Of a DNA stretch of 64,000 nucleotides, positions 1-64,000 are shown piece by piece. The translations under genes were made by a program, and so were the position numbers. The DNA is from Longimicrobium sp. (GTDB taxonomy: Bacteria > Gemmatimonadota > Gemmatimonadetes > Longimicrobiales > Longimicrobiaceae): assembly GCF_035474595.1 (NCBI RefSeq), contig NZ_DATIND010000155.1, positions 62,001-126,000 on the forward strand, given 5' to 3'. Numbering within the stretch: the stretch's first letter is position 1; every line of letters begins with the position of its first letter. The notes beneath the pieces are model-generated. The model did no database searches. It had not been told where the DNA came from and worked only from the letters and a program-made list of their open reading frames with translations.

Positions 1-1143
1 GAAGCCGCCCCAGTCGAAGAACAGCCCGTGCGGGCTTCCGCCCTTCAGGCTGAACACCGCGCTGTCGCTCTCGGTGGGCGCCAGCATGCGCTGGCCGGGC
101 ACCGTCTCCAGCGCCAGCACGGGCACGCCGGGGCCGGTCTGCGCCATCACCGCGTAGCTTTGCGTGGACGACGAGGCCTTCGCGGCCACCTCGCTGCTGG
201 CCACCACCTGCAGGTCGTAGCGCCCCACCTCGGCGCCGGCGGCGCTGCGCACGCTGAGCTGCTTGGCCTGGGTGGACGCGGCCTGCGCGTCGGTCAGGCT
301 CACCAGCCCCACCAGCGTGCGGTCGTCGCTCTTCTGCACGTGCACGGTGGCGCCGGCGCCAAAGTCCAGCGTGGCCCCCGCCAGGTTGCGGCCGGCCACC
401 ACCACCAGCGTGGGCTGGTCGGGCTGCAGCGTGGGGGTGAAGGCCAGCGGCACCGGCACCGTCTTCGGCAGCACGGTGAACATCTGCCGGCTGCTCTCGA
501 ACACGCCGTCGCCGCCGGCCCCGGCGCGGCGGCTGGCCAGCACCTGGATCACCAGCCGCTCCAGCGGCTGCAGCGCCGGCGAGGCCGTCACCCGCAGGGT
601 GAAGGTCAGCGCGTCGATGCCGGTGGCCGCGTCCTGCGCGGCGCTGAAGCCCAGCACGTTCACCGCGGCGCGGGCGGGCCCGCGCAGCGCCAGCGTCCCG
701 TTGTTGTACGCATCCAGCAGGTTGCGCCCGCGCACGGTGATCTGGCTCTGGGTGTCCTCGATCACCACCGGCGGGGTCACGCCCAGCACCTCGGCGGCCT
801 GGCCGGGGGTGTTGGCCACGTAGGTGTAGCCGCCGGCCAGCGAGGACGAGCTGCCGTCGGGGTTCACCACCGTCACCGTCACGCTCCCCGCCTGCGCGGC
901 GGCGGGAATGGTGGCGGTGGCGGTGCCGTCGTCCTGCACGGCCACGTCGGTGGCCGCCGTGCTGCCGAAGTAGACCTCGGCTCCCTCCTGGAATCCGCTG
1001 CCGCCCAGCGTGGCGGTGATCCCGCCCGCCAGCGCGCCGCCCACCGGCGTGATGGAGTCCAGGCTCAGGGTGGACCACTCCACGGGTGGGTCGTCCCCCG
1101 GAGGGGGCTGATCGTCGATGGTCGCGGGCATGCCGGTGTCCAT
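1..1143 (-). CDS. IPT/TIG-domain protein, C-terminus cut by window edge
   Basis: The frame is open from an ATG at 1143 to base 1, giving 381 residues with no stop, so the C-terminus lies outside the window. Residues about 25-110 (LDSITPVGGALAGG, then GGSGFQEGAEVYFGS and VTVTVVNPDGS) are a clear IPT/TIG immunoglobulin-like fold. Residues about 115-230 and 235-330 look like further beta-sandwich modules (VTPPVVIEDTQSQITVRGRNLL; FTPTLQPDQPTLVVVAGRNL). TIG domains are usually found in extracellular or cell-surface proteins. No signal peptide is visible at this start. The start is supported by GGGAGG four bases upstream. Two terminator-like hairpins lie in its upstream region. Function is unknown; adhesion or carbohydrate contact is only a guess from the fold. 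Confidence 0.8.
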   Translation of the reverse strand, partial: MDTGMPATIDDQPPPGDDPPVEWSTLSLDSITPVGGALAGGITATLGGSGFQEGAEVYFGSTAATDVAVQDDGTATATIPAAAQAGSVTVTVVNPDGSSSSLAGGYTYVANTPGQAAEVLGVTPPVVIEDTQSQITVRGRNLLDAYNNGTLALRGPARAAVNVLGFSAAQDAATGIDALTFTLRVTASPALQPLERLVIQVLASRRAGAGGDGVFESSRQMFTVLPKTVPVPLAFTPTLQPDQPTLVVVAGRNLAGATLDFGAGATVHVQKSDDRTLVGLVSLTDAQAASTQAKQLSVRSAAGAEVGRYDLQVVASSEVAAKASSSTQSYAVMAQTGPGVPVLALETVPGQRMLAPTESDSAVFSLKGGSPHGLFFDWGGF

Positions 1144-1245
1144 GGTGCCTCCCGGATGGGGATGGAGATCGGGGGGCGGCGGAGTGCCGCTCCCGGTGCC
1201 GGCGGGCCCGTCCGAGCTGGCGCGCCGGGGCCTGGGAACGCGAAA

Positions 1246-1276
1246 AAGGGCAGTGGAAGTGGATTCCACGGCCCTT
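1246..1276 (-). terminator. Terminator-like hairpin 1 upstream of the TIG gene
   Basis: The arms AAGGGC and GTGGAA pair with TTCCAC and GCCCTT around a short loop. On the minus strand the stem is followed by a T run (CTTTTT). It lies about 100 bases upstream of the TIG gene start and is a near-copy of the hairpin at 1350-1381. Confidence 0.6.
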
Positions 1277-1349
1277 CTGCGCGTGTGTCTGGACGGCCCG
1301 CCCGGCGCGCTCCTCTTATCCGGGGGAGGCGGGGCTGGCCCAAAACGAA

Positions 1350-1381
1350 AAGGGGCGGTGGAATTGCTTCCACAGCCCCTT
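1350..1381 (-). terminator. Terminator-like hairpin 2, tandem copy of hairpin 1
   Basis: AAGGGGC and GTGGAA pair with TTCCAC and GCCCCTT, and TTTTCGTTTT follows on the minus strand. It may end transcription of the cation transporter gene, 270 bases upstream. The flanks (GCCGTCC on one side, a GC-rich block on the other) are shared with hairpin 1, so the unit of about 105 bp is a tandem duplication. The bases between 1440 and 1640 are markedly less GC-rich than their surroundings and contain no gene I can support. Confidence 0.6.
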
Positions 1382-1650
1382 CTGCATCGATTTCCGGACG
1401 GCCGCTCCGGCGCGTCTCCCCGCCTCGCTCAGCGGGGGAAGATCACCCTCGCGGTGCCGTTCCCGTGAGACAAACTACAGGATTTTTCCAGGAATCTCAA
1501 GGGAGATTGGACAAATTCGGACGATGGATCAATCCCGCTTATCCTTGGGTAGATCAGTGGTTTAGGGAGATGCTAAAATTTTCTCTTCGTCCATTTCATG
1601 TACTCCGGAGGGGACGACGTTCTCTCACCTTCCGGACGCTCTCCCCGCCA

Positions 1651-2565
1651 TCAGGGGCGATGGTCCTGGAGCGCGGAGATCTCGAGGTAGAGGAGGAGCC
1701 GGTCGGGCGAGGCAGCGCGGGTGCGGCGCTCCAGCTCGGCGATGGCGGCGAGGACCTGCTCGCGGGTGAGGCCGCGGCGGAAGGTGACGTCCAGCGTGAC
1801 CAGCACCTCGTGCGGGGCCAGCTGCATGGTGCGGATGCGGCGCACGTCCGCGTCGTACATTCCCGCGGCCGCGGCGGTGATGCATTCCACGATGTCCGCG
1901 TCCGCGCGCTCGCCGATCAGCAGCCCCTTGCTCTCCACCAGCAGCACCCCCGCCACCCCCGCCATCACCAGCCCCACCCCGACGGAGGCGGCGCCGTCGA
2001 AGTACGGGTTGTCCAGCAGGTGGCCCAGGAACACGCCCAGGAACGCCAGCGCGATTCCCGCCATGTCGGCGATGTCCTCCAGCACCACCGAGAAGAGCGA
2101 CGGGTCCTTGCCCTCGCGGATGGCGGCCCAGAAGCCGCGGCCGCCGGCGCTCTCGCGGAACTGGCGCAGGCCGACCACGAGCGAGCCGCCGTCGAACAGC
2201 GCGGCGAAGCCCAGCACCGCGTAGTTCCACGCCGGCGATTTCAGCGGCTCGGGGTGGAGAAGGTGCCGGATGCCTTCGTAGACGGAGAGCCCGCCGCCCA
2301 GCGCGAAGAACAGGATGGCGACGATCAGGCTCCAGAAGTACAGCTCGCGCCCGTGGCCGAACGGGTGCTCCGGCGTGGGCGGGCGGCGGCTCCGGCGCCG
2401 GCCGAGCAGGAGCAGCAGCCCGTCGCACGCGTCCACCAGCGAGTGCACGCCCTCCGCCGCCATCGCCGAGCTGCCGGTGAAGGACGCGGCGGTGAACTTG
2501 GTCGCGCCGATCGCCACGTTGGCCGCGATCGATGCGTAGATCGCCGCGGCGGACTCCTTCGCCAT
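1651..2565 (-). CDS. Cation diffusion facilitator (CDF) family transporter
   Basis: A 304-residue inner-membrane protein of the CDF family, which exports divalent metals such as Zn2+ against protons. Visible are the first transmembrane segment (IYASIAANVAIGATKF), the metal-site helix HSLVDACDGLLLLLG with its H-x3-D pair, the family signature HPFGHGRELYFWSL, a further EDIADMAG helix and a C-terminal cytoplasmic domain ending in DRLLLYLEIS. The signature resembles the FieF/SLC30A9-like branch. The open frame extends upstream to 2724, but the ATG at 2565 has GAGGAG before it and starts where family similarity begins. The metal cannot be read from sequence. Confidence 0.9.
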   Translation of the reverse strand: MAKESAAAIYASIAANVAIGATKFTAASFTGSSAMAAEGVHSLVDACDGLLLLLGRRRSRRPPTPEHPFGHGRELYFWSLIVAILFFALGGGLSVYEGIRHLLHPEPLKSPAWNYAVLGFAALFDGGSLVVGLRQFRESAGGRGFWAAIREGKDPSLFSVVLEDIADMAGIALAFLGVFLGHLLDNPYFDGAASVGVGLVMAGVAGVLLVESKGLLIGERADADIVECITAAAAGMYDADVRRIRTMQLAPHEVLVTLDVTFRRGLTREQVLAAIAELERRTRAASPDRLLLYLEISALQDHRP

Positions 2566-2884
2566 CCGTGCTCCTCGCCCGAAAACCGCCACGACCGCCG
2601 CGACGACGTCATCCCGAGCCGTCCCCGCGCGCTTCGCGGCCACGATAGCTGTCAGCCGCCGGGGAGGGGGCCGGCTGCGTCCGTGGCGGGCGCTTCGGGG
2701 GAGCAGGCGCCGTGCCGTCCACATCGACCCCGTGGGTGGCGAAGAATCCGGCGGTCACACCATTTTGATGGAGGCCGGCAGGCCGGTCATCGATTTAGCG
2801 GTACGTGAAACGCTCGGGCCGCGAGCGCGTACGGACGTCCGGTCCAGCTCGCCCGATCCCCCTTCAGCGTTGGGAGATGTGCCC
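2566..2884. other. Divergent intergenic region
   Basis: This lies between the outward-facing CDF transporter and the small membrane protein gene. It should hold promoters for both. I see no convincing -35/-10 pair, repeat or RNA structure in it. Confidence 0.4.
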
Positions 2885-3214
2885 ATGAACCTCGATTCGG
2901 TGATCAAGCTCCTGGTCATCTGCTCCGTCATCGTCCTCCCGGCGATCGCGGTGACGGCGCGGTTCGCCCTGAAGCCGATCGTCGACGCGATCCTGCGGCT
3001 GAAGGAAGGGGGGATTCTTCCCGAGGGCGCGGCCGCGGGCACCCTGGCGGGCGAGGTGCGCCTGGCGCGCGCCGAGCTGCAGAGCCTGCGCGACGAGGTC
3101 GCGGCGGTGAGGGACGAGATGGCGCGGCTGCAGGAGGCCGAGAGCTTCCACCGCTCCCTTGGCTATGCGCCCGGCACCGAGCCGCCCGCGCTCCCGGCCG
3201 GGCAGGAATCCTGA
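2885..3214 (+). CDS. Small single-pass membrane protein with coiled coil
   Basis: A protein of 109 residues, not assigned to a named family. Residues 6-28 form one transmembrane helix (IKLLVICSVIVLPAIAVTARFA). Residues about 55-85 are a heptad-patterned, charged helix (RLARAELQSLRDEVAAVRDEMARL), typical of a coiled coil. The ATG at 2885 is preceded by GGGAG and is preferred over an upstream in-frame start. The stop is seven bases before the likely GTG start of the next gene, so the two are probably co-transcribed. A scaffold or envelope role is possible but unproven. Confidence 0.65.
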   Translation: MNLDSVIKLLVICSVIVLPAIAVTARFALKPIVDAILRLKEGGILPEGAAAGTLAGEVRLARAELQSLRDEVAAVRDEMARLQEAESFHRSLGYAPGTEPPALPAGQES

Positions 3215-3221
3215 GGCTTCC

Positions 3222-3845
3222 GTGAGGCGGCCAGCGTCGCGCCTCCGCGGCTCCCGTGCGTGGATGTGCGCCGCGGGGGCGGCGCTCGCGTGCGCGTGCG
3301 GGCGAGAGGCGCCGGCGCGGGAGCTGCCGCCGGCGGCGCCGTACCGCGGGCCGGCGGCGCGGGCGCCGACCAACCAGCTGCGCGTGATCGCATCGAGCGC
3401 CGGCGCCGTGGTCACCCGCGCGGACTCGGTGGTGATCCGGTACCGGCTGCACAACGACGGGACGGCGATGAACGTGGGCGATTTCCCCATCTTCTACCGC
3501 TTCCGCGTCTACACGCCCGCGGGAGAGGAGATCGAGCCGCGCTGGAGCGTGCACACGGACGGGTGGGGCGGCCAGCAGCGCATGGACCTGGCCCGCGGCG
3601 CCGACGGCGAGGAGCACGAGGTCAACCTGGCCTGCGCCGACGCCGCGCCGATCCGCTTCGGCGCGCGGTTCGCGCCCACCGCGGCCTCCCCCTGCGACGG
3701 CTGGCGTCTCCCCGCACCCGGCGACTACTACGTCATCGTCCAGCACGTCCCGTTCGAGCCGCCCGACGGCTCCGCCGCGAACGATCCCGCCTACCTCCCC
3801 TCCCGCGCCGACACCGTGCTGGTCCGCTACTCCCCATCTCCCTGA
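3222..3845 (+). CDS. Hypothetical secreted protein (possible lipoprotein)
   Basis: A protein of 207 residues of unknown function. The GTG at 3222, just after the preceding stop, gives an N-terminus with arginines followed by a short hydrophobic stretch ending ALACAC, so it may be exported or lipid-modified; the lipobox is weak. The mature part reads as a beta-rich domain (RVIASSAGAVVTRADSVVIRY; ADTVLVRYSP) that could be an Ig-like or intracellular-protease-inhibitor-type sandwich. No catalytic motif was recognised. It follows the small membrane protein gene closely. Confidence 0.6.
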   Translation: MRRPASRLRGSRAWMCAAGAALACACGREAPARELPPAAPYRGPAARAPTNQLRVIASSAGAVVTRADSVVIRYRLHNDGTAMNVGDFPIFYRFRVYTPAGEEIEPRWSVHTDGWGGQQRMDLARGADGEEHEVNLACADAAPIRFGARFAPTAASPCDGWRLPAPGDYYVIVQHVPFEPPDGSAANDPAYLPSRADTVLVRYSPSP

Positions 3846-4111
3846 CGCTTGCCCGGCCGGCTTCGGCCGGTGCGATGGACCCGCTCGCGAAACGCACACC
3901 GGGGGTGGGGGAAGATACGAAAGGAACGGCCCGCGAGCGTTTTGTCCGATGCATCATATCCATAACGATGGCAACGGGTTGTGGGGACGGGGAAGCATTG
4001 CGCGGGGCGGAGAAATCCCTTGAATTCGGCCAGACATCCGTTATCTTCACCATGCCTTTCCCGCCGCCCGTGCGGACCTCGCACGCATGCCCGATCATCC
4101 CGGAGAACTTC

Positions 4112-6268
4112 ATGCACCGGACGCTGCGCGCATTCGCGCTCGCCTCGGCCCTCGCCACTCTCGCATCGTGCGATTCGGCCGCGCCGCTGTCGCCGCTGGA
4201 CGTCCCGGGGGGGCCGCCGAGCTTCACCGCGGGGGCGGCGTTCCCCGCGCCCGCGGGCTTCACCGTGGAGGGGCCGGGGCTCTCGGGCGGCACGGTGACG
4301 CTGTCGTGGGAGGACCTCCCGGGCGACCAGCTGTACCTGGTGCAGTGGCGCCAGGGCGAGGCGGGGAGCTGGAAGTCGCTGGTGAGCACGGGCGCCAACC
4401 GGACCACGGTCACGACCGACAGCCTGTCCAGGTCGCAGCCCAACTACTACCGGGTCGCGGGGCTGACGGCGGACCAGAGGCAGGTGGGCGAGTTCTCCGT
4501 GGGGCTGCTGAAGCCCGGCGCCTACGCCCGCGATGCGTTCATGACGTCGGACACCACCGCCAGCCTGAATGCCTGGCTGCGCCCGAACGGAAGCCCCGCC
4601 ACCACCTGGTTCGAGGTGGGCACCGACCCGGCGCTCGCGGGCGCCACGCAGACGCCCGCCGAGGTGGTGCAGCCGCACCCGTACCTGGGGATTCTGGTCG
4701 TGACCCGCGACATGGCGGTCACGCCCGGCACCCGGTACTACTATCGGTTCGCGGCCAGCAACGCCGCGGGAACCAGCTACGGGCCCATCCTGCACTTCAG
4801 CTCCGCGCCGCCCGCCGCCCCCGCGGGCGTCACGGCCACGTTCTCGGCGGCGCCGCTGACCTATCCGTACGGCTGGTCCACCCTGAACACGGCGGCGCAC
4901 AACGTCAAAGTCCAGTGGACGCACGACGGGTCCGACGTCTGGCGGTTCCGGGTGCAGCGCCGGGGGGTGGGGTCGGCCAACTGGGTGCAGGTCACCGAGG
5001 CGGGGGCCTCGGAGCGCAGCTACGTGGACGAGGCGTTCCCCGTGACGGCGGACCGCGAGTACGACTACCGCGTGCTGGCCTGCAACCGCATCGGCCAGTG
5101 CGGGGCCTCGGCCGAGGTGCGCGTGCTCGTGAAGGGGCTCGCCCCGCCGGCCGGCTTCACGGCCACGCGCCTGGCCGACGGGCGCGTGGGGATGGCGTGG
5201 CAGGACCTGGCCAGCGAGGACGGGTACTTCGTGCAGTGGCGCGCGGGCGAGACGGGGAACTGGCAGACGCTGGTCAGCACCGGGAAGAACGTGACGTCGT
5301 ACACCACCGCCTCAGTGACCGCGGGGGTGACCAACTACTACCGCGTGGCGGGCCTGGCGAATTCCTTCCGCATGGGCGCCGCCTCGGAGGGGTCGGTCGC
5401 GGCCGGCGCGGGGCGGAGCATGCAGGTGCAGACGGGGATCTTTACCCTTCCCTCGTCCACCCTCTCCGCCATGACGGCCACGGTCACGCCGAACGGGTTG
5501 GCGGCCACGGCGTGGATCGAGTGGGGCACGGACCCGTCGCTCTCCGGCGCGGCGCAGACGTCCGCGCGTGCGGTGGGGGCGGGGACGAACGCGGTGACGT
5601 TCACCGACAGCGTGGCGGTCTCGCCGGGGGTGACGTACTACTACCGCGCGGCCGCCTCCAACTCGGTGGGAACGGTGCGCGGCGCCATCAAGAGCTTCTA
5701 CGCCGGGCCGCCCGCGACGCCGTCGCTCAGCGCGGCGTTCGACCCCGCGGGCTACCGGATCGCCACGTCGTGGACCCACTCCGGCGTGGGGACGCCCACC
5801 CGCTTCCGCCTGGAGCGTCGGACCACCGGGCAGACGGCGTGGACGCAGCTCGTGGATTATCCGACGACCTACTCGTCGTCGTACCAGGACGCGAGCTTCC
5901 CGGCGAACGCCGCGCGCTCGTACGACTACCGCGTGCTGGCGTGCAACGCCTCGAACGAGTGCGCGCCGTCGTCCATCGTCACGGTGCAGACGCAGCCGCT
6001 GGCCGCGCCGGCCGGGCTGCAGGTGGCGCGCACGGCCACCGGCGTGACGCTGAGCTGGCAGAACATCACCGGCGAGGTGGACTTCCTGGTGCAGTGGCGC
6101 ACCGACCCGTCCGCCCCGTGGAAGACGCTGGTCAGCACGGGGGCCAACGTCACGTCCTACTCCACCGCCAGCGCAACCCCCGGCGCCACCAACTACTACC
6201 GCGTGGCCGGCGAGGCGTCGGGCTTCCGCGTGGGCGTCTTCTCCGAGACCTCCATCGCCATCCCGTGA
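4112..6268 (+). CDS. Modular fibronectin type III lipoprotein
   Basis: A protein of 718 residues. The N-terminus MHRTLRAFALASALATLASC is a lipoprotein signal with lipobox LASC, so it is probably anchored in the outer envelope. The rest is a repeated array in the order A-B-C-A-B-C-A. Module A (about residues 46-130, 345-430 and 632-718) is fibronectin type III and carries VQWR, LVSTGxN and NYYRVAG each time. Module B (about 139-232 and 437-530) carries WxExGTDPxLxGAxQT and YYYRxAASNxxGT. Module C (about 234-343 and 535-630) carries YDYRVLACNxxxxC. It is probably a binding or adhesion protein; the ligand is unknown. The open frame continues upstream to 3260, but only this ATG gives the signal peptide. 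Confidence 0.85.
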   Translation: MHRTLRAFALASALATLASCDSAAPLSPLDVPGGPPSFTAGAAFPAPAGFTVEGPGLSGGTVTLSWEDLPGDQLYLVQWRQGEAGSWKSLVSTGANRTTVTTDSLSRSQPNYYRVAGLTADQRQVGEFSVGLLKPGAYARDAFMTSDTTASLNAWLRPNGSPATTWFEVGTDPALAGATQTPAEVVQPHPYLGILVVTRDMAVTPGTRYYYRFAASNAAGTSYGPILHFSSAPPAAPAGVTATFSAAPLTYPYGWSTLNTAAHNVKVQWTHDGSDVWRFRVQRRGVGSANWVQVTEAGASERSYVDEAFPVTADREYDYRVLACNRIGQCGASAEVRVLVKGLAPPAGFTATRLADGRVGMAWQDLASEDGYFVQWRAGETGNWQTLVSTGKNVTSYTTASVTAGVTNYYRVAGLANSFRMGAASEGSVAAGAGRSMQVQTGIFTLPSSTLSAMTATVTPNGLAATAWIEWGTDPSLSGAAQTSARAVGAGTNAVTFTDSVAVSPGVTYYYRAAASNSVGTVRGAIKSFYAGPPATPSLSAAFDPAGYRIATSWTHSGVGTPTRFRLERRTTGQTAWTQLVDYPTTYSSSYQDASFPANAARSYDYRVLACNASNECAPSSIVTVQTQPLAAPAGLQVARTATGVTLSWQNITGEVDFLVQWRTDPSAPWKTLVSTGANVTSYSTASATPGATNYYRVAGEASGFRVGVFSETSIAIP

Positions 6269-6292
6269 CCGCTGCGGACGGACGATGAACGC

Positions 6293-6327
6293 GAACGGGC
6301 GCCCCGGCGAGGGGCGCCCGTTCTTTT
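6293..6327 (+). terminator. Rho-independent terminator after the FN3 lipoprotein
   Basis: A perfect 13-bp stem (GAACGGGCGCCCC and its complement) has a five-base loop and is followed by TTTT. It lies 25 bases after the stop codon. Confidence 0.85.
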
Positions 6328-6530
6328 CGCGTTCGCGATCGGGGACGGGAGATGAAGATCCCTCCTCCGTTCCCTCCGTTTCCTCCGTGTGATCCTTCTT
6401 TCCTCCTCATCCCGCCACTTGTTGCCTCCGCGGCGGAGTCGCTAATTTTTCCGGCTCGCCCGCGGCCGGGAGGCGCGCGCGGGCGTGAATCACGAACCAT
6501 CCATCATCCGGCAAGCACAGGAGGGAACGC

Positions 6531-8516
6531 GTGTCCGAGCAGGCGCAGCAGTTCGCCTTCCAGGCCGAGGTGCAGCGGCTCCTCGACCTGGTCATCCACT
6601 CGCTGTACACCCACAAGGAGATCTTCCTTCGCGAGCTGGTTTCCAACGCATCCGACGCCATCGACCGGCTGCGCTTCGAGGCGCTGACCCGCCCCGAGCT
6701 TCTGCCGCAGGACCACGAGCCGAAGATCCGCCTCGTCCCCGACAGGGAGAACCGCACCCTCACCATCGAGGACGACGGGATCGGGATGACGCGCGACGAG
6801 GTGGTGCAGAACATCGGCACCATCGCCCGCTCGGGCACGCGCGAGGCGCTGGAGAAGCTGAAGGAGAGCGCGGGCGAGGGCGCCGGGCAGCTGATCGGGC
6901 AGTTCGGCGTGGGCTTCTACTCGTCGTTCATGGTGGCCGACCGCGTCGATCTCGTCACGCGCAAGGCGGGGACGGACGAGGCGACCCGGTGGTCGTCGGC
7001 GGGGGGCGGGTCGTTCACGGTGAGCGACGCGGAGCGTGACCGCCCGGGGACCACCATCACCCTGCACCTGAAGCCGGCCGATTCCGAGAACGGGATCGAG
7101 GACTACACCGACCGCTGGGTGCTGCAGCGCCTGGTGCGCCAGCACGCCGACTTCATCACCTACCCCATCCTCCTTCCCGCCGAGAAGCCGGAAGAGGTGC
7201 CCGAGGGCGAGACGCCGGAGCCCGAAAAGCCGCTCAACTCCATGAAGCCCATCTGGGCGCGGCCGCCGGCGGAGGTCACGAAGGAGGAGTACGCCGACTT
7301 CTACCGGCAGATCTCGCACGACTGGAGCGAGCCGCTGGAGACCGTGCACACCCGCGGCGAGGGGCTGGTGGAGTTCCAGGCGCTGCTCTTCATCCCCTCG
7401 CGCGGCGCCACCGAGCTGTACTACCCCGGCTTCAAGCCCAACCTGCGGCTGTACGTGAAGCGGATGCTGGTGCGCGAGAACAGCGAGGAGCTGCTCCCGC
7501 GCTGGCTGCGCTGGGTGCGCGGCGCGGTCGACAGCCCCGACCTGCCGCTGAACGTCTCTCGCGAGATGCTGCAGAGCGACCGCCACGTCCGCCAGATCCG
7601 CCGCACGCTGACGAAGAAGGTGATGGGGACGCTGGAGGCCATGCTGGAGGGCGACCGCGCGAAGTACGAGGGCTTCTGGCGCGAGCTGGGGCGCGCGGTG
7701 AAGGAGGGGGTGGACAGCGACTGGGACAACCGCGACGCCATTCTCAAGCTCCTCCTCTTCGGCTCGTCGCGCGACGCCGAAGCGCTGATCACGCTGCAGG
7801 AGTACGTGGCGCGGATGCCCGAGGCGCAGAAGGACATCTGGTACCTCACCGGCACCAGCCGCGAGCAGATCGACGGCTCGCCCGCGCTGGAGGCGTTCCG
7901 CGACCGCGGGTGGGAGGTGCTGTACCTGACCGACCCGGTGGACGAGCTGGTGGTGCAGTCGGTGACGGAGTTCGAGGGGAAGCGGCTGCGCTCGGCGGGC
8001 AAGGGCGCGGTGGAGCTGGAGGAGGGGGAGAAGAAGGACGCGGCGGACGAGCAGAAGAAGGAGTTCGAGCCGTTCCTGGAGGCGCTGCGGAAGCGGGTGG
8101 ACACCTGGGTGAAGGAGGTGCGCCTCTCCGGCCGGCTGACGAAGTCGCCCGCGGTGCTGGTGGTGAGCGAGCACGACTACTCGCCGCACCTGGAGCGCAT
8201 GCTGGCCGCCGGGCGGGGCGACGGGATCCGGCAGCGGCGCATCCTGGAGCTGAACGCCCGGCATCCGCTGGTGCAGGGCCTGCGCCGCCGCTTCGACGCC
8301 AACCCGGACGACTCCGTGGTGGGCGACTACGCCGAGCTGCTGCTGGGGTGGTCGCTGCTGGCCGAGGGCTCCGAGCCGCACGACCCCGTCCGCTTCACCC
8401 AGCTCGTCGCCGGGCTGATGGAGACGGGCCTGGGCGCCGCTCCCGCCCCGCAGCCGGCGGAGGAATCCACCCCGCCCGGGCCGGCGGCGGAGGAGGCGGC
8501 GGCCAGCGCGGAGTGA
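6531..8516 (+). CDS. htpG: Molecular chaperone HtpG (bacterial Hsp90)
   Basis: An Hsp90-family, ATP-dependent cytosolic chaperone of 661 residues. The N-terminal GHKL ATPase domain is intact: LRELVSNASDAIDRLR, EDDGIGM and GQFGVGFYSSF are visible. The middle domain includes NVSREMLQSD, and the C-terminal dimerisation domain ends in an Ala/Pro/Glu-rich tail. The start is GTG at 6531 with GGAGGG eight bases upstream. It is a single-gene unit between strong hairpins. The length is slightly above the usual size because of the tail and a Pro/Glu-rich linker near residue 225. Confidence 0.97.
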   Translation: MSEQAQQFAFQAEVQRLLDLVIHSLYTHKEIFLRELVSNASDAIDRLRFEALTRPELLPQDHEPKIRLVPDRENRTLTIEDDGIGMTRDEVVQNIGTIARSGTREALEKLKESAGEGAGQLIGQFGVGFYSSFMVADRVDLVTRKAGTDEATRWSSAGGGSFTVSDAERDRPGTTITLHLKPADSENGIEDYTDRWVLQRLVRQHADFITYPILLPAEKPEEVPEGETPEPEKPLNSMKPIWARPPAEVTKEEYADFYRQISHDWSEPLETVHTRGEGLVEFQALLFIPSRGATELYYPGFKPNLRLYVKRMLVRENSEELLPRWLRWVRGAVDSPDLPLNVSREMLQSDRHVRQIRRTLTKKVMGTLEAMLEGDRAKYEGFWRELGRAVKEGVDSDWDNRDAILKLLLFGSSRDAEALITLQEYVARMPEAQKDIWYLTGTSREQIDGSPALEAFRDRGWEVLYLTDPVDELVVQSVTEFEGKRLRSAGKGAVELEEGEKKDAADEQKKEFEPFLEALRKRVDTWVKEVRLSGRLTKSPAVLVVSEHDYSPHLERMLAAGRGDGIRQRRILELNARHPLVQGLRRRFDANPDDSVVGDYAELLLGWSLLAEGSEPHDPVRFTQLVAGLMETGLGAAPAPQPAEESTPPGPAAEEAAASAE

Positions 8517-8538
8517 TCGCGCACGACGTCTGAACGCC

Positions 8539-8573
8539 ACGAAGCGCTCTCCGCAGTCCGGAGAGCGCTTCGT
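8539..8573. terminator. Terminator hairpin after htpG
   Basis: A 15-bp perfect stem starting ACGAAGCGCTCTCCG with a five-base loop lies 22 bases after the htpG stop. There is only a weak T tract (TCGTTG). Confidence 0.65.
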
Positions 8574-8693
8574 CGTTGCACGATACTACGTCCCACGATG
8601 ACGTCATCCTGAGTCGAACACCGCGCTTCGCGCGACCACGGAGGATGAAAGGAGATCGGTCGTGAGCACCGGGGCCGCGGAGTGAGCGGAATC

Positions 8694-8753
8694 AGCCTCG
8701 CGCAGTTTGCGAGGCTTTCCCGTAGTTGTTGCTGCGACTTCAGTCGCCGGTGA
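8694..8753 (+). repeat. Dispersed repeat class A, copy 1
   Basis: A hairpin GCCTCGC...GCGAGGC followed by GTAGTTGTTGCTGCG and ACTTCAGTCGCCGGTGA. Other copies are at 19960-20026, 49354-49412 (reverse) and 56900-56957. All are intergenic. Confidence 0.85.
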
Positions 8754-8780
8754 CCGGCTGCGCCCGCGCACTTTCTATTC

Positions 8781-9055
8781 AGGCCGGCCACGCCGTAACC
8801 GGCGTCCGCACAGGTGCTTGCAGGCCGAAGGATCCATAATCGCCCAGCACGTCAATCGGGAGATGCACCGATCCTGTGATCCTGCAGCGGCGACGAATCC
8901 TCCGGCGATCGTGCAATCCGGAAGCGCACGTGCGACCTCGCCTATAGATCCTTCGGCCTGCGACCACTCGTGCTGGGCAATGACGGTGTGGCCGGCCTCA
9001 GAATGACGTCTCTCTGTGTGTTCGTAATGCACAGCACATTGCCAGATCCGGTATC
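8781..9055 (-). repeat. Degenerate MITE-like element (class D), rearranged copy
   Basis: Read on the minus strand from 9055 it begins GATACCGGATCTGGCA and follows the element at 24959-25126 down to about 8905, where similarity is lost. A second, oppositely oriented partial copy (8781-8837, AGGCCGGCCACGCCG...GGCCGAAGGATCC) creates a long imperfect inverted repeat with 8942-8999. No protein is encoded. Confidence 0.7.
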
Positions 9056-9350
9056 ACATCTCGACGCAGATCACCCCGTTGCACGTGACCGCGGGGTCGC
9101 TCCCGCCGGTGCCGGTGCCCGTTCCGCCCCCGCCGCAACCCGGGGCGCAGGTGGCCTCGTAGCACGTTCCGCCGCAGCTCTGGTCCGTGTGCTCGCACGG
9201 GTATCCCGCGCCCGCGCAGGTCTCCGAGGGAGAGCAGTCCTCCCAGTACAGCGACACGTGCCCGCGAACCGTCCCGCGCGCCGGCGGCGAGTCCGCGGGG
9301 GCGAACGATTCAATCACCAGCGCGTCCAGATCCAGCCGTAGTTTCCGCAT
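9054..9350 (-). CDS. Pinensin-like lanthipeptide precursor (RiPP)
   Basis: A peptide of 98 residues. The N-terminus MRKLRLDLDALVIESF matches the leader pattern of pinensin-type class I lanthipeptides (KLxLxLDxLxVESF). It is followed by a segment with RGTVRGH and a Cys-rich C-terminal core containing nine cysteines plus several Ser and Thr residues (for example CSPSETC and CGGTCYEATC), then a Gly/Thr linker. In that family Ser and Thr are dehydrated by LanB-type enzymes and joined to Cys as lanthionines, and the peptide is exported after leader removal. No LanB, LanC, protease or dedicated exporter is visible in the window, so it would need enzymes encoded elsewhere. The ATG at 9350 is chosen because it starts the leader motif. 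It could instead be an unmodified Cys-rich secreted peptide. Confidence 0.65.
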   Translation of the reverse strand: MRKLRLDLDALVIESFAPADSPPARGTVRGHVSLYWEDCSPSETCAGAGYPCEHTDQSCGGTCYEATCAPGCGGGGTGTGTGGSDPAVTCNGVICVEM

Positions 9351-9610
9351 CCGTGTCGGCTCCGCTCGGGTGGGCATCTCCCTTGTGCGACTGGCGGGAG
9401 AGCGTTGGGGGATGGAATCCCAATCTCCTGCTAACCGAGCCGTTCGCGCAACGGTGTGACGCGTCCACCCCATGGTCCGCGTCGGGCTCGGGCGTTCGCA
9501 ACCGTCAGGTGTGGAATGAGTTGCGAGGTACTCCGGATTCCGTTACGCTGGGGGTGTGGGTGAAGGCACTCCGCCCTCTCCTCCGGAACCCCACACATCC
9601 CGGAGACACG

Positions 9611-9808
9611 ATGGAGAACGAAGCCACCCCGCGCTGCGCCCGGTGCGGCAGCGCGCATCTCACGTGGCGTGTGAAGCGCAACGGCATCGGCGCCTCGCGC
9701 GACTCCCACCGCGAGCTGCGGTGGACGTGCGCCGGCTGCGGCTGCGAGTGGACCGAGCCGCTTTCCATCCCCGCGCCGGCCATTCCGGAGCCCGAGCCGA
9801 TCGGCTGA
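9611..9808 (+). CDS. Small zinc-ribbon protein
   Basis: A protein of 65 residues. Two knuckles are visible: CARC at residues 9-12 and CAGCGC near residues 44-49, separated by about 33 residues, which fits a zinc ribbon of the kind that binds nucleic acid or protein. The remainder is a Pro/Glu tail. No family name can be given. It runs convergently into the acetyltransferase gene six bases downstream. Confidence 0.55.
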   Translation: MENEATPRCARCGSAHLTWRVKRNGIGASRDSHRELRWTCAGCGCEWTEPLSIPAPAIPEPEPIG

Positions 9809-9814
9809 GCGCCG

Positions 9815-10330
9815 TCAGAGGCTCGGGAGCTCGTAGACCGCCGTGTCGGGCGCGCCGGGCTTCATCTGCACGTGGCTGGAGAAGGCGAACCCGAGCTTCT
9901 CCAGCAGGCGGATGGAGCCCGCGTTGTGCGGCGCCACCAGGGCGATCGCGCGCGCCAGCCCCAGCGAGCGCTTGCCGTACTCCAGCACCGCCGCCGCCGC
10001 CTCGAACGCAAACCCGCGCGACCAGAACTCGGGGAGAAAGGCGTAGCCCAGGTCCACGTCCTCGAACTGCTCGCGGCGGAGCAGCCCGCACATCCCGATC
10101 GGCTGCATCCCCGCCTCCTTCAGCGCGACCAGCCACAGCCCGTGCCCGTGCGCCGCGTAGCTGCGGATGGGGCCGTCGGTAAGGTACGCGGCGGCGTCGT
10201 CCGTCGTTCGCACGCCGCGGTCGGCGATGTTCGCGATGAACGACGGCTCGTTCAGCAGCCGCAGGATGAACTCCGCGTCCTCGGGCGTGAACTCTCGCAG
10301 TACCAGCCGCTCGGTCTCGACCACGGTCAT
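9815..10330 (-). CDS. GNAT family N-acetyltransferase (RimJ/RimL type)
   Basis: A protein of 171 residues. It opens with ETERLVLREFTPEDAEFI, the classic start of RimJ/RimL-like acetyltransferases, has a DLGYAFLPEFWSRGFAFEA acetyl-CoA-binding segment and ends with NAGSIRLLEKLGF. The family transfers acetyl from acetyl-CoA to protein N-termini or small amines; the substrate cannot be predicted. The open frame continues far upstream, but the ATG at 10330 coincides with the family start. It is the last of three consecutive GNAT genes on this strand. Confidence 0.88.
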   Translation of the reverse strand: MTVVETERLVLREFTPEDAEFILRLLNEPSFIANIADRGVRTTDDAAAYLTDGPIRSYAAHGHGLWLVALKEAGMQPIGMCGLLRREQFEDVDLGYAFLPEFWSRGFAFEAAAAVLEYGKRSLGLARAIALVAPHNAGSIRLLEKLGFAFSSHVQMKPGAPDTAVYELPSL

Positions 10331-10365
10331 GGGGGATTTCGGTAGATGGGGATGATGGGGCGGCG

Positions 10366-10950
10366 TCACTCGGCCGGCGCGAGCTCGCGATACCACAACA
10401 GCTGCGCCTCGTGCGGGAGACCGGGATACGCGAACCGGTGGATGGCGCCGAGCACGCATCCCCGCGCCGCGTAGAACCGGCACGCGGGGACGTTCACGTT
10501 CTGCGTCTCGATCTTCATCCGCCGGCACCCGCGCGCCGCCGCCCATGCCTCCGCCGCGCGGAAGAGCGCCGAGCCGGCGCCGCGCCCGCGCGCCTCCGGC
10601 GCCACGCGGAGGTCCCAGAGCACGGCCAGGTCGCGCCGCCCCTCCAGCATCTCCACCCCCGCCGTATCGAACGCGATCGCCGCCCCGCCGATCACGCGCC
10701 GGCCGGACCGCGCCACGAGCAATCCCCAGCTCGATACGTCGAAGCGCGCCGCCCACCCGGCCGGCCCGCCGTCCAGCGCATCGTAGTTCTTGAGATACGG
10801 CGCATCCACGCTCCGCTCCGCCAGCAGCAGCCCGCCCAGCCCGCCGTCGCGCGCCACCACGTCGAGCACCGCGCGCACCTCGAACGCGATCGGCACTCGC
10901 GCATATTCCGCGATCGCGCCGAACCCTTCATCGGCGATGTCGATGTTCAC
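10366..10950 (-). CDS. GNAT acetyltransferase, streptothricin-acetyltransferase-like
   Basis: A protein of 194 residues from a GTG at 10950. The C-terminal half carries LWDLRVAPEARGRGAGSALF (acetyl-CoA loop), then IETQNVNVPACRFYAARGC and LLWYREL, which is the pattern seen in streptothricin acetyltransferases. Resistance to streptothricin is possible, but GNAT substrate assignment from such motifs is unreliable. No Shine-Dalgarno site is visible at the GTG. A class C repeat (11001-11055) lies immediately upstream, which argues against extending the start further. Confidence 0.75.
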   Translation of the reverse strand: MNIDIADEGFGAIAEYARVPIAFEVRAVLDVVARDGGLGGLLLAERSVDAPYLKNYDALDGGPAGWAARFDVSSWGLLVARSGRRVIGGAAIAFDTAGVEMLEGRRDLAVLWDLRVAPEARGRGAGSALFRAAEAWAAARGCRRMKIETQNVNVPACRFYAARGCVLGAIHRFAYPGLPHEAQLLWYRELAPAE

Positions 10951-11000
10951 GAGGGTCGCGCCGGTGGGATGAGGTTGCGGAAAGATGCCGGTCCAGCGAT

Positions 11001-11055
11001 GTCCGCGAAGGCGGACTGCGTGCCGTTGTAGCCGCGAGTTCACTCGCATTTTCGG
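11001..11055 (+). repeat. Dispersed repeat class C, copy 1
   Basis: GTCCGCGAAGGCGGAC forms a hairpin, followed by TGCGTGCCGTTGTAGCCGCG and a second short palindrome ending CGCATTTTCG. A second copy lies at 32378-32430. Confidence 0.8.
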
Positions 11056-11078
11056 GATCTTTCGGCGACCGCATCGCA

Positions 11079-11618
11079 TCATTCCGCGCCGGGCGATCCA
11101 TCCCCATCCCCCAGCCCCAGCCGGTACGCCCACACGACCTCGGCGCCTTCGGGGTGGAAGTCGTACTCCGGCGCGCGAACGAAGCCCATGCGCTCGTACA
11201 TCCGCAGCGCCGCGCGCATGCTGCGCGACGTGTGCAGCCCCAGGTCCGCCGCGCCCGCGGCCCGCGCGCGGCGCACGCACTCGTCCACCAGCGCCTGGCC
11301 CACGCCCAGTCCGCGCGCGTCCGGCGACACGGCGAGCAGGCGCAGCTCCGGCCAGGGCGCCGCGTCCGCCGCGCCGCCGTAGTCCTCGGCGGCGGGGGGA
11401 AACAGCATCACGCTGCCCACCAGCGCGCCGCGGTGCAGCGCCACGATCCGCTCCGCCGCCGACGCGCGGTCCAGCGCGGCCTCCAGCGCGCCGCGCAGCC
11501 CGGCCCACGCCGAGGGCTCCATCACCGCCTCGTACTCGCCGTAGGCGGCGAGCGTCAGCGCGCGCACGGCGGCCCGCTCGTCCGGCCTCACGTCGCGGAC
11601 CTCCAGCGCGTCCGCCAT
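11079..11618 (-). CDS. GNAT family N-acetyltransferase
   Basis: A protein of 179 residues. RDVRPDERAAVRALTLAAY begins the fold, LLAVSPDARGLGVGQALVDE is the acetyl-CoA pyrophosphate loop (motif A), and RAALRMYERMGF is motif B. The substrate is unknown. Its ATG overlaps the stop codon of the upstream GST gene by one base (TGATG), so the two are translationally coupled and presumably act together. Confidence 0.88.
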   Translation of the reverse strand: MADALEVRDVRPDERAAVRALTLAAYGEYEAVMEPSAWAGLRGALEAALDRASAAERIVALHRGALVGSVMLFPPAAEDYGGAADAAPWPELRLLAVSPDARGLGVGQALVDECVRRARAAGAADLGLHTSRSMRAALRMYERMGFVRAPEYDFHPEGAEVVWAYRLGLGDGDGSPGAE

Positions 11619-12565
11619 CACGCCAGCCGATCTCGCTCGTGCGGCGCCGTCCAGTCCACGATGGGGCCCAGCGGCACGATGCGCGACGGGTTCAGCCGGT
11701 CGTGCGTCATGTAGTAGTGGCGCTTGATGTGGTCGAAATCCACCGTCTCGCCGAAGCCGGGGCGCTGGAACAGGTCGCGGGCGTACCCCCACAGGTTGGG
11801 GTAGTCCACCAGCCGCCGCAGGTTGCACTTGAAGTGGCCCACGTACACCGCGTCGAAGCGCGCCAGCGTGGTGAACAGCCGGATGTCGGCCTCGGTGAGC
11901 TGGCCGCCCACCAGGTAGCGCTGCCCGGCCAGCCGCTCCTCCAGCCAGTCCAGCCGCGCGAAGAGCGCCGTCACCGCTTCCTCGTACTTCTCCTGCGACG
12001 CCGCGAACCCGGCGCGGTACACGCCGTTGTTCACGTCCTGATAGACGAGCTCGTTCACGGCGTCGATCTCTTCCCGCAGGTGCGGGGGATACAGCTCCGG
12101 CGCGCCGGGCTTGTGGAAGGCGGTGAACTGCGTCTCGAAGTCGAGGGTGATGTCGGGATAGTTGTTCGTCACCAGCCGCCCCGTCACCCGGTCCCAGATG
12201 CAGGGCACGGTGTAGCGCCCGGTGTACGACGGATCGGTCCGCAGATACGCCTCGGAAAGGAACTGGAAGCTGCAGACGGGGTCCGGCCCGTGCCCCGGCC
12301 CCTCGCGGAAGGCCCATCCCCGCTCGTCGCGGATGGGGTCGACCACCGACATGGAGACGACCTCCTCCAGCCCCAGCAGCCTGCGGACGATGATGGCCCG
12401 GTGCGCCCACGGGCACGCCAGCGACACGTACAGGTGGTACCGCCCCGCCTCCGCCGGAAAGCCGGACGATCCGTCGGCGGTGATGCGATCGCGGATCGAG
12501 TACCGCTGCCGCACGAACGCCCCGTCCGCCCCCGTCTCCGCCGGAAACTGCGCCGTGGTAGTCAT
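11618..12565 (-). CDS. Glutathionyl-hydroquinone reductase-like glutathione transferase (Xi/Omega class)
   Basis: A cytosolic GST of 315 residues. The catalytic cysteine is C51 in SLACPWAHR, as in the YqjG/EcfG/PcpF group that reduces glutathionyl-hydroquinones. Family landmarks include WAFREGPG, the LY-x-TDPSYTGRYTVPCIWD block, TNNYPDI, AEADIRLFTTLARFDAVYVGHFKCN and HIKRHYYMTHDRLNPSRIVPLGP. GGAAGAAG lies just before the ATG at 12565, so the longer frame to 12754 is not used. It is coupled to the downstream GNAT gene. A role in quinone or xenobiotic detoxification is inferred from the family. Confidence 0.93.
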   Translation of the reverse strand: MTTTAQFPAETGADGAFVRQRYSIRDRITADGSSGFPAEAGRYHLYVSLACPWAHRAIIVRRLLGLEEVVSMSVVDPIRDERGWAFREGPGHGPDPVCSFQFLSEAYLRTDPSYTGRYTVPCIWDRVTGRLVTNNYPDITLDFETQFTAFHKPGAPELYPPHLREEIDAVNELVYQDVNNGVYRAGFAASQEKYEEAVTALFARLDWLEERLAGQRYLVGGQLTEADIRLFTTLARFDAVYVGHFKCNLRRLVDYPNLWGYARDLFQRPGFGETVDFDHIKRHYYMTHDRLNPSRIVPLGPIVDWTAPHERDRLA

Positions 12566-12944
12566 CTTCTTCCTGTCTCTCCAGAAATTCCAGCCGTGCG
12601 GATGCTGCCCGCGCTCGTCCTCGTCGCCCGCGGGGCCCTCCCCCCCGCGGCTGGGGCCGCGTACCCCCTCCCGATAACGGAAGGGGTAACTTAGAAAGCT
12701 CCGCACAGGCGATGGCGCATGCGGCAGATTTCGTGTGGCGCGTCGCCCGCCCATGCATCGCGGCGTGATCCGAAGCTTCTTTCGCGATGAGTTCTCCCCT
12801 CCCCCCGCGGAGCGGGCGGAGGGGCCGGGGGCGGGGCCGGGGGAGGGGGCCAGCCAGGCGGGCAGGGCGTCTCCGAATTCTGGAGATGCCTCTCCTCGCG
12901 CGGACGTCTCCTTCTGCTCTCCGTTCCCCCGGATAAGACGTATG
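12566..12944. other. Intergenic region without a recognisable gene
   Basis: This is about 380 bases of GC-rich sequence between two minus-strand genes. It includes a low-complexity purine-rich block (about 12795-12870) that resembles, in reverse orientation, the block at 12635-12670 and that at 32290-32345. I see no coding frame with plausible protein content. Confidence 0.4.
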
Positions 12945-13643
12945 CTATCGCGGCGGCGCCATCTCGAACACGCCGATCGGGCGCGGCGTAGCCTCCTCGC
13001 CCACGTTCCACTTGGTGAGCACGATCTTCCAGCCGTCCGCCTCCAGCGCCTCGAGCAGCTTCAGGCTGGGCTTGCGGAACGGGTCGGAGAGGAGGATGCG
13101 GCCGCCCGGCGCCAGGTTCCGCTCGAAGATCGCGCGGAGGTGCGGGTGCATCACCTCGCCGTAGAGCACGTCCGAGCCGATGATCCAGTCGTACCGCTCG
13201 TCATCGTCCCACTCCGTCCAGTTCACGATGCGGTGGTCGATGCCCCTCGCGCCGTTCCGCTCGCCGTTGCGCCGGCAGACGGACATCGCCAGCTCCAGCT
13301 TGTCGGTCTGCACCAACCGCGCGCCCAGCGACGCCGCCACGATCCCCGGCAACCCCGTTCCCGCGCCCAGCTCCAGCACCCGCTGCCCGCGGAAGTCCTC
13401 TCCGCGCGACGCGATCTCGTGCGCCAGCGCGATGGCCGCGGGCCACAGCACGATGCCGTACGGCTTGTGGTCGCGCTCCTCCCACAGGTAGCGCTCCTCC
13501 TCCTCGTGCGAGAGGATGGCGCCGGTGTGCAGCAAGGCCCACTCCCGCCCGCCCAGCCGGACGTGGTACTCGTGCAGCGGAAAGTCGCCCGCGGTGGTGC
13601 TCAGCACCTGCGGCTCGGTCGCGGATGCGGTCATCGATGACAT
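12945..13643 (-). CDS. Class I SAM-dependent methyltransferase, METTL21/Methyltransf_16 type
   Basis: A protein of 232 residues. The SAM motif I is VLELGAGTGLPGI; upstream is YGIVLWPAAIALAHEI, and downstream are DWIIGSDVLYG and GGRILLSDP. This pattern is that of the METTL21/ETFB-KMT group, whose characterised members methylate lysines on proteins. The bacterial substrate is unknown. The start could be the ATG at 13643 or the one three codons later. It lies upstream of nothing obviously related, with a Fic-fold gene on its other side. Confidence 0.82.
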   Translation of the reverse strand: MSSMTASATEPQVLSTTAGDFPLHEYHVRLGGREWALLHTGAILSHEEEERYLWEERDHKPYGIVLWPAAIALAHEIASRGEDFRGQRVLELGAGTGLPGIVAASLGARLVQTDKLELAMSVCRRNGERNGARGIDHRIVNWTEWDDDERYDWIIGSDVLYGEVMHPHLRAIFERNLAPGGRILLSDPFRKPSLKLLEALEADGWKIVLTKWNVGEEATPRPIGVFEMAPPR

Positions 13644-13730
13644 CGGTCGGGATTCAGCTCGTCACGCTTTCGGCCGGGCTGCCGGGCTGATGAAAGATCG
13701 ATGCCCGGCGGGCTTCACCGCGGACGCAAC

Positions 13731-15125
13731 TCAATCCGGCGCGTGGAACTTTGCCTTCCACGCGGCGAACTCGCTGATGCGCAGATCGTAGCGGTGCAGG
13801 TTGCCCTCGTGCAGGCTCACCAGCAGCGTGAGCGCGCGTTCGGTGAAGGCCTCCACGTCCGCGGCGGGGACGGCGTGTTCCTCCGCCCACGCGCGGATCA
13901 GCCCCATGCGCGGCGGCTCGCCCGCGCGCACCATCTCGTGCACTACGGTGCCCAGCTCGCGGCGGTAGCGCATGCGCAGCGGGTCCGGCTCGCCGACGGC
14001 GTCGCGCGCCACGCGGTACTGCGCGCACGACCGCTGGTACGCCCACACGAACACGTCGCGCAGCAGGTCCACGCGCGTGAGCTCGTACACGCCCAGCGTG
14101 GCCTCGACGTACGCGCGCTCCGGCACGTCCACGAAGGAGAGCGGGCAGAGATTGGCCTTGATCAGCGGGATGTTGGCGCCCAGCCGCGACGTCCGCTTGT
14201 TCACGTCGGCGAACGGCTGGAGATACGGCACGTGCACCATCACGAAGAACGCCTGCTCGAAGGGGTCGGGGATGGCGCCGGCCCTCGCCAGGACGAGGCG
14301 GAAGCAGTCCTCGACCGCCTGCGGAATGGCGAGGGGAAGGTACGGGGTGCCCGAGATCTCCACGATGCGCGTGCGCAGCCGTCCCTCGTCGCCCGGATCG
14401 GCCAGCAGGTTCTCGGACAGCGCGGCGTGGAGGTTCTGGAAGGTGAAGAGGTCGAACCCGATGCGGTCCGCCCGCGAGACCAGCAGCTCGATGGCGGCTT
14501 TGTGGTTCAGGATCATCTGCGCCTCGGCCAGCTCCTTCCCGTCCGCGCGCTGGCCGAACTCCAGCAGGTTCAGCGTGTCCAGCCGGGTGTAGGTGTTCCC
14601 CTCCAGCCGGCTCGACGCCCACGACAGGTCCACCAGCAGCCGGCTGAAGATCTCACGCGCGTACGTTCCGGCCGGCCGCTCACCGTCGGGGGTGCGACCC
14701 ATCTCGTGCAGCTGCTCGCGAAGCTGGCGGGGCAGATACCACGTCTTCCCCGGCCGGTAGGCCTCCACGAAGCCGCGGTCGTATCCCACCGGCCTGCGCT
14801 CCATCAGCGGCCGCCGGACCAGCGCCCGCACCCGCGCGCCCTCGCGGGAGATGGGCACGTAGCCGTCCTCCGGCGCGGGTGCCTCCAGCACCAACGCCGG
14901 GCCGGGGACGTATACGAGACGGTTCCCATCGCCGGCGGTGCGCACGCGGTCCTGGTCCATCAGCGAGCGCAGCCGCCGAAGGAGAGTGCGATACCCGATC
15001 GTACGGCCGAATGTCTCCGCGAACGCCGCTTCCAACGCCTGACGTCCGATCCCGTCGGGGTTCGACGCGATCAAGGTCTCGACCTCGAGCAGTTCGGCGT
15101 TCTCGACCGAATCGTCAGGAGTCAT
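13731..15125 (-). CDS. Fic-fold protein with N-terminal winged helix and degenerate active site
   Basis: A protein of 464 residues. Residues about 10-60 look like a winged-helix or HTH segment. Residues about 140-340 are the Fic core. The auto-inhibitory motif (S/T)xxxE(G/N) is present as SSRLEGN, with E175. The catalytic loop reads QPFADVNKRTSR (residues 303-314) where active enzymes have HPFxxGNGRxxR: the catalytic His is Gln, both loop glycines are replaced, and Asn plus both Arg remain. Fic proteins usually transfer AMP to Ser, Thr or Tyr; this loop may be inactive or may do a different reaction. This QPF-type variant recurs in bacterial Fic proteins I know of. The gene has a private AT-rich upstream region with repeated TTGACAG boxes, suggesting autoregulation by its own HTH. 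Confidence 0.88.
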   Translation of the reverse strand: MTPDDSVENAELLEVETLIASNPDGIGRQALEAAFAETFGRTIGYRTLLRRLRSLMDQDRVRTAGDGNRLVYVPGPALVLEAPAPEDGYVPISREGARVRALVRRPLMERRPVGYDRGFVEAYRPGKTWYLPRQLREQLHEMGRTPDGERPAGTYAREIFSRLLVDLSWASSRLEGNTYTRLDTLNLLEFGQRADGKELAEAQMILNHKAAIELLVSRADRIGFDLFTFQNLHAALSENLLADPGDEGRLRTRIVEISGTPYLPLAIPQAVEDCFRLVLARAGAIPDPFEQAFFVMVHVPYLQPFADVNKRTSRLGANIPLIKANLCPLSFVDVPERAYVEATLGVYELTRVDLLRDVFVWAYQRSCAQYRVARDAVGEPDPLRMRYRRELGTVVHEMVRAGEPPRMGLIRAWAEEHAVPAADVEAFTERALTLLVSLHEGNLHRYDLRISEFAAWKAKFHAPD

Positions 15126-15365
15126 GAGAGTGAGCGCAGACGCGATTCAACGTTCTTCCTTGACAGAATCGGGGCTTCCTTGACAGAAACCGACTCTTGC
15201 TTGACAGAAATATTCACTGATCCGGATATCATGTCAAGGAGTGCCAGCGCCTTGGATATTAGTAAAGCAAATAAATTATCAGACAATGGTTATTTTTGAG
15301 CTTGCAGATCGTCCTTCTCTTGACAGAGTTTCTCTAACACCTGATTAACCTGTCAAGGAAGCTGG
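15126..15365. promoter_or_regulatory. AT-rich control region with six TTGACA-type boxes
   Basis: Direct TTGACAG boxes start at 15160, 15180, 15201 and 15320. Inverted copies lie at 15232-15237 (TTGACA on the minus strand) and 15350-15356. The first three are 20 and 21 bases apart, on one helical face, and several are extended to CTTCCTTGACAGAA. On the minus strand the copy at 15237 is followed after 17 bases by AATATT, a usable -35/-10 pair for the Fic gene. The region is far richer in A and T than its surroundings. The boxes may be operators, overlapping promoters, or both. Confidence 0.7.
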
Positions 15366-15371
15366 GTGACG

Positions 15372-17027
15372 TCACTTCACTGCGCCGGCGGCCGCACGTC
15401 CCGCCGCCCGGCCGGAGAAGATGCAGCCGCCCAGGAAGGTGCCTTCCAGCGCGCGGTAGCCGTGCATCCCGCCGCCGCCGAAGCCGGCCGCCTCGCCCGC
15501 GGCGTACAGGCCGGGGAGCGGCTGGCCGTCCGCGCGGAGGACGCGGGCGGAGAGGTCCGTCTCCAGCCCCCCCAGCGTCTTGCGGGTGAGGATGGAAAGG
15601 CGGACGGCGATCAGCGGGCCCGCTTTCGAGTCGAGGATGCGGTGTGGCTTGGCGACGCGGATCAGCTTGTCGCCCAAGTAGTTGCGGGCGCCGCGGAGCG
15701 CCGTCACCTGCGCGTCCTTGCAGAACGGGTTGTCCAGCTGGCGGTCGCGCGCCGTGATCTCGCGCTCCAGATCGGCGGCGTCCAGCAGCGGCTCGTCGGT
15801 CAGCGCGTTCATCCCCCGCACCAGCTCGGCAAGTGTCTTCGCCACGACGAAATCGGCGCCTTTCTGCTTGAACGCCTCCACCGGCGGCGGGGCGCCGGGG
15901 AGGACGCGGCTGGCCACCTTCTTCACGCTCTTCCCGGTGAGATCGGGGTTCTGCTCGCTGCCGGAGAGGGCGAACTCCTTCTCGATGATCTTCTGCGTCA
16001 GCACGAACCAGGTGTGGTCGTACCCCGTGCGGACGATGTGCTCCAGCGTGCCCAGCGTGTCGAAGCCGGGAAAGAGCGGCGGCGGCAGGCGGCGCCCCAG
16101 CGCGTCGAACCAGAGCGACGACGGGCCGGGGAGGATGCGGATCCCGTGCATGGGCCAGATCGGGTCCCAGTTCTGGATCCCCTCCGTGTAGTGCCACATG
16201 CGGTCGGGGTTGATGACGCGCCCGCCCGCCTCCTGCGCGACCCCGATCATCCGCCCGTCCACGTGCGCGGGAACGCCGCTGATCATCCGCTTCGGCGGCG
16301 GGCCCATGCGCGGCGGCCAGTTGCGGCGCACCAGCTCGTGGTTGCCGCCGATGCCGCCGGAGGTGACGACCACCGCCTGCGCGTGGAGCTCGAACGTGCC
16401 GACTTCCGTGCGCGAGCTGGGTTTCCCGCGCTCGACGTCGCTCGGCTCCAGCACGGCGCCGTGGACCCCGTCCACCGCGCCGCCGGTGACGCTCAGCCCG
16501 TCCACGCGGTGGCGGAAGCGGAAGGTGACCAGGCCGCGCGCCTCGGCTTCGCGGACGCGGCGGATGAACGGGTCCAGCACGGCGGGCCCCGTTCCCCAGG
16601 TCACGTGGAAGCGGGGGACGGAGTTGCCGTGGCCGGTGGCCAGGTAGCCGCCGCGCTCCGCCCAGCCGACCACGGGAAAGAAGCGGACGCCGCGCTCGTA
16701 GAGCCACGCGCGCTTCTCGCCCGCGGCGAAGTCCACGTACGCCTCGGCCCAGCGGCGCGGCCACACGTCCTCGTCGCGGTCGAAGCCGGCGGAGCCCAGC
16801 CAGTCCTGCAGCGCCAGCTCGCGCGAGTCGCGGATGCGCATCCGCCGCTGCTCGGGGCTGTCGACCAGGAACAGCCCGCCGAACGACCAGAACGCCTGCC
16901 CGCCCAGCGACTGCGCGGGCTCCTGGTCCAGCACGATCACCCGCCGCCCCGCCTCCGCCAGCTCCGCCGCGGCCACCAGCCCCGCCAGGCCGGCGCCGAC
17001 GACGATCACGTCCGCGTCGTGGGTCAT
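15372..17027 (-). CDS. FAD-binding dehydrogenase (FAD_binding_2 / flavocytochrome-type)
   Basis: A protein of 551 residues. The N-terminus DADVIVVGAGLAGLVAAAELAEAG is the GxGxxG dinucleotide-binding fold, followed by GGQAFWSFGGLF. The C-terminus has GLYAAGEAAGFGGGGMHGYRALEGTFLGGCI, the second FAD contact typical of fumarate reductase/ketosteroid dehydrogenase-like flavoproteins. It belongs to a conserved group annotated only as FAD-binding dehydrogenase; the substrate is unknown. The ATG at 17027 starts exactly at the fold. There is no signal peptide, so it is probably cytosolic. Confidence 0.88.
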   Translation of the reverse strand: MTHDADVIVVGAGLAGLVAAAELAEAGRRVIVLDQEPAQSLGGQAFWSFGGLFLVDSPEQRRMRIRDSRELALQDWLGSAGFDRDEDVWPRRWAEAYVDFAAGEKRAWLYERGVRFFPVVGWAERGGYLATGHGNSVPRFHVTWGTGPAVLDPFIRRVREAEARGLVTFRFRHRVDGLSVTGGAVDGVHGAVLEPSDVERGKPSSRTEVGTFELHAQAVVVTSGGIGGNHELVRRNWPPRMGPPPKRMISGVPAHVDGRMIGVAQEAGGRVINPDRMWHYTEGIQNWDPIWPMHGIRILPGPSSLWFDALGRRLPPPLFPGFDTLGTLEHIVRTGYDHTWFVLTQKIIEKEFALSGSEQNPDLTGKSVKKVASRVLPGAPPPVEAFKQKGADFVVAKTLAELVRGMNALTDEPLLDAADLEREITARDRQLDNPFCKDAQVTALRGARNYLGDKLIRVAKPHRILDSKAGPLIAVRLSILTRKTLGGLETDLSARVLRADGQPLPGLYAAGEAAGFGGGGMHGYRALEGTFLGGCIFSGRAAGRAAAGAVK

Positions 17028-17112
17028 CTTGTATGGAATTCGGTTGGATGGGGATCGGGATTCCGCATCGCCCACAACCTACGATCCATCCCCGCTTCTG
17101 CCTACCGTCGGG

Positions 17113-17258
17113 GATCTCGCGCGGAGACGCGGAGACGCGGAGAACGGCGCAATCTCCCGCATCTACGCGTCTCTTCCGCCTCCGTTTCACCCCACGAAGC
17201 AGGAGCCGCGGAGAACCCGTCGTGGGTCCTCCGCGGCTCCGCGTCTCCGCGTGAGATC
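17113..17258. repeat. Large inverted repeat between two minus-strand genes
   Basis: Arms of 22 bases at 17113-17134 and 17237-17258 (GATCTCGCGCGGAGACGCGG and its near complement) enclose about 100 bases. Internally the left arm repeats GGAGACGC. A related CGGAGACACGGAGG-type palindrome lies at 25126-25195. It may act as a transcription terminator for the RCC1 gene's neighbour or may be a decayed mobile repeat. Confidence 0.6.
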
Positions 17259-17282
17259 AGCCCGGCCAGCGGCCGCGCGGGA

Positions 17283-18512
17283 TCAGTGCGAGACGGCCAC
17301 CGGCGTGGTGCGCTGCGTGGTGGTGCCGTCGCCCACCTGGCCCCAGCTGTTGGCGCCCCAGCACCAGGTCTGCCCGTTGCCGTCCAGCCCGCAGACGCCC
17401 GCCTGCTCGGCCTTGATGCTGGTGAACGTCACCCCCGCCGGCTGCGAAACCGCCACCGGGAGCGGGTTGGGGTTGGCGGTGCTGCCGATGCCCAGCTGGC
17501 CGTTGCTGTTGTTCCCCCAGCAGTACGCCTGCCCGGCCGAGGTCAGCCCGCAGGTGAAGCTGCCGCCCAGCGTGAGCTGCGTGAAGGTCACGCCCGCCGG
17601 CTGCAGCACGGCCGTGGGAACCTTGCGCGTGGTGGTCGTGTTGTCGCCCAGCTGGTACCAGGCGTTGTTCCCCCAGCAGTACGCCTGCCCGCCGGTGTCC
17701 AGCGCGCAGACGTGGTCGTACTCGGTGTACACGCTGGTGAAGGTCACCCCGGCAGGCTGCGAGACCGTGACCGGGTAGCGCTTGGTGGACACCGAGTTGT
17801 TCCCCAGCGCGCCGCCGGCCGCGTAGCCCCAGCACCACGCCTGGCCGGTGCCGTCCAGCGCGCAGGTAAAGTTGTTCCCCGCCGCCACCTGCGTGAAGGT
17901 TACGCCCGGCGCCTGCCGCACCGCCTTGGGGAAGAACGGCGACGTGGTGGTGCTGTCGCCGATCTGGCCCCACGCGTTGCTTCCCCAGCAGTAGGCCTGC
18001 CCCGAGGCGTTCAGCCCGCAGGTGTGCGCGTTCCCCGCCGTCAGGCTGCCCGTGAACGACACCGCTCCCAGCGGCAGCACGGGAATGGGGCGCAGCGGCA
18101 GCGTGGTGGTGCTGTCGCCCAGGCGGCTGTCGGCGTTGTATCCCCAGCAGTACGCCTGCCCGGCCGAGGTCACCGCGCAGTTGTGCTGCGGCCCCGCCGT
18201 GAACGAGGTGAAGGTCACGCCCAGCTGGTAGACGGTGACGGGGACCGACGAGTTGGCCGCCGTGCTGTCGCCCAGCTGCCCCACCGGGTTGCGGCCCCAG
18301 CAGTAGAGCTGGCCGGTGGACGCCAGGCCGCAGGCGTGCGTCTGGCCGCCGTCGATGGCGGTGTAGGGCGTGGTGGGGATGACGGTCATCCGTGGCGCGT
18401 TCGGCGCGACGGGCGTGGCGCTGTCGGTGATCCGCTCGGCGCATGCGGAGGCGACGAGTGCAGCCGCGGCCAGCGCGAGCGGCACGCGGCGGAGCGGTGT
18501 TCGGGGTGTCAT
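17283..18512 (-). CDS. RCC1-repeat lipoprotein
   Basis: A protein of 409 residues. The signal peptide ends with lipobox ASAC near residue 24, so it is probably anchored in the envelope. Seven repeats of about 50 residues follow, each with THxCGL or similar, then GQxYCWG, then QLGD or similar, the hallmark of RCC1/BNR-type seven-bladed beta-propellers. Each blade carries a conserved pair of cysteines (one before and one in CWG), which could form disulfides outside the cytoplasm. GAGG precedes the ATG at 18512. The function is unknown; propellers usually bind proteins or polymers. Confidence 0.88.
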   Translation of the reverse strand: MTPRTPLRRVPLALAAAALVASACAERITDSATPVAPNAPRMTVIPTTPYTAIDGGQTHACGLASTGQLYCWGRNPVGQLGDSTAANSSVPVTVYQLGVTFTSFTAGPQHNCAVTSAGQAYCWGYNADSRLGDSTTTLPLRPIPVLPLGAVSFTGSLTAGNAHTCGLNASGQAYCWGSNAWGQIGDSTTTSPFFPKAVRQAPGVTFTQVAAGNNFTCALDGTGQAWCWGYAAGGALGNNSVSTKRYPVTVSQPAGVTFTSVYTEYDHVCALDTGGQAYCWGNNAWYQLGDNTTTTRKVPTAVLQPAGVTFTQLTLGGSFTCGLTSAGQAYCWGNNSNGQLGIGSTANPNPLPVAVSQPAGVTFTSIKAEQAGVCGLDGNGQTWCWGANSWGQVGDGTTTQRTTPVAVSH

Positions 18513-18903
18513 GGGGAGACCTCGGGGGATGCTAGGTGAGCCAGCCGGAATCCTGCAGTGGATGGAAGTTGGTCCCCCCCGGCCCATCGGTCAACGAAAA
18601 TCATGTCTCTTTTTGACGAAGTGGGAGAGCGGCGGATCCCACGTCCCCGACGGAGCGCGGAGAGTTCGATACGGACGGCGCAAAGCCATTCAGCCCCCGT
18701 CGCGCGGGCGCTGGCGCCATCCACCTCGCGGCCGCATCCCGGGGCCGATGCCGAATCTCCCACTCATGATGATCCCTGTCCCCTATTCCCTGTCCCCTGC
18801 CCCCCATCACCCCTATCCCTTTTCTTTTCGCCCCGCGCCGCCTATCCTGTGACGGAATCCAGAGTTCCGTCCCACGATGCCATTCCCCGAGCCACACCTC
18901 GGC
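18513..18903. other. Divergent intergenic region with CCCTGTCCCC tract
   Basis: This lies between the outward-facing RCC1 and TPR lipoprotein genes. It contains a pyrimidine-rich stretch at about 18776-18832 (repeated CCCTGTCCCC and CCCTATCCC). On the minus strand this gives several G tracts and could form a quadruplex in the RCC1 leader. I see no gene. Confidence 0.5.
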
Positions 18904-19884
18904 ATGACGGCTTCCTCCGCGCGTCCGCACCCGGTCGTCCGCACGCTCGCGCTGGCGGCGCTCCTCGCGCTGGCGTCGTGCGTTCCGCACGTGGGGTCGC
19001 GCCCGGGGCCGGCGGGGCGCCCCGAGGCCCGCTCGCTGTTCGGGCAGCCGCTGTACCCGCCCGAGCTGCCGCTGGAGGCCCGCCAGCGCGCCGAGGCGCA
19101 GCTGGACTCCGCCCGCCAGGGCTACGACCGCGCCCCCGACGACGCCGAGGTGATCCTGACCTACGGCCGCCGCCTGGCCGCGCTGGGGCGCTACCGCGAG
19201 GCCATCGGGATGTGGACGGAGGGGATCGACAAGCATCCCCGCGACGCCCGCTTCTACCGCTTCCGGGGGCACCGCTGGATCACCGTGCGCCAGTTCGACC
19301 GCGCGGTCGGCGACCTGGAGAAGGCCGAGCGCCTGCTGCGCGGCCGCCCCGACCAGCCGGATCCGGACGGCGCGACGGGAAGCACGCTGCAGCAGGCCGC
19401 GTGGTACCACCTGGGCATCGCGCACTACCTCCGCGGCGACTTCGCGCGCGCGGCGTACGCCTTCCGCTTCGCGGTCGACGCGTCGCGCGGCGACGACCAG
19501 CGCGTGGCCTCCACCGACTGGCTGTACATGTCGCTGCGCCGCGGCGGCCACCCCGACGAGGCGCAGGCCGCGCTGAACGCGGTTCCCGCCGGGGTGCGCG
19601 TGACGGAAGCCGAGCCGTATCTCCAGCGCATCCGCCTGTATCGCGGCGAACTGCCGGCCGATTCGCTGCTGAACCCCGCCGGGAAGAGCACGGTGGACAT
19701 GGTCACGCAGGCGTACGGGGCGGGGAACTGGCTCCTGATCAACGGCCGCGCCGGCGAGGCGGAGCAGGTGTTCTGGCGCGTCACCCAGGCCGAGAACTGG
19801 GCCCCGTTCGGCTACATCGCCGCCGAGGCCGACCTGCGCCGCCTGACCCGCGCCGAGGCCCGCCGCGTCCAGCGCCCGCGGTGA
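18904..19884 (+). CDS. TPR-repeat lipoprotein
   Basis: A protein of 326 residues from the ATG at 18904; an in-frame ATG at 18877 would add nine residues. The signal peptide ends LALASC (lipobox), predicting an envelope lipoprotein. The rest is helical, with tetratricopeptide-like pairs (AEVILTYGRRLAALGRYREAIGMWTEGIDKHP; AWYHLGIAHYLRGDFARAAYAFRFAVD; GRAGEAEQVFWRV). TPR proteins act as protein-interaction scaffolds; the partner is unknown. A long perfect hairpin with a T run follows at 20087. Confidence 0.8.
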   Translation: MTASSARPHPVVRTLALAALLALASCVPHVGSRPGPAGRPEARSLFGQPLYPPELPLEARQRAEAQLDSARQGYDRAPDDAEVILTYGRRLAALGRYREAIGMWTEGIDKHPRDARFYRFRGHRWITVRQFDRAVGDLEKAERLLRGRPDQPDPDGATGSTLQQAAWYHLGIAHYLRGDFARAAYAFRFAVDASRGDDQRVASTDWLYMSLRRGGHPDEAQAALNAVPAGVRVTEAEPYLQRIRLYRGELPADSLLNPAGKSTVDMVTQAYGAGNWLLINGRAGEAEQVFWRVTQAENWAPFGYIAAEADLRRLTRAEARRVQRPR

Positions 19885-19959
19885 ACTGCAGGGGACAGGG
19901 GACAGGGAGGGGCGCCGGTCGATCGTCCTCCGCAACCGGAGCCAGCTTCCGAGCCGAAC

Positions 19960-20026
19960 AGCCTCGCGCAGTTTGCGAGGCTTCCCGTAGTTGTTGCTGC
20001 GACGCTGCGACTTCAGTCGCCGGTGA
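19960..20026 (+). repeat. Dispersed repeat class A, copy 2
   Basis: The same GCCTCGC...GCGAGGC hairpin and ACTTCAGTCGCCGGTGA tail as at 8694. It has an eight-base internal duplication (CTGCGACGCTGCGAC). Confidence 0.85.
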
Positions 20027-20086
20027 GGAGGCCAGCCCGCGAGCGCCGATGCGGAGGAGCCGGAAGAGCAGGCCATCACGCAGGGA

Positions 20087-20132
20087 AGCGGAGGAGCAGC
20101 GAGATGATCATCTCCCTGCTCCTCCGCTTTTT
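20087..20132 (+). terminator. Terminator downstream of the TPR lipoprotein gene
   Basis: The palindrome AGCGGAGGAGCAG...CTGCTCCTCCGCT has an inner GAGATGATCATCTC and is followed by TTTTTG on the plus strand. It lies about 200 bases after the stop. Confidence 0.75.
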
Positions 20133-20176
20133 GTACGATGTTCGAGGTGTCCCCGTCCCCTGTCCCCCGTCCCCTA

Positions 20177-20758
20177 TCACCGCTCGTCGCGGCCGATCCA
20201 CTTGCTCGCCGACGGCGGCTGGAAGCGGGCGCAGGCGTCCAGCAGGCGCGCCGGGTCGGTTTCCTCGATCACCAGCCCGCGGTGCTTCGCGGGGATGAAG
20301 CCCTCCTCCACGCCGCGGTCGAAGAGCGCGAGCAGCGGATCGTAGTAGCCGGCCACGTTCAGCAGCCCGCACGGCTTGGGATGGAAGCCCAGCTGCGACC
20401 AGGTGAGCACCTCGCAGAACTCCTCGAACGTCCCGAACCCGCCCGGCAGCGCCACGAACGCATCCGACAGGTCCGCCATCATCGCCTTGCGCTCGTGCAT
20501 CGTCCGCACGACGTGCAGCTCCGTCAGCCCGGCGTGCCCCACCTCGCGCGCCATAAGCGCCTCGGGGATCACGCCGATGGCCTCGCCGCCGCCGGCCAGC
20601 ACGGTGTCGGCCACGATCCCCATCAGCCCCACGTTGCCGCCGCCGTACACCAGCCCCAGGCCGCGCTCCACCAGCACGCGCCCCATCTCCCTCGCCGCCC
20701 CGGCGTACTCCGGCCGCCGCCCCGGGTTGGAGCCGCAGAACACGCAGATGCGCCGCAT
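20177..20758 (-). CDS. LOG family nucleotide 5'-monophosphate phosphoribohydrolase (TIGR00730)
   Basis: A protein of 193 residues. RRICVFCGSNPG opens the Rossmann-like fold, GLGLVYGGGNVGLMG is the nucleotide loop, and LPGGFGTFEEFCEVLTWSQLG contains the PGGxGTxxE active-site motif. In plants and some bacteria these enzymes release free cytokinin from its ribotide; in most bacteria they act as general NMP hydrolases or lysine-decarboxylase-like housekeeping proteins. The start at 20758 is preferred because AAGGA lies nine bases upstream; an ATG five codons earlier is also possible. Its stop is followed by a G-tract element. Confidence 0.9.
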   Translation of the reverse strand: MRRICVFCGSNPGRRPEYAGAAREMGRVLVERGLGLVYGGGNVGLMGIVADTVLAGGGEAIGVIPEALMAREVGHAGLTELHVVRTMHERKAMMADLSDAFVALPGGFGTFEEFCEVLTWSQLGFHPKPCGLLNVAGYYDPLLALFDRGVEEGFIPAKHRGLVIEETDPARLLDACARFQPPSASKWIGRDER

Positions 20759-20822
20759 CGTTCCTTCAGCCATCGCTCGAGATTTCGGGTTTCCGTCGGA
20801 ACTAACTCACGCACTCACGCAC

Positions 20823-21857
20823 TCACTGCCACCGGAACAGCTTCAGCGCCGCGACGAACGTCAGCACCATCCACGCGACGAGGATCGCGACCTGCGGCCA
20901 GTACGCGGAGATGGGGAGCGCGTCGTTGTAGACGGCGCGGAAGGCGTCGTTCAGCGCGGTGAGCGGGAGCGCGCGGATGAACGGCTGGATCACCTCGGGA
21001 TACCGGCTGGACGAGAAGAAGACGCCGGAGAGCACGAACATCGGCAGCATCACCACGTTCAGGATGCCGCTGATCCCCTCGATGGTCCGGGCGCGGCTGG
21101 CCGCCAGCAGCCCCAGCCCCGCGAACGTCATCGCCCCCAGGATCACCAGCCCGAGCAGCGCCAGCAGCGAGCCGCGGACGCGGACGCCGAACGCCAGCCA
21201 CGAGAAGAGGATGATCGGCGGCACCTCGAGGGCGATGAACACCAGCCGCGCCAGGATCATCGACGTCAGGTAGTCGCGCTTCCGCATGGGCGTGCTGACC
21301 AGGCGCTTCAGCTGCTTCTTGTTGCGCATCTGCACCAGCCCGAACCCGATCCCCCACATCCCCGTGCTCATCAGGTTCAGCCCGATGAGGCCGGGAATCA
21401 CCCAGTCGATGTAGCGCGCGCCGGGCTCGCGGTGCCGGTCGTCCGCCGTGGCCACCGGCCGGGGGGCGCCGGAGCCGCGCTGCACCGCCTCGTCGGCCAG
21501 GAGGCGGCCCACGCGGCTCTCGTCGCGCGCGGGGTCGTAGCGGTAGACCAGGTGGTCCGTCCCGGCGAGGACCACGGCCACGTCGCCCTTGCGCACGGCG
21601 CGCTCGGCGGCGGTGTCGTCCAGCATCACCACGCGGATCTCGCCGGACGCGCGCAGCGCCGGGAGATAGCGCTCGGCGATGCTGCCGCGCTGCACGCCCA
21701 CCGCCGCGCGGTCCGCCGGCTTGTCGCGGAAGGCTACGCCCAGCCCCACGGCCATGAGGATGGGGAAGACGAAGGTCCAGAACAGCGCCTCGGGCTCGCG
21801 CAGGAAGGCGCGGATGCGCGTCATCACCAGCTCGCGCAGGGGGCTGAACTCACTCAT
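20823..21857 (-). CDS. ABC-2 type transporter permease
   Basis: An integral membrane protein of 344 residues. One transmembrane helix near residue 30 is followed by a periplasmic domain (about 55-150) and five helices in the C-terminal half, the usual ABC-2 (YhgE/DrrB) layout. LSGVFFSSSRYPEVIQPFIRALPLTALNDAFRAV is the conserved ABC-2 signature region. It overlaps the upstream ATPase gene by eight bases, so the two form one transporter. Export of a lipid, polysaccharide or drug is likely for the class; the substrate is unknown. Confidence 0.92.
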   Translation of the reverse strand: MSEFSPLRELVMTRIRAFLREPEALFWTFVFPILMAVGLGVAFRDKPADRAAVGVQRGSIAERYLPALRASGEIRVVMLDDTAAERAVRKGDVAVVLAGTDHLVYRYDPARDESRVGRLLADEAVQRGSGAPRPVATADDRHREPGARYIDWVIPGLIGLNLMSTGMWGIGFGLVQMRNKKQLKRLVSTPMRKRDYLTSMILARLVFIALEVPPIILFSWLAFGVRVRGSLLALLGLVILGAMTFAGLGLLAASRARTIEGISGILNVVMLPMFVLSGVFFSSSRYPEVIQPFIRALPLTALNDAFRAVYNDALPISAYWPQVAILVAWMVLTFVAALKLFRWQ

Positions 21858-22806
21858 CGCGCAGCTCCCGTCCGGTCAGGGCCAGGAAGACGTCCTCCAG
21901 CGTGGCCCGGTGCGTGTTCAGCTCGGTCAGCTCGCCGCCCGCCGCCGTCACCGCCGCCAGCAGCCCGGGGAGCGACTGCGCCAGGTCGTCCACCGTCAGC
22001 AGGGTGTTCTCGCCGCGCGCGGCCACGCGGCGGGCGCCGGGGATGGCGGAGAGCTCCGCCTCGGCGACGGGCGCCGTGGCCGCGAACTCGATCACGTACG
22101 CGCCGCCGAGCCCCTCGATCAGCTCGTCCGGCGTCCCCTGCGCGATGATCTCGCCGTGGTCCAGCACGGCGATGCGGTCGGAGAGCGCCTGCGCCTCGTC
22201 CATGAAGTGCGTGGTCAGCAGGATGGTGCCGCCGCGCGCGCGGAAGGCCTCGCACACGTCCCACAGCTGCCGGCGCGACTGCGGGTCCAGCCCGGTCGTG
22301 GGCTCGTCCAGGAAGAGGATGTCGGGCGAGCCCGCCAGCGCGCAGGCGACGGAGAGGCGCTGCTTCTGCCCGCCGGAAAGGTTGCGCACCTGCGTCTTCC
22401 GCTTCTCCTCCAGCTGCACGAAGCCGATCAGCTCGTCGGGCGAGGGGCCCTGCGGATAGAAGGAGCGGAAGAGGCGGACGATCTCCTCCACCGTGGAGCG
22501 GTCGGGGAACTCGCTCTCCTGCAGCTGCACGCCCAGCCGCGCGCGGATGCGGTCGCCGTCGCGCTCCCAGCGCATCCCCAGGATCTCCACCTCGCCGGCG
22601 TCGCGGGGGGTGAGGCCCTCCAGGATCTCGATGGTGGTCGTCTTCCCGGCGCCGTTGGGCCCCAGCAGCCCGAAGCACTCGCCCCGCCGCACCCGCAGGT
22701 CGAGCGACTTCACCGCCACGGTCTCGCCGAAGCGCTTGTGCAGCCCGCGCACTTCGATCGCCAGCGCGGCGTTCTCCGGGACGGGGGGATGGGAGCCGGT
22801 GGTCAA
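21850..22806 (-). CDS. ABC transporter ATP-binding protein
   Basis: An ATPase of 318 residues. Walker A is GPNGAGKTT, the Q-loop is LQESEF, the signature is LSGGQKQRLS, Walker B is ILFLDEPTTGLD, and the H-loop is LLTTHFMDEA. The C-terminal extension of about 90 residues is typical of DrrA/CcmA-type exporters. It powers the permease encoded immediately downstream, with which it overlaps. Confidence 0.95.
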   Translation of the reverse strand: MTTGSHPPVPENAALAIEVRGLHKRFGETVAVKSLDLRVRRGECFGLLGPNGAGKTTTIEILEGLTPRDAGEVEILGMRWERDGDRIRARLGVQLQESEFPDRSTVEEIVRLFRSFYPQGPSPDELIGFVQLEEKRKTQVRNLSGGQKQRLSVACALAGSPDILFLDEPTTGLDPQSRRQLWDVCEAFRARGGTILLTTHFMDEAQALSDRIAVLDHGEIIAQGTPDELIEGLGGAYVIEFAATAPVAEAELSAIPGARRVAARGENTLLTVDDLAQSLPGLLAAVTAAGGELTELNTHRATLEDVFLALTGRELRDE

Positions 22807-22922
22807 CGGTCTTCGCGGGTGCGGGTCGGCGTGATCGGGCGGACAAGGTTACGGGCGGCGGGGATGACGGGCAACGGGCGCATCCCCCAAGAACTGAGAT
22901 CCGTCTTTTCTTCTTTCGACCC

Positions 22923-23789
22923 TCAGCTCTTCAGGGTGCGGTTGAAGAAGGCGACGGTGCGGGTCCACGCGTCCGCGGCGGCCTGGGGGTTGTAGGCCTG
23001 CCCGCTGGGGTTGGCGAAGGCGTGGCTCGCGTCGTAGAAGTGGATGTCGACGGATTTGCCGAGCGACTTCAGCTCCTGCTCCATCTTCCGCACGCTGTCG
23101 GCGGGGATGCCGCGGTCCTGCAGGCCGAAGAAGCCCGCCAGCGGCGCGTCCAGCCGGGCGAGCTGGGCGCGGTCGGTCACCGGCTGGCCGTAGTACATCA
23201 CCACCGCGTCCACCTGCTCGGGCATCCGCAGCCCCGCCTGCAGGCTCCATCCCCCGCCGAAGCACCAGCCGATCGTCCCGATCTTCGGCGCGTGCTGCTG
23301 CTGTTTCAGGAACGCCGCCGCGCCGGCCAGGTTGGCGGCGCCGCTCTCGCGGTCGTTCATCACCTCCATCATGTACCGCTGCGCCGCCTGCGCGTCGGTG
23401 GCCACCTGCCCGCCGTACATGTCCACCGCCAGCGTGCGGTACCCCTCGCCCGCGAGACGGCGCGCCATCATCCGCATGTTCTCGTTCAGCCCCCACCACT
23501 CGTGCACCATGAGAATGGCGGGAAGCGCGGCGTTCGCCCCGGCGGCGGCGGGATACGCCATGTAGCCGCGGATCTGCTTTCCGCCGACCGTCGCGTAGAC
23601 GACCTCCTCGCCGCGCACCTCCTGCCGCGGCTGGGCCGTCGCGGCGTTGGCGACGGGGGAATCGCCGGCGTGCTCGTGCGCCATGGCGGCCACGTGCGCG
23701 CTGTCCTCGGGGGTGGCGCCGCCGCCGTGCCCGCCCGCGCACCCGGCGGCGTACAGGATCGTGCTGAGCATCAGGACCTCTCTGCGCAT
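22923..23789 (-). CDS. Dienelactone hydrolase family protein, exported
   Basis: An alpha/beta hydrolase of 288 residues. The core has GGKQIRGYMAYPA, ILMVHEWWGLN, the nucleophile elbow GWCFGGG with Cys in place of Ser (as in dienelactone hydrolases) and ASHAFANPSG for the catalytic His. The N-terminus MRREVLMLSTILYAAGCAGG looks like a short lipoprotein signal, so the enzyme is likely periplasmic or envelope-bound; classical DLH is cytosolic. GAGGGG lies upstream of the start. The substrate is unknown. It is divergent from the M23 peptidase gene. Confidence 0.88.
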   Translation of the reverse strand: MRREVLMLSTILYAAGCAGGHGGGATPEDSAHVAAMAHEHAGDSPVANAATAQPRQEVRGEEVVYATVGGKQIRGYMAYPAAAGANAALPAILMVHEWWGLNENMRMMARRLAGEGYRTLAVDMYGGQVATDAQAAQRYMMEVMNDRESGAANLAGAAAFLKQQQHAPKIGTIGWCFGGGWSLQAGLRMPEQVDAVVMYYGQPVTDRAQLARLDAPLAGFFGLQDRGIPADSVRKMEQELKSLGKSVDIHFYDASHAFANPSGQAYNPQAAADAWTRTVAFFNRTLKS

Positions 23790-24220
23790 CGGAAAATCCC
23801 CTCGCGTTCGCGGCGGATGGTCGTTGGAACGGGGAACCGGACCCGCGAATGCTACGCGCCCTCCCGCGGGCCGGCAACGTGATCTCCATCTCCCCCGGCC
23901 TGCTGTCGTCCGCCGTCCAGGAGGAGAGGGAAATCTGCGACGCGGATGCGAATCAGATGCCACGGCGGACCCGGCCGATGGCGGGATGGGAGCGGCGTGG
24001 ACGCAAGACTCTGGCGCGCGGCGGGGGCGCGGACTATCATGGGCCCCGATCAATCGCACAATCCGCCGACCGGAAGCCACGCACACACCGCGGCCCGCGC
24101 GCGCGTCCGGCAACGACGACCCCGAGCGCAGAGGAGATCCTTCCCGCCCATCCCCCTCGAAAGCCCGGCAGTACCGGGTTGTAACTCGCAGTCCGCCCCC
24201 GGCGCCCACGTCCGGGACTC
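23790..24220. other. Divergent intergenic region upstream of the riboswitch
   Basis: This is about 430 bases between the hydrolase gene and the riboswitch. It should contain the promoter of the riboswitch-controlled transcript. No recognisable promoter or gene was found. Confidence 0.4.
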
Positions 24221-24322
24221 CACGACAAACGGCAAACCCGGCGAAAGCCGGCGACGCAAAGCTACGAGCCTACCGCAGGGGCGCCCGCCGCACGCCCGGC
24301 CACGGCAGTCGAGCCGCCGATG
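24221..24322 (+). ncRNA. Cyclic di-GMP-I (GEMM-I) riboswitch
   Basis: The diagnostic GEMM-I core is present in order. GGCAAACC leads into a GC stem closed by a GAAA tetraloop (CCGGCGAAAGCCGG). GACGCAAAGC follows, then TACGAGCCTACCG (consensus cAcGGGCCTA), a variable GC-rich second hairpin, and CGGCAGTCGAGC near the 3' end (consensus GGTAGGTAGCGGGG). Known members bind cyclic di-GMP. The 3' end is only about 14 bases from the ATG of the M23 peptidase gene, which favours control of translation initiation; no separate terminator hairpin with a T run is seen. Confidence 0.9.
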
Positions 24323-24335
24323 AGTACCATGGCCA

Positions 24336-24938
24336 ATGCCCTCACCCAACCGGCAGTACCCTGCCCGTAAGCTCCCGCGCGCGCTTGCCGCCCTGGCCGC
24401 GCTCGCGCTGACCGCCGCGCCCGTGTCCGCCCAGCGGATGGCGCTGCTGGCCACGTTCCCCATCCCGCGCCGCGACGAAGCGCGCGACATCGTGGACGTG
24501 CTCCGCTCGCGCAATCTGCTCCTCCCCGTGGAGGGGCTGACCGCGGGGCAGCTGCACGACACGTACAACGACGCGCGCTCCGGCGGCCGCGTGCACGATG
24601 CCATCGACATCCACGCGCCGCGCGGCACGCACGTGCTGGCGACCACGGACGGCACGATCATCAAGCTGCACCACAGCTCGCTGGGCGGAATCACCATCTA
24701 CCAGCTGGACGACGACGGCCGCACACGCTACTACTACGCGCACCTGGACCGCTACGCCGACGGCATCGCCGAGGGCGTGCGGGTCACGCGCGGGCAGACG
24801 ATCGGCTACGTGGGCGACACCGGGAACGCCGCCCCGGGCGACACGCACCTGCACTTCGCCATCGCCATCCTGAGCGACGCCTCGCGCTGGTGGGCCGGCC
24901 GCAACGTGAACCCGTACGACGTGTTCCACGGGCGGTAA
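24336..24938 (+). CDS. M23 family metallopeptidase, secreted, riboswitch-controlled
   Basis: A protein of 200 residues. Residues 1-32 form a signal peptide (hydrophobic ALAALAALALTAA, then VSAQ). The LytM/M23 zinc site is complete: H87 and D91 (HDAIDIH), H136 (YAHLD) and H171-x-H173 (THLHF). The family cuts peptide bridges in peptidoglycan, and some members are regulatory. The ATG at 24336 follows the GEMM-I riboswitch; nearby ATGs at 24320 and 24329 are out of frame. Cyclic di-GMP is therefore expected to set its expression, tying wall remodelling to the motile/sessile decision. There is no obvious Shine-Dalgarno site, perhaps because the riboswitch 3' strand occupies that place. Confidence 0.92.
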   Translation: MPSPNRQYPARKLPRALAALAALALTAAPVSAQRMALLATFPIPRRDEARDIVDVLRSRNLLLPVEGLTAGQLHDTYNDARSGGRVHDAIDIHAPRGTHVLATTDGTIIKLHHSSLGGITIYQLDDDGRTRYYYAHLDRYADGIAEGVRVTRGQTIGYVGDTGNAAPGDTHLHFAIAILSDASRWWAGRNVNPYDVFHGR

Positions 24939-24958
24939 GACCGGAACGGCGGGGGTTT

Positions 24959-25126
24959 GATACCGGATCTGGCAATCACCTGTGCATTGCAAACGCACAG
25001 AGAGACGTCATCCTGAGGCCGGCCACACCGTCGTTGCCTCGCACGGACGTTTGCAGGCCGAAGGATCCATAGGCGAGGTCGCACGTGCGCTGGCGGATTG
25101 CACGATCGATCCCCGAATTCGGTATC
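24959..25126 (+). mobile_element. MITE-like element with GATACCG terminal inverted repeats (class D)
   Basis: A 168-bp non-coding element. The left end is GATACCGGATCTGG; the right end, read in reverse, is GATACCGAATTCGG. Internal landmarks are GACGTCATCCTGAGGCCGG, AGGCCGAAGGATCCATAGG and CGAGGTCGCACGTGCGC. A rearranged copy lies at 8781-9055. No transposase is in the window, so it would be mobilised in trans if at all. Confidence 0.65.
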
Positions 25127-25195
25127 GGAGACACGGAGGCACGGAGAACCGCGACGAGTTCTCCGTGCCTCTCCGTTTCTCCGTGCGTCTGTATG
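25126..25195 (-). terminator. Hairpin after bioB, possibly a terminator
   Basis: GGCACGGAGAA (25138) pairs with TTCTCCGTGCC (25159) around a nine-base loop, flanked by further CGGAG/CTCCG repeats. There is no T run, so termination is uncertain. Confidence 0.4.
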
Positions 25196-25205
25196 ATTCC
25201 TGCCG

Positions 25206-26285
25206 TCAGGCCGTCGCCAGCACGGGCAGCGCCTCGCCGCGGAAGAGCCCGGGGACGCCGTCCAGCGGGTCCTCGTCCAGCGCCTCGCCATCGGGGGACT
25301 CGAGGACAAAGCCCATGTCGCGGATCATCTCCAGGTCGGCGCGGGCGGCCTGGCCCGGCGTGGTCAGGTAGTCGCCGATGAAGATGGAGTTCGCGGCGTA
25401 CAGCCCCATCACCTGCATGCTCCGGAGGTGCACCTCGCGCCCGCCGGAGATGCGGATCTCCTGCGAGGGGAGCAGGAAGCGGTAGAGGCAGAGGATGCGC
25501 AGGCAGCGGCGCGGGTCCAGCCCGCTGGCGGCCGCCATCGGCGTGCCGGGAATGGGGATCAGGAAGTTGACGGGGACGCTGCGCACCTCCAGCTCTCGCA
25601 GGCTGAGCGCCAGGTCGATGACGTCGTCGTCCGTCTCGTTCATCCCCACGATCCCGCCGGAGCAGGTCTTCAGCCCCGCCGCCTTCACCGCCTCCACCGT
25701 CGCCACGCGGTCGCCGAAGGTGTGGGTGCTGACGATGTTCGGGGTGTGGCGCTCGGAGGTGTTCAGGTTGTGGTTCACCTGCGTGACGCCCACCTCCTTC
25801 AGCCGCAGCGCCTGGTCCTCGGTGAGCAGCCCCAGGCAGGCGCACACCTTCAGGTCGTGCTTCTCGCGCACGGCGCGCACCGCGTCCAGCACCTTGCCGA
25901 ACACCCGCTCGCCCGGCGAGCGCCCGCTGATGACCATGCAGAAGGTGCCCGCCTTCAGCTCGGCCGCGCGGTCGGCGGCGGCCAGGATCTTCTCGCGGGC
26001 CAGCAGGGGGTACTTCTCGATCTCGGCCGCGCTGATCTTGCTCTGCGAGCAGTAGTTGCAGTCCTCGGGGCAAAGCCCGCTCTGCGCGTTGCAGAGAAAG
26101 TGCAGCCGCACGCGGTTGCCGTAGAAGTGCCGGCGCACGCGGTACGCGGCCGCCAGCTGCTCCAGCAGCGCGCTGTCGGGCGCGGCCAGCACGGCGCGCG
26201 CCTCGTCGCGGGTGATCAGCTCGCCCGCCAGCGCGCGGTCCGCCAGCGCGTTCCAGTCGGGGAGCGGGGACGTCGAATCGTTCAT
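25206..26285 (-). CDS. bioB: Biotin synthase BioB
   Basis: A radical SAM enzyme of 359 residues that inserts sulfur into dethiobiotin, the last step of biotin synthesis. The [4Fe-4S] cysteines are C72, C76 and C79 (CPEDCNYC). Other BioB landmarks are YYCSQ-type context [31 protein letters not shown] and the [2Fe-2S] ligand region [31 protein letters not shown]. The ATG at 26285 has GGAAAG just upstream; an ATG six codons earlier is an alternative. No other bio gene is adjacent, so the pathway is split in this genome or the rest lies elsewhere. Confidence 0.96.
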
Positions 26286-26450
26286 GCTTTCCGTCGTTTC
26301 CATAGGGCTCGGGGGACGAGCCGGGAAGGTATCCCGCGGCGGACGCGCGGGCCAGTCGGCCGATGCGAATCCCCCACACCTACAACGACGAAGCCTCGCC
26401 AACCCCGCGAGGCTCGAACACCTGTCGCCCTTCACGCATCGCGCCGCGCG

Positions 26451-27200
26451 TCACCGTCTGACGAAGAACACGATGGTGATGGTGATGCTGATCACCATGA
26501 TCATCGCCCGCACGACCTTCTGGTCCATCCGCTTTCCCGCGTGCGCGCCCAGCCAGCCGCCGGTGACCGCGCCCGCGAGCATCACCAGCGTCTGCGGCCA
26601 CCACACCTTCCCGGCGATGACGAAGCAGACGACCGCCACGCCGTTCATCGTGGCGGCCAGGATCGTCTTGGTGGCGTTCATCTGCTTCAGGTCGGTGAGG
26701 CCGAAGAGCGACCACGCGGAGAGCATCATGATCCCGATCGCCCCGCCGAAGTAGCCGCCGTAGATGGCGATGAAGAACTGCGCCGCCACCAGCGTCCGCG
26801 GCCCGATGCGCACCACGCGCCGGAGCAGCGGCGTGAGCTTCGGCGCGAAGGTGAAGGCGACGGTGGCCGTCAGCATCAGCCACGGGATCACGCCGTCGAA
26901 CAGGCGCTGCGGCGTGAGCAGCAGGAGGAGCGCGCCCGCGATCCCGCCCACCAGGCTCACGGTGACGAGCGCGCGCAGCGACACGCCCTCGAAGTCGCGG
27001 AAGTGGTGGCGGAACCCCCACGCGCTGGCCGCCGCCGCCGGCATCAGCGCCACCGTGCTGGACGCGTTGGCCACGATGGACGGCACGCCGGTAAAGACGA
27101 GCGCGGGGAAGGTGAGGAACGAGCCCCCGCCCGCCACCGCGTTCATCGCCCCCGCCACGAACGCGGTCGCCAGGAGGAGCAGTGCCGAGCCGACTTCCAT
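26451..27200 (-). CDS. TauE/SafE family sulfite exporter-like permease
   Basis: A membrane protein of 249 residues with about eight hydrophobic helices. The first helix reads ATAFVAGAMNAVAGGGSFLTFPAL, the strongly conserved TauE/SafE start, and the second half repeats the motif (FIAIYGGYFGGAIGIMML). Members move sulfite, sulfoacetate or other small organic anions across the inner membrane. GGGGG lies just upstream of the ATG at 27200. No sulfur-metabolism gene is next to it, so the substrate is open. Confidence 0.92.
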   Translation of the reverse strand: MEVGSALLLLATAFVAGAMNAVAGGGSFLTFPALVFTGVPSIVANASSTVALMPAAAASAWGFRHHFRDFEGVSLRALVTVSLVGGIAGALLLLLTPQRLFDGVIPWLMLTATVAFTFAPKLTPLLRRVVRIGPRTLVAAQFFIAIYGGYFGGAIGIMMLSAWSLFGLTDLKQMNATKTILAATMNGVAVVCFVIAGKVWWPQTLVMLAGAVTGGWLGAHAGKRMDQKVVRAMIMVISITITIVFFVRR

Positions 27201-27353
27201 TGATCCCCCGTTCAACCGACTCGCTTCCTGGGTTGATCCGTTGACGGACAGTGAGTACCGTCGCAGGTTTACTTTACATCCCCAGGGGTAGAACCCTGGG
27301 CCCCCTCGGTCCGCGGACCAGGGGTTTCGTCTTTTAGGACGCGTCGAACGACT

Positions 27354-27390
27354 GCCGCCGAATCTGCATCGCTGCAGATCGGCGGCTTTG
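27354..27390. terminator. Hairpin between the M1 peptidase and TauE genes
   Basis: GCCGCCGAATCTGCA pairs almost perfectly with TGCAGATCGGCGGC, followed by TTTGTT on the plus strand. It is only 25 bases past the aminopeptidase stop. The T-rich side is on the plus strand, so on the minus strand it would be a stem without a T run. Confidence 0.5.
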
Positions 27391-27414
27391 TTCGCCCGAT
27401 TCAGTCGGCCTGCG

Positions 27415-30081
27415 TCACGTCCCCGCCCCCGCGGCGCGGCGGATGGCGACGGTGCGCTCCAGCTCGTCGCGCGCCTGCAGCACCTTGCGGCGGATGTCGA
27501 TGGGCAGGTCGGGGCTCTCGGCCAGCAGCCGGTCCACCGTCGCCAGCGCCCGCGCGCTCTCCTGGCCGCGCACGAAGGCGTTGATCCACGACGGGAGGAA
27601 GAAGATGCGCCGGTTGTCGCGGATCCACTCCAGCCGCTCCAGCGACGAGCGCAGGAAGGGAAGCGTGAGCGCCGTCTGGTCTCCCTCGTTGAACGCGCCC
27701 AGGCTCGCCGTCACCCACTCCTCGTTCAGCGTGGGGTCGTCCAGGTAGCGGCGGAAATACTCGGCCTTCACCGCGCTGTCGGGCGTGGCCGCGCGCGCCA
27801 CGAACGCGCGCCGCGCCGCCTCGGGAGTGGAGTCGCGGCGCACCTCGGCCTCGTAGAGAGCGCGCGCGTGGGGCTCGCCGAGCGCCAGCAGGCGCTGCAC
27901 CATGCTCCAGCGCGTCGGCTGCTTCACCGCGGCGCCATTGAACAACCGCGTTCCCGCCAGGTACTCGCGCAGCACGGCCCGCCCCTCCGCCGTCCGCGCC
28001 GTCCCCGCCAGCGCGTCCAGGCTCTCCTTGCGCATCCCGTAGCCCAGCGACGCGTCCTGCGCGCGCGCCGCCAGCATCCGCTCCCACGCGGGAAAGAGCC
28101 GCGCCGCGTCCGCGTCCGGGGCGTAGCGGACCAGCGCCGCGGCGCCGCGGTCCACGATCACGCTCGCGATCTGCTCGTCGCGCTCGCGCGGCAGCTCGCG
28201 CAGCGCGATCTCGGCGAAGCGCGCGGGCGGGAGGCGCGTGTCGCGCACGAGATCCCACAGCGCGCCCCACAGCATCGCGCGCAGGAGGCCGTCGCGCACC
28301 TCGCCGACGTGGCCCGCGATCCAGGCGGCGCTGCGCTCGTCGGGGATGAAGAGTCCGTAGCCGTAATCCCCATCGTTCGCCCATACGTAGTCCGGCATCG
28401 GCAGCCCGGCGGCGCCGTCGACCACGGCGGAATCGCCCGCGAACTGGGCGGGGAGGACGACGTCGGGGCGGTCGTGATATCCCAGGCGCACCCGCACCTT
28501 CATCGGCCACCATCCGCCGCGGTCCCCCGGCATCTCCCTGACCGGCCGCTGGGTGAGGACCACGCGGCGCAGGAGCGATCCATCCCCCTCCACCCGCGTG
28601 TCGACCCGCGGCATTCCCGCGCGGAGGATGTACTGCTCGCCGAACTGCCGCAGCGGCACCCCCGACGTCTCCTGCACCGCGCCCAGCAGGTCCTGCCAGG
28701 TCGCGTTCCCGTAGGCGTGGCGGGTGAGGAAGAGGTGCAGCCCCGCGCGGAAGGCGCTGTCGCCCGCCAGGAAGGCCAGCTGCTTGATGACCGACGGCGC
28801 CTTGTTGTAGACGATCGGGCCGTAGTTGCTCTTGGCCAGGTCGAGATTGGCCAGCTCCTGCCAGACCGGCGTGGTCCCGCTGGTCGCGTCGGTGGCGTAG
28901 GCGACCGGCTTGTTGCGGAGATAGAAGGTCTTCCACGCCTCGGACCCGGGCGACAGCTCGTCCTGGATGCGCGCGGCCATGTAGGTGCTGAACCCCTCCT
29001 TCAGCCACAGGTCGTCGAACCAGCGCATGGTCACCAGGTCGCCGAACCACTGGTGGCTGACCTCGTGGTAGATGGTGGCGTCGCGCCCCAGCCGCTGCGA
29101 CAGCGTGGGCGGCTCGCGGAAGATGAACGAGTTCTCATTGTAGAAGATCTCGCCCACGTGCTCCATCCCCCCGAACGGGAAAGCGGGCGCCAGCACCGCG
29201 TCCAGCTTGCTGAAGGGGAAGGGGACGGCGAACCACCCCTCCAGCCAGCGCGCGGCCTCGCGGTTGGCGCGGATCACCGAGTCCGCGTCCACCTCGGCGC
29301 GCCGCGACCTGCGGCCGTACAGCGTGACCGGCCGTCCACCCGCCGGCGCCGACTCCCACGCGGCCCACGGCCCGGCGGCGAACGCGGCCAGGTAGGTGGG
29401 GATGGGCTCCGTCTGCGCGAAGCTCCACGTGACCCCCGCCCCCGAGGTGTCGCGCGACTCGGCGCGGGCGTTGGCGATGACCGTCCACGCCGCGGGCGCG
29501 CTCAGCCGCCAGCGGAAGCGCGCCTTCAGGTCCGGCTGGTCGAAGCAGGGGAAGAGGAGATTGGCGTCGGAGGGGACCAGGAGCGTGTAGAGATACGACG
29601 TCCCGTCGCTGCGGTCGTCGAAGCGGATGATCGAAGCGCCGACGGGAGCGATGCGCGTGGCGAAGCGCATCTCCACCACGTTCGCGCCGCCCTTCAGGTG
29701 ATGGCCGGGGATGCGGACGTGCCCGTTGCGCCAGTCGAAGTCGCGCACCGCGTCACCGTTGGCGCGCACGTCCAGCAGCGTGGGGCCGCGGAAGTCGGCG
29801 ACGAGATCCCCCGCGTCCTTCGCGCGCGTGAAGGCCATGCGGACGATCCCCGCGGCGGTGTCGCGCTGCGTCAGGTCCAGCCACAGGTCGTAGCGCACGT
29901 CGGAAAGCGTGGCGGCGCGCGCGGCGGCCAGCTCGCGCGAGATCCCGGGCTGCATCAGCGTCTCGGGGCGCGGCGATTGGGGACGCGCGCCGCTGCCGCC
30001 GCGGCAGGCCGCCAGCAGCGAGGCGGCCGCGAGCACCGTCGCCAGCGCGCGGAGGTGTGGGGGGGTGGGGCGATGGGTCAT
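27415..30081 (-). CDS. M1 family aminopeptidase, lipoprotein
   Basis: A zinc aminopeptidase of 888 residues. The N-terminus ends with lipobox LAAC, so it is probably periplasmic and lipid-anchored. The beta-saddle domain comes first (residues about 55-230). The catalytic domain carries GGMEH at 304-308 in the position of the GAMEN exopeptidase motif, and HEVSH-x18-E with H339, E340, H343 and E362. The C-terminal half is alpha-helical as in ERAP/PepN-type enzymes. GGMEH instead of GxMEN marks a sub-group with altered recognition of the N-terminal amine. It probably trims peptides for nutrition. Confidence 0.95.
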   Translation of the reverse strand: MTHRPTPPHLRALATVLAAASLLAACRGGSGARPQSPRPETLMQPGISRELAAARAATLSDVRYDLWLDLTQRDTAAGIVRMAFTRAKDAGDLVADFRGPTLLDVRANGDAVRDFDWRNGHVRIPGHHLKGGANVVEMRFATRIAPVGASIIRFDDRSDGTSYLYTLLVPSDANLLFPCFDQPDLKARFRWRLSAPAAWTVIANARAESRDTSGAGVTWSFAQTEPIPTYLAAFAAGPWAAWESAPAGGRPVTLYGRRSRRAEVDADSVIRANREAARWLEGWFAVPFPFSKLDAVLAPAFPFGGMEHVGEIFYNENSFIFREPPTLSQRLGRDATIYHEVSHQWFGDLVTMRWFDDLWLKEGFSTYMAARIQDELSPGSEAWKTFYLRNKPVAYATDATSGTTPVWQELANLDLAKSNYGPIVYNKAPSVIKQLAFLAGDSAFRAGLHLFLTRHAYGNATWQDLLGAVQETSGVPLRQFGEQYILRAGMPRVDTRVEGDGSLLRRVVLTQRPVREMPGDRGGWWPMKVRVRLGYHDRPDVVLPAQFAGDSAVVDGAAGLPMPDYVWANDGDYGYGLFIPDERSAAWIAGHVGEVRDGLLRAMLWGALWDLVRDTRLPPARFAEIALRELPRERDEQIASVIVDRGAAALVRYAPDADAARLFPAWERMLAARAQDASLGYGMRKESLDALAGTARTAEGRAVLREYLAGTRLFNGAAVKQPTRWSMVQRLLALGEPHARALYEAEVRRDSTPEAARRAFVARAATPDSAVKAEYFRRYLDDPTLNEEWVTASLGAFNEGDQTALTLPFLRSSLERLEWIRDNRRIFFLPSWINAFVRGQESARALATVDRLLAESPDLPIDIRRKVLQARDELERTVAIRRAAGAGT

Positions 30082-30132
30082 CGGGTCGTGTGGCTGTTCA
30101 CCTGCCCTGCGAGCAGGCTGGAAAGGCTGGAA

Positions 30133-30180
30133 GGCGAATGAATCCGCGGCAACAACAGCACAAAGTCGCTACGCGACTGC
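30133..30180 (+). repeat. REP-like element class B, single copy with compensatory changes
   Basis: A weak cap (GCGAATGAATCCGC), then GGCAACAACAGCACAAAGTC and the hairpin GTCGCTACGCGAC. The other copies have GTCCCTGCGGGAC; both strands of the stem have changed, so pairing is preserved. Confidence 0.75.
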
Positions 30181-30241
30181 AGCCTCGGCATCGGGGCGAT
30201 CGACGGGAAATCTCCGCGGCCGATGCCTCTGGCTCGCCGGA

Positions 30242-30505
30242 TCAGCCGCCGCCGCAGTTGTGGACGGCCATGCGCAGGCGCTGCTCGATGCTGGAGCAGT
30301 CGATCCACGCCGGGATCTGGGTGAACGTGACCGTCAGGACGCCGGACTCGGGGTTCCACTCGTAGCGCGCGCTGGCGCCCTGCGCGCTCGCGCTGCCGCT
30401 TTCGCTCGCCGGCACGGGCACGCCGATGCGCTTCGCCTCGGCCTTCAGGCAGTCCCACACGTCCTGCGTCACACCGTGAAGGGTGATGGTCGGGCAGCCG
30501 GGCAT
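30242..30505 (-). CDS. Small hypothetical protein
   Basis: A protein of 87 residues, not recognised. The sequence has a helical N-terminal half (LHGVTQDVWDCLKAEAKRIG), a Ser/Ala-rich linker and a beta-strand-rich second half (ARYEWNPESGVLTVTFTQIPAW), ending NCGGG. There are four cysteines. CTGGAG lies eight bases before the ATG, and just upstream is a 7-nt-period repeat leader (30524-30555), the same arrangement as before sufB. This common leader supports it as a real expressed gene. Confidence 0.55.
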   Translation of the reverse strand: MPGCPTITLHGVTQDVWDCLKAEAKRIGVPVPASESGSASAQGASARYEWNPESGVLTVTFTQIPAWIDCSSIEQRLRMAVHNCGGG

Positions 30506-30523
30506 CGTCGCTCCAGGGAAAAG

Positions 30524-30555
30524 AAGTCCTGAGTCCCAAGTCCTGAGTCCTAAGT
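30524..30555 (-). repeat. Heptad-repeat leader (class E) upstream of a small gene
   Basis: AAGTCCTGAGTCCCAAGTCC and further AGTCCNN units have a 7-base period. On the minus strand the array ends ACTTCTTTTCCCTGGAG followed by the start codon at 30505. Confidence 0.75.
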
Positions 30556-30606
30556 GGAGATGGAGAGATGCGATGCAGGGCGCGAGCCGTCGCGATCGTT
30601 CCCGCC

Positions 30607-30635
30607 GTCCCTGTCCCCTGTCCCCTGTCCCCTAT
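30607..30635 (-). repeat. GGGGACA tract after the thioesterase stop codon (class F)
   Basis: On the minus strand the stop codon TAG sits within GGGATAGGGGACAGGGG and the tract continues with two more GGGGACA units. Four or more G runs spaced by ACA could form a G-quadruplex in the RNA. Confidence 0.7.
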
Positions 30636-31072
30636 CCCGCGAGCCCGCGGTCCAGCAGCGTCATCATCGTGGCCTGCATGGTGGCGATCAGCCGCTCCTC
30701 GCCCGCGCGCAGGGCGAAGACGTCGGCGTTGCAGACGGTGAGCGTGCGGCCCGCCTTCTTCACCCGCGCGCGGGCGACGAACGACTCGCCGGCGGCGGGG
30801 GCCATCAGGTTCACCTTGAACTCGACGGAGACCACGCCCGCGTCCGGCGGCATCAGCGTGTACGCCGCGTAGCCGCACGCGCTATCCGCCAGCGCCGAGA
30901 CGATGCCGGCATGCAGGAACCCGTGCTGCTGCGCCAGGTCCGCGCGGTACGCCATCCGCAGGTCCACCTCGCCCGGCGCCACGTGCGCGATCTCGGCGCC
31001 CATCGTCGCCATCGCCGTCTGCCGCGCGAAGCTGTCGCGCACGCGCGCCTCGAAGCCGTCGGCGGCGGTCAC
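30632..31072 (-). CDS. PaaI-type hotdog-fold thioesterase
   Basis: A protein of 146 residues. DLRMAYRADLAQQHGFLHAGIVSALADSACGYAAYT is the classic PaaI/YbgC signature, with the HGG-like loop as HGFLHAG and the catalytic Asp in ADSACG. SVEFKVNLMAPA and GRTLTVCNADVFA complete the hotdog fold. It hydrolyses acyl-CoA thioesters; the chain type is unknown. The GTG at 31072 has CGGAGG eight bases upstream. It is divergent from the methyltransferase gene. Confidence 0.9.
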   Translation of the reverse strand: MTAADGFEARVRDSFARQTAMATMGAEIAHVAPGEVDLRMAYRADLAQQHGFLHAGIVSALADSACGYAAYTLMPPDAGVVSVEFKVNLMAPAAGESFVARARVKKAGRTLTVCNADVFALRAGEERLIATMQATMMTLLDRGLAG

Positions 31073-31237
31073 GCGGCGCCTCCGGGCGGGCGTCGGAAGG
31101 GGAGATGCATCACGTCCCTGCTTCGTCAGTCGGGGGATGGAGATGGGCGGCGAATCTTGCGGGCGCGGGCGCGGGGGCGCAACCTGGGATCCGTCATCCC
31201 ACGCAATGCGCGACCCGACGAAGATCCCCGAATCTCC

Positions 31238-31993
31238 ATGCCGCCCGAAACCATCTTCAAGGACCACTTCTCCGGCCACGCCGACGCGTACGCCCGCTTC
31301 CGGCCGGACTATCCTCCCGAGCTGTACGCCTGGCTGGCGGAGATCGCCCCCGCCCGCGGCCTCGCGTGGGACTGCGCGACGGGCAACGGCCAGGCGGCGA
31401 TCGCCCTCGCGGAGCACTTCGCCGAAGTGATCGCCACGGACGCGAGCGAGAAGCAGATCCGCAGCGCCTTCGCGCACCCCCGCGTCACCTACCGCACCGC
31501 GCCCGCGGAGGATTCGGGGATCGAGAGCGGGACCGTGGACCTGATCACCGTCGCGCAGGCGCTGCACTGGTTCGACATCCCTCGCTTCTTCGCCGAAGCC
31601 GGGCGCGTGCTGAAGCCGGGCGGCGTGCTGGCCGTGTGGGCGTACGCCGTGTTCCGCACCACGCCCGAGATCGATGCGGTGGTCGACCACCTGTACCGCG
31701 ACATCGTGGGCCCGTACTGGCCGCCCGACCGCGCCATGATCGAGCAGGGCTACGCGGGCGTGGAGATGCCGTTCGAGCCGGTGGACGCGCCGCCGTTCTT
31801 CATGCGCAAGGAGTGGACGGCCGACGACGCGGCGGGCTACCTGGGCACCTGGAGCGCCACCCGCGGCTACATCGCCGCGCACGGCACCGACCCGGTGGAC
31901 CAGGTCCGCGACGACCTCCGCCGCGCCTGGGGCGACGCGCCGCGCGAGGTGCAGTGGCCGCTGGTGCTGCTGGTGTCGAGGAAGGCGGAGTAA
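31238..31993 (+). CDS. Class I SAM-dependent methyltransferase
   Basis: A protein of 251 residues. The start FKDHFSGHADAYARFRPDYPPEL matches small-molecule methyltransferases of the trans-aconitate/UbiE-like superfamily. Motif I is AWDCATGNGQAAIALA, followed by VIATDASEKQI, DLITVAQALHWFD and GRVLKPGGVLAVW. The substrate is unknown. The ATG at 31238 is the first that fits the family. Confidence 0.88.
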   Translation: MPPETIFKDHFSGHADAYARFRPDYPPELYAWLAEIAPARGLAWDCATGNGQAAIALAEHFAEVIATDASEKQIRSAFAHPRVTYRTAPAEDSGIESGTVDLITVAQALHWFDIPRFFAEAGRVLKPGGVLAVWAYAVFRTTPEIDAVVDHLYRDIVGPYWPPDRAMIEQGYAGVEMPFEPVDAPPFFMRKEWTADDAAGYLGTWSATRGYIAAHGTDPVDQVRDDLRRAWGDAPREVQWPLVLLVSRKAE

Positions 31994-32003
31994 CGGCCGG
32001 CGG

Positions 32004-32213
32004 TCAGCCGGACCTCTTCCGCGCGGCCGCGACTGCTGCGCGTCCGAGTTCCTCGGGTGATCCCCTTAATGCGGCCAACATCCCTGCCATGGCCTCGGGA
32101 GTCTGCATCCGTTCCAAAAGGTCGTCGAACTCAGAAGCCAGGGTGTTCAGGGGCGTTGGTTCGCCTTTGGGCAATGTGCCGTTCTCAGGTAATTCTGGGC
32201 GTGTGGTTCCCAT
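32004..32213 (-). CDS. Small hypothetical protein
   Basis: A possible protein of 69 residues that runs convergently into the methyltransferase gene. It is helix-rich and acidic (ASEFDDLLERMQTPEAMAGMLAALRGSPEELGRAAVAAARKRSG), a composition that looks protein-like, but it has no clear Shine-Dalgarno site and no family match that I recognise. Confidence 0.4.
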   Translation of the reverse strand: MGTTRPELPENGTLPKGEPTPLNTLASEFDDLLERMQTPEAMAGMLAALRGSPEELGRAAVAAARKRSG

Positions 32214-32377
32214 GTGTAACCCGGTGGTAAGGTGATCGCCGTGTGGCGCGGTGAACTGAAATTACACAGCTGCATGGAGACAGGCATCCCTGCCCGGCCG
32301 GCTAGCCCCCTCCTCCGGCCCCTCCGCCCGCTCCGCGGGCGAGGGGAGCACTGCAACTTCGACTGCGCCGAAACGAA

Positions 32378-32430
32378 GTCCGCGAAGGCGGACTGCGTGC
32401 CGTTGTAGCCGCGACTTCAGTCGCATTTTC
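32378..32430 (+). repeat. Dispersed repeat class C, copy 2
   Basis: The same unit as at 11001: hairpin GTCCGCGAAGGCGGAC, TGCGTGCCGTTGTAGCCGCG, then ACTTCAGTCGCATTTTCGCG. The rest of 32214-32598 is a GC-rich block resembling 12795-12870 plus the terminator below. No gene is seen there. Confidence 0.8.
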
Positions 32431-32516
32431 GCGGCCTCTCTTCTTCGCGGGCCTCCATCTCGCGATCTACATCTTCCGCAGCCTCCATCTCCGCGATCTT
32501 TATCCCCAGAACGCAG

Positions 32517-32552
32517 AAACGGCCCGCCCCGGATCACTCCGGAGCGGGCCGC
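32517..32552 (-). terminator. Terminator of the ECF sigma factor gene
   Basis: On the minus strand GGCCCGCTCCGG pairs with CCGGGGCGGGCC around a short loop and is followed by GTTTCTG. It lies about 50 bases after the sigma factor stop. Confidence 0.7.
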
Positions 32553-32598
32553 TCGTCATCTACCGTCTTGTCTACCGTCTGCCTCTACCGCCGTCTGC

Positions 32599-33294
32599 TC
32601 AGACCGGGACGGGGAGGAGCATGCGGAAGGAGTTGCGCGCGCGGTTCAGGCGGCTCTTCACCGTGCCGACCGGAATGCCGATCTGCTCGGCGATCTCCTC
32701 GTAGGTGCGGTCCTCCACCTCGCGCATCACGAACGGGATGCGGTGGTGCTCGTCCATCCGCTCGATGGCCGTGTCGATGGCCTCGCGCAGCTCGCGGCGG
32801 TACGCCTCGCGCTCGGGGTTGTGCCCCGTGGCCGCGAACTCCACCGGCCGGCTGGGCGCGCCGCTGCTCCCCGTCTCCGGGCGCAGCTCGCTGAAGGTGG
32901 TCTCGCGCCGGCGCGAACGGTTGCGGAACTCGTTCTTCAGCAGGTTGTTCGCGATCGTGTGGATCCACGTGCTGAACTTCCGCGCCGGGTCGTAGCTCTC
33001 CCGCGCCCGGTGGATGCGCAGGAAGGTGTCCTGCGTGAGGTCCGCCACGCGCTCCTCGTCGTTCAACCGCTTGCGCAGGAAGCCCTGGATGCGCGGCTCG
33101 TACCGCTCCACCAGCAAGCGGAAGCCGTCACCGTCGCCCTGCGTATATCGCTGGAACAGCTGCTCGTCGCTCAGCTCCGCGAGGGGAAGCTGCTTCTCCC
33201 CCGGCTCCGAGACCCGGCGCACGCCCCTGCCTGCGGGCTGCTGCGTCGCGTCGAACTGCGCGGCTGCGCTCTTGAGATCGATGGCCGTCTTCAT
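32599..33294 (-). CDS. ECF-type RNA polymerase sigma factor
   Basis: A protein of 231 residues. Region 2 spans about residues 50-125 (DEQLFQRYTQGDGDGFRLLVERYEPRIQGFL; DLTQDTFLRIHRARESYDPARKFSTWIHTIANNLLKNEFR). Region 4 spans about 170-225 (MDEHHRIPFVMREVEDRTYEEIAEQIGIPVGTVKSRLNRAR). No anti-sigma gene lies next to it, which differs from many ECF systems. The N-terminal 40 residues are an extra, poorly conserved segment. The target promoters are unknown. The glycosyltransferase pair lies upstream on the same strand. Confidence 0.93.
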   Translation of the reverse strand: MKTAIDLKSAAAQFDATQQPAGRGVRRVSEPGEKQLPLAELSDEQLFQRYTQGDGDGFRLLVERYEPRIQGFLRKRLNDEERVADLTQDTFLRIHRARESYDPARKFSTWIHTIANNLLKNEFRNRSRRRETTFSELRPETGSSGAPSRPVEFAATGHNPEREAYRRELREAIDTAIERMDEHHRIPFVMREVEDRTYEEIAEQIGIPVGTVKSRLNRARNSFRMLLPVPV

Positions 33295-33393
33295 GACAAC
33301 GAATATACAGCATCCCCCCTCGTTTGTCGAGGGTCGTTCACTGCTGAACCATAGTTAGTAAGTGGTTAAATTACCGGTACTTACGGCCGGTGG

Positions 33394-34494
33394 TCAAGCC
33401 CTCGCCGCCCGGTGCTGCCGGCGCCGCTCCACCGCGGCCCTGCGCGCGTCGGCCACGTTCATCCCGGTGAAGATCACCGAGCCCAGCCCCAGCTGGAGAT
33501 AGAAGGTCAGGAAGCGCCACCCCGCCGTCGCGATCCCGATCACCTCCTCCGGAAGGAGCGCGGAGTACACGAGCACGAACGCCGCCTCCGCCCCGCCCGA
33601 AGCGCCCGGCGTGGGCACGAAGTTGAGCGCGGTGAACACCACCCACTGCAGGAGGAAGAAAAGGACGGGGTCCACGTGCGCCTGCGGGGCCAGGAAGTAC
33701 GCCAGCGCGGTCACCACCGAGTAGCGGCAGCTCCACTGCACCGCGGTGATGAGCAGGGTGAGCACGAACCGCCGCTTCCCCCGCCGCACCACCATCCGCC
33801 GCACCTCGCGCACCTCGCCCACCGTCCGCGCCGTGCGGCGCCGCATCCGGGCCGTCCACCGCAGCCCCCTGCGCCGCGGCCGCTCTCCCAGCCCGCCGAT
33901 CAGCAGCGCCTTCCACAGCAGCCAGACGCCGAAGGTCGCGGCGGCGGCCACGAGGGCGATCCACGCCACCTTCCCCCGCGCCTCGCGCCCCACCGCGCGG
34001 AGAACGGGCAGCTCCCACGCGCGGGAAACGACGATGGAGACGGGGATGGCCAGCGCGAAGAAGAGCGAGTCCTGCAGCCAGCAGAGGGTGACGATGGAGA
34101 TGGCGCGCCCCTGCGGCACCCCCTTCTGCACGAAGATTCCCCAGCGCATCACCTCCGTGCCGCTGCTGGTGGGAACGACGGACGCCGCCAGCTCGGACCC
34201 CAGCGTGACGCCCAGGTTGTCGCGCCAGGAGAGGGGGACGCCCATGAAGCGCCCCCACAGCCACATCCGCGTGGCGTTGGTGAGCCAGGGGGCCAGGCCG
34301 AGCGAGAGCGCGAGGAGAAGGTACTGGCGGGGGAGGTTGCCAAGCCGGGCGAAGACGCTGTGGTCGGTGGCGTACCAGGTCCACCAGATGTTGGCGACGA
34401 CGCCGAGGGGGACCAGGACCAGCGCGCTGCGGAAGAGCCGGTCCAGCAGCCGCCGCTTCGGCGCGTCCGGCGGACGGTGGGGCGGGGCGGTCAT
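33394..34494 (-). CDS. Lysylphosphatidylglycerol synthase-type transmembrane protein (UPF0104/LPG_synthase_TM)
   Basis: An integral membrane protein of 366 residues with about seven to eight helices. NLGVTLGSELAASVVPTSSGTEVMRWG and FTALNFVPTPGASGGAEAAFVLVYSALLP are the two conserved inner loops of this flippase-like family; the second (PTPGxxGxxE) is diagnostic. Many members occur with glycosyltransferases and are thought to move or protect lipid-linked products. Here its ATG overlaps the stop of a glycosyltransferase gene by four bases (ATGA), strongly suggesting a shared glycolipid pathway. Confidence 0.9.
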   Translation of the reverse strand: MTAPPHRPPDAPKRRLLDRLFRSALVLVPLGVVANIWWTWYATDHSVFARLGNLPRQYLLLALSLGLAPWLTNATRMWLWGRFMGVPLSWRDNLGVTLGSELAASVVPTSSGTEVMRWGIFVQKGVPQGRAISIVTLCWLQDSLFFALAIPVSIVVSRAWELPVLRAVGREARGKVAWIALVAAAATFGVWLLWKALLIGGLGERPRRRGLRWTARMRRRTARTVGEVREVRRMVVRRGKRRFVLTLLITAVQWSCRYSVVTALAYFLAPQAHVDPVLFFLLQWVVFTALNFVPTPGASGGAEAAFVLVYSALLPEEVIGIATAGWRFLTFYLQLGLGSVIFTGMNVADARRAAVERRRQHRAARA

Positions 34495-35636
34495 CGCGCG
34501 GCGCGCGGCCGGTAGCCTTCGAGGACGCGGCGGTAGCTCTCCAGCAGGCGGCCGTTGATGGCGCTCCAGTCGTGCTCCGCGGCGGCCTCGCGCCCGCGGC
34601 ACCCCATCCGCCGCCGCGCCTCCGGGTCCTCCAGCAGCGAGAGCACCTTCGCCGCGAAGTCCTCCGGATCGTTCGCCCGCGCGATCAGCCCCGTCTCCCC
34701 CGGCTCCACCAGGTCGGGCGGGCCGCCGCTGTCCACCACCACCGCGGGGAGGCCGGACGCCTGCGCCTCCAGGATCACGTTGCCGAACGTCTCGGTGGTC
34801 GACGGGAAGACGAAGACGTCGCCGCTGGCGTACCACCGCGCCAGCGCCTCGCCGGTCTGGTGCCCCGCGAAGTGCGCGTCGGGGAGCGACTTCTCCAGCT
34901 CGCCGCGCATCGGCCCGTCGCCGACCAGCACCAGCCGGTAGCGCGCGCCGCGGGAGCGGAGGATGCGGTCGGCGGCCACCAGGTCGGCCAGGTCCTTTTC
35001 CTTCACCAGCCGGCTGACCATCAGCAGGACCGGCGTCCGGTCGTCGGCGCCGACCCGCGCGCGCAGCTCCGCGTCGCGCCAGCGGGGCGAGAAGCGGGCG
35101 AGGTCGATCCCGCGCGACCACAGCTCGGTGTTGGTGATCCCATGCCGGGCCAGCTCGCGGATGATGCCGTGCGACGGCGCGTACACCACCTCGCAGCGGG
35201 CGTAGAAGCGTCGCAGCACGTTCCATCCCCACCCCTCCAGCCACCCCAGCCGGTAGAAGTGGAAGTAGGACACGAAGTGCGTGTGGAAGCTGCTGACCAC
35301 GGGAATGCCGCGCCGCAGCCCGTACTTCTGCGCGCGCACGGCCACGGGCGTGGGGCTGACCACGTGGATCAGGTCGGGGCCGTACGCATCCAGCCGCGCG
35401 CTCACCTTGTGGCCGATGGGCACGGCCACGCGGTACGCGCGGTTCAGCGGAAAGCGCACGTAGGGGAGGTGGCCCACGCGGCCCGCCCACGAGATCTCGG
35501 GCGGGGGGGTGAAGGGCGACAGCACGCGGAAGTCCACGCCGGGCTGCTGCTCCAGGAACCCGAAGAGCTGCGCGAGCGTCCGGGACACGCCGTCCACGTG
35601 GGGCAGCAGGCTTTCCGTGACGTAGGCGATCTTCAT
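34491..35636 (-). CDS. GT4-family glycosyltransferase (MgtA/PimB-like)
   Basis: A GT-B enzyme of 381 residues. The N-terminus MKIAYVTESLLPHVDGVSRT and FHTHFVSYFHFY are typical of diacylglycerol- or phosphatidylinositol-linked mannosyl/glucosyltransferases. The donor site reads LLMVSRLVKEKDL, VGDGPMRGELE and VFVFPSTTETFGNVILEAQASGLPAVVVDSGGPPDLV (E-x7-E). It probably adds a sugar from a nucleotide donor to a membrane lipid. It is translationally coupled to the following flippase-like gene. Confidence 0.93.
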   Translation of the reverse strand: MKIAYVTESLLPHVDGVSRTLAQLFGFLEQQPGVDFRVLSPFTPPPEISWAGRVGHLPYVRFPLNRAYRVAVPIGHKVSARLDAYGPDLIHVVSPTPVAVRAQKYGLRRGIPVVSSFHTHFVSYFHFYRLGWLEGWGWNVLRRFYARCEVVYAPSHGIIRELARHGITNTELWSRGIDLARFSPRWRDAELRARVGADDRTPVLLMVSRLVKEKDLADLVAADRILRSRGARYRLVLVGDGPMRGELEKSLPDAHFAGHQTGEALARWYASGDVFVFPSTTETFGNVILEAQASGLPAVVVDSGGPPDLVEPGETGLIARANDPEDFAAKVLSLLEDPEARRRMGCRGREAAAEHDWSAINGRLLESYRRVLEGYRPRAAR

Positions 35637-36329
35637 CGTCCGCGCGCCCGCTCCGTCGTGTGCACCGTGGGTTCGTTCCGGATGTCTGCCGGGTGGGGGT
35701 CGAGCCGGGAGCTTGCCAATGTAACGGGCGGCGCCGGATGTAGGACAGAGGCGGAGATGGTGCGGGAGGAGGGGACAGGGGACAGGGGATGGGGAGGATG
35801 GAGGGAGATGGCGAGGGATGCGGCAGGGTGCGGGTCACCTGCGCCCGCGCCGCCCTCACCCCGCGCCGGAGGGCGCGACCCTCTCCCGTCCCGGGAGAGG
35901 GTGGCTCTCCAGCATCCGCGCGCCGATCAGACTCGACCCGCACGGATGCTTGAGAGTTAGCGCCGATGCGTCCCAGCTACCTCTCCCGGTACGGGAGAGG
36001 TGGACGGCCTCGGCCGGCCGGAGAGGGCGCGATGCCGGCGGGCGCGCACCGCGGCCGGGCTGGCGATGGCTGACGCGTGCCGTGATGCGCGAGGTTCGCG
36101 AAAGCGCCCGCCGACCGCCACGAAACGACGGCCGCAGTCCCGCAGGGACTTTGTGCTGGTGTTGCCCGCCAATTCCATTGGCGGATGGCAGCCGGGCAGA
36201 TGCTGAGGGTGGCGCGTCCGGGCCGGGAGCCGTACCGTTCAGCCGTGCCTGCATCTCGCGCCAGCATGCGTGAGCATCCGTCCGCCGATCTCCCGGCACC
36301 TACCGCTCCCCGCCACGACCTCGATCCCC
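35637..36329. other. Repeat-rich intergenic region
   Basis: This is nearly 700 bases without a gene I can support. It contains a GGGGACAGGGGACAGGGG tract (35771-35795), two CTCTCCCG/CGGGAGAG hairpins (about 35880-35900 and 35980-36000) and a class B REP element at 36134-36184. The promoter for the gene at 36330 must lie at its right end. Confidence 0.5.
36134..36184 (-). repeat. REP-like element class B, single reverse copy
   Basis: GCAGTCCCGCAGGGACTTTG, then TGCTGGTGTTGCC and the cap hairpin CGCCAATTCCATTGGCG. The cap is a perfect palindrome different from the caps of the other copies. Confidence 0.8.
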
Positions 36330-36875
36330 ATGGACCGCCGCACAATTGGCCTGGTCGCCGCCGCGATCGTGATCGCCTTTCTGCTGGGCTTCTTCCCCCA
36401 GAACGTCGCCAGGCGCCACGCGCGGCGCGACCTGGAGGCGGCGCGGCTGGAGCTCAGGCTGAGCCGCGAGCAGGGGCGGCTGGGCGCCGCGCTGGCCGAG
36501 TCGATGCGCAGCAACTACGAGCGCTCGCGGCAGCTGATGGCCGGCTTCTTCACCGACGTCCAGGGCACCGTGGGCCAGGTGCCGGACGCGCGCGAGCGGC
36601 AGGTGCTCACCGGCATCCTCTCGCAGCGCGACGAGGTCATCACCCTGCTCTCCCGCGGCCAGCCGGAAAGCTCGCAGCGGCTGATGATCCTCTACACCCA
36701 GATGTTCGCCGCCATCGACCCGCAGGGCGCCGTCGCCCCCGCCGTCACCACCGCCCCGGCCCCGCCCGCGCAGCCCGCGCCCGGGCCGCCCGTCGCCCCC
36801 GCGCCGTCGGCCGCGCCCGCGAGGCCCGTCACGCCCGCACCCGCACCCGCGAAGCCCGCCGGCGCCAGGCCGTAG
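36330..36875 (+). CDS. Single-pass membrane protein with helical periplasmic domain and Pro/Ala-rich tail
   Basis: A protein of 181 residues of unknown family. Residues 5-24 are one transmembrane helix (IGLVAAAIVIAFLLGFFPQN). Residues about 30-125 are a charged helical segment with coiled-coil character (RRDLEAARLELRLSREQGRLGAALAESM). The last 50 residues are a low-complexity run of Pro and Ala. The tail resembles those used to cross peptidoglycan, but that is only analogy. The next gene begins 64 bases downstream and may be co-transcribed. Confidence 0.65.
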   Translation: MDRRTIGLVAAAIVIAFLLGFFPQNVARRHARRDLEAARLELRLSREQGRLGAALAESMRSNYERSRQLMAGFFTDVQGTVGQVPDARERQVLTGILSQRDEVITLLSRGQPESSQRLMILYTQMFAAIDPQGAVAPAVTTAPAPPAQPAPGPPVAPAPSAAPARPVTPAPAPAKPAGARP

Positions 36876-36939
36876 CACACCGAAGCCTCTTCATCTTGCG
36901 GTTCCTCTTCATCCATCACCCCTTCATTCGAGCATTCCG

Positions 36940-38079
36940 ATGCACAAAACCCCTGTCAGGAGCGTGGTCTTCGCGCTCGCACTGCAGTTGTCGGTGACGG
37001 CGGCCGCGGCGCAGGGCGCCCGTCCGGTGCTCCCCGCCGGCGCGGATCCCAACGACTGGAGCGCGTACTTCGACCGCGGTGTCGAGCTGATGAACGGCCA
37101 GGAGGTGTCGCAGGCCGAGGGGATGTTCCGCTGGGCGGCGCGGCTGGACCCCTCTCGCGCGGAGCCGCTGTACGCCGCGTGGGTGGCGTTCCACATGCAC
37201 GACGCGGGGCGCTTCGAGGAATACATGCGCGACGACGCGCACGTGCTGCGGAAGCCCGAGGTGATCGCCGCGGACTCGCTGCAGCTGGCGGCGCTCGTGC
37301 GCAACCCGTTCGTGCACCGCGGGCTCCTTGCCCTGGCGTACCAGCAGCTCCCGGGAGACTGGGCGGACGACGGCTTCACGCGCGCGTTCCTGGAGTACGC
37401 GCGGGGCAACATGGACGAGGCGGCGCGCGGGCTGGAGCGGGTGGAGCGCCACTCGCCCGGCGACTTCCACACGCGCCATGCCCGCGCGCTGGCGCTGGTG
37501 AGCCTGCGCCGCTACGGCGAGGCGCGCGTGGAGCTGGACTCGGTGCTCGCGGCGCTGCGCCGGCGGGACCAGCGCCGGTCGTCGCGCGTGTACGAGAGCA
37601 AGGAGATGCTGATGTACAGCCTGGGCCTGCTCTACCTGGTGCAGAACCGGCCCGGCGAGGCGCGCGAGGCCTTTGCCCAGGCGGTGCTGGAAGACGCGTC
37701 GCAGTGGTACGTGCACCGCGGGCTCGGGCTGGCGCTGGTGGCCGCCGGCCAACCTGGCGAGGCCCTGGCGGAGTACCGCACCGCGCTGGAGCTGGCGGGC
37801 GACGCCGAGCCGCTGCTGCTGCGCGAGTACGGCGACGCGCTGGCCGCCGCGGGGCAGCCCGGCGAGGCGGTCGCGCAGCTTTCGCGGCTGGTGCGGATCG
37901 CGCCGGACTGGGCCGACGCATGGATGGCCCTTGGCAATGCCTACGTCCGCGCCGGCAACAGCGCCGGCGCGCTGGAAGCGTTCACCGCCTACCTGGCCCG
38001 GGCCCCACGGCGCGACGCGGAGGTGGCCGGCCGCGTCCGCGCCACGGTCGACCGCCTGCGCGCGTCGGGGAGCGAATAG
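36940..38079 (+). CDS. Secreted TPR-repeat protein
   Basis: A protein of 379 residues. Residues 1-24 form a signal peptide (VVFALALQLSVTAAAAQG). At least four tetratricopeptide units are visible: residues about 43-75, 220-255 (MYSLGLLYLVQNRPGEAREAFAQAVLED), 258-290 (HRGLGLALVAAGQPGEALAEYRTALELA) and 327-360 (ADAWMALGNAYVRAGNSAGALEAFTAYL). It is probably a periplasmic scaffold; no partner can be named. A strong hairpin at 38109 ends the transcript. Confidence 0.82.
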   Translation: MHKTPVRSVVFALALQLSVTAAAAQGARPVLPAGADPNDWSAYFDRGVELMNGQEVSQAEGMFRWAARLDPSRAEPLYAAWVAFHMHDAGRFEEYMRDDAHVLRKPEVIAADSLQLAALVRNPFVHRGLLALAYQQLPGDWADDGFTRAFLEYARGNMDEAARGLERVERHSPGDFHTRHARALALVSLRRYGEARVELDSVLAALRRRDQRRSSRVYESKEMLMYSLGLLYLVQNRPGEAREAFAQAVLEDASQWYVHRGLGLALVAAGQPGEALAEYRTALELAGDAEPLLLREYGDALAAAGQPGEAVAQLSRLVRIAPDWADAWMALGNAYVRAGNSAGALEAFTAYLARAPRRDAEVAGRVRATVDRLRASGSE

Positions 38080-38108
38080 CCGCCTTGCGCCGGTCGCTCG
38101 GATGATGC

Positions 38109-38153
38109 AGAAAGCCGAAGCGGCGCGTCCATCGACGCGCCGCTTCGGCTTCT
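38109..38153. terminator. Bidirectional terminator between TPR and patatin genes
   Basis: AGCCGAAGCGGCGCGTC pairs with GACGCGCCGCTTCGGCT, extended by GAA/TTC pairs. The two flanking genes converge on it. Confidence 0.8.
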
Positions 38154-38169
38154 GTTGATCGTCCGCGGC

Positions 38170-39024
38170 CTACGCCGCTTCGGCGGCGCTGCGCAGCGCC
38201 TCGCGGGCGGCTCGGTAGCCTTCTTCCAGGAAGAACTGCGTGCGGTCGAAGTCCCACCCGCCCAGGTGGCCGATGCGCGGGCGGATGGTGAGCAGCGGCG
38301 GGCCGTCCCACCCCAGCAGGGCGGCGTTGCGGCGCTGCTGCTGCAGGTTCAGCGTCAGCACGCGGTCGTGGATGGCGATCATCCCGCGCTCGAAGTAGCC
38401 CTCGGCCGGCGGCACGATCTCCGCGCCTACATCGACGGCGATGATGCGCTCGGTGGCCCACTGCGCCGCGTGGCGGATGGGGAGCACGTCCAGCACGCCG
38501 CCGTCCACCAGCACGTCGCCATCCAGCTTCAGCGGGGGAAAGTAGATGGGGATGGCGCAGCTGCCGTAGATGGCATCCAGCGGCGTGGTCTTCTCGTCGA
38601 TCCCCGTGCCGAACCAGCGCTCCTCGCCGGACACGAGCGAGACGGCGTTCACGCGCACCGGAAAGCGCGCGTCGGCGAAGCTCTTCAGCGGCAGGTTGCG
38701 CTCGATCCACCCGCGGTAGTGCTGGCCGTCGAACACCGCCTCCTCGCGCACGCCGCCGAACAGCACCGCGCGGCGGTTGATGGACACGATGTCGTCCTTG
38801 GTCAGCGCCCGCGCGATCCTGGCCAGCTCGCGCCACCCATGCCCCCCGGCCAGCGAGCACCCGATCAGCGCGCCGATGCTGGTGCCAATGACCGCGTCCA
38901 CGCGCACGCCGGCCTCGTCCAGCGCCTTCCACACGCCGATGTGGGCCACGCCCTTCATCCCGCCGCCGCCCAGGACGAGGACGGTGCGGGGACGGTCGGG
39001 AAGGGGGATCGGGTCGCTGTTCAC
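38170..39024 (-). CDS. Patatin-like phospholipase family protein
   Basis: A protein of 284 residues. The oxyanion loop is GGGGMKG (19-25), the nucleophile elbow is GTSIG with S49, and the dyad Asp is D174 in DGG. These are the three landmarks of bacterial patatins (RssA/YchK-like), which hydrolyse acyl ester bonds of lipids. No signal peptide is visible from the GTG at 39024, so it may be cytosolic. The upstream leader is an extended array of 7-base repeats (39041-39143). The open frame continues through that array, which argues that the array is not coding. Confidence 0.92.
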   Translation of the reverse strand: MNSDPIPLPDRPRTVLVLGGGGMKGVAHIGVWKALDEAGVRVDAVIGTSIGALIGCSLAGGHGWRELARIARALTKDDIVSINRRAVLFGGVREEAVFDGQHYRGWIERNLPLKSFADARFPVRVNAVSLVSGEERWFGTGIDEKTTPLDAIYGSCAIPIYFPPLKLDGDVLVDGGVLDVLPIRHAAQWATERIIAVDVGAEIVPPAEGYFERGMIAIHDRVLTLNLQQQRRNAALLGWDGPPLLTIRPRIGHLGGWDFDRTQFFLEEGYRAAREALRSAAEAA

Positions 39025-39380
39025 GGATCGGGTAGTCTCGAGTGCTGAGTGCTGAGTGCTGAGTGCCAAGTGCCAAGTGCCAAGTGCCAAGTGCCAAGTG
39101 CCTAGTGCCGGATGCGCGTCGCACTCTCGCACTCTCGCACTCCGTCTGTACCTCGCGCGTGCGAAATTTGCGGCTCGCGGGCGGCCCCCGCGGCGCGCGC
39201 TCATGCCTTGACGTACGCGCGCACGAGGCCTAGGTTGCCGGTTGATACGGAGAATCATTCTTGAAAACCCGCACACCCTCGCCACACCGGGGTATCAGCG
39301 GCTCCGATCACACCGCAAGCAGATAACCAGAGCTCGATGCCGGCCCACTGGCGCCGCGCATCTTCCGGGAGACGAAGACG
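39025..39380. other. Divergent region between patatin and suf operon
   Basis: It holds the heptad array near the patatin start. Toward sufC there is a short palindrome AGAATCATTCT at 39251-39261 preceded by TTGATACGG, the best candidate for an operator of an iron or redox regulator. No SufR or Rrf2-type gene is adjacent. Confidence 0.45.
39041..39143 (-). repeat. Heptad-repeat leader (class E) upstream of the patatin gene
   Basis: Three units of GAGTGCT followed by five units of CAAGTGC and then TCGCACTC units, all with a 7-base period. It begins 17 bases upstream of the patatin GTG. Confidence 0.85.
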
Positions 39381-40145
<765 letters not shown>

Positions 40146-40147
40146 CC

Positions 40148-40222
40148 GAGTGCCAAGTACCAAGTGCCAAGTGCCTGGTGAAGATGGCACACTCGGCACT
40201 TGGCACTAGGAACTAGGCACTT
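40148..40222 (+). repeat. Heptad-repeat hairpin (class E) between sufC and sufB
   Basis: AAGTACCAAGTGCCAAGTGC units (7-base period) face complementary GGCACTTGGCACT units, so the array folds on itself. It ends ACTTCTTTCCTGGAGG, which supplies the ribosome binding site of sufB. Confidence 0.85.
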
Positions 40223-40238
40223 CTTTCCTGGAGGCACG

Positions 40239-41648
40239 ATGCCTTACAACGAGGACGTGGCCGCACTCGGCCTCGACGAGTACAAGTACGGCTTCAAGGA
40301 CGACGTCGAATACCTCTTCAAGAGCCGCAAGGGGCTCGACGAAGAGATCGTGCGCATGATCAGCGCTCAGAAGAACGAGCCGCAGTGGATGCTCGACCTG
40401 AGGCTCAAGGCGCTGAAGCACGCGCTGAAGCGCCCCTGGCCCACCTGGGGCGGCGACATCAGCGGGCTGAACTTCGACGAGATCTTCTTCTACATCCGGC
40501 CCAGCGAGCGCACCGGCAAGACCTGGGACGAGGTGCCCGACACCATCAAGAACACCTTCGAGCGCCTGGGCATTCCCGACCAGGAGCGCCGCATCCTGGC
40601 CGGCGTGGGCGCCCAGTACGAATCGGAGGTCGTGTACCACTCGCTGAAGAAGGAGTGGGAGGACCAGGGCGTCATCTTCAAGGGGATGGACGACGGCCTG
40701 CGCGACCACGAGGACATCGTCCGCCAGTACTTCGGCACCGTGGTGCCCTTCCGCGACAACCTGTTCGCGGCGGTGAACACCGCGGTGTGGAGCGGCGGCT
40801 CGTTCGTGTACGTGCCCGCCGGGGTGAAGCTCGACATGCCGCTGCAGGCCTACTTCCGCATCAACGCGGAGAGCATGGGCCAGTTCGAGCGCACCATGAT
40901 CATCGTGGAGGAAGGCGCCCAGGTGCAGTACATCGAGGGGTGCACCGCCCCCTCGTACAGCCAGGACTCGTTCCACTCCGGCGTGATCGAGATCATCGTG
41001 AAGGACGGCGCCCGGATGCGCTACACCACCATCCAGAACTGGTCGCACAACGTCTACAACCTGGTGACCCAGCGGGCCACGGTGGGGCGTGACGGCACCA
41101 TGGAGTGGGTGGACGGCAACCTGGGGTCGAAGCTGACCATGAAGTACCCCAGCTGCTACCTGAACGGCGAGGGCGCGCGCGGCGAGATCCTGTCCATCGC
41201 CTACGCGGGCAACGGGCAGCACCAGGACGCCGGCGGCAAGGTGATCCACAACGCGCCGCACACCAGCAGCCGCATCGTCTCCAAGTCCATCTCGCGCGGC
41301 TCCGGGCGCTCGTCGTACCGCGGGCTGCTGCAGGTGAACCCGGGCGCCAAGTACGCCCGCAGCAACGTGGAGTGCGACGCCCTGCTGCTGGACGAAGAGG
41401 CGCGCACCGACACCTATCCGTACATCGAGATCCAGGACGAGTACGCGCAGATCGGCCACGAGGCCACCGTCAGCAAGATCGGCGACGAGCAGCTCTTCTA
41501 CCTGATGAGCCGCGGCCTTTCGGAAGACGCGGCGGCCACGATGGTGGTGCGCGGCTTCATCGAGCCGATCGCCAAGGAGCTGCCGCTGGAGTACGCGGTG
41601 GAGCTGAACCGCCTGATCGAGCTGGAGATGGAAGGCAGCGTAGGATAA
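40239..41648 (+). CDS. sufB: SufB, Fe-S cluster scaffold protein
   Basis: A protein of 469 residues. The family core is seen in [64 protein letters not shown], the C-terminal beta-helix and [21 protein letters not shown]. In SufBC2D the nascent cluster forms on SufB with SufD. The ATG at 40239 is taken over an upstream one because it has CTGGAGG before it and the sequence [19 protein letters not shown] fits the family. The 93-base gap from sufC is filled by a heptad hairpin. Confidence 0.97.
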
Positions 41649-41654
41649 ACAGAT

Positions 41655-41726
41655 AGTCCTAAGTCCTGAGTCCCAAGTCCTGAGTGAACAGCTTGGGACT
41701 TGGGACCTGGGACTTGGGACTTCTTT
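41655..41726 (+). repeat. Heptad-repeat hairpin (class E) between sufB and sufD
   Basis: AGTCCTAAGTCCTGAGTCCC units are followed by complementary TTGGGACTTGGGACCTGGGA units and ACTTCTTTTCTGGA. The architecture is the same as before sufB but the unit is AGTCCNN, not AGTGCNN, so pairing is conserved while sequence is not. Confidence 0.85.
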
Positions 41727-41760
41727 TCTGGACTTTCGATTTCGACCGGACTTTCGAACC

Positions 41761-43122
41761 GTGACCGATACGACGACCGCCACCGCCGCCGCGCCCGTGG
41801 GCGTCTTCACCCGCGACCAGGTGGAGATCCTGGCCGCGCGCAAGGTGGAGCCGCGGTGGCTGCACGACGCGCGCGTGGCCGCCCACGAGGCGTTCGCGGC
41901 CGCGCCCATGCCCGGGCGCGCGTCCGAGGACTGGCGCTACTCCTGGCAGCGCTTCGGCAAGGCGGTGGACTTCGAGGCCTACGCCTTCCCCGAGGAGCGC
42001 GGCCCCGTGGCCTCCATCGACCAGCTTCCCGCCGGGCTGCACGCGCTGGTGGGCGAGGATTGCGGCGACGCCGTGGCCCGGCTGGCGCAGGTGGACGCGT
42101 CGGTGGTCTGGCGCGAGGTGCCCGAGTCGCTGCGCGCGCGGGGGGTGATCGTGACCTCGCTCGAGGCCGCGGTGCGCGAGCACCCCGAGCTCGTCCAGAA
42201 GTACCTGGGGACGGTCGTGACGCCGGAGACGGGGAAGTTCGCGGCGCTGAACGCGGCGTACTGGACGGGCGGGCTGTTCGTCTACGTGCCCAGGAACGTG
42301 AAGGTGGAGCTGCCGCTGCGCAGCTACCGCTGGATCGGCGACGCGGGAACGGCGGTGTTCGGCCGCACGCTGGTGGTCGCCGAGGCGTTCTCGCAGGTGT
42401 CGGTGGTCGACGAGCTGGCGTCGGGCGACTTCGGACGCACCGCCTTCCACGTGGGCGCCGCGGAGATCATTGCCGACGAGGGCGCCACCGTCTTCTACAC
42501 CAGCGTGCAGCGCTTCGGGCGCGGCGTGGTGCACATGGAGACGGACCGCCTTGCCGCCGGGCGCGACGCGAAGATCACCATGCTGTACAGCACCATGGGC
42601 GCCGACTTCGCCCGCGTGGACGCGCAGTGCGCCATGCGCGAGCCTGGCTCGCACGTCGACATGCTGGGGATCTACATCGGCCAGGGCGACCAGCACTTCG
42701 ACCACGAGACGCTGCAGGACCACATCGCCCCGCACGCCAGCAGCAACCTGCTGTTCAAGGGCGCGCTGGACGACGAGGCGCGCTCCGTCTTCCGCGGGCT
42801 GATCCGGGTGCACCCCAGGGCGCAGCGGACCGACGCCTACCAGACCAACCGCAACCTGGTGCTCAGCGCCAAGGCGCGCGCCGACAGCCTGCCGAACCTG
42901 GAGATCCAGGCCGACGACGTGCGCTGCTCGCACGCGGCCACGGTGGGGCAGCTGGACGAGGAAGAGGTGTTCTACCTCCTTTCCCGCGGCATCCCCAAGG
43001 CCGAGGCCATCCGGCTGGTGGTGTTCGGCTTCTTCGCCGAGGTGCTGGAGCAGCTGCCCAGCGAGGGCGTGCGCACCGAGCTGCTGCAGGCGGTGGAGCG
43101 CAAGCTGGCGCGCAGGGTCTGA
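41761..43122 (+). CDS. sufD: SufD, Fe-S cluster assembly protein
   Basis: A SufB paralogue of 453 residues that completes the SufBC2D complex. Visible are the N-terminal helical domain (EDWRYSWQRFGK), the beta-helix (HETLQDHIAPHASSNLLFKGALDDEARSVFRGLIRVHP) and the C-terminal helices (LSRGIPKAEAIRLVVFGFFAEVL). The conserved SufD His is in the PHASS stretch. The start is GTG at 41761 with no good Shine-Dalgarno site. The stop is five bases from the Rieske start. Confidence 0.96.
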   Translation: MTDTTTATAAAPVGVFTRDQVEILAARKVEPRWLHDARVAAHEAFAAAPMPGRASEDWRYSWQRFGKAVDFEAYAFPEERGPVASIDQLPAGLHALVGEDCGDAVARLAQVDASVVWREVPESLRARGVIVTSLEAAVREHPELVQKYLGTVVTPETGKFAALNAAYWTGGLFVYVPRNVKVELPLRSYRWIGDAGTAVFGRTLVVAEAFSQVSVVDELASGDFGRTAFHVGAAEIIADEGATVFYTSVQRFGRGVVHMETDRLAAGRDAKITMLYSTMGADFARVDAQCAMREPGSHVDMLGIYIGQGDQHFDHETLQDHIAPHASSNLLFKGALDDEARSVFRGLIRVHPRAQRTDAYQTNRNLVLSAKARADSLPNLEIQADDVRCSHAATVGQLDEEEVFYLLSRGIPKAEAIRLVVFGFFAEVLEQLPSEGVRTELLQAVERKLARRV

Positions 43123-43127
43123 CGCGG

Positions 43128-43493
43128 GTGGCGTTCGTGAGGGTGGCCGCGCTCTCCCAGCTTCCGGAGGGCGGGGCGCTGGGCGTGGAGGCGGCCGGGC
43201 GGCGGATCGCGGTGGCGCGGGTGGACGGCGAGGTGTACGCCTTCGCCGACAACTGCTCGCACCGCGACTTTCCGCTCAGCCACGGCGAGGTGGACGCGGC
43301 GGCGCGCACCATCACCTGCGAGTGGCACGGCGCCGCCTTCTGCCTGCTCACCGGCGAGCCCACCTGCGCCCCCGCCTTCCGCCCCATCGCCATCTACCCC
43401 GCCAAGGTCGAGGACGGCGCGGTGTGGGTGGAGATCGCCGACGAGCCCGCCCCGGCGGAGAAGGCCGGCGGGCTGCGGAGTTTGGGGATCTAG
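43128..43493 (+). CDS. Rieske-type [2Fe-2S] ferredoxin in the suf operon
   Basis: A protein of 121 residues. The cluster ligands are C-S-H and C-E-W-H (NCSHRDFPLSHGEV and ITCEWHGAAF), separated by about 17 residues, as in non-haem oxygenase ferredoxins. It starts with GTG five bases after sufD and may have a second in-frame GTG three codons later. Rieske genes in suf operons occur in several phyla; electron supply to cluster assembly is a reasonable idea, not established here. Confidence 0.9.
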   Translation: MAFVRVAALSQLPEGGALGVEAAGRRIAVARVDGEVYAFADNCSHRDFPLSHGEVDAAARTITCEWHGAAFCLLTGEPTCAPAFRPIAIYPAKVEDGAVWVEIADEPAPAEKAGGLRSLGI

Positions 43494-43530
43494 GGCTGGA
43501 CCTGGACCGGCGCATCTCCCCGGCATCGCC

Positions 43531-43712
43531 CCCGGGTTGAAAACCCGAGGCAACAAGAGCACAAAGTCCCTCCGGGACTGCAGGGCGGCATTCCGGCGAG
43601 TGGAAAGGCTGCAGGCGGCCGCGGCTGGACCGATGCCTCGGCACCGCCGCGATGCCGCGGCCGCAGTCCCGCAGGGACTTTGTGCTCTTGTTGCCCCCGA
43701 ATTCATTCGGGG
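43531..43712. repeat. REP-like element class B, inverted pair 1
   Basis: The left unit has cap CGGGTTGAAAACCCG, GGCAACAAGAGCACAAAGTC and hairpin GTCCCTCCGGGAC. The right unit is the reverse with cap CCCCGAATTCATTCGGGG. The two units face each other about 90 bases apart between the Rieske and sufS genes. Confidence 0.88.
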
Positions 43713-43745
43713 TCGCGGGCAAAAACCATTCAGCAGGTCCCGAGC

Positions 43746-45005
43746 ATGACGCTGTCGACTCTCGAAACCGCATCCCCCGCGCTGGACCTGGAGCGCATCC
43801 GCGCCGACTTCCCGATCCTCGATCAGGAAGTGAACGGCCATCCGCTCGTCTACCTCGACAACGCGGCCAGCACGCAGAAGCCGGCCGCGGTGATCGATGC
43901 CATCGGCCACCTGTACCGCCACGACTACGCCAACGTGCACCGCGGCGTGCACGAGCTGTCGCACCGCGCCACCGAGGCGTACGAGCAGGCGCGCGGGAAG
44001 GTGGCCCGGCTGCTGGGGATCGGGGACGAAGGCGAATTCGTCTGGACGAAGGGGACCACCGAAGGGCTGAACCTCATCGCCTACACCTGGGGGCAGGCCA
44101 ACATCCGGGCGGGCGACGAGATCCTGCTGTCGGTGATGGACCATCACTCCAACCTGGTCCCCTGGCAGCTGCTGGCGCAGAGGACGGGGGCGAAGCTGCG
44201 CTTCCTGGACATCGACGGGGAGGGGCGGCTGGACCTGTCGGCGCTCGACGACCTGCTGACGGAGCGCACGAAGCTCGTCTCCATCGCCCACATCTCCAAC
44301 GCGCTGGGGACCATCAACCCCGTCACCGAGATCGCCGCGAAGGCGCACGCGGTGGGCGCGGTGATGGTGGTGGACGGCGCGCAGTCGGCCCCCCATCTCC
44401 CCGTGGACGTGCCGTCGCTGGGGGCGGACTTCTACGCGTTCAGCGGCCACAAGATGTGCGGGCCCACGGGGAGCGGCGGGCTGTGGGGGCGCCGCGAGGT
44501 GCTGGAAGCCATGCCGCCCTTCCACGGCGGCGGCGACATGATCGACTTCGTGGAGCTGGAAAGCTCGACCTACGCGCCGCTGCCGCTGAAGTTCGAGGCG
44601 GGGACGCCGAACATCGCCGGGGCTGTCGGCCTTGGCGCCGCGGCGGACTACCTGGCGTCCGTCGGCCGCGAGGCGATCCTGGCGCACGAGCGGCACCTGA
44701 TGGCGTACGCGCTGGAGCGCATCGCCGAGGTGCCGGACCTCACCGTGTACGGCCCGCGCGACCCGGCCGCGCGCTCGGGCGTGGTCAGCTTCACGCTGGG
44801 CGACGTGCACCCGCACGACATCGCCACCATCCTGGACGGCGAGGGGATCGCGGTGCGCGCGGGGCACCACTGCTGCCAGCCGCTGATGCGCCGCCTCTGC
44901 GTTCCCGCCACCGCCCGCGCTTCGTTCTACCTCTACTCGGGCACGGACGACGTGGACCGCCTCATCGACGCGCTGCACAAGGCGCGCGCGGTGTTCGGGT
45001 ACTGA
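43746..45005 (+). CDS. sufS: SufS, cysteine desulfurase
   Basis: A PLP enzyme of 419 residues that removes sulfur from cysteine for cluster assembly. The PLP lysine is K236 (SGHKMCGPTG). The persulfide cysteine is C376 in RAGHHCCQPLM; a second cysteine, C377, sits beside it where most SufS proteins have Ala. LDNAASTQKP, NVHRGVHELSHRAT and EFVWTKGTTEGLNLIA confirm the type II desulfurase group. The ATG at 43746 follows a REP pair, and sufU follows 55 bases after the stop. Confidence 0.97.
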   Translation: MTLSTLETASPALDLERIRADFPILDQEVNGHPLVYLDNAASTQKPAAVIDAIGHLYRHDYANVHRGVHELSHRATEAYEQARGKVARLLGIGDEGEFVWTKGTTEGLNLIAYTWGQANIRAGDEILLSVMDHHSNLVPWQLLAQRTGAKLRFLDIDGEGRLDLSALDDLLTERTKLVSIAHISNALGTINPVTEIAAKAHAVGAVMVVDGAQSAPHLPVDVPSLGADFYAFSGHKMCGPTGSGGLWGRREVLEAMPPFHGGGDMIDFVELESSTYAPLPLKFEAGTPNIAGAVGLGAAADYLASVGREAILAHERHLMAYALERIAEVPDLTVYGPRDPAARSGVVSFTLGDVHPHDIATILDGEGIAVRAGHHCCQPLMRRLCVPATARASFYLYSGTDDVDRLIDALHKARAVFGY

Positions 45006-45060
45006 AGCGATTTTCGCCGCGCACGAGCCCGGACGCGCGCGCACCCGATCTGGAGAACGG

Positions 45061-45501
45061 ATGAGCCTTCCGCTGGACGGCATCTACCAGGAGCTGATCC
45101 TCCGCCACTACCGCAGCCCCGCGCACCGCGGCGAGATGGACGCGCCCGACGCGGTGGTGATGATGCGCAACCCCACCTGCGGCGACGACATCGTGCTGCA
45201 GCTGCGGGTGAGCGGCGGGGTGATCGAGGACGTGCGCTTCAAGGGGCAGGGGTGCGCCATCTCGCAGGCCTCGGCGTCGATGATGAGCGGCCTGATCGCG
45301 GGGAAGACCTTCGCCGAGGCCGAGCCGCTGCTGGCGCGCTTCCGCGACATGATCCACGGCGATGCCGAGGCCGCGCGCGACAAGCAGCTGGGCGACCTGC
45401 GCGCGCTGAGCGGCGTCGCCCGCCTCCCGCGGCGGGTGAAGTGCGCCATGCTCCCGTGGGACGCGCTGGAGGAGGCGCGCAAGCAGCTTCCCGAGGTCTG
45501 A
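45061..45501 (+). CDS. sufU: SufU, zinc-dependent sulfur acceptor / scaffold-like protein
   Basis: A protein of 146 residues. Three conserved cysteines are present, C40 (PTCGD), C65 (GCAIS) and C128 (RVKCAMLPW), with D42. The insertion between C65 and C128 (GDLRALSGVARLPRR) is the mark of SufU as opposed to IscU. In Bacillus SufU takes sulfur from SufS and passes it on. GGAG lies five bases before the ATG. It is the last suf gene here; no SufE is present, as expected when SufU is used. Confidence 0.95.
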   Translation: MSLPLDGIYQELILRHYRSPAHRGEMDAPDAVVMMRNPTCGDDIVLQLRVSGGVIEDVRFKGQGCAISQASASMMSGLIAGKTFAEAEPLLARFRDMIHGDAEAARDKQLGDLRALSGVARLPRRVKCAMLPWDALEEARKQLPEV

Positions 45502-45514
45502 GCCGCATCTCCAT

Positions 45515-45716
45515 CCGGGAATGGAATTCCCGGCCAACCAAAGCACAAAGTCCCTGCGGGACTGCCGCCAGGCATTCGGGCATCACCCCGACACTGGCGC
45601 AGATGGCCGCGGGAGGGTGGGCTGGACAGGCAGAATGCCCTCTCCCGGCACTCGGACGCAGCCGGGCAGTCCCGCAGGGACTTCGTGCGGTTGTTGCCCC
45701 GGATTTCAATCCGGGG
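45515..45716. repeat. REP-like element class B, inverted pair 2
   Basis: Left cap CCGGGAATGGAATTCCCGG, then CAAAGCACAAAGTCCCTGCG. The reverse right unit ends with cap CCCCGGATTTCAATCCGGGG. The left copy lacks the intact GGCAACAA box (GGCCAACC). The remainder of 45502-45871 contains no gene. Confidence 0.88.
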
Positions 45717-45871
45717 ATGCAGGGGACGGGCAAACGACATCCGGCGCCACCCTCCCGCGGGGGCGCCGGTTTGCTTATCTTCTTCCCTCCCTGCCGTTTC
45801 GGTTCGTCTCCACGTCCGTTCCCCATCCCCCACCACGCGCGAGCCGGCGTCGCGCATCCCCCGGAGTTCCC

Positions 45872-46990
45872 ATGCCGCAGAACAACCAGATGAAGATGGT
45901 GATGGGCACCGCCGCGGTCGCGGTGCTGTGCCTGCTCGGGCTCGTCACCCTGCTGATGATTGGCGCCATGAACACCGGCCTTCCCGGGCTGGTGGTGGGG
46001 ATGATCATGGCGGTGCTCCCGGTGCCGCTGTACGTGGCGCTGGCGCTCTGGGTGGACCGCTACGAGAAGGAGCCCAGGTGGATGCTGGCGGCCGCCTTCC
46101 TGTGGGGCGCCACGGGGGCGGTGTTCTTCGCCTTCATCTTCAACTCCATCGCCGCCGCCATCTTCGGCACGGTGGGCGGCCGGGGCGCGGCGGAGATCGG
46201 CGGGAGCGTGCTCTCGGCGCCGCTGGTGGAGGAGCTGGCCAAGGGCGTGGCGCTCTTCACCTTCTTCTTCTGGAAGAAGGACGAGTTCGACGACGTGATC
46301 GACGGGGTGATCTACGCCGCCATGGTGGGGCTGGGCTTCGCGATGACCGAGAACGTGTCCTACTACGGGCAGGCGCTGCAGGGCGGCGGGCTGAGCGGCA
46401 CCTTCTTCGTGCGTGGCGTGCTGGCGCCCTTCTCGCACCCGCTGTTCACCGCGATGACCGGCATCGGGCTGGGGCTCTCGCGCGAGACGCTGCGCAAGGG
46501 GCTGAAGAGCGCGGCGCCGCTCCTGGGCCTGTCGACGGCCATGTTCCTGCACGCGACCTGGAACCTGTCGGCCTCGTTCGGCGCGGCGTTCCTGGTGGCG
46601 TACCTGTTCATCATGGTGCCGGCGTTCTTCGGGCTGGTGGGGGTGGTGCTGTACGCGCAGGCCCGCGAGCGCAAGATCATCCGCGCCAACCTGATCCCCT
46701 ACGTGCAGACCGGCCACGTGTCGCCCGGCGAGCTGGAGGTGCTGTGCCGCTTCGGCGGGCGCACGAAGACGCTGATGGCCGCGATGAGCGCCGCGGGATG
46801 GGCCGGATTGCGGCGCGAGGCGCGCTTCCACCAGGCGGCCAGCGAGCTGGCGTTCCACCGCTGGCGCACCGAGCGCGGCATCAGCAAGGGCGTGCAGGAG
46901 TACACGGTCCGCGAGGCCGAGTACCTGCGGGTGATCGCCGAGTGCCGCATGCAGCCGGTCGCGCGCTTCGGCGGCTACGCGGGCGCGTAA
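45872..46990 (+). CDS. PrsW-family intramembrane metalloprotease
   Basis: A protein of 372 residues with about eight helices in the first 260. The family motifs are EELAKG (E-E-x2-K, residues about 120), FAMTENVSYY (F-x3-E-N) and the late H-x-x-x-N (LHATWN), all in membrane helices. PrsW cleaves membrane anti-sigma factors in Bacillus; other members have unknown targets. The C-terminal 110 residues are a soluble extension (GELEVLCRFGGRTKTLMAAM). An unlinked ECF sigma gene lies at 32599. GGAG precedes the ATG at 45872. Confidence 0.88.
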   Translation: MPQNNQMKMVMGTAAVAVLCLLGLVTLLMIGAMNTGLPGLVVGMIMAVLPVPLYVALALWVDRYEKEPRWMLAAAFLWGATGAVFFAFIFNSIAAAIFGTVGGRGAAEIGGSVLSAPLVEELAKGVALFTFFFWKKDEFDDVIDGVIYAAMVGLGFAMTENVSYYGQALQGGGLSGTFFVRGVLAPFSHPLFTAMTGIGLGLSRETLRKGLKSAAPLLGLSTAMFLHATWNLSASFGAAFLVAYLFIMVPAFFGLVGVVLYAQARERKIIRANLIPYVQTGHVSPGELEVLCRFGGRTKTLMAAMSAAGWAGLRREARFHQAASELAFHRWRTERGISKGVQEYTVREAEYLRVIAECRMQPVARFGGYAGA

Positions 46991-47011
46991 GCCAGGCGAG
47001 CGCAGGGAGAT

Positions 47012-47055
47012 GACGAAGGGCCGGCGCTCGAGCGAGCGCCGGCCCTTCGTCTATC
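47012..47055 (+). terminator. Terminator after the PrsW gene
   Basis: GACGAAGGGCCGGCGCTCG pairs with its complement at 47033-47051 around a very short loop, 22 bases after the stop. Confidence 0.75.
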
Positions 47056-47076
47056 GGTGCGAGAGCATCCCCTGCA

Positions 47077-47275
47077 TCCCCGGATTGGAAATCCGGGGCA
47101 ACAACTGCACAAAGTCCCTGCGGGACTGCTCGGCCGGATCCGGGTGCGGGAGAGGCATCCCCCCCGCCGCTCCCCTCCCGGCCTTCCTGCGCCAGTGTCG
47201 GTGTGGTGCCCGGATGGCTTGGCAGCAGTCCCGCAGGGACTTTGTGCTGTTGTAGCCCGGGAATTCCATTCCCGG
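47077..47275. repeat. REP-like element class B, inverted pair 3
   Basis: Left unit: cap CCCCGGATTGGAAATCCGGG, then GGCAACAACTGCACAAAGTC and hairpin GTCCCTGCGGGAC. The right unit is reversed with cap CCGGGAATTCCATTCCCGG. The flanking genes converge on it. Confidence 0.88.
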
Positions 47276-47338
47276 AAAAAGGGCAGCGGAGATGCCTCCC
47301 CGCTGCCCTGCTCCCGTCTGGTGATTTTTTCGCCGGTG

Positions 47339-48112
47339 CTACGGCCGGGCCGGCGTGTCGTCGTTGCCGCGGCGGGTCCAGATGACCACCAGGCCGCAGG
47401 TGGAGCGCTGGCCCATCCACCGGCCGGGGATCTCGCTGGGGCCGCGGTACACCTCGATGCCGGCGATGTCCTGCGGCTTCACCATGGTGTCCATGTCCTG
47501 CTGGTCCACCGCCATGTTGTCCACCATCACCCGCGGGCTGCAGTTGTCGCCGCCGCGGGTGATCACCAGGTTGTAGTGCGAGCCGCCGGCGGGAACCAGC
47601 CCCACCCCCGGCACCCCGCGGAACACCTCGCTCGTCTCCAGCGGCGCCTTCTGCTGGATCTCGTACTGCGTCAGGAACTTCCCGAAGCCGATCCGCTCGC
47701 GGTCGTAGAAGCCCTCCTGGTCCAGCTGGCGCGAGTGCGGCGGCTGGGTCTTGGCCGTCACCGTCAGCGGCGCCAGCTCCACGTCGCCGGTGCTGAGCTT
47801 GATCTCCACCTGCACCGTCTGCCGCTCCTCCACCCGCACCGAGTCGGAGGTGGTGGTGCGGTAGCCGATGCGCTGCGTGCGGATGCGGTACGCGCCGGCC
47901 TCGCGGAACTCGAACACGAAGAAGCCGTCGCGGTCGGTGCGGCCGCGGTTCACGGTGCGCCCGGCATCGTTCAGCGCCTCCACGATGGCGTCCTTCACCG
48001 GCTCGTTGGTGGCGCGGTCCATCACCCGCCCCCCCATGATCTGCGCGGAGAGCGGAGCGGCAAGGAGGAGCGCGGCCAGCGCCAGCGTCCGGGTGGACCA
48101 GTTCGGCTTCAT
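47339..48112 (-). CDS. CarboxypepD_reg and TonB plug-domain protein lacking the barrel
   Basis: A protein of 257 residues. It has a signal peptide (LALAALLLAAPLSAQ), then residues about 25-110 form a carboxypeptidase-regulatory-like Ig fold (IMGGRVMDRATNEPVKDAIVEALNDAG; GFFVFEFREAGAYRIRTQRIGY). Residues about 150-250 resemble the TonB receptor plug (VFRGVPGVGLV, SPRVMVDNMAVD, DIAGIEVYRGPSEIPGRW). A full receptor would continue for about 500 more residues of beta-barrel, but the stop follows directly. Such plug-only proteins recur in this kind of genome, so this is probably not a pseudogene. Confidence 0.82.
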   Translation of the reverse strand: MKPNWSTRTLALAALLLAAPLSAQIMGGRVMDRATNEPVKDAIVEALNDAGRTVNRGRTDRDGFFVFEFREAGAYRIRTQRIGYRTTTSDSVRVEERQTVQVEIKLSTGDVELAPLTVTAKTQPPHSRQLDQEGFYDRERIGFGKFLTQYEIQQKAPLETSEVFRGVPGVGLVPAGGSHYNLVITRGGDNCSPRVMVDNMAVDQQDMDTMVKPQDIAGIEVYRGPSEIPGRWMGQRSTCGLVVIWTRRGNDDTPARP

Positions 48113-48298
48113 ACGTCCCACGGGTTCGGGCAGGGAGATGGAGATCCCGGAAAGATGCGCGCAACGATCGGCGCGCGGCGGCATGCTGGATCGGTGCGCC
48201 TTCGTACGTCCGGGCGGCGCCCCGGGTTCCCGCGTGCGGGGATGGAGGAAAGATGACGGAGATGGATCGCCAGCGGTAGGCGCGGCCGCCCGAACGTG

Positions 48299-49225
48299 TC
48301 ACCGCGCGCCGGTGACGTGCCGCCACACCGCCGCCGAGATCTCGCGCCCCACCGGCGCCGCGGATGCCGGGGTGGCGAAGCCGTGCGTCATCACCACCAG
48401 CACGTACGGCGCGCGGCCGGGGGGATACACGATCGCCGCGTCGTGGGCGATGCGCGTGATCGAACCGGTCTTGTTCGCGGTGCGCGTTCCCGGCGGCACC
48501 CCGGCGGGAATCATCTCCGTGAACTCCTGCCGCCCCAGGATCTCCGCCATCTCCCGGCTTGCCGCGGGCGACGCGGCGCGGCCGTCCGCCACCGCCGCCA
48601 TCACCCGCATCAGCGCGTGGGCGCTGGTGGTGTTGTTCATCCCCGCGCGGAAGGCGGGCCCGTCCTCCACGCCGCGCAGCACGCGCATCTCCCCCGCGCC
48701 TATGGATTCCATCGTCCGCGCGATGCGGCGCGGGTCCGCCAGGTCGATCAGCAGGTTCGTCGCCAGGTTGCTGGAGCGGGTGATCATCAGCTCGATCAGC
48801 GCGCGGACGGGGAGCCGCCGGCCGATGCGCGCGTACAGCGTGCTGTCGCTGTCGTCCGCCGGGTCCAGCGCGTACGTGCTCCCGTCGGCGATGCTGCGGA
48901 ACTGGTTGCGCACCATCACCGAATCGCCCAGCGAGAGCTCGCCCGCGTCGGCGCGGCGGAAGAGCTCCAGCATCACCGGCACCTTCATGGTGCTGGCGGC
49001 GTGCAGCGGGCGGTGCGCCTCCACCAGCAGCGAATCGCCCGTGCGCAGGTCCAGGAAGGCGACCGACACCTCCGCGGTGTCGCCCGCGTGCCGGCGGATG
49101 ATCTCGCGCACCTCGCCCTCCAGCCCCGCCATCCGCGGCGGCGGCGTGAAGACGGGCGGCGGAGCGCACGCGCCCTGCAGCAGCATCGCGCACGGAACGG
49201 CCACCCTCGCGGCGAATCGGAGCAT
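48299..49225 (-). CDS. Class A beta-lactamase-like serine hydrolase, lipoprotein
   Basis: A protein of 308 residues. The N-terminus MLRFAARVAVPCAMLLQGAC ends in a lipobox, so it is lipid-anchored. The catalytic set is S78-x-x-K81 (STMK), the SDN-equivalent RSSN and KTGS. EDGPAFRAGMNNTTSAHAL is the omega-loop region. It fits class A penicillin-hydrolysing enzymes, and the DD-peptidase alternative is less likely given the KTG plus omega-loop context. Whether it confers resistance cannot be told from sequence. The ATG at 49225 is the only one giving a signal peptide. Confidence 0.88.
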   Translation of the reverse strand: MLRFAARVAVPCAMLLQGACAPPPVFTPPPRMAGLEGEVREIIRRHAGDTAEVSVAFLDLRTGDSLLVEAHRPLHAASTMKVPVMLELFRRADAGELSLGDSVMVRNQFRSIADGSTYALDPADDSDSTLYARIGRRLPVRALIELMITRSSNLATNLLIDLADPRRIARTMESIGAGEMRVLRGVEDGPAFRAGMNNTTSAHALMRVMAAVADGRAASPAASREMAEILGRQEFTEMIPAGVPPGTRTANKTGSITRIAHDAAIVYPPGRAPYVLVVMTHGFATPASAAPVGREISAAVWRHVTGAR

Positions 49226-49353
49226 CGGCAGATCGAGCGGGTGGGAGATGGAGATCGGAAGGGAGATTGTACCGCGGCGGCGGGGATGCCGAAAGCGTGG
49301 GGGCGGGGGATGCGGACGGGGAAGAGAGTGAATAGAAGCTCGGGCCGTCCCGC

Positions 49354-49412
49354 TCACCGGCGACTGAAGTCGCAGCAACAACTACGGGAAGCCTCGCAAA
49401 CTGCGCGAGGCT
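49354..49412 (-). repeat. Dispersed repeat class A, copy 3 (reverse)
   Basis: The reverse complement of the element at 8694, complete. It lies upstream of the beta-lactamase gene. The rest of 49226-49576 contains the terminator below and no gene. Confidence 0.85.
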
Positions 49413-49513
49413 GGTTCGGCTCGGCAGCCGGTGCCCGCTCTCGGAGGACGGCTCCCTTTCATCCCATCGTGGTCTCGCGAAGCGGTGTTCGACTCCGCTG
49501 GACGATCCGCCGA

Positions 49514-49549
49514 AACGAAAGAGCCCCTCCGCTGGATGCGGAGGGGCTC
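49514..49549 (-). terminator. Terminator of the secreted protein gene at 49577
   Basis: On the minus strand GAGCCCCTCCGC pairs with GCGGAGGGGCTC, followed by TTTCGTTTCG. Confidence 0.8.
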
Positions 49550-49576
49550 CCGTTCGTTCTGCGTGCGCGCGACGGC

Positions 49577-50023
49577 TTACTTGCCGAAGACGCCCAGGCC
49601 GTAGCGGCAGGGCTCGGCCGAGCAGTGCGCCATGGTCACCTTCACGCGGTAGTTGCCGGAGCGGCGGGCGTTGGCGGCCACGATGGGAAAGTCGTCCAGC
49701 TCCAGGTCGTCGTCCAGCTGGTTGCCGTTCGGATCGTACAGCACCAGGTCCAGGTCCGAGCAGTCGGTGTCGCAGGCGCCCATGATCTGGTAGGCGGTGC
49801 CGATGTCCAGGGGAATCGACACCATCTCGCTGTCGCCGTTGCCCAGCGAGCCGGTGAAGATCCGGTGCGTCATGGAGTAGCCACGGCTCTCGTATTCGCG
49901 GCCGGCCTGCTGCAGCATGCGGCGCACCTGCGTGGTCCACTCGTCCTGCTGCCGGGGAGCGGCGGCGGTGGTGGAAACGAACAGGCCGGCAACGGCAGTC
50001 AGGGCAAGAACGATGCGCTTCAT
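49577..50023 (-). CDS. Secreted PPC-like domain protein
   Basis: A protein of 148 residues with a clear signal peptide (VLALTAVAGLFVSTTAAA). The mature part resembles bacterial pre-peptidase C-terminal-type beta-sandwiches: YQIMGACDTDCSDLDLVLYDPNGNQLDDD and RSGNYRVKVTMAHC. An acidic loop (DDDLELDD) may bind Ca2+. There are four cysteines, likely two disulfides. Such domains usually sit on secreted proteases; here it stands alone. AGGAG precedes the ATG. The target is unknown. Confidence 0.7.
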   Translation of the reverse strand: MKRIVLALTAVAGLFVSTTAAAPRQQDEWTTQVRRMLQQAGREYESRGYSMTHRIFTGSLGNGDSEMVSIPLDIGTAYQIMGACDTDCSDLDLVLYDPNGNQLDDDLELDDFPIVAANARRSGNYRVKVTMAHCSAEPCRYGLGVFGK

Positions 50024-50317
50024 CGGGGGGTCTCCTGCTTCTTGTGGGGGGCAGATGCGGCCGCGGAGAGCGGCTTCGGAAGGACGGGAAACGTCGGCCG
50101 GTGGGTGCCAACGAGCATGCGGCTACACAACTTGCATTCGAAACACCTGCATGTCAACTGCTCCGTGGAGATGAAGCAGATGTTTGCCCGCATGCGTCAT
50201 TCTGCTACCGCCGTGGCACGGCCGGTCTTACGACCTGCGTCCGTACGGGAGCGGCCGTCGCGAGGTTTCGATCGTCCTCTCCCGCCATCGCGGGAATACG
50301 CTCCCGGACGGAACGCA

Positions 50318-51385
50318 TCACCCCGCGTTGCGCGTGGCCTCGCTGCGGGCGGGGCGGAAGGTGGCGTCGCGGTTCAGCCCCATCTCCTGCTGCTCCGCGG
50401 GCGACGAGCCGGCGGGCGGGCGGCCCAGGCTCATCCGCACCTCACGCCACTTCAGCTTCAGGTCGTCCAGGTGGTGCGACGGCGGCTGGTAGCCGAACGC
50501 GCGCCACCTCCCCGGCCGCACCTTTCCCTTCGCGTGGACGAAGGCGGCGAAGTCGTCCGTCCACGCCTCGAACGCGGCCATCACCTCCGGCTCGCGCACC
50601 ATGTCCTCGGCCTGGTTGTCGGAGTACTTCTTCCCGTTCCCGAACTCCTCGTAGCGCCAGAGCGCGTCGGGCACCTCCACGCCGCCGTAGCGGCACTGCC
50701 ACACCAGCGGCGCGTAGGCGTCGCGCCCGTGCTCGAACGGTTCCGCCCCGGGGTCGAAGTACTCCGGGTGGCGCAGGATCTTCGGGCGGCCGCTCCCGTC
50801 CAGCTCGTCGCCGCCGCCGTCTCCGTAGCAGAAGAAGGCGGCGGTGCGGCCCTCCAGGTGGTTCACCGACAACTCGGCCCATTCGGGCGAATGCTCCAGC
50901 GCCATCGCGCGCTCGGGGTCCTTGTGCCCGATCAGCTCCTCGCGCGGGTTGCCGCCATTCATGCACACCAGCCGGTCGAACATCGCCTTCAGGTTGGTCG
51001 ACGGCGCGTACCAGTTCACCGGGCCGATGACGGCCCACGCATCGGCCAGGTCCAGGCGGGCGTAGAGGTCCAGGTCCCACATCAGGTCGGGCTCGGCGCT
51101 GTCGCCCTTCTCATAGCAGTTGCACGGCCACACGCACAGCGCCATCGAGGTGCTGACGCAGGCGTTGCACGCCTGGATCCGCGCGCGCCCGTAGACGTTG
51201 CCCAGGTCCTCGACGTCGATCTCCCACTCGCCGGGCAGCCGGTCCGCCATGCGCAGCATGAGCGTGCGCGCCTTGGAATCCACGCCCGGGCAGTTGTACT
51301 GGCGCCGCTGCGACCCCGCGATCAGCAGCACCCGGAAGGGCCGCTCCCCGGGCGGGAGGTTTCCGTTCGCGTCGTCGGGCTTCAT
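50318..51385 (-). CDS. NAD(P)H-dependent FMN reductase/flavodoxin-fold protein
   Basis: A protein of 355 residues, twice the usual flavodoxin-fold length. The N-terminal core has FRVLLIAGSQRRQYNCPGVDSKARTL, where GS-x-R...S is the FMN phosphate loop of this family, IDVEDL and AWAVIGPVNWYAPSTNLKAMFDRLV, the conserved flavin-side loop. Between them is an unusual Cys cluster (CNACVSTSMALCVWPCNC), which could bind a metal or a cluster. The C-terminal 150 residues have no family I know. Start ATG at 51385 follows a heptad array. It is divergent from deoC. Confidence 0.78.
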   Translation of the reverse strand: MKPDDANGNLPPGERPFRVLLIAGSQRRQYNCPGVDSKARTLMLRMADRLPGEWEIDVEDLGNVYGRARIQACNACVSTSMALCVWPCNCYEKGDSAEPDLMWDLDLYARLDLADAWAVIGPVNWYAPSTNLKAMFDRLVCMNGGNPREELIGHKDPERAMALEHSPEWAELSVNHLEGRTAAFFCYGDGGGDELDGSGRPKILRHPEYFDPGAEPFEHGRDAYAPLVWQCRYGGVEVPDALWRYEEFGNGKKYSDNQAEDMVREPEVMAAFEAWTDDFAAFVHAKGKVRPGRWRAFGYQPPSHHLDDLKLKWREVRMSLGRPPAGSSPAEQQEMGLNRDATFRPARSEATRNAG

Positions 51386-51390
51386 CCGTC

Positions 51391-51470
51391 GAGGGAGTGC
51401 GAGAGTACGAAAGTACGAGAGCACGATGGGGAAAGCGCGGCAGTGCGGGAGTGCGGAAGCGCGCTGGCAT
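51391..51470 (-). repeat. Heptad-repeat leader (class E) upstream of the FMN reductase gene
   Basis: Units of GAGTGCG, GAGTACG, AAGTACG and GAGCACG with a 7-base period end within ten bases of the start codon at 51385; a second cluster (GCAGTGCGGGAGTGCGGAAG) follows. Confidence 0.8.
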
Positions 51471-51606
51471 CTTCCGTGATCTCGATACTTCCGCCGTGAC
51501 CCTTTCTCCGGCGCGCTCCGCGTTCAAGATGGCGTGGGGCCGCGGATGGGCATATCTTGTTCCGCCCGCGCGCGAGGCGCGGCGGAACACGAAGGCAGGA
51601 ACTACG

Positions 51607-52626
51607 ATGGCAAGCACCGTCCCCAACAAGCTCGTCGCCATGCCCACCGGCGGCGGCCGCGACATCGAGCCCGCGCACGAGCAGCGCAACCCCGGCACCC
51701 TGCTGGACCTGGACTGGGTGGCCGACGTGCGCGTGAACCGCAGCGCCGTGGAGCGCCGCGCCGGCACCATCGGCACGCGGCGCACGGTGAAGAAGGAGTG
51801 GCAGGCCGCGTGGCTGCTGCGCGCCATCACCCTGATGGACCTGACCACGCTCTCGGGCGACGACACCGCCGGCACCGTGCGCCGCCTGTGCGCCAAGGCC
51901 CGCCAGCCCGTGCGCGACGACGTGCTGGAGGGCCTCGGCGCGGCCGGCCTTCCCATCCGCACCGCGGCCGTGTGCGTGTACCACCGCTTCGTGGAGACGG
52001 CGGTGGAGGCGCTGCGCGGCTCGGGGATTCCCGTCGCGGCGGTGTCCACCGGCTTCCCGGCGGGGCTCTCGCCCTTCCGCCAGCGCATCGAGGAGATCCA
52101 CGCCTCGGTCGACGCGGGGGCGGAGGAGATCGACATCGTCATCACCCGCGAGCTGGTGCTGACCGGCCAGTGGGAGGCGCTGTACGACGAGGTGAAGGCC
52201 ATGCGCGAGGCGTGCGGCCCGGCGCACCTGAAGACGATCCTGGCCACGGGCGAGCTGGCCACGCTGCGCAACGTGGCGCGGGCGTCGCTGGTGTGCATGA
52301 TGGCGGGCGCGGACTTCATCAAGACGTCGACCGGCAAGGAAAGCCGCAACGCCGAGCTGCCGGTGGGGCTCACGATGGCGCGCTGCATCCGCGAGTACCG
52401 CGAGCGCACCGGCCACGACGTGGGGCTGAAGCCCGCCGGCGGCATCCGCACCGCCAAGGACTCGCTGGTGTGGATGCTGATGATGAAGGAGGAGCTGGGC
52501 ACGGAGTGGCTGAAGCCGTCGCTCTTCCGCTTCGGCGCCAGCTCGCTGCTGGGCGACATCGAGCGCCAGCTGGAGCACCACCTCACCGGCCGCTACTCCG
52601 CCGCTCACCGGCACCCGATGGCGTAG
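51607..52626 (+). CDS. deoC: Deoxyribose-phosphate aldolase DeoC
   Basis: A TIM-barrel class I aldolase of 339 residues that splits 2-deoxyribose-5-phosphate to glyceraldehyde-3-phosphate and acetaldehyde. The Schiff-base lysine is in DFIKTSTGK, and the other catalytic lysine is in KPAGGIRT. AVCVYHRF and DIVITRELVL match the family. It is longer than the usual 220-260 residues because of an N-terminal extension of about 60 residues with RRAGTIGTRRTVKKEWQAAW, as seen in the eukaryotic-type DERA group. AGGA lies just upstream of the ATG. No other deo gene is nearby. Confidence 0.95.
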   Translation: MASTVPNKLVAMPTGGGRDIEPAHEQRNPGTLLDLDWVADVRVNRSAVERRAGTIGTRRTVKKEWQAAWLLRAITLMDLTTLSGDDTAGTVRRLCAKARQPVRDDVLEGLGAAGLPIRTAAVCVYHRFVETAVEALRGSGIPVAAVSTGFPAGLSPFRQRIEEIHASVDAGAEEIDIVITRELVLTGQWEALYDEVKAMREACGPAHLKTILATGELATLRNVARASLVCMMAGADFIKTSTGKESRNAELPVGLTMARCIREYRERTGHDVGLKPAGGIRTAKDSLVWMLMMKEELGTEWLKPSLFRFGASSLLGDIERQLEHHLTGRYSAAHRHPMA

Positions 52627-52995
52627 GCGCGGTCGCGGACGACAAAGGATTGAAGCCCTCCCGGCATGCGCACCGGGAGGGCTTCGTGCGTATACCGGTG
52701 CTTGTCTCCGTCCGCGTGCAAGTGAAAGTAAATAAAGGGGAGAGCACGGGTGTCGGCTGCAGTGTGTTACGCTCCTTTCTCCTTGGAGATGCTGCGCCTG
52801 GATGAATTAAGTGAATAAAGGGATTCGCCGGTAGAATTAACTGGACAAACGTGCAGCCTGCTCACCGTCCGATCAGTTTCCAACGAGCGCCGGCCGACGG
52901 TGGCATCGGCGCCCATTGCTCGGCTGCGGGCGGCGAAGGTACGTTCCGCTCGACGCCGCGAAACCTTTCGCCGCGCGATCTCGTTCAACACCGCC
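52627..52995. other. Intergenic region between deoC and the LiaF-like gene
   Basis: After the deoC terminator there is a less GC-rich stretch (52720-52850) with GTGAAAGTAAATAAAGGGG and TGAATTAAGTGAATAAAGGG, two similar A/T-rich words about 80 bases apart. They might mark promoter sequences for the next gene. No coding frame is evident. Confidence 0.4.
52652..52688 (+). terminator. Terminator after deoC
   Basis: GAAGCCCTCCCGG pairs with CCGGGAGGGCTTC around an eight-base loop, 25 bases after the stop; a short TCGTG follows. Confidence 0.75.
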
Positions 52996-53664
52996 ATGAC
53001 CGACCCAACACCCAGGCCCGTGCCGCTGGAGCAGACGCGGCAGCGCATCGTGGACCAGCTCTGCAACCACTACGCGGCCGAGAACCTGACCGACGAGGGG
53101 CTGGAGGAGCGGCTGACGAAGGCCTATGCCGCCACCACGCTCGTCGCGCTGCAGGAGCTGGTCGCCGACCTGCCGGTGGAGACGCCGGGGGGCGGCGCGT
53201 CCGCGTCCACCGCCGTGGCGGCGGCGGCGCCCGGCGCGGTGGCCGACAAGCAGGTGATCCTGGCGGTGATGGGCGGCGCGGAGCGGAAGGGCGTGTGGAC
53301 GCCGCCGCGGCACCTGCACGTGATCACGGTGATGGGCGGCGCCGAGCTGGACTTCCGCGAGGCGCGCTTCGGGCCGGGGGTGACGGAGATCACCTGCTTC
53401 GCCATGATGGGCGGCGTGCAGCTGATCGTGCCGCCGGGGGTGCACGTGGAGACCAACGGGATGGCGCTGATGGGCGGGTTCAGCCACCGCGGCAGCGTGG
53501 ACCCGCCCGCCGACCCGAACGCGCCCGTGCTGCGCATCGGCGGGATCGCGATCATGGGCGGCGTGGACCTGGAGTACCGCCTGGCCGGCGAGGGCTCCGG
53601 CGACGCGCGCCGCCGCGAGCGCCTGGCGCGGAAGGAAGCACGGCGCCTCGCCCGCGGGCAGTAA
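52996..53664 (+). CDS. DUF1707/LiaF-like cell-wall-active domain protein
   Basis: A protein of 222 residues. Residues about 12-60 (RQRIVDQLCNHYAAENLTDEGLEERLTKAYAATTLVALQELVADLP) are the DUF1707 helical domain. Residues about 90-190 carry the LiaF C-terminal repeats, each with MGGxxxxG/D: VMGGAERKG, VMGGAELDF, MMGGVQLIVP and IMGGVDLEYR. LiaF proteins repress envelope-stress two-component systems in Firmicutes; here no LiaRS pair is present. The short basic tail has no transmembrane helix. The function is inferred weakly. Confidence 0.82.
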   Translation: MTDPTPRPVPLEQTRQRIVDQLCNHYAAENLTDEGLEERLTKAYAATTLVALQELVADLPVETPGGGASASTAVAAAAPGAVADKQVILAVMGGAERKGVWTPPRHLHVITVMGGAELDFREARFGPGVTEITCFAMMGGVQLIVPPGVHVETNGMALMGGFSHRGSVDPPADPNAPVLRIGGIAIMGGVDLEYRLAGEGSGDARRRERLARKEARRLARGQ

Positions 53665-53732
53665 TATCGACGCGCGAATCGTCGTCCCCCAACTGCATGA
53701 GACCAATCTTCTCCGAGAGTTGAAGCAACGAC

Positions 53733-53768
53733 GAACGCCGCCTCTCCGCTGATGGAGAGGCGGCGTTC
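53733..53768. terminator. Bidirectional terminator between converging genes
   Basis: GAACGCCGCCTCTCC pairs perfectly with GGAGAGGCGGCGTTC around a six-base loop. Confidence 0.75.
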
Positions 53769-53789
53769 GCGTGTTCTATCCCGGCGAGG

Positions 53790-54068
53790 CTACGCCTTCA
53801 GGCGCCGGTGCTTGATGTCGGACTGGCCGGAGGCCACGCCCGCGCCCACGCCCAGCCCGAAGAGCAGGGCCGTTGGTGCGCCGAAGAAGGGGAGGAGCGC
53901 CACCGCCACGCCGCCCACCACCGCCGCGCCGACCCCGGCCAGCACGGGCGCCGCGCCGCTCTGCGCGGCATCGACGAACGCCAGCTTCTTGCGCGTGAAG
54001 AGGCGCGCCTGGATGTATCCGAACGCCGCCGCGGCCACGGACGCGCCGACAATGATGAGTCCAAACAT
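53790..54068 (-). CDS. Small membrane protein
   Basis: A protein of 92 residues with three hydrophobic segments: residues 3-20 (GLIIVGASVAAAAFGYIQ), 40-58 (VLAGVGAAVVGGVAVALL) and 62-80 (GAPTALLFGLGVGAGVAS). The inner loop RLFTRKK is positive. It has a strong AGGAG eight bases before the ATG. No family was recognised. Confidence 0.65.
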   Translation of the reverse strand: MFGLIIVGASVAAAAFGYIQARLFTRKKLAFVDAAQSGAAPVLAGVGAAVVGGVAVALLPFFGAPTALLFGLGVGAGVASGQSDIKHRRLKA

Positions 54069-54171
54069 GGGTCGCTCCTGTTGGGTATCGCCGTTGGTTC
54101 CGTCGGATGGTGATACGGCCGGACGGGCGAGCAGGTTTCAATTCAGCCGATCGTGCCGCGGCCGCCGGTCC

Positions 54172-54984
54172 TCACAGCCTGACGACCAGGGGGAAAACCA
54201 CGAAGGCCATCGGGCCAAAGCAGAACGTGAACAGCAACAGCGCCACTATGGTGACCCCCATCGTCTTTCGCGCACTCGTGCCGAGGTGCGCCTTCAGCAG
54301 TTGAAGGTAGCGCGCAAAGGCCACCACCACGAGCAGGCCGATGGGAACATGTACCGCCAGGAGGCATGCCGACAGCCACCACGCGGACCGGGCGTTCCAG
54401 AGCACGCCCGCAAGGAGCGTGTACGAGAACAGCAGCGAGTGAAGCAAGAGGTAGGTGCCGAACAGGTACGCCGTGATGGAGAGCAGGGTAGACCGATCGT
54501 GGCGCAGCCGGAAAAGGCGGCACGCCGTGGCGAAGGCCAGCGAGAACATCACCGCCAGCAGCGCCATGGGCGTGAGCAGCAACACGATCTCCCCCGCCTT
54601 CAGAGCCACCACGCGCTTCCATACGAACGTGAGCGCCTCCACGAAGGGGTGGAACAGCGGACTCTTCAGCAAAAGCTGCGAGCCCGCGCCCGACGTGGCC
54701 GCCGCATATCCGTAGATGCTGCAGATCGCTGCGCTCACCACCAGGTAGCTGAGGGGCGCCGTATAGTCATCGGCCAGGGGTGGCGGAGGCGCCCCGACTT
54801 GCGTTCCTACCACTGCCGCGCGAAAGCGTCGGGGCCGGAAGAGGAAGTCGCAGGGCGTCCGCAACATCCGCCCGAAGAAGTTCACCACGTCGGTCAAGCC
54901 CTGCTCGACCTTACGGTCGGCGCCCTTCCGCTCCTCAGCGGGGGCGGACGAAGATGAGCGGGCTCGCCCGGTGTGGCTGCTCAT
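54172..54984 (-). CDS. Multi-pass membrane protein of unknown function (Yip1-like topology)
   Basis: A protein of 270 residues. After a charged cytosolic N-terminus (residues 1-40) there are five to six hydrophobic helices (APLSYLVVSAAICSIYGYAAA; IVLLLTPMALLAVMFSLAFA; LLSITAYLFGTYLLLHSLLF; WWLSACLLAVHVPIGLLVVV; MGVTIVALLLFTFCFGPMAF). The FFGRMLRTPCDFLFRPR segment before the first helix resembles the start of Yip1/DUF1282 proteins. No catalytic motif was found. Start uncertain; no ribosome site is visible at the ATG at 54984. Confidence 0.6.
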   Translation of the reverse strand: MSSHTGRARSSSSAPAEERKGADRKVEQGLTDVVNFFGRMLRTPCDFLFRPRRFRAAVVGTQVGAPPPPLADDYTAPLSYLVVSAAICSIYGYAAATSGAGSQLLLKSPLFHPFVEALTFVWKRVVALKAGEIVLLLTPMALLAVMFSLAFATACRLFRLRHDRSTLLSITAYLFGTYLLLHSLLFSYTLLAGVLWNARSAWWLSACLLAVHVPIGLLVVVAFARYLQLLKAHLGTSARKTMGVTIVALLLFTFCFGPMAFVVFPLVVRL

Positions 54985-55216
54985 GCGGCCGCATCCGCCG
55001 CGCCGGCGACGTGGCGGACGGCACAGAGCGGCACCGGCCGGCATCTCGACCACACCGCGCCGGGGCCCCGGACGATTTCGTGTTGGCGGCGGTGCGAGAG
55101 AGGGGCCGACCTGGCGGGTGAAGCAAGCGTGGGCATGGTACAGCGCCGTGGGCGGGTGAGGAGGTATCTGGCGGGCCGGCCGGGGCGGCGGGCCGCCCCG
55201 GCCGTGACCTACGCGC

Positions 55217-56683
55217 TCAGAACATGTCGCTCGAGCCGAAGGTGAACCCCCCGCCGCCCTTGCCCTTGGCCGGGCGCTCGGGCTTGGCGCGCGAGTAGGT
55301 GCCGGTGTCGGCGCGGCTGATCTTGCGGTGCGCGGCAAGGCCCTCCAGCAGCAGCTCGGCGGCGGCCACCGACTGGCCCATGTCGTCGGGCTGGAACATG
55401 TCGGCGTCGCGGAGCGCCTCCACCAGGCCGGGCACGCCCTGCAGCCCCGCCAGGCACGCCTCGGCCGACGCGCCGTCGCTGATCTGCAGCACGCCGCCGC
55501 GGTCGAAGTGCTCGATCACGGAGTCGAGCATGTCCACGTCCCACACGCGGTCGAAGATGTCGCGCGCGGCGGCGGCGATCAGGTCGCGGGCGATGGTGTC
55601 GGCGCCCTGCAGCTCGCCCTCGTACTCCAGCTCCATCTTCCCGGTGATGGACGGGAGCGCCGAGTACACGTCGGCCACGCGCGGGACGATGCGGGGCTCG
55701 CTGGCGGAGAGCGCGCGGCGCTCGGCGTTGGAGACGGCCGTTTCCATCACCGAGATGGGCATGCGCTGGCTGACGCCGCTGCGGCGGTCCACGCGCTTGT
55801 CGTCGCGCGCCAGGAACGCCACCCGTTCGATCAGCTCGGCGATGAACGGCGGCACCGCCACCGGCACCCCGTCGCGCACCGTCCACGCCTCCTGCGCGGT
55901 GATCTCCATCCCCTCCTCGGGGGTCTTCGGATAGTGCGTCTGGATCTCGGCGCCGATGCGGTCCTTCAGCGGCGTGATGATCTTGCCGCGCGCGGTGTAG
56001 TCCTCGGGGTTCGCGCTGAACACCATCATCACGTCCAGCGGCAGGCGCACGGGGAAGCCCTTGATCTGGACGTCGCCCTCCTGCAGCACGTTGAACAGGC
56101 CGACCTGCACCTTGCCCGAGAGGTCGGGAAGCTCGTTGATGGCGAAGATGCCGCGGTTGGCGCGGGGCATCAGCCCGAAGTTGATGGTCAGCTCGTCGGA
56201 CAGCAGGTGCCCGCCCCGCGCGGCGCGGATGGGGTCCATGTCGCCGATCAGGTCGGCCACGGTCACGTCGGGGGTGGCCAGCTTCTCCACGTAGCGCCGG
56301 TCGCGGGGGACCCACTCCACCGGCGTGTCGTCGCCGTGCTCCATCACCTGCAGCTTGCCGAAGCGCGAGATGGGGGCGAACGGATCGTCGTTCACCTCGC
56401 TGCCGGCCAGCACGGGGATCTCGTCGTCCAGCAGCTCCACCAGCTGGCGCAGGATGCGGCTCTTGGCCTGCCCGCGCAGCCCCAGGAGGATGAAGTTCTG
56501 CCGCGCCAGCACGGCGTTCACGATCGCCGGCACCACCGTGTCCTCGTAGCCCACGATGCCGGGAAAGAGCGGCTGCCCGGCGCGCAGGCGGCAGATCAGG
56601 TTCTCGCGCAGCTCCTGCTTCACGCTGCGGGTCCGGTAGCCGGACTCGCGGAGGGCGCCGAGGGTGGCGGGGCGGTGCGTCAT
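55217..56683 (-). CDS. MoxR/magnesium-chelatase-type AAA+ ATPase
   Basis: A protein of 488 residues. An AAA+ core spans about residues 45-300. Walker A reads GLRGQAKS, with Ala where most have Gly (GxxGxGKS). Walker B is GIFAINELPDL, sensor 1 is MVFSANPEDYT and GKIITPLKDRIGAEIQTHYP follows. The variant Walker A recurs in a known group annotated as magnesium chelatase or sigma-54-interacting protein. The C-terminal 180 residues are helical and end in a Gly/Lys-rich tail. MoxR ATPases usually act with a VWA protein to assemble or activate complexes; none is adjacent. Confidence 0.85.
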   Translation of the reverse strand: MTHRPATLGALRESGYRTRSVKQELRENLICRLRAGQPLFPGIVGYEDTVVPAIVNAVLARQNFILLGLRGQAKSRILRQLVELLDDEIPVLAGSEVNDDPFAPISRFGKLQVMEHGDDTPVEWVPRDRRYVEKLATPDVTVADLIGDMDPIRAARGGHLLSDELTINFGLMPRANRGIFAINELPDLSGKVQVGLFNVLQEGDVQIKGFPVRLPLDVMMVFSANPEDYTARGKIITPLKDRIGAEIQTHYPKTPEEGMEITAQEAWTVRDGVPVAVPPFIAELIERVAFLARDDKRVDRRSGVSQRMPISVMETAVSNAERRALSASEPRIVPRVADVYSALPSITGKMELEYEGELQGADTIARDLIAAAARDIFDRVWDVDMLDSVIEHFDRGGVLQISDGASAEACLAGLQGVPGLVEALRDADMFQPDDMGQSVAAAELLLEGLAAHRKISRADTGTYSRAKPERPAKGKGGGGFTFGSSDMF

Positions 56684-56899
56684 CGAGAAGTCCTTCTGGG
56701 TTGGAGGGGACACCGACAACGCTACCCGGGCCCGCCGGAGGCGTCAAGCGGGGGCCGAAACATCGGGAGGGAGATGTAGATGGACCGCGAGCAAGGCCGC
56801 CTCGGTGCGCCGGGGAAACCTCGCTCGCGCCATGTATCGACTCCCGAAACGATGCCGTCTCAAGCTCCTTCGGAAGCCGCAGCCTGCCCCAAGCCGAAC

Positions 56900-56957
56900 A
56901 GCCTCGCGCAGTTTGCGACGCTTCCCGTAGTCGTTGCTGCGGCTTCAGCCGCCGGTG
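56900..56957 (+). repeat. Dispersed repeat class A, copy 4 (diverged)
   Basis: GCCTCGCGCAGTTTGCGACG then TTCCCGTAGTCGTTGCTGCG and GCTTCAGCCGCCGGTG. The last hairpin changed from CGACTTCAGTCG to CGGCTTCAGCCG, a compensatory pair change. Confidence 0.8.
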
Positions 56958-56972
56958 CGGAGCCGGCTGCGT

Positions 56973-57875
56973 CTATCCGTCCGACTCCGGGACGACGATG
57001 GCCACGCCCTCGGGGTGCGGCTCCATGCGCGGGGTGATGGAGGGGACCGGCGCGTGCTCCAGCGCGGCGCGCAGCCCGTCCCACGTGGGGTGCTCGGCCA
57101 GGCGCTGGAGGGTGTGGACGGTGGGCGGGAGCAGCTTCATCTCCCCCGCGCGGAAGCGCTCGACCGCGTCGGCGGGGCGGAGCCAGACGGAGTCGGTCAT
57201 CTCCAGGTCGTGCACGTCGCACACGGCGTCGGCCGGCACGCGCGCGGCGAAGAAGCGCGTGTCGTAGCGCCGCGGCTCGGGGAGCGGGGTGATCCAGTGG
57301 GCGATGTACACCAGCTCGCCGCCCGACAGGCGCAGGCCGTTGCCCACGGCCATGTCGCGCAGCCCGATGACGTCGTTCAGCAGCGCGCGCCGGGCGACTT
57401 CCAGGCCGTGGGTGGCGGCCTGGCGCGGCGCGCCGACGTTGTCGGGCTTCGCCAGCAGGATCCCCGTCTCCTCGAACGCCTCGCGGATGGCCGCGGCGAC
57501 GTATCCCACCGCCTCGGCCGGGTCGTCCATCCCCAGCCGCCGCGCCCAGTCCTCCGGCGCGGGCCCGTCCATCCGGTCGGCCACCTCGCCGCTGCGGTCG
57601 CGCGCGTCCACCACGCCGCCGGGGAACACCCACGCGTCGGCCGCGAAGCCGCTGCGGCGGTGGCGGCGCAGGAGGAGCGCCTCGATGCCGCCGGCCGCGT
57701 CGCGCACCAGCACCACGGTGGCCGCCGGGCGCGCCGGGGCGGGGATGAGCGTGTCGTCGGTCACCTTCTCCGCGAACCCCGGCGGGAGCGCGTCGGCGGG
57801 GATGACGAAGCGGTTCGGATGGTCGGTGGCGCGGCGCGCGGCGCTGGCCGCGGACTGCGGGCGCGGGTCGGTCAA
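56973..57875 (-). CDS. NUDIX hydrolase (NUDT7/19-like)
   Basis: A protein of 300 residues. The NUDIX box is split by a long insertion: GGVVDARD...AAIREAFEETGILL has the REAFEETG core in place. The strand before it reads DAWVFPGGV. This arrangement, with a long loop in the box and a C-terminal acidic/Leu-rich domain, is typical of NUDT7/NUDT19-type CoA or nucleotide-sugar diphosphatases. The exact substrate is unknown. Start is TTG at 57875. Confidence 0.88.
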   Translation of the reverse strand: MTDPRPQSAASAARRATDHPNRFVIPADALPPGFAEKVTDDTLIPAPARPAATVVLVRDAAGGIEALLLRRHRRSGFAADAWVFPGGVVDARDRSGEVADRMDGPAPEDWARRLGMDDPAEAVGYVAAAIREAFEETGILLAKPDNVGAPRQAATHGLEVARRALLNDVIGLRDMAVGNGLRLSGGELVYIAHWITPLPEPRRYDTRFFAARVPADAVCDVHDLEMTDSVWLRPADAVERFRAGEMKLLPPTVHTLQRLAEHPTWDGLRAALEHAPVPSITPRMEPHPEGVAIVVPESDG

Positions 57876-57949
57876 GGCTCTGCCGTTGAAAAGGTTGGAC
57901 AGGCCTGAACCTTAGCGGGAAGGGAGATGCGCGGCAATCCGCATCCTCC

Positions 57950-59413
57950 TCATCGCCCCGGCGACGGATGCGCCGCCAGCCAGCGCCGCACCCAGTCCAC
58001 CGGGAAGAGCTCGCCGGGGGGAATGGGGACGGCGGGGGCGATCCCCAGCGGGTCTACCGGGTCGGCGGGAAGGCGGCCGGAGCGCGAGGTGGGCTGGTGC
58101 AGCACCAGCCGCGTGCCGGGGACGGGGACGGAGATGACGTTGGCGAAGTCCAGCACCCCCGCCGTCCGCGCGCCGAAGAGCGTGGTCTTCGCGCTCTGCC
58201 GCGCGGCCAGGACGAACTGCTCGCAGGTGCTGGCGCATCCGCCGTCCACGATCACCGCGACGCGTTCGGGATGGGGGAGCGGCCGGCGGAACCGCGTGGT
58301 GCTCTCGCGCCGGGGCGTCCATCCGCCCAGGTAGCGCCGCATCTCCGCGATGCTGTTGCGGATGGACCCCTTCACCCCGTCGGGCACGCCGCTGTCGGTC
58401 AGCAGCGCCTCGTATGCCGCCACGTTCCCCGGCGTCGCCCGCGCCTGCGCGCCGACGGTGACGATGGGGCGCGTGTAGAGCAGGGGGAGGAGATGGCGAT
58501 AGTTGTAGTCCGAGCCGCCGCCGTTGCCGCGGAGGTCCACGATCAGCGTCCGCGCGTTCCGCAGAAGCGGCGCGGAGGCGGCGAACAGGCTGTCGATGGT
58601 AGCCGAGCGCGAGTTGTCGAAATTGGGGATCTGCAGCAGCACCGTTCCCGGCTCCACCTGGCGCGCGGCGAAGGCGGTGTTCAGCGTGGCTGCGTACTCG
58701 GCCGGCGCGAGCGCGTCCGCGGGCGCGGGGGAGACCTGGCGCAGGGTGAAGGCGTTCACCGGGCCCACCAGCAGCCCGCGCGCGAGGTGCGAGGTGAAGC
58801 GCTGCTCGGAGTGGTCGCGGAGGAAGAAGCGGGTCTCGTACGCTCCCTCGCCGGCGGGGCGGTAGACGGCCTTCACCTGGCCCGGCGTCCACCAGACGCT
58901 GTCCGCGCGCAGCACCACCGCAGCCAACTCGCCGTCGCTTCCGTGCGGGAGGACGGCCAGCCGGTAGCGCCCGTCCGCCGACTCCCACACGCCTTCCAGC
59001 GGGTCCCGCGTCCCGGTGCGGACCGCGTCTCCGGTGACATCCATGCGCTCCCACCCGGCGAAGCGCGCGCGGATGGCTGCCGCCGCGGTGTCGCCCGCGT
59101 CGCGGGGAGCGGTGGAGGAGATGGAGAGATGCCCGTCGCGGAACCAGCCGAGCCAGCGGCTCACCACGCCCAGGCACGCCGCCTCCGTGGCGGCCCCCGC
59201 GGCATCGCGCTCGGCGGCGGCGGTGGCGGAGTCGAGCGAGGGGCGCGTCTCCGGCGTGACCTTGGTCTCGAAACCCGCGTAATCCCCGCTCACGCGATCG
59301 GCCACGAATCGCAGCGCCGCGGGACAGTCCCCCGACTGCGCGGCGGAGGGGAGCGGCGCCAGCAGCAGGGCCAGCGGGAGGGCCGCGCGCAACGTGGAGG
59401 TGATCGTCCCCAT
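57950..59413 (-). CDS. S41 family peptidase (tail-specific protease type), secreted
   Basis: A protein of 487 residues with a signal peptide (LPLALLLAPLPSAAQ). The S41 core is at residues about 270-460: TLIVDLRGNGGGSDYNYRHLLPLLYTRP, then VAVIVDGGCASTCEQFVLAARQ with the nucleophile Ser in the STCEQF stretch, and FGARTAGVLDFANVISVPVPG. The N-terminal half is a beta-rich domain unlike the PDZ domain of CtpA. Family members cut C-terminal peptides or interact with tricorn-like substrates; this one may act in the periplasm. Upstream in-frame ATGs would destroy the signal peptide. Confidence 0.88.
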   Translation of the reverse strand: MGTITSTLRAALPLALLLAPLPSAAQSGDCPAALRFVADRVSGDYAGFETKVTPETRPSLDSATAAAERDAAGAATEAACLGVVSRWLGWFRDGHLSISSTAPRDAGDTAAAAIRARFAGWERMDVTGDAVRTGTRDPLEGVWESADGRYRLAVLPHGSDGELAAVVLRADSVWWTPGQVKAVYRPAGEGAYETRFFLRDHSEQRFTSHLARGLLVGPVNAFTLRQVSPAPADALAPAEYAATLNTAFAARQVEPGTVLLQIPNFDNSRSATIDSLFAASAPLLRNARTLIVDLRGNGGGSDYNYRHLLPLLYTRPIVTVGAQARATPGNVAAYEALLTDSGVPDGVKGSIRNSIAEMRRYLGGWTPRRESTTRFRRPLPHPERVAVIVDGGCASTCEQFVLAARQSAKTTLFGARTAGVLDFANVISVPVPGTRLVLHQPTSRSGRLPADPVDPLGIAPAVPIPPGELFPVDWVRRWLAAHPSPGR

Positions 59414-59581
59414 TCTCGCCGCCGGAGTGGAGGGTGGAGCGCGGAGCGCGCCGTCGCGTGCGGGAATATACGTCATCCCTCCCGCGCGCGTGAAGCGTCG
59501 CCGGTGAGGCAGTTTCGCGCTCACTTACCGAGTGTGCGAAGGGGATCCAATCCTCACACCCGGCGATTCATCTACGGAACA

Positions 59582-59621
59582 CGAAAGAAACCGGCCCCGT
59601 CTCGAATGGAAACGGGGCCGG
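59582..59621 (-). terminator. Terminator of the zinc-ribbon membrane protein gene
   Basis: On the minus strand CCGGCCCCGT pairs with ACGGGGCCGG around a loop of about 11 bases and is followed by TTTCTTTCG. Confidence 0.8.
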
Positions 59622-59644
59622 CCACGCATTGTGTCACCGGACGA

Positions 59645-60094
59645 TCAGGCCTGCGTCTCCAGGCGGTGGCGGATGGCCGCGGTGTTCTCGATCGCCACCG
59701 CGATGCCGATGCACATCGACCCGACGACCACGGAGTTCAGCACGGTAGCCAGCGCGATTGCCCAGGCAATGGGGTTCGCCTGCCGCCCGCCGCCGCCCGT
59801 GAAGGTGTCGTACATGGTCGCGGGCATGGTCCCGAACTTCACCACGATCCACAACGCGCCCACTACCCCCAGCACGATCACTACCGCCCCCAGCGACCGC
59901 AGCAGCGGCGCCTGCTGCGAGTACCGCTCCGGGGACACCACGTCGGGACCGGCGGTGGCGCTCGCCGCTCCGGCGGCGGAACCGGGCCGGATGTCGTCCA
60001 GCACCCGTCCGCACGAGGAGCAGGTGAAGGCGTCGGGGGCATTGCGGGTGCCGCAGCCGGGGCAGATGATCGCGGAGATGGTCGGCGTGCTCAT
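59645..60094 (-). CDS. Zinc-ribbon membrane protein
   Basis: A protein of 149 residues. A zinc ribbon is at residues 11-29 (CPGCGTRNAPDAFTCSSCG). A Ser/Ala-rich linker follows. Two transmembrane helices are at about 70-90 (LGAVVIVLGVVGALWIVVKF) and 112-135 (AIALATVLNSVVVGSMCIGIAVAI). AGGAG precedes the ATG. The function is unknown. It is divergent from lon. Confidence 0.68.
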   Translation of the reverse strand: MSTPTISAIICPGCGTRNAPDAFTCSSCGRVLDDIRPGSAAGAASATAGPDVVSPERYSQQAPLLRSLGAVVIVLGVVGALWIVVKFGTMPATMYDTFTGGGGRQANPIAWAIALATVLNSVVVGSMCIGIAVAIENTAAIRHRLETQA

Positions 60095-60508
60095 TGTTCT
60101 TCTCCTGGGGTATGATGGGAAGATGCATGGAGGGGCAAGGCGGAGGGCAGGATAAAGCGGGGACGGAACCCGCGCCAGAATCTTTCTTTTCTCCGGGTCG
60201 GCCGCTCCGGAAAGCCTTGGCTGGCGTCGATGGCGTGCGCGAAGCGGGACGCGGACGTAGGTTGCGGATCATCTCCCCGCGTCTGGCGGCGCAGGTCTGC
60301 CGTTCCGCCATTAGTACATGCCTGAACGACCGGATGCCAGACGTTTCGGCAGTCGAACGGTACTTGCGCCTAAGTGTATATTGGAGGCGTGTTTAGAGGA
60401 TGAGATCGAAGGTTTTGCGGGGTCCGGATTCGTGGCAAAGGAAATGCCTTGGAGCGGTCCCCAGCAGCCGGCCCCTTCCGGGCCGGCACCGATGAAAGGA
60501 ATAGATCG
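60095..60508. other. Divergent region upstream of lon
   Basis: About 410 bases between the zinc-ribbon gene and lon. The part 60340-60400 is less GC-rich (CTAAGTGTATATTGGAGG) and is the most likely lon promoter; no heat-shock CIRCE palindrome or sigma-32-like site was recognised. No gene is visible. Confidence 0.4.
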
Positions 60509-63214
<2,706 letters not shown>

Positions 63215-63436
63215 AGACGGTTCGGTGACGGTCTGGAGACGGTATGGTGACGGATTCGCGCACGCCGGAAGAATGTCGGTCTGGTCCGGATCTCGCCCAC
63301 AACCCGCTGCTGTGGAACGGGATATGCTAAGAGGATGAGGCGGGTGGGTGAGCCTTGATGGGACGGGTTGGATGGACGGGGGAGACGGAGCGTGCTCTGG
63401 GTGGGGGGCGCTCCGGAGATGGGTGAGAGTGGGTGG

Positions 63437-63475
63437 CGAAAGCCCCCGGGAGCGGAAGCTTCCGGGGGCTTTTGC
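63437..63475 (+). terminator. Terminator downstream of lon
   Basis: AAAGCCCCCGG pairs with CCGGGGGCTTT with an inner AGC/GCT pair set; TTTTGCTTG follows. It is about 220 bases after the lon stop. Confidence 0.75.
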
Positions 63476-63477
63476 TT

Positions 63478-63570
63478 GGGAGTGCGTGAGTGCGTCGGAT
63501 ATTCGCACGAGCGCGGCACCCGCACGAAAGCAAACGCACTTCCGCACTCACGCACTTCCGCACTTTTTCT
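63478..63570. repeat. Heptad-repeat array (class E) downstream of lon
   Basis: GGAGTGCGTGAGTGCGT units on the left face CGCACTTCCGCACTCACGCA units on the right, so the array can fold as one hairpin, ending CACTTTTTCTTG. Confidence 0.75.
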
Positions 63571-63992
63571 TGCCCGTCGCAGTTGGCAACGGTCGGACCG
63601 TTGCCTGCCGCGCGCGCAGCCCCCGCCCGGAGCGCAGTGAAAGGGAGACACCCGACCTCCACCTTTCATCCGTCCGCATAGTTATGCAGATTCGCGGATG
63701 GGAACAAATGTGTTTTCGGGAACAGATAGTTGCTTTGTAAATACCAGCTTGCGCGGATGTGTGCACCAGAAGGGTGCGGCGCGATGTGTTTCAGAGCGGT
63801 GAAAAAAGCTGCTGAAAATTCAGAAATCCAGTGTTCATGCGGGTTTTGTGCCGTGTCGGCGAGTGGCACTGGCGTTGCCTTAAAGGGGGCCGCACTCAAT
63901 CGAACGATCGTCCCCCCGCCCGGAGCGTGCCCCGCACCGTGCACCAGGGCCGCCCCGTTCACGACACCCACCGGATTGCCCCAGGAGAGTCG

Positions 63993-64000
63993 ATGTACCG
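63993..64000 (+). CDS. Start of a gene cut by the right window edge
   Basis: An ATG at 63993 is preceded by CAGGAGAG at a good distance and follows a long leader. Only two full codons (Met-Tyr) are inside the window, so the product cannot be told. Confidence 0.4.

Follow-up and report, generated by a model that had tools for sequence, protein, structure and literature searches.

The minus-strand gene at 9054–9350 very probably encodes a class I, pinensin-type lanthipeptide precursor that is modified in trans and that belongs to a very large, dispersed family with a shared leader and diversified cores. Our survey of the 64-kb window (the whole stretch of 64,000 nucleotides that contains the gene), of the source genome and of its relatives further suggests that this soil Gemmatimonadota lineage likely runs a class I counterpart of the prochlorosin system, in which one or two split LanB/LanC sets would serve a dispersed set of Cys-rich, hypervariable precursors, well over 170 in each genome; this would be the largest natural lanthipeptide library reported. 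The observation behind the original prediction is confirmed, and its interpretation is partly supported.

Translation of the open reading frame 9350..9054 (Table 1) yields, as predicted, a Cys-rich precursor of 98 aa: MRKLRLDLDALVIESFAPADSPPARGTVRGH and then a region rich in Gly, Thr and Cys, in which Cys occurs nine times. The proposal of a pinensin-type leader also stands: a profile from which this gene and its orthologue were left out recovers the leader at E = 2.6e-15, and finds no other significant leader segment in the window (the next-best six-frame segment has E = 0.36). NF038180, the NCBI pinensin-leader model, scores the 98-aa protein at 11.9 bits, under its cut-off of 24, and we therefore call the protein pinensin-type and do not file it as a pinensin. 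The ATG at 9350 opens the 98-aa frame, which is also open farther upstream; we favour this start because 174 of 179 paralogues begin with ATG at the same leader position and because Shine–Dalgarno sequences are common upstream (a tetramer of this kind lies at −18 to −4 in 162 of 178 precursors vs. 12 of 178 in a control window). Neither NCBIfam nor Pfam gave a Nif11 match, and a Pfam I2-conotoxin match below cut-off was set aside.

Table 1. Features of the precursor gene and of the adjoining repeat (window positions).
Feature	Position	Strand	Basis or remark
Lanthipeptide precursor gene, 98 aa, nine Cys	9054..9350	(-)	Translation; leader profile; G015 orthologue
Leader, residues 1-31, MRKLRLDLDALVIESFAPADSPPARGTVRGH	9258..9350	(-)	Family consensus; weak NF038180 match over residues 5-30
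Core region after GTV, 9 Cys and 13 Ser/Thr	9057..9266	(-)	Bounds provisional: 3-residue overlap with leader
Shine-Dalgarno GGAG	9360..9363	(-)	Sequence; Shine-Dalgarno enrichment across family
MITE/REP-like repeat abutting stop codon	8781..9054	.	Conserved terminus GCCAGATCCGGTAT ends at 9054

The description of the gene as an orphan fails genome-wide: it is alone in its neighbourhood, yet it belongs to a set of no fewer than 179 paralogues. The whole 98-aa protein as query gave 66 matches in the source genome (G000); NF038180 gave 127 at a loose threshold, 19 of them above cut-off; and a profile of 65 leaders gave at least 150, the worst with E = 6e-8. A local re-scan of the stretches fetched around these matches brought the genome-wide search that had been proposed with the prediction to at least 179 precursors on 56 contigs, at about 97 loci, in a draft assembly (6.57 Mb, 163 contigs, 96.9% complete, 3.95% contamination) in which the exact count may shift. 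Single genes make up 67 of the loci, and the largest arrays hold eight precursors. The 65 leaders share the consensus MxKLxLxxxxLxVESFxTxxxxxxRGTVRGxx, also rendered as M(R/K)KLxLxxxxLxVESFxT...RGTVRGx. Four precursors (C23:11398, C37:75334, C65:92235 and C97:5933) carry the first half of the leader without the GTV motif, which is thus not strictly family-wide. An excess of ACCTGC upstream was considered as a regulatory motif and rejected, since Thr-Cys codons in the tandem gene ahead account for it best; where the gene is the first in its array, upstream k-mer signals are only weak.

The presence of this leader coincides with that of a class I dehydratase domain. Scored at E ≤ 1e-6 across 61 related genomes, the leader occurs in ten (G000, G001, G002, G006, G007, G008, G009, G014, G015 and G020), and Lant_dehydr_C (PF14028) occurs in the identical ten; G003, G004 and G005, of the same genus as the source genome, carry neither the leader nor the LanB elimination domain. 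With the 61 genomes taken as independent, such a coincidence has a chance of 1 in 9e10, a figure that is overstated as the genomes are related; inside the family of the source genome alone it is 1 in 3.5e5, a figure that kinship weakens as well. Leader matches number at least 131 each in G001 and G008, 72 in G009, 57 in G014 and 42 in G015, and NF038180 exceeds its cut-off in 6 of 298 genomes of a phylum-wide sample. The precursors that stand beside LanB genes carry the same leader as the dispersed ones; in G006, which has a single leader match, a leader-bearing gene adjoins LanB. That precursor (L222, contig C30, 13242, minus strand) has a near-periodic core, SCGDCSSCTSCTSCSGCSGCSGCSSCSGC, and is possibly a low-complexity lanthipeptide.

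All LanB and LanC matches of the source genome fall outside the window, as the original prediction had it for the window, and no modification gene adjoins the precursor. A LanB/LanC locus that could act in trans, which had been suggested as the thing to look for, is present on contig C23; a genome devoid of LanB, named at the outset as the observation that would count against the reading, is not what we found. The genes on C23 are, in order, a Lant_dehydr_N truncated where the contig ends, Lant_dehydr_C as a gene of its own, a LANC_like gene, five precursors with the leader, an ABC exporter, HlyD and an S8 protease. PF04738 is found on C4 and C23, and PF14028 on C23, so that glutamylation and elimination domains are both encoded. 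Contig C4 terminates in the second Lant_dehydr_N, 86% identical to that of C23 over 163 common residues, which could be a paralogue or, in a draft assembly, a strain variant. The LANC_like match next to the C23 LanB has E = 2e-57; its zinc motifs WCHG and CHG are intact in alignment with LicM2, the cyclase part of which is its nearest solved relative, and its best NCBIfam match is TIGR03897 (LanM). The cluster of the C23 type is kept with exporter and protease in G006, G009 and G015; in G001, G007, G008 and G014, LanB, LanB-C and LanC stand together within the stretch fetched. A second, full-length LanB (E about 1e-150) is encoded in G009 (L224, C9) and G007 (L119, C322), and no leader-bearing gene was found in the 19-kb stretch retrieved around the one in G009.

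The source genome also encodes class II LanM enzymes on C25 and C136 and a RamC-like (class III/IV-like) kinase/cyclase on C87, the latter several kb away from the nearest precursor. We rejected the LanM enzymes as modifying partners because the distribution of PF13575 departs from that of the leader: G006, G007, G008 and G020 are leader-positive without LanM (G008 being leader-rich), whereas G003 has LanM without leaders. At L070, a class II LanM (297-3545, minus strand) adjoins a small Cys-rich frame (3617-3979, minus strand) with the end FCCDGTKVCCCVAPT, likely that LanM's own precursor, with a different leader.

The genes present, their co-occurrence and what is known of class I biosynthesis lead us to infer a scheme of modification in trans: the split LanB would bind the leader in trans and dehydrate core Ser/Thr; LanC would join Cys to the dehydro-residues to form (methyl)lanthionines; the ABC/HlyD pair would export the peptide; and the S8 protease would take off the leader near the GTV motif. 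One or two enzyme sets would then serve more than 170 cores, as does ProcM for prochlorosins, but with class I enzymes.

The cores are hypervariable in sequence, with medians of 41 aa, 6 Cys (range 2–19) and 8 Ser/Thr across the 179 precursors; nine Cys, earlier regarded as unusually crowded, is ordinary for the family. In C119:9821 and C119:13160 (L201) and in C149:46058 (L211), modules recur within the core (three TQCGGVQTCGGGCQVSGGGA-like copies; SAVDACPSARGC-like repeats), which suggests multi-core peptides. In lanthionine synthesis, the partner of a Cys is usually a residue derived from Ser/Thr and N-terminal to it, and a bias toward Ser/Thr before Cys is therefore the expected lanthionine footprint; disulfides need none. 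We sought for every Cys a separate Ser/Thr 3 or more residues upstream, and compared the result with a null in which Cys were fixed and the rest permuted: 97.3% of Cys reached such pairing vs. 90.0% (SD 0.8) for the null (z about 9). The mirror-image, downstream pairing is also somewhat above its null (73.9% vs. 69.8%). Upstream pairing persists after removal of similar cores (z 8.5), and replicates among precursors from other genomes (n = 38, z 4.7). Counted from N to C terminus, the running difference of Ser/Thr minus Cys never becomes negative in 159 of 179 cores, vs. 20 of 179 in the reverse direction; the position immediately before a Cys is Ser/Thr in 44.8% of cases vs. 19.4% after shuffling. 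In the 98-aa protein itself, each of the nine Cys can be matched to a Ser/Thr of its own, 3 or more residues upstream. This footprint is a statistical argument for a thioether-competent arrangement, not a structure.

These results bear on the possibility that the peptide is exported unmodified or with disulfides alone, as a Cys-rich or metal-binding small protein whose leader serves only export. The high Cys density of the cores, the frequent spacing of 4 residues between Cys and the isolation of the gene from any modification gene would all agree with it. We nevertheless consider it unlikely: Ser/Thr equal or outnumber Cys in 177 of 179 cores and lie upstream of Cys beyond chance, neither of which disulfides need; cluster-borne precursors have the same leader; and the leader and the LanB elimination domain share their ten genomes.

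It is less probable still that the split LanB feeds a thiopeptide-like or other dehydroamino-acid pathway on the same leader, with products other than lanthionines. Such chemistry would be in keeping with the Lant_dehydr_C protein, whose best match is TIGR03891 (thiopeptide-type), and with the split LanB, a trait that thiopeptides and pinensin typically share (PMC7268733). Against it, the pyridine synthase equivalog NF045556 gave a match far under its cut-off, and a LanC with intact zinc-ligand motifs stands in the cluster and recurs in relatives. A different RiPP class that merely shares the leader, as the original prediction had entertained, is disfavoured for the same LanC and for the directional placement of core residues, and by a leader that tracks the split class I LanB over the 61 genomes.

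Comparison of the gene with its closest relative shows purifying selection. This orthologue, in another MAG of the same family as the source genome (G015:C39:65352, minus strand), keeps the leader and is 74% identical over residues 1-93. The pair gives dN 0.17 and dS 0.82, a dN/dS of about 0.2; the first 42 aligned core codons give dN 0.10 and dS 0.66, and 41 of the 68 nucleotide differences lie at third codon positions. No similarity was found between the flanks of the two loci: it ends at the gene, which thus seems to have moved as a unit. That many dispersed copies, this gene included, are decaying relics of cluster genes, neither made nor modified now, would fit the unconserved flanks, the distribution that is patchy within the genus and our failure to find a sigma-70 promoter consensus upstream of the gene, but is very improbable in view of the low dN/dS with all nine Cys retained in the orthologue, the reading frames intact in all listed family members, the widespread Shine–Dalgarno tetramers and a loose TTG/TANNNT promoter pair upstream of 20 of 99 first-in-array genes vs. 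3.3 after shuffling.

The system resembles two known ones. With the pinensins (Chitinophaga; class I lanthipeptide family I_17; NF038180, leader_pinensin) it has the leader type in common, 19 of its members passing that model, as well as a split LanB (separate PF04738 and PF14028 genes) and a LanM-like LanC, both of which Walker et al. reported for the pinensin group (PMC7268733). It differs in its host (Gemmatimonadota, vs. Bacteroidota for pinensins) and in having at least 179 precursors per genome, mostly distant from the enzymes and with up to 19 Cys. Pinensins are antifungal, according to the title of a reference that the same report cites (PMC7268733); prochlorosins have no assigned function (PMC11251773). 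With the prochlorosins and synechococsins (ProcA/SyncA with ProcM/SyncM) it shares one conserved leader, hypervariable cores, few enzymes, and precursors that lie dispersed in the genome, some alone and some in tandem. Prochlorosins, however, use a class II LanM, a Nif11 leader and GG cleavage, whereas here the enzymes are a class I split LanB with LanC, the leader contains GTV and the protease is of the S8 type; and the number of precursors here is more than twice the maximum of those systems, reported as 83 per genome for the class II prochlorosin type (PMC10783134), which is also the largest set of lanthipeptide precursors in the literature that we consulted.

Longimicrobium terrae, probably of a related lineage, has three antiSMASH lanthipeptide regions with no known match; the report names clusters only and describes no dispersed precursor family (PMC7291104). 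A mining study restricted to precursors within seven genes of LanC states that dispersed prochlorosins were missed thereby (PMC7268733), and the present family would likewise be hidden from surveys of this design, which overlook most of such families. The parts are already known, namely class I enzymes, a pinensin-type leader and precursors acting in trans; for their combination at this scale, we found no description in the openly accessible literature searched. Most known cases of lanthipeptide synthesis that works in trans with high promiscuity come from marine cyanobacteria and their ProcM-like class II enzymes; in the present, little-studied lineage it is class I enzymes that appear to do so, and on over twice the number of substrates. 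The family offers a natural test set for the tolerance of LanB and LanC toward cores of great diversity, some with as many as 19 Cys, and might provide a scaffold for peptide engineering.

The overlap of a repeat with the 3′ end of the gene, pointed out earlier, is real and amounts to one base: the final base of the stop codon is also the last one of the repeat's terminus. This repeat has at least 84 matches in the source genome, some of them shorter modules or inverted pieces. A copy lies within 150 bp downstream of 6 of 177 precursors and upstream of one, vs. 2.5% for random windows; as there is no enrichment beside precursors, the repeat is rejected as a carrier of precursor genes, and we judge its position next to this gene to be coincidental and outside the precursor system. 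A further copy with the terminus GCCAGATCCGGTAT lies in the window at 24958-25108, and a second repeat module adjoins the first at 8600-8780, with copies in the window at 49329-49495, 19951-20026 and 56892-56971, and more on many contigs.
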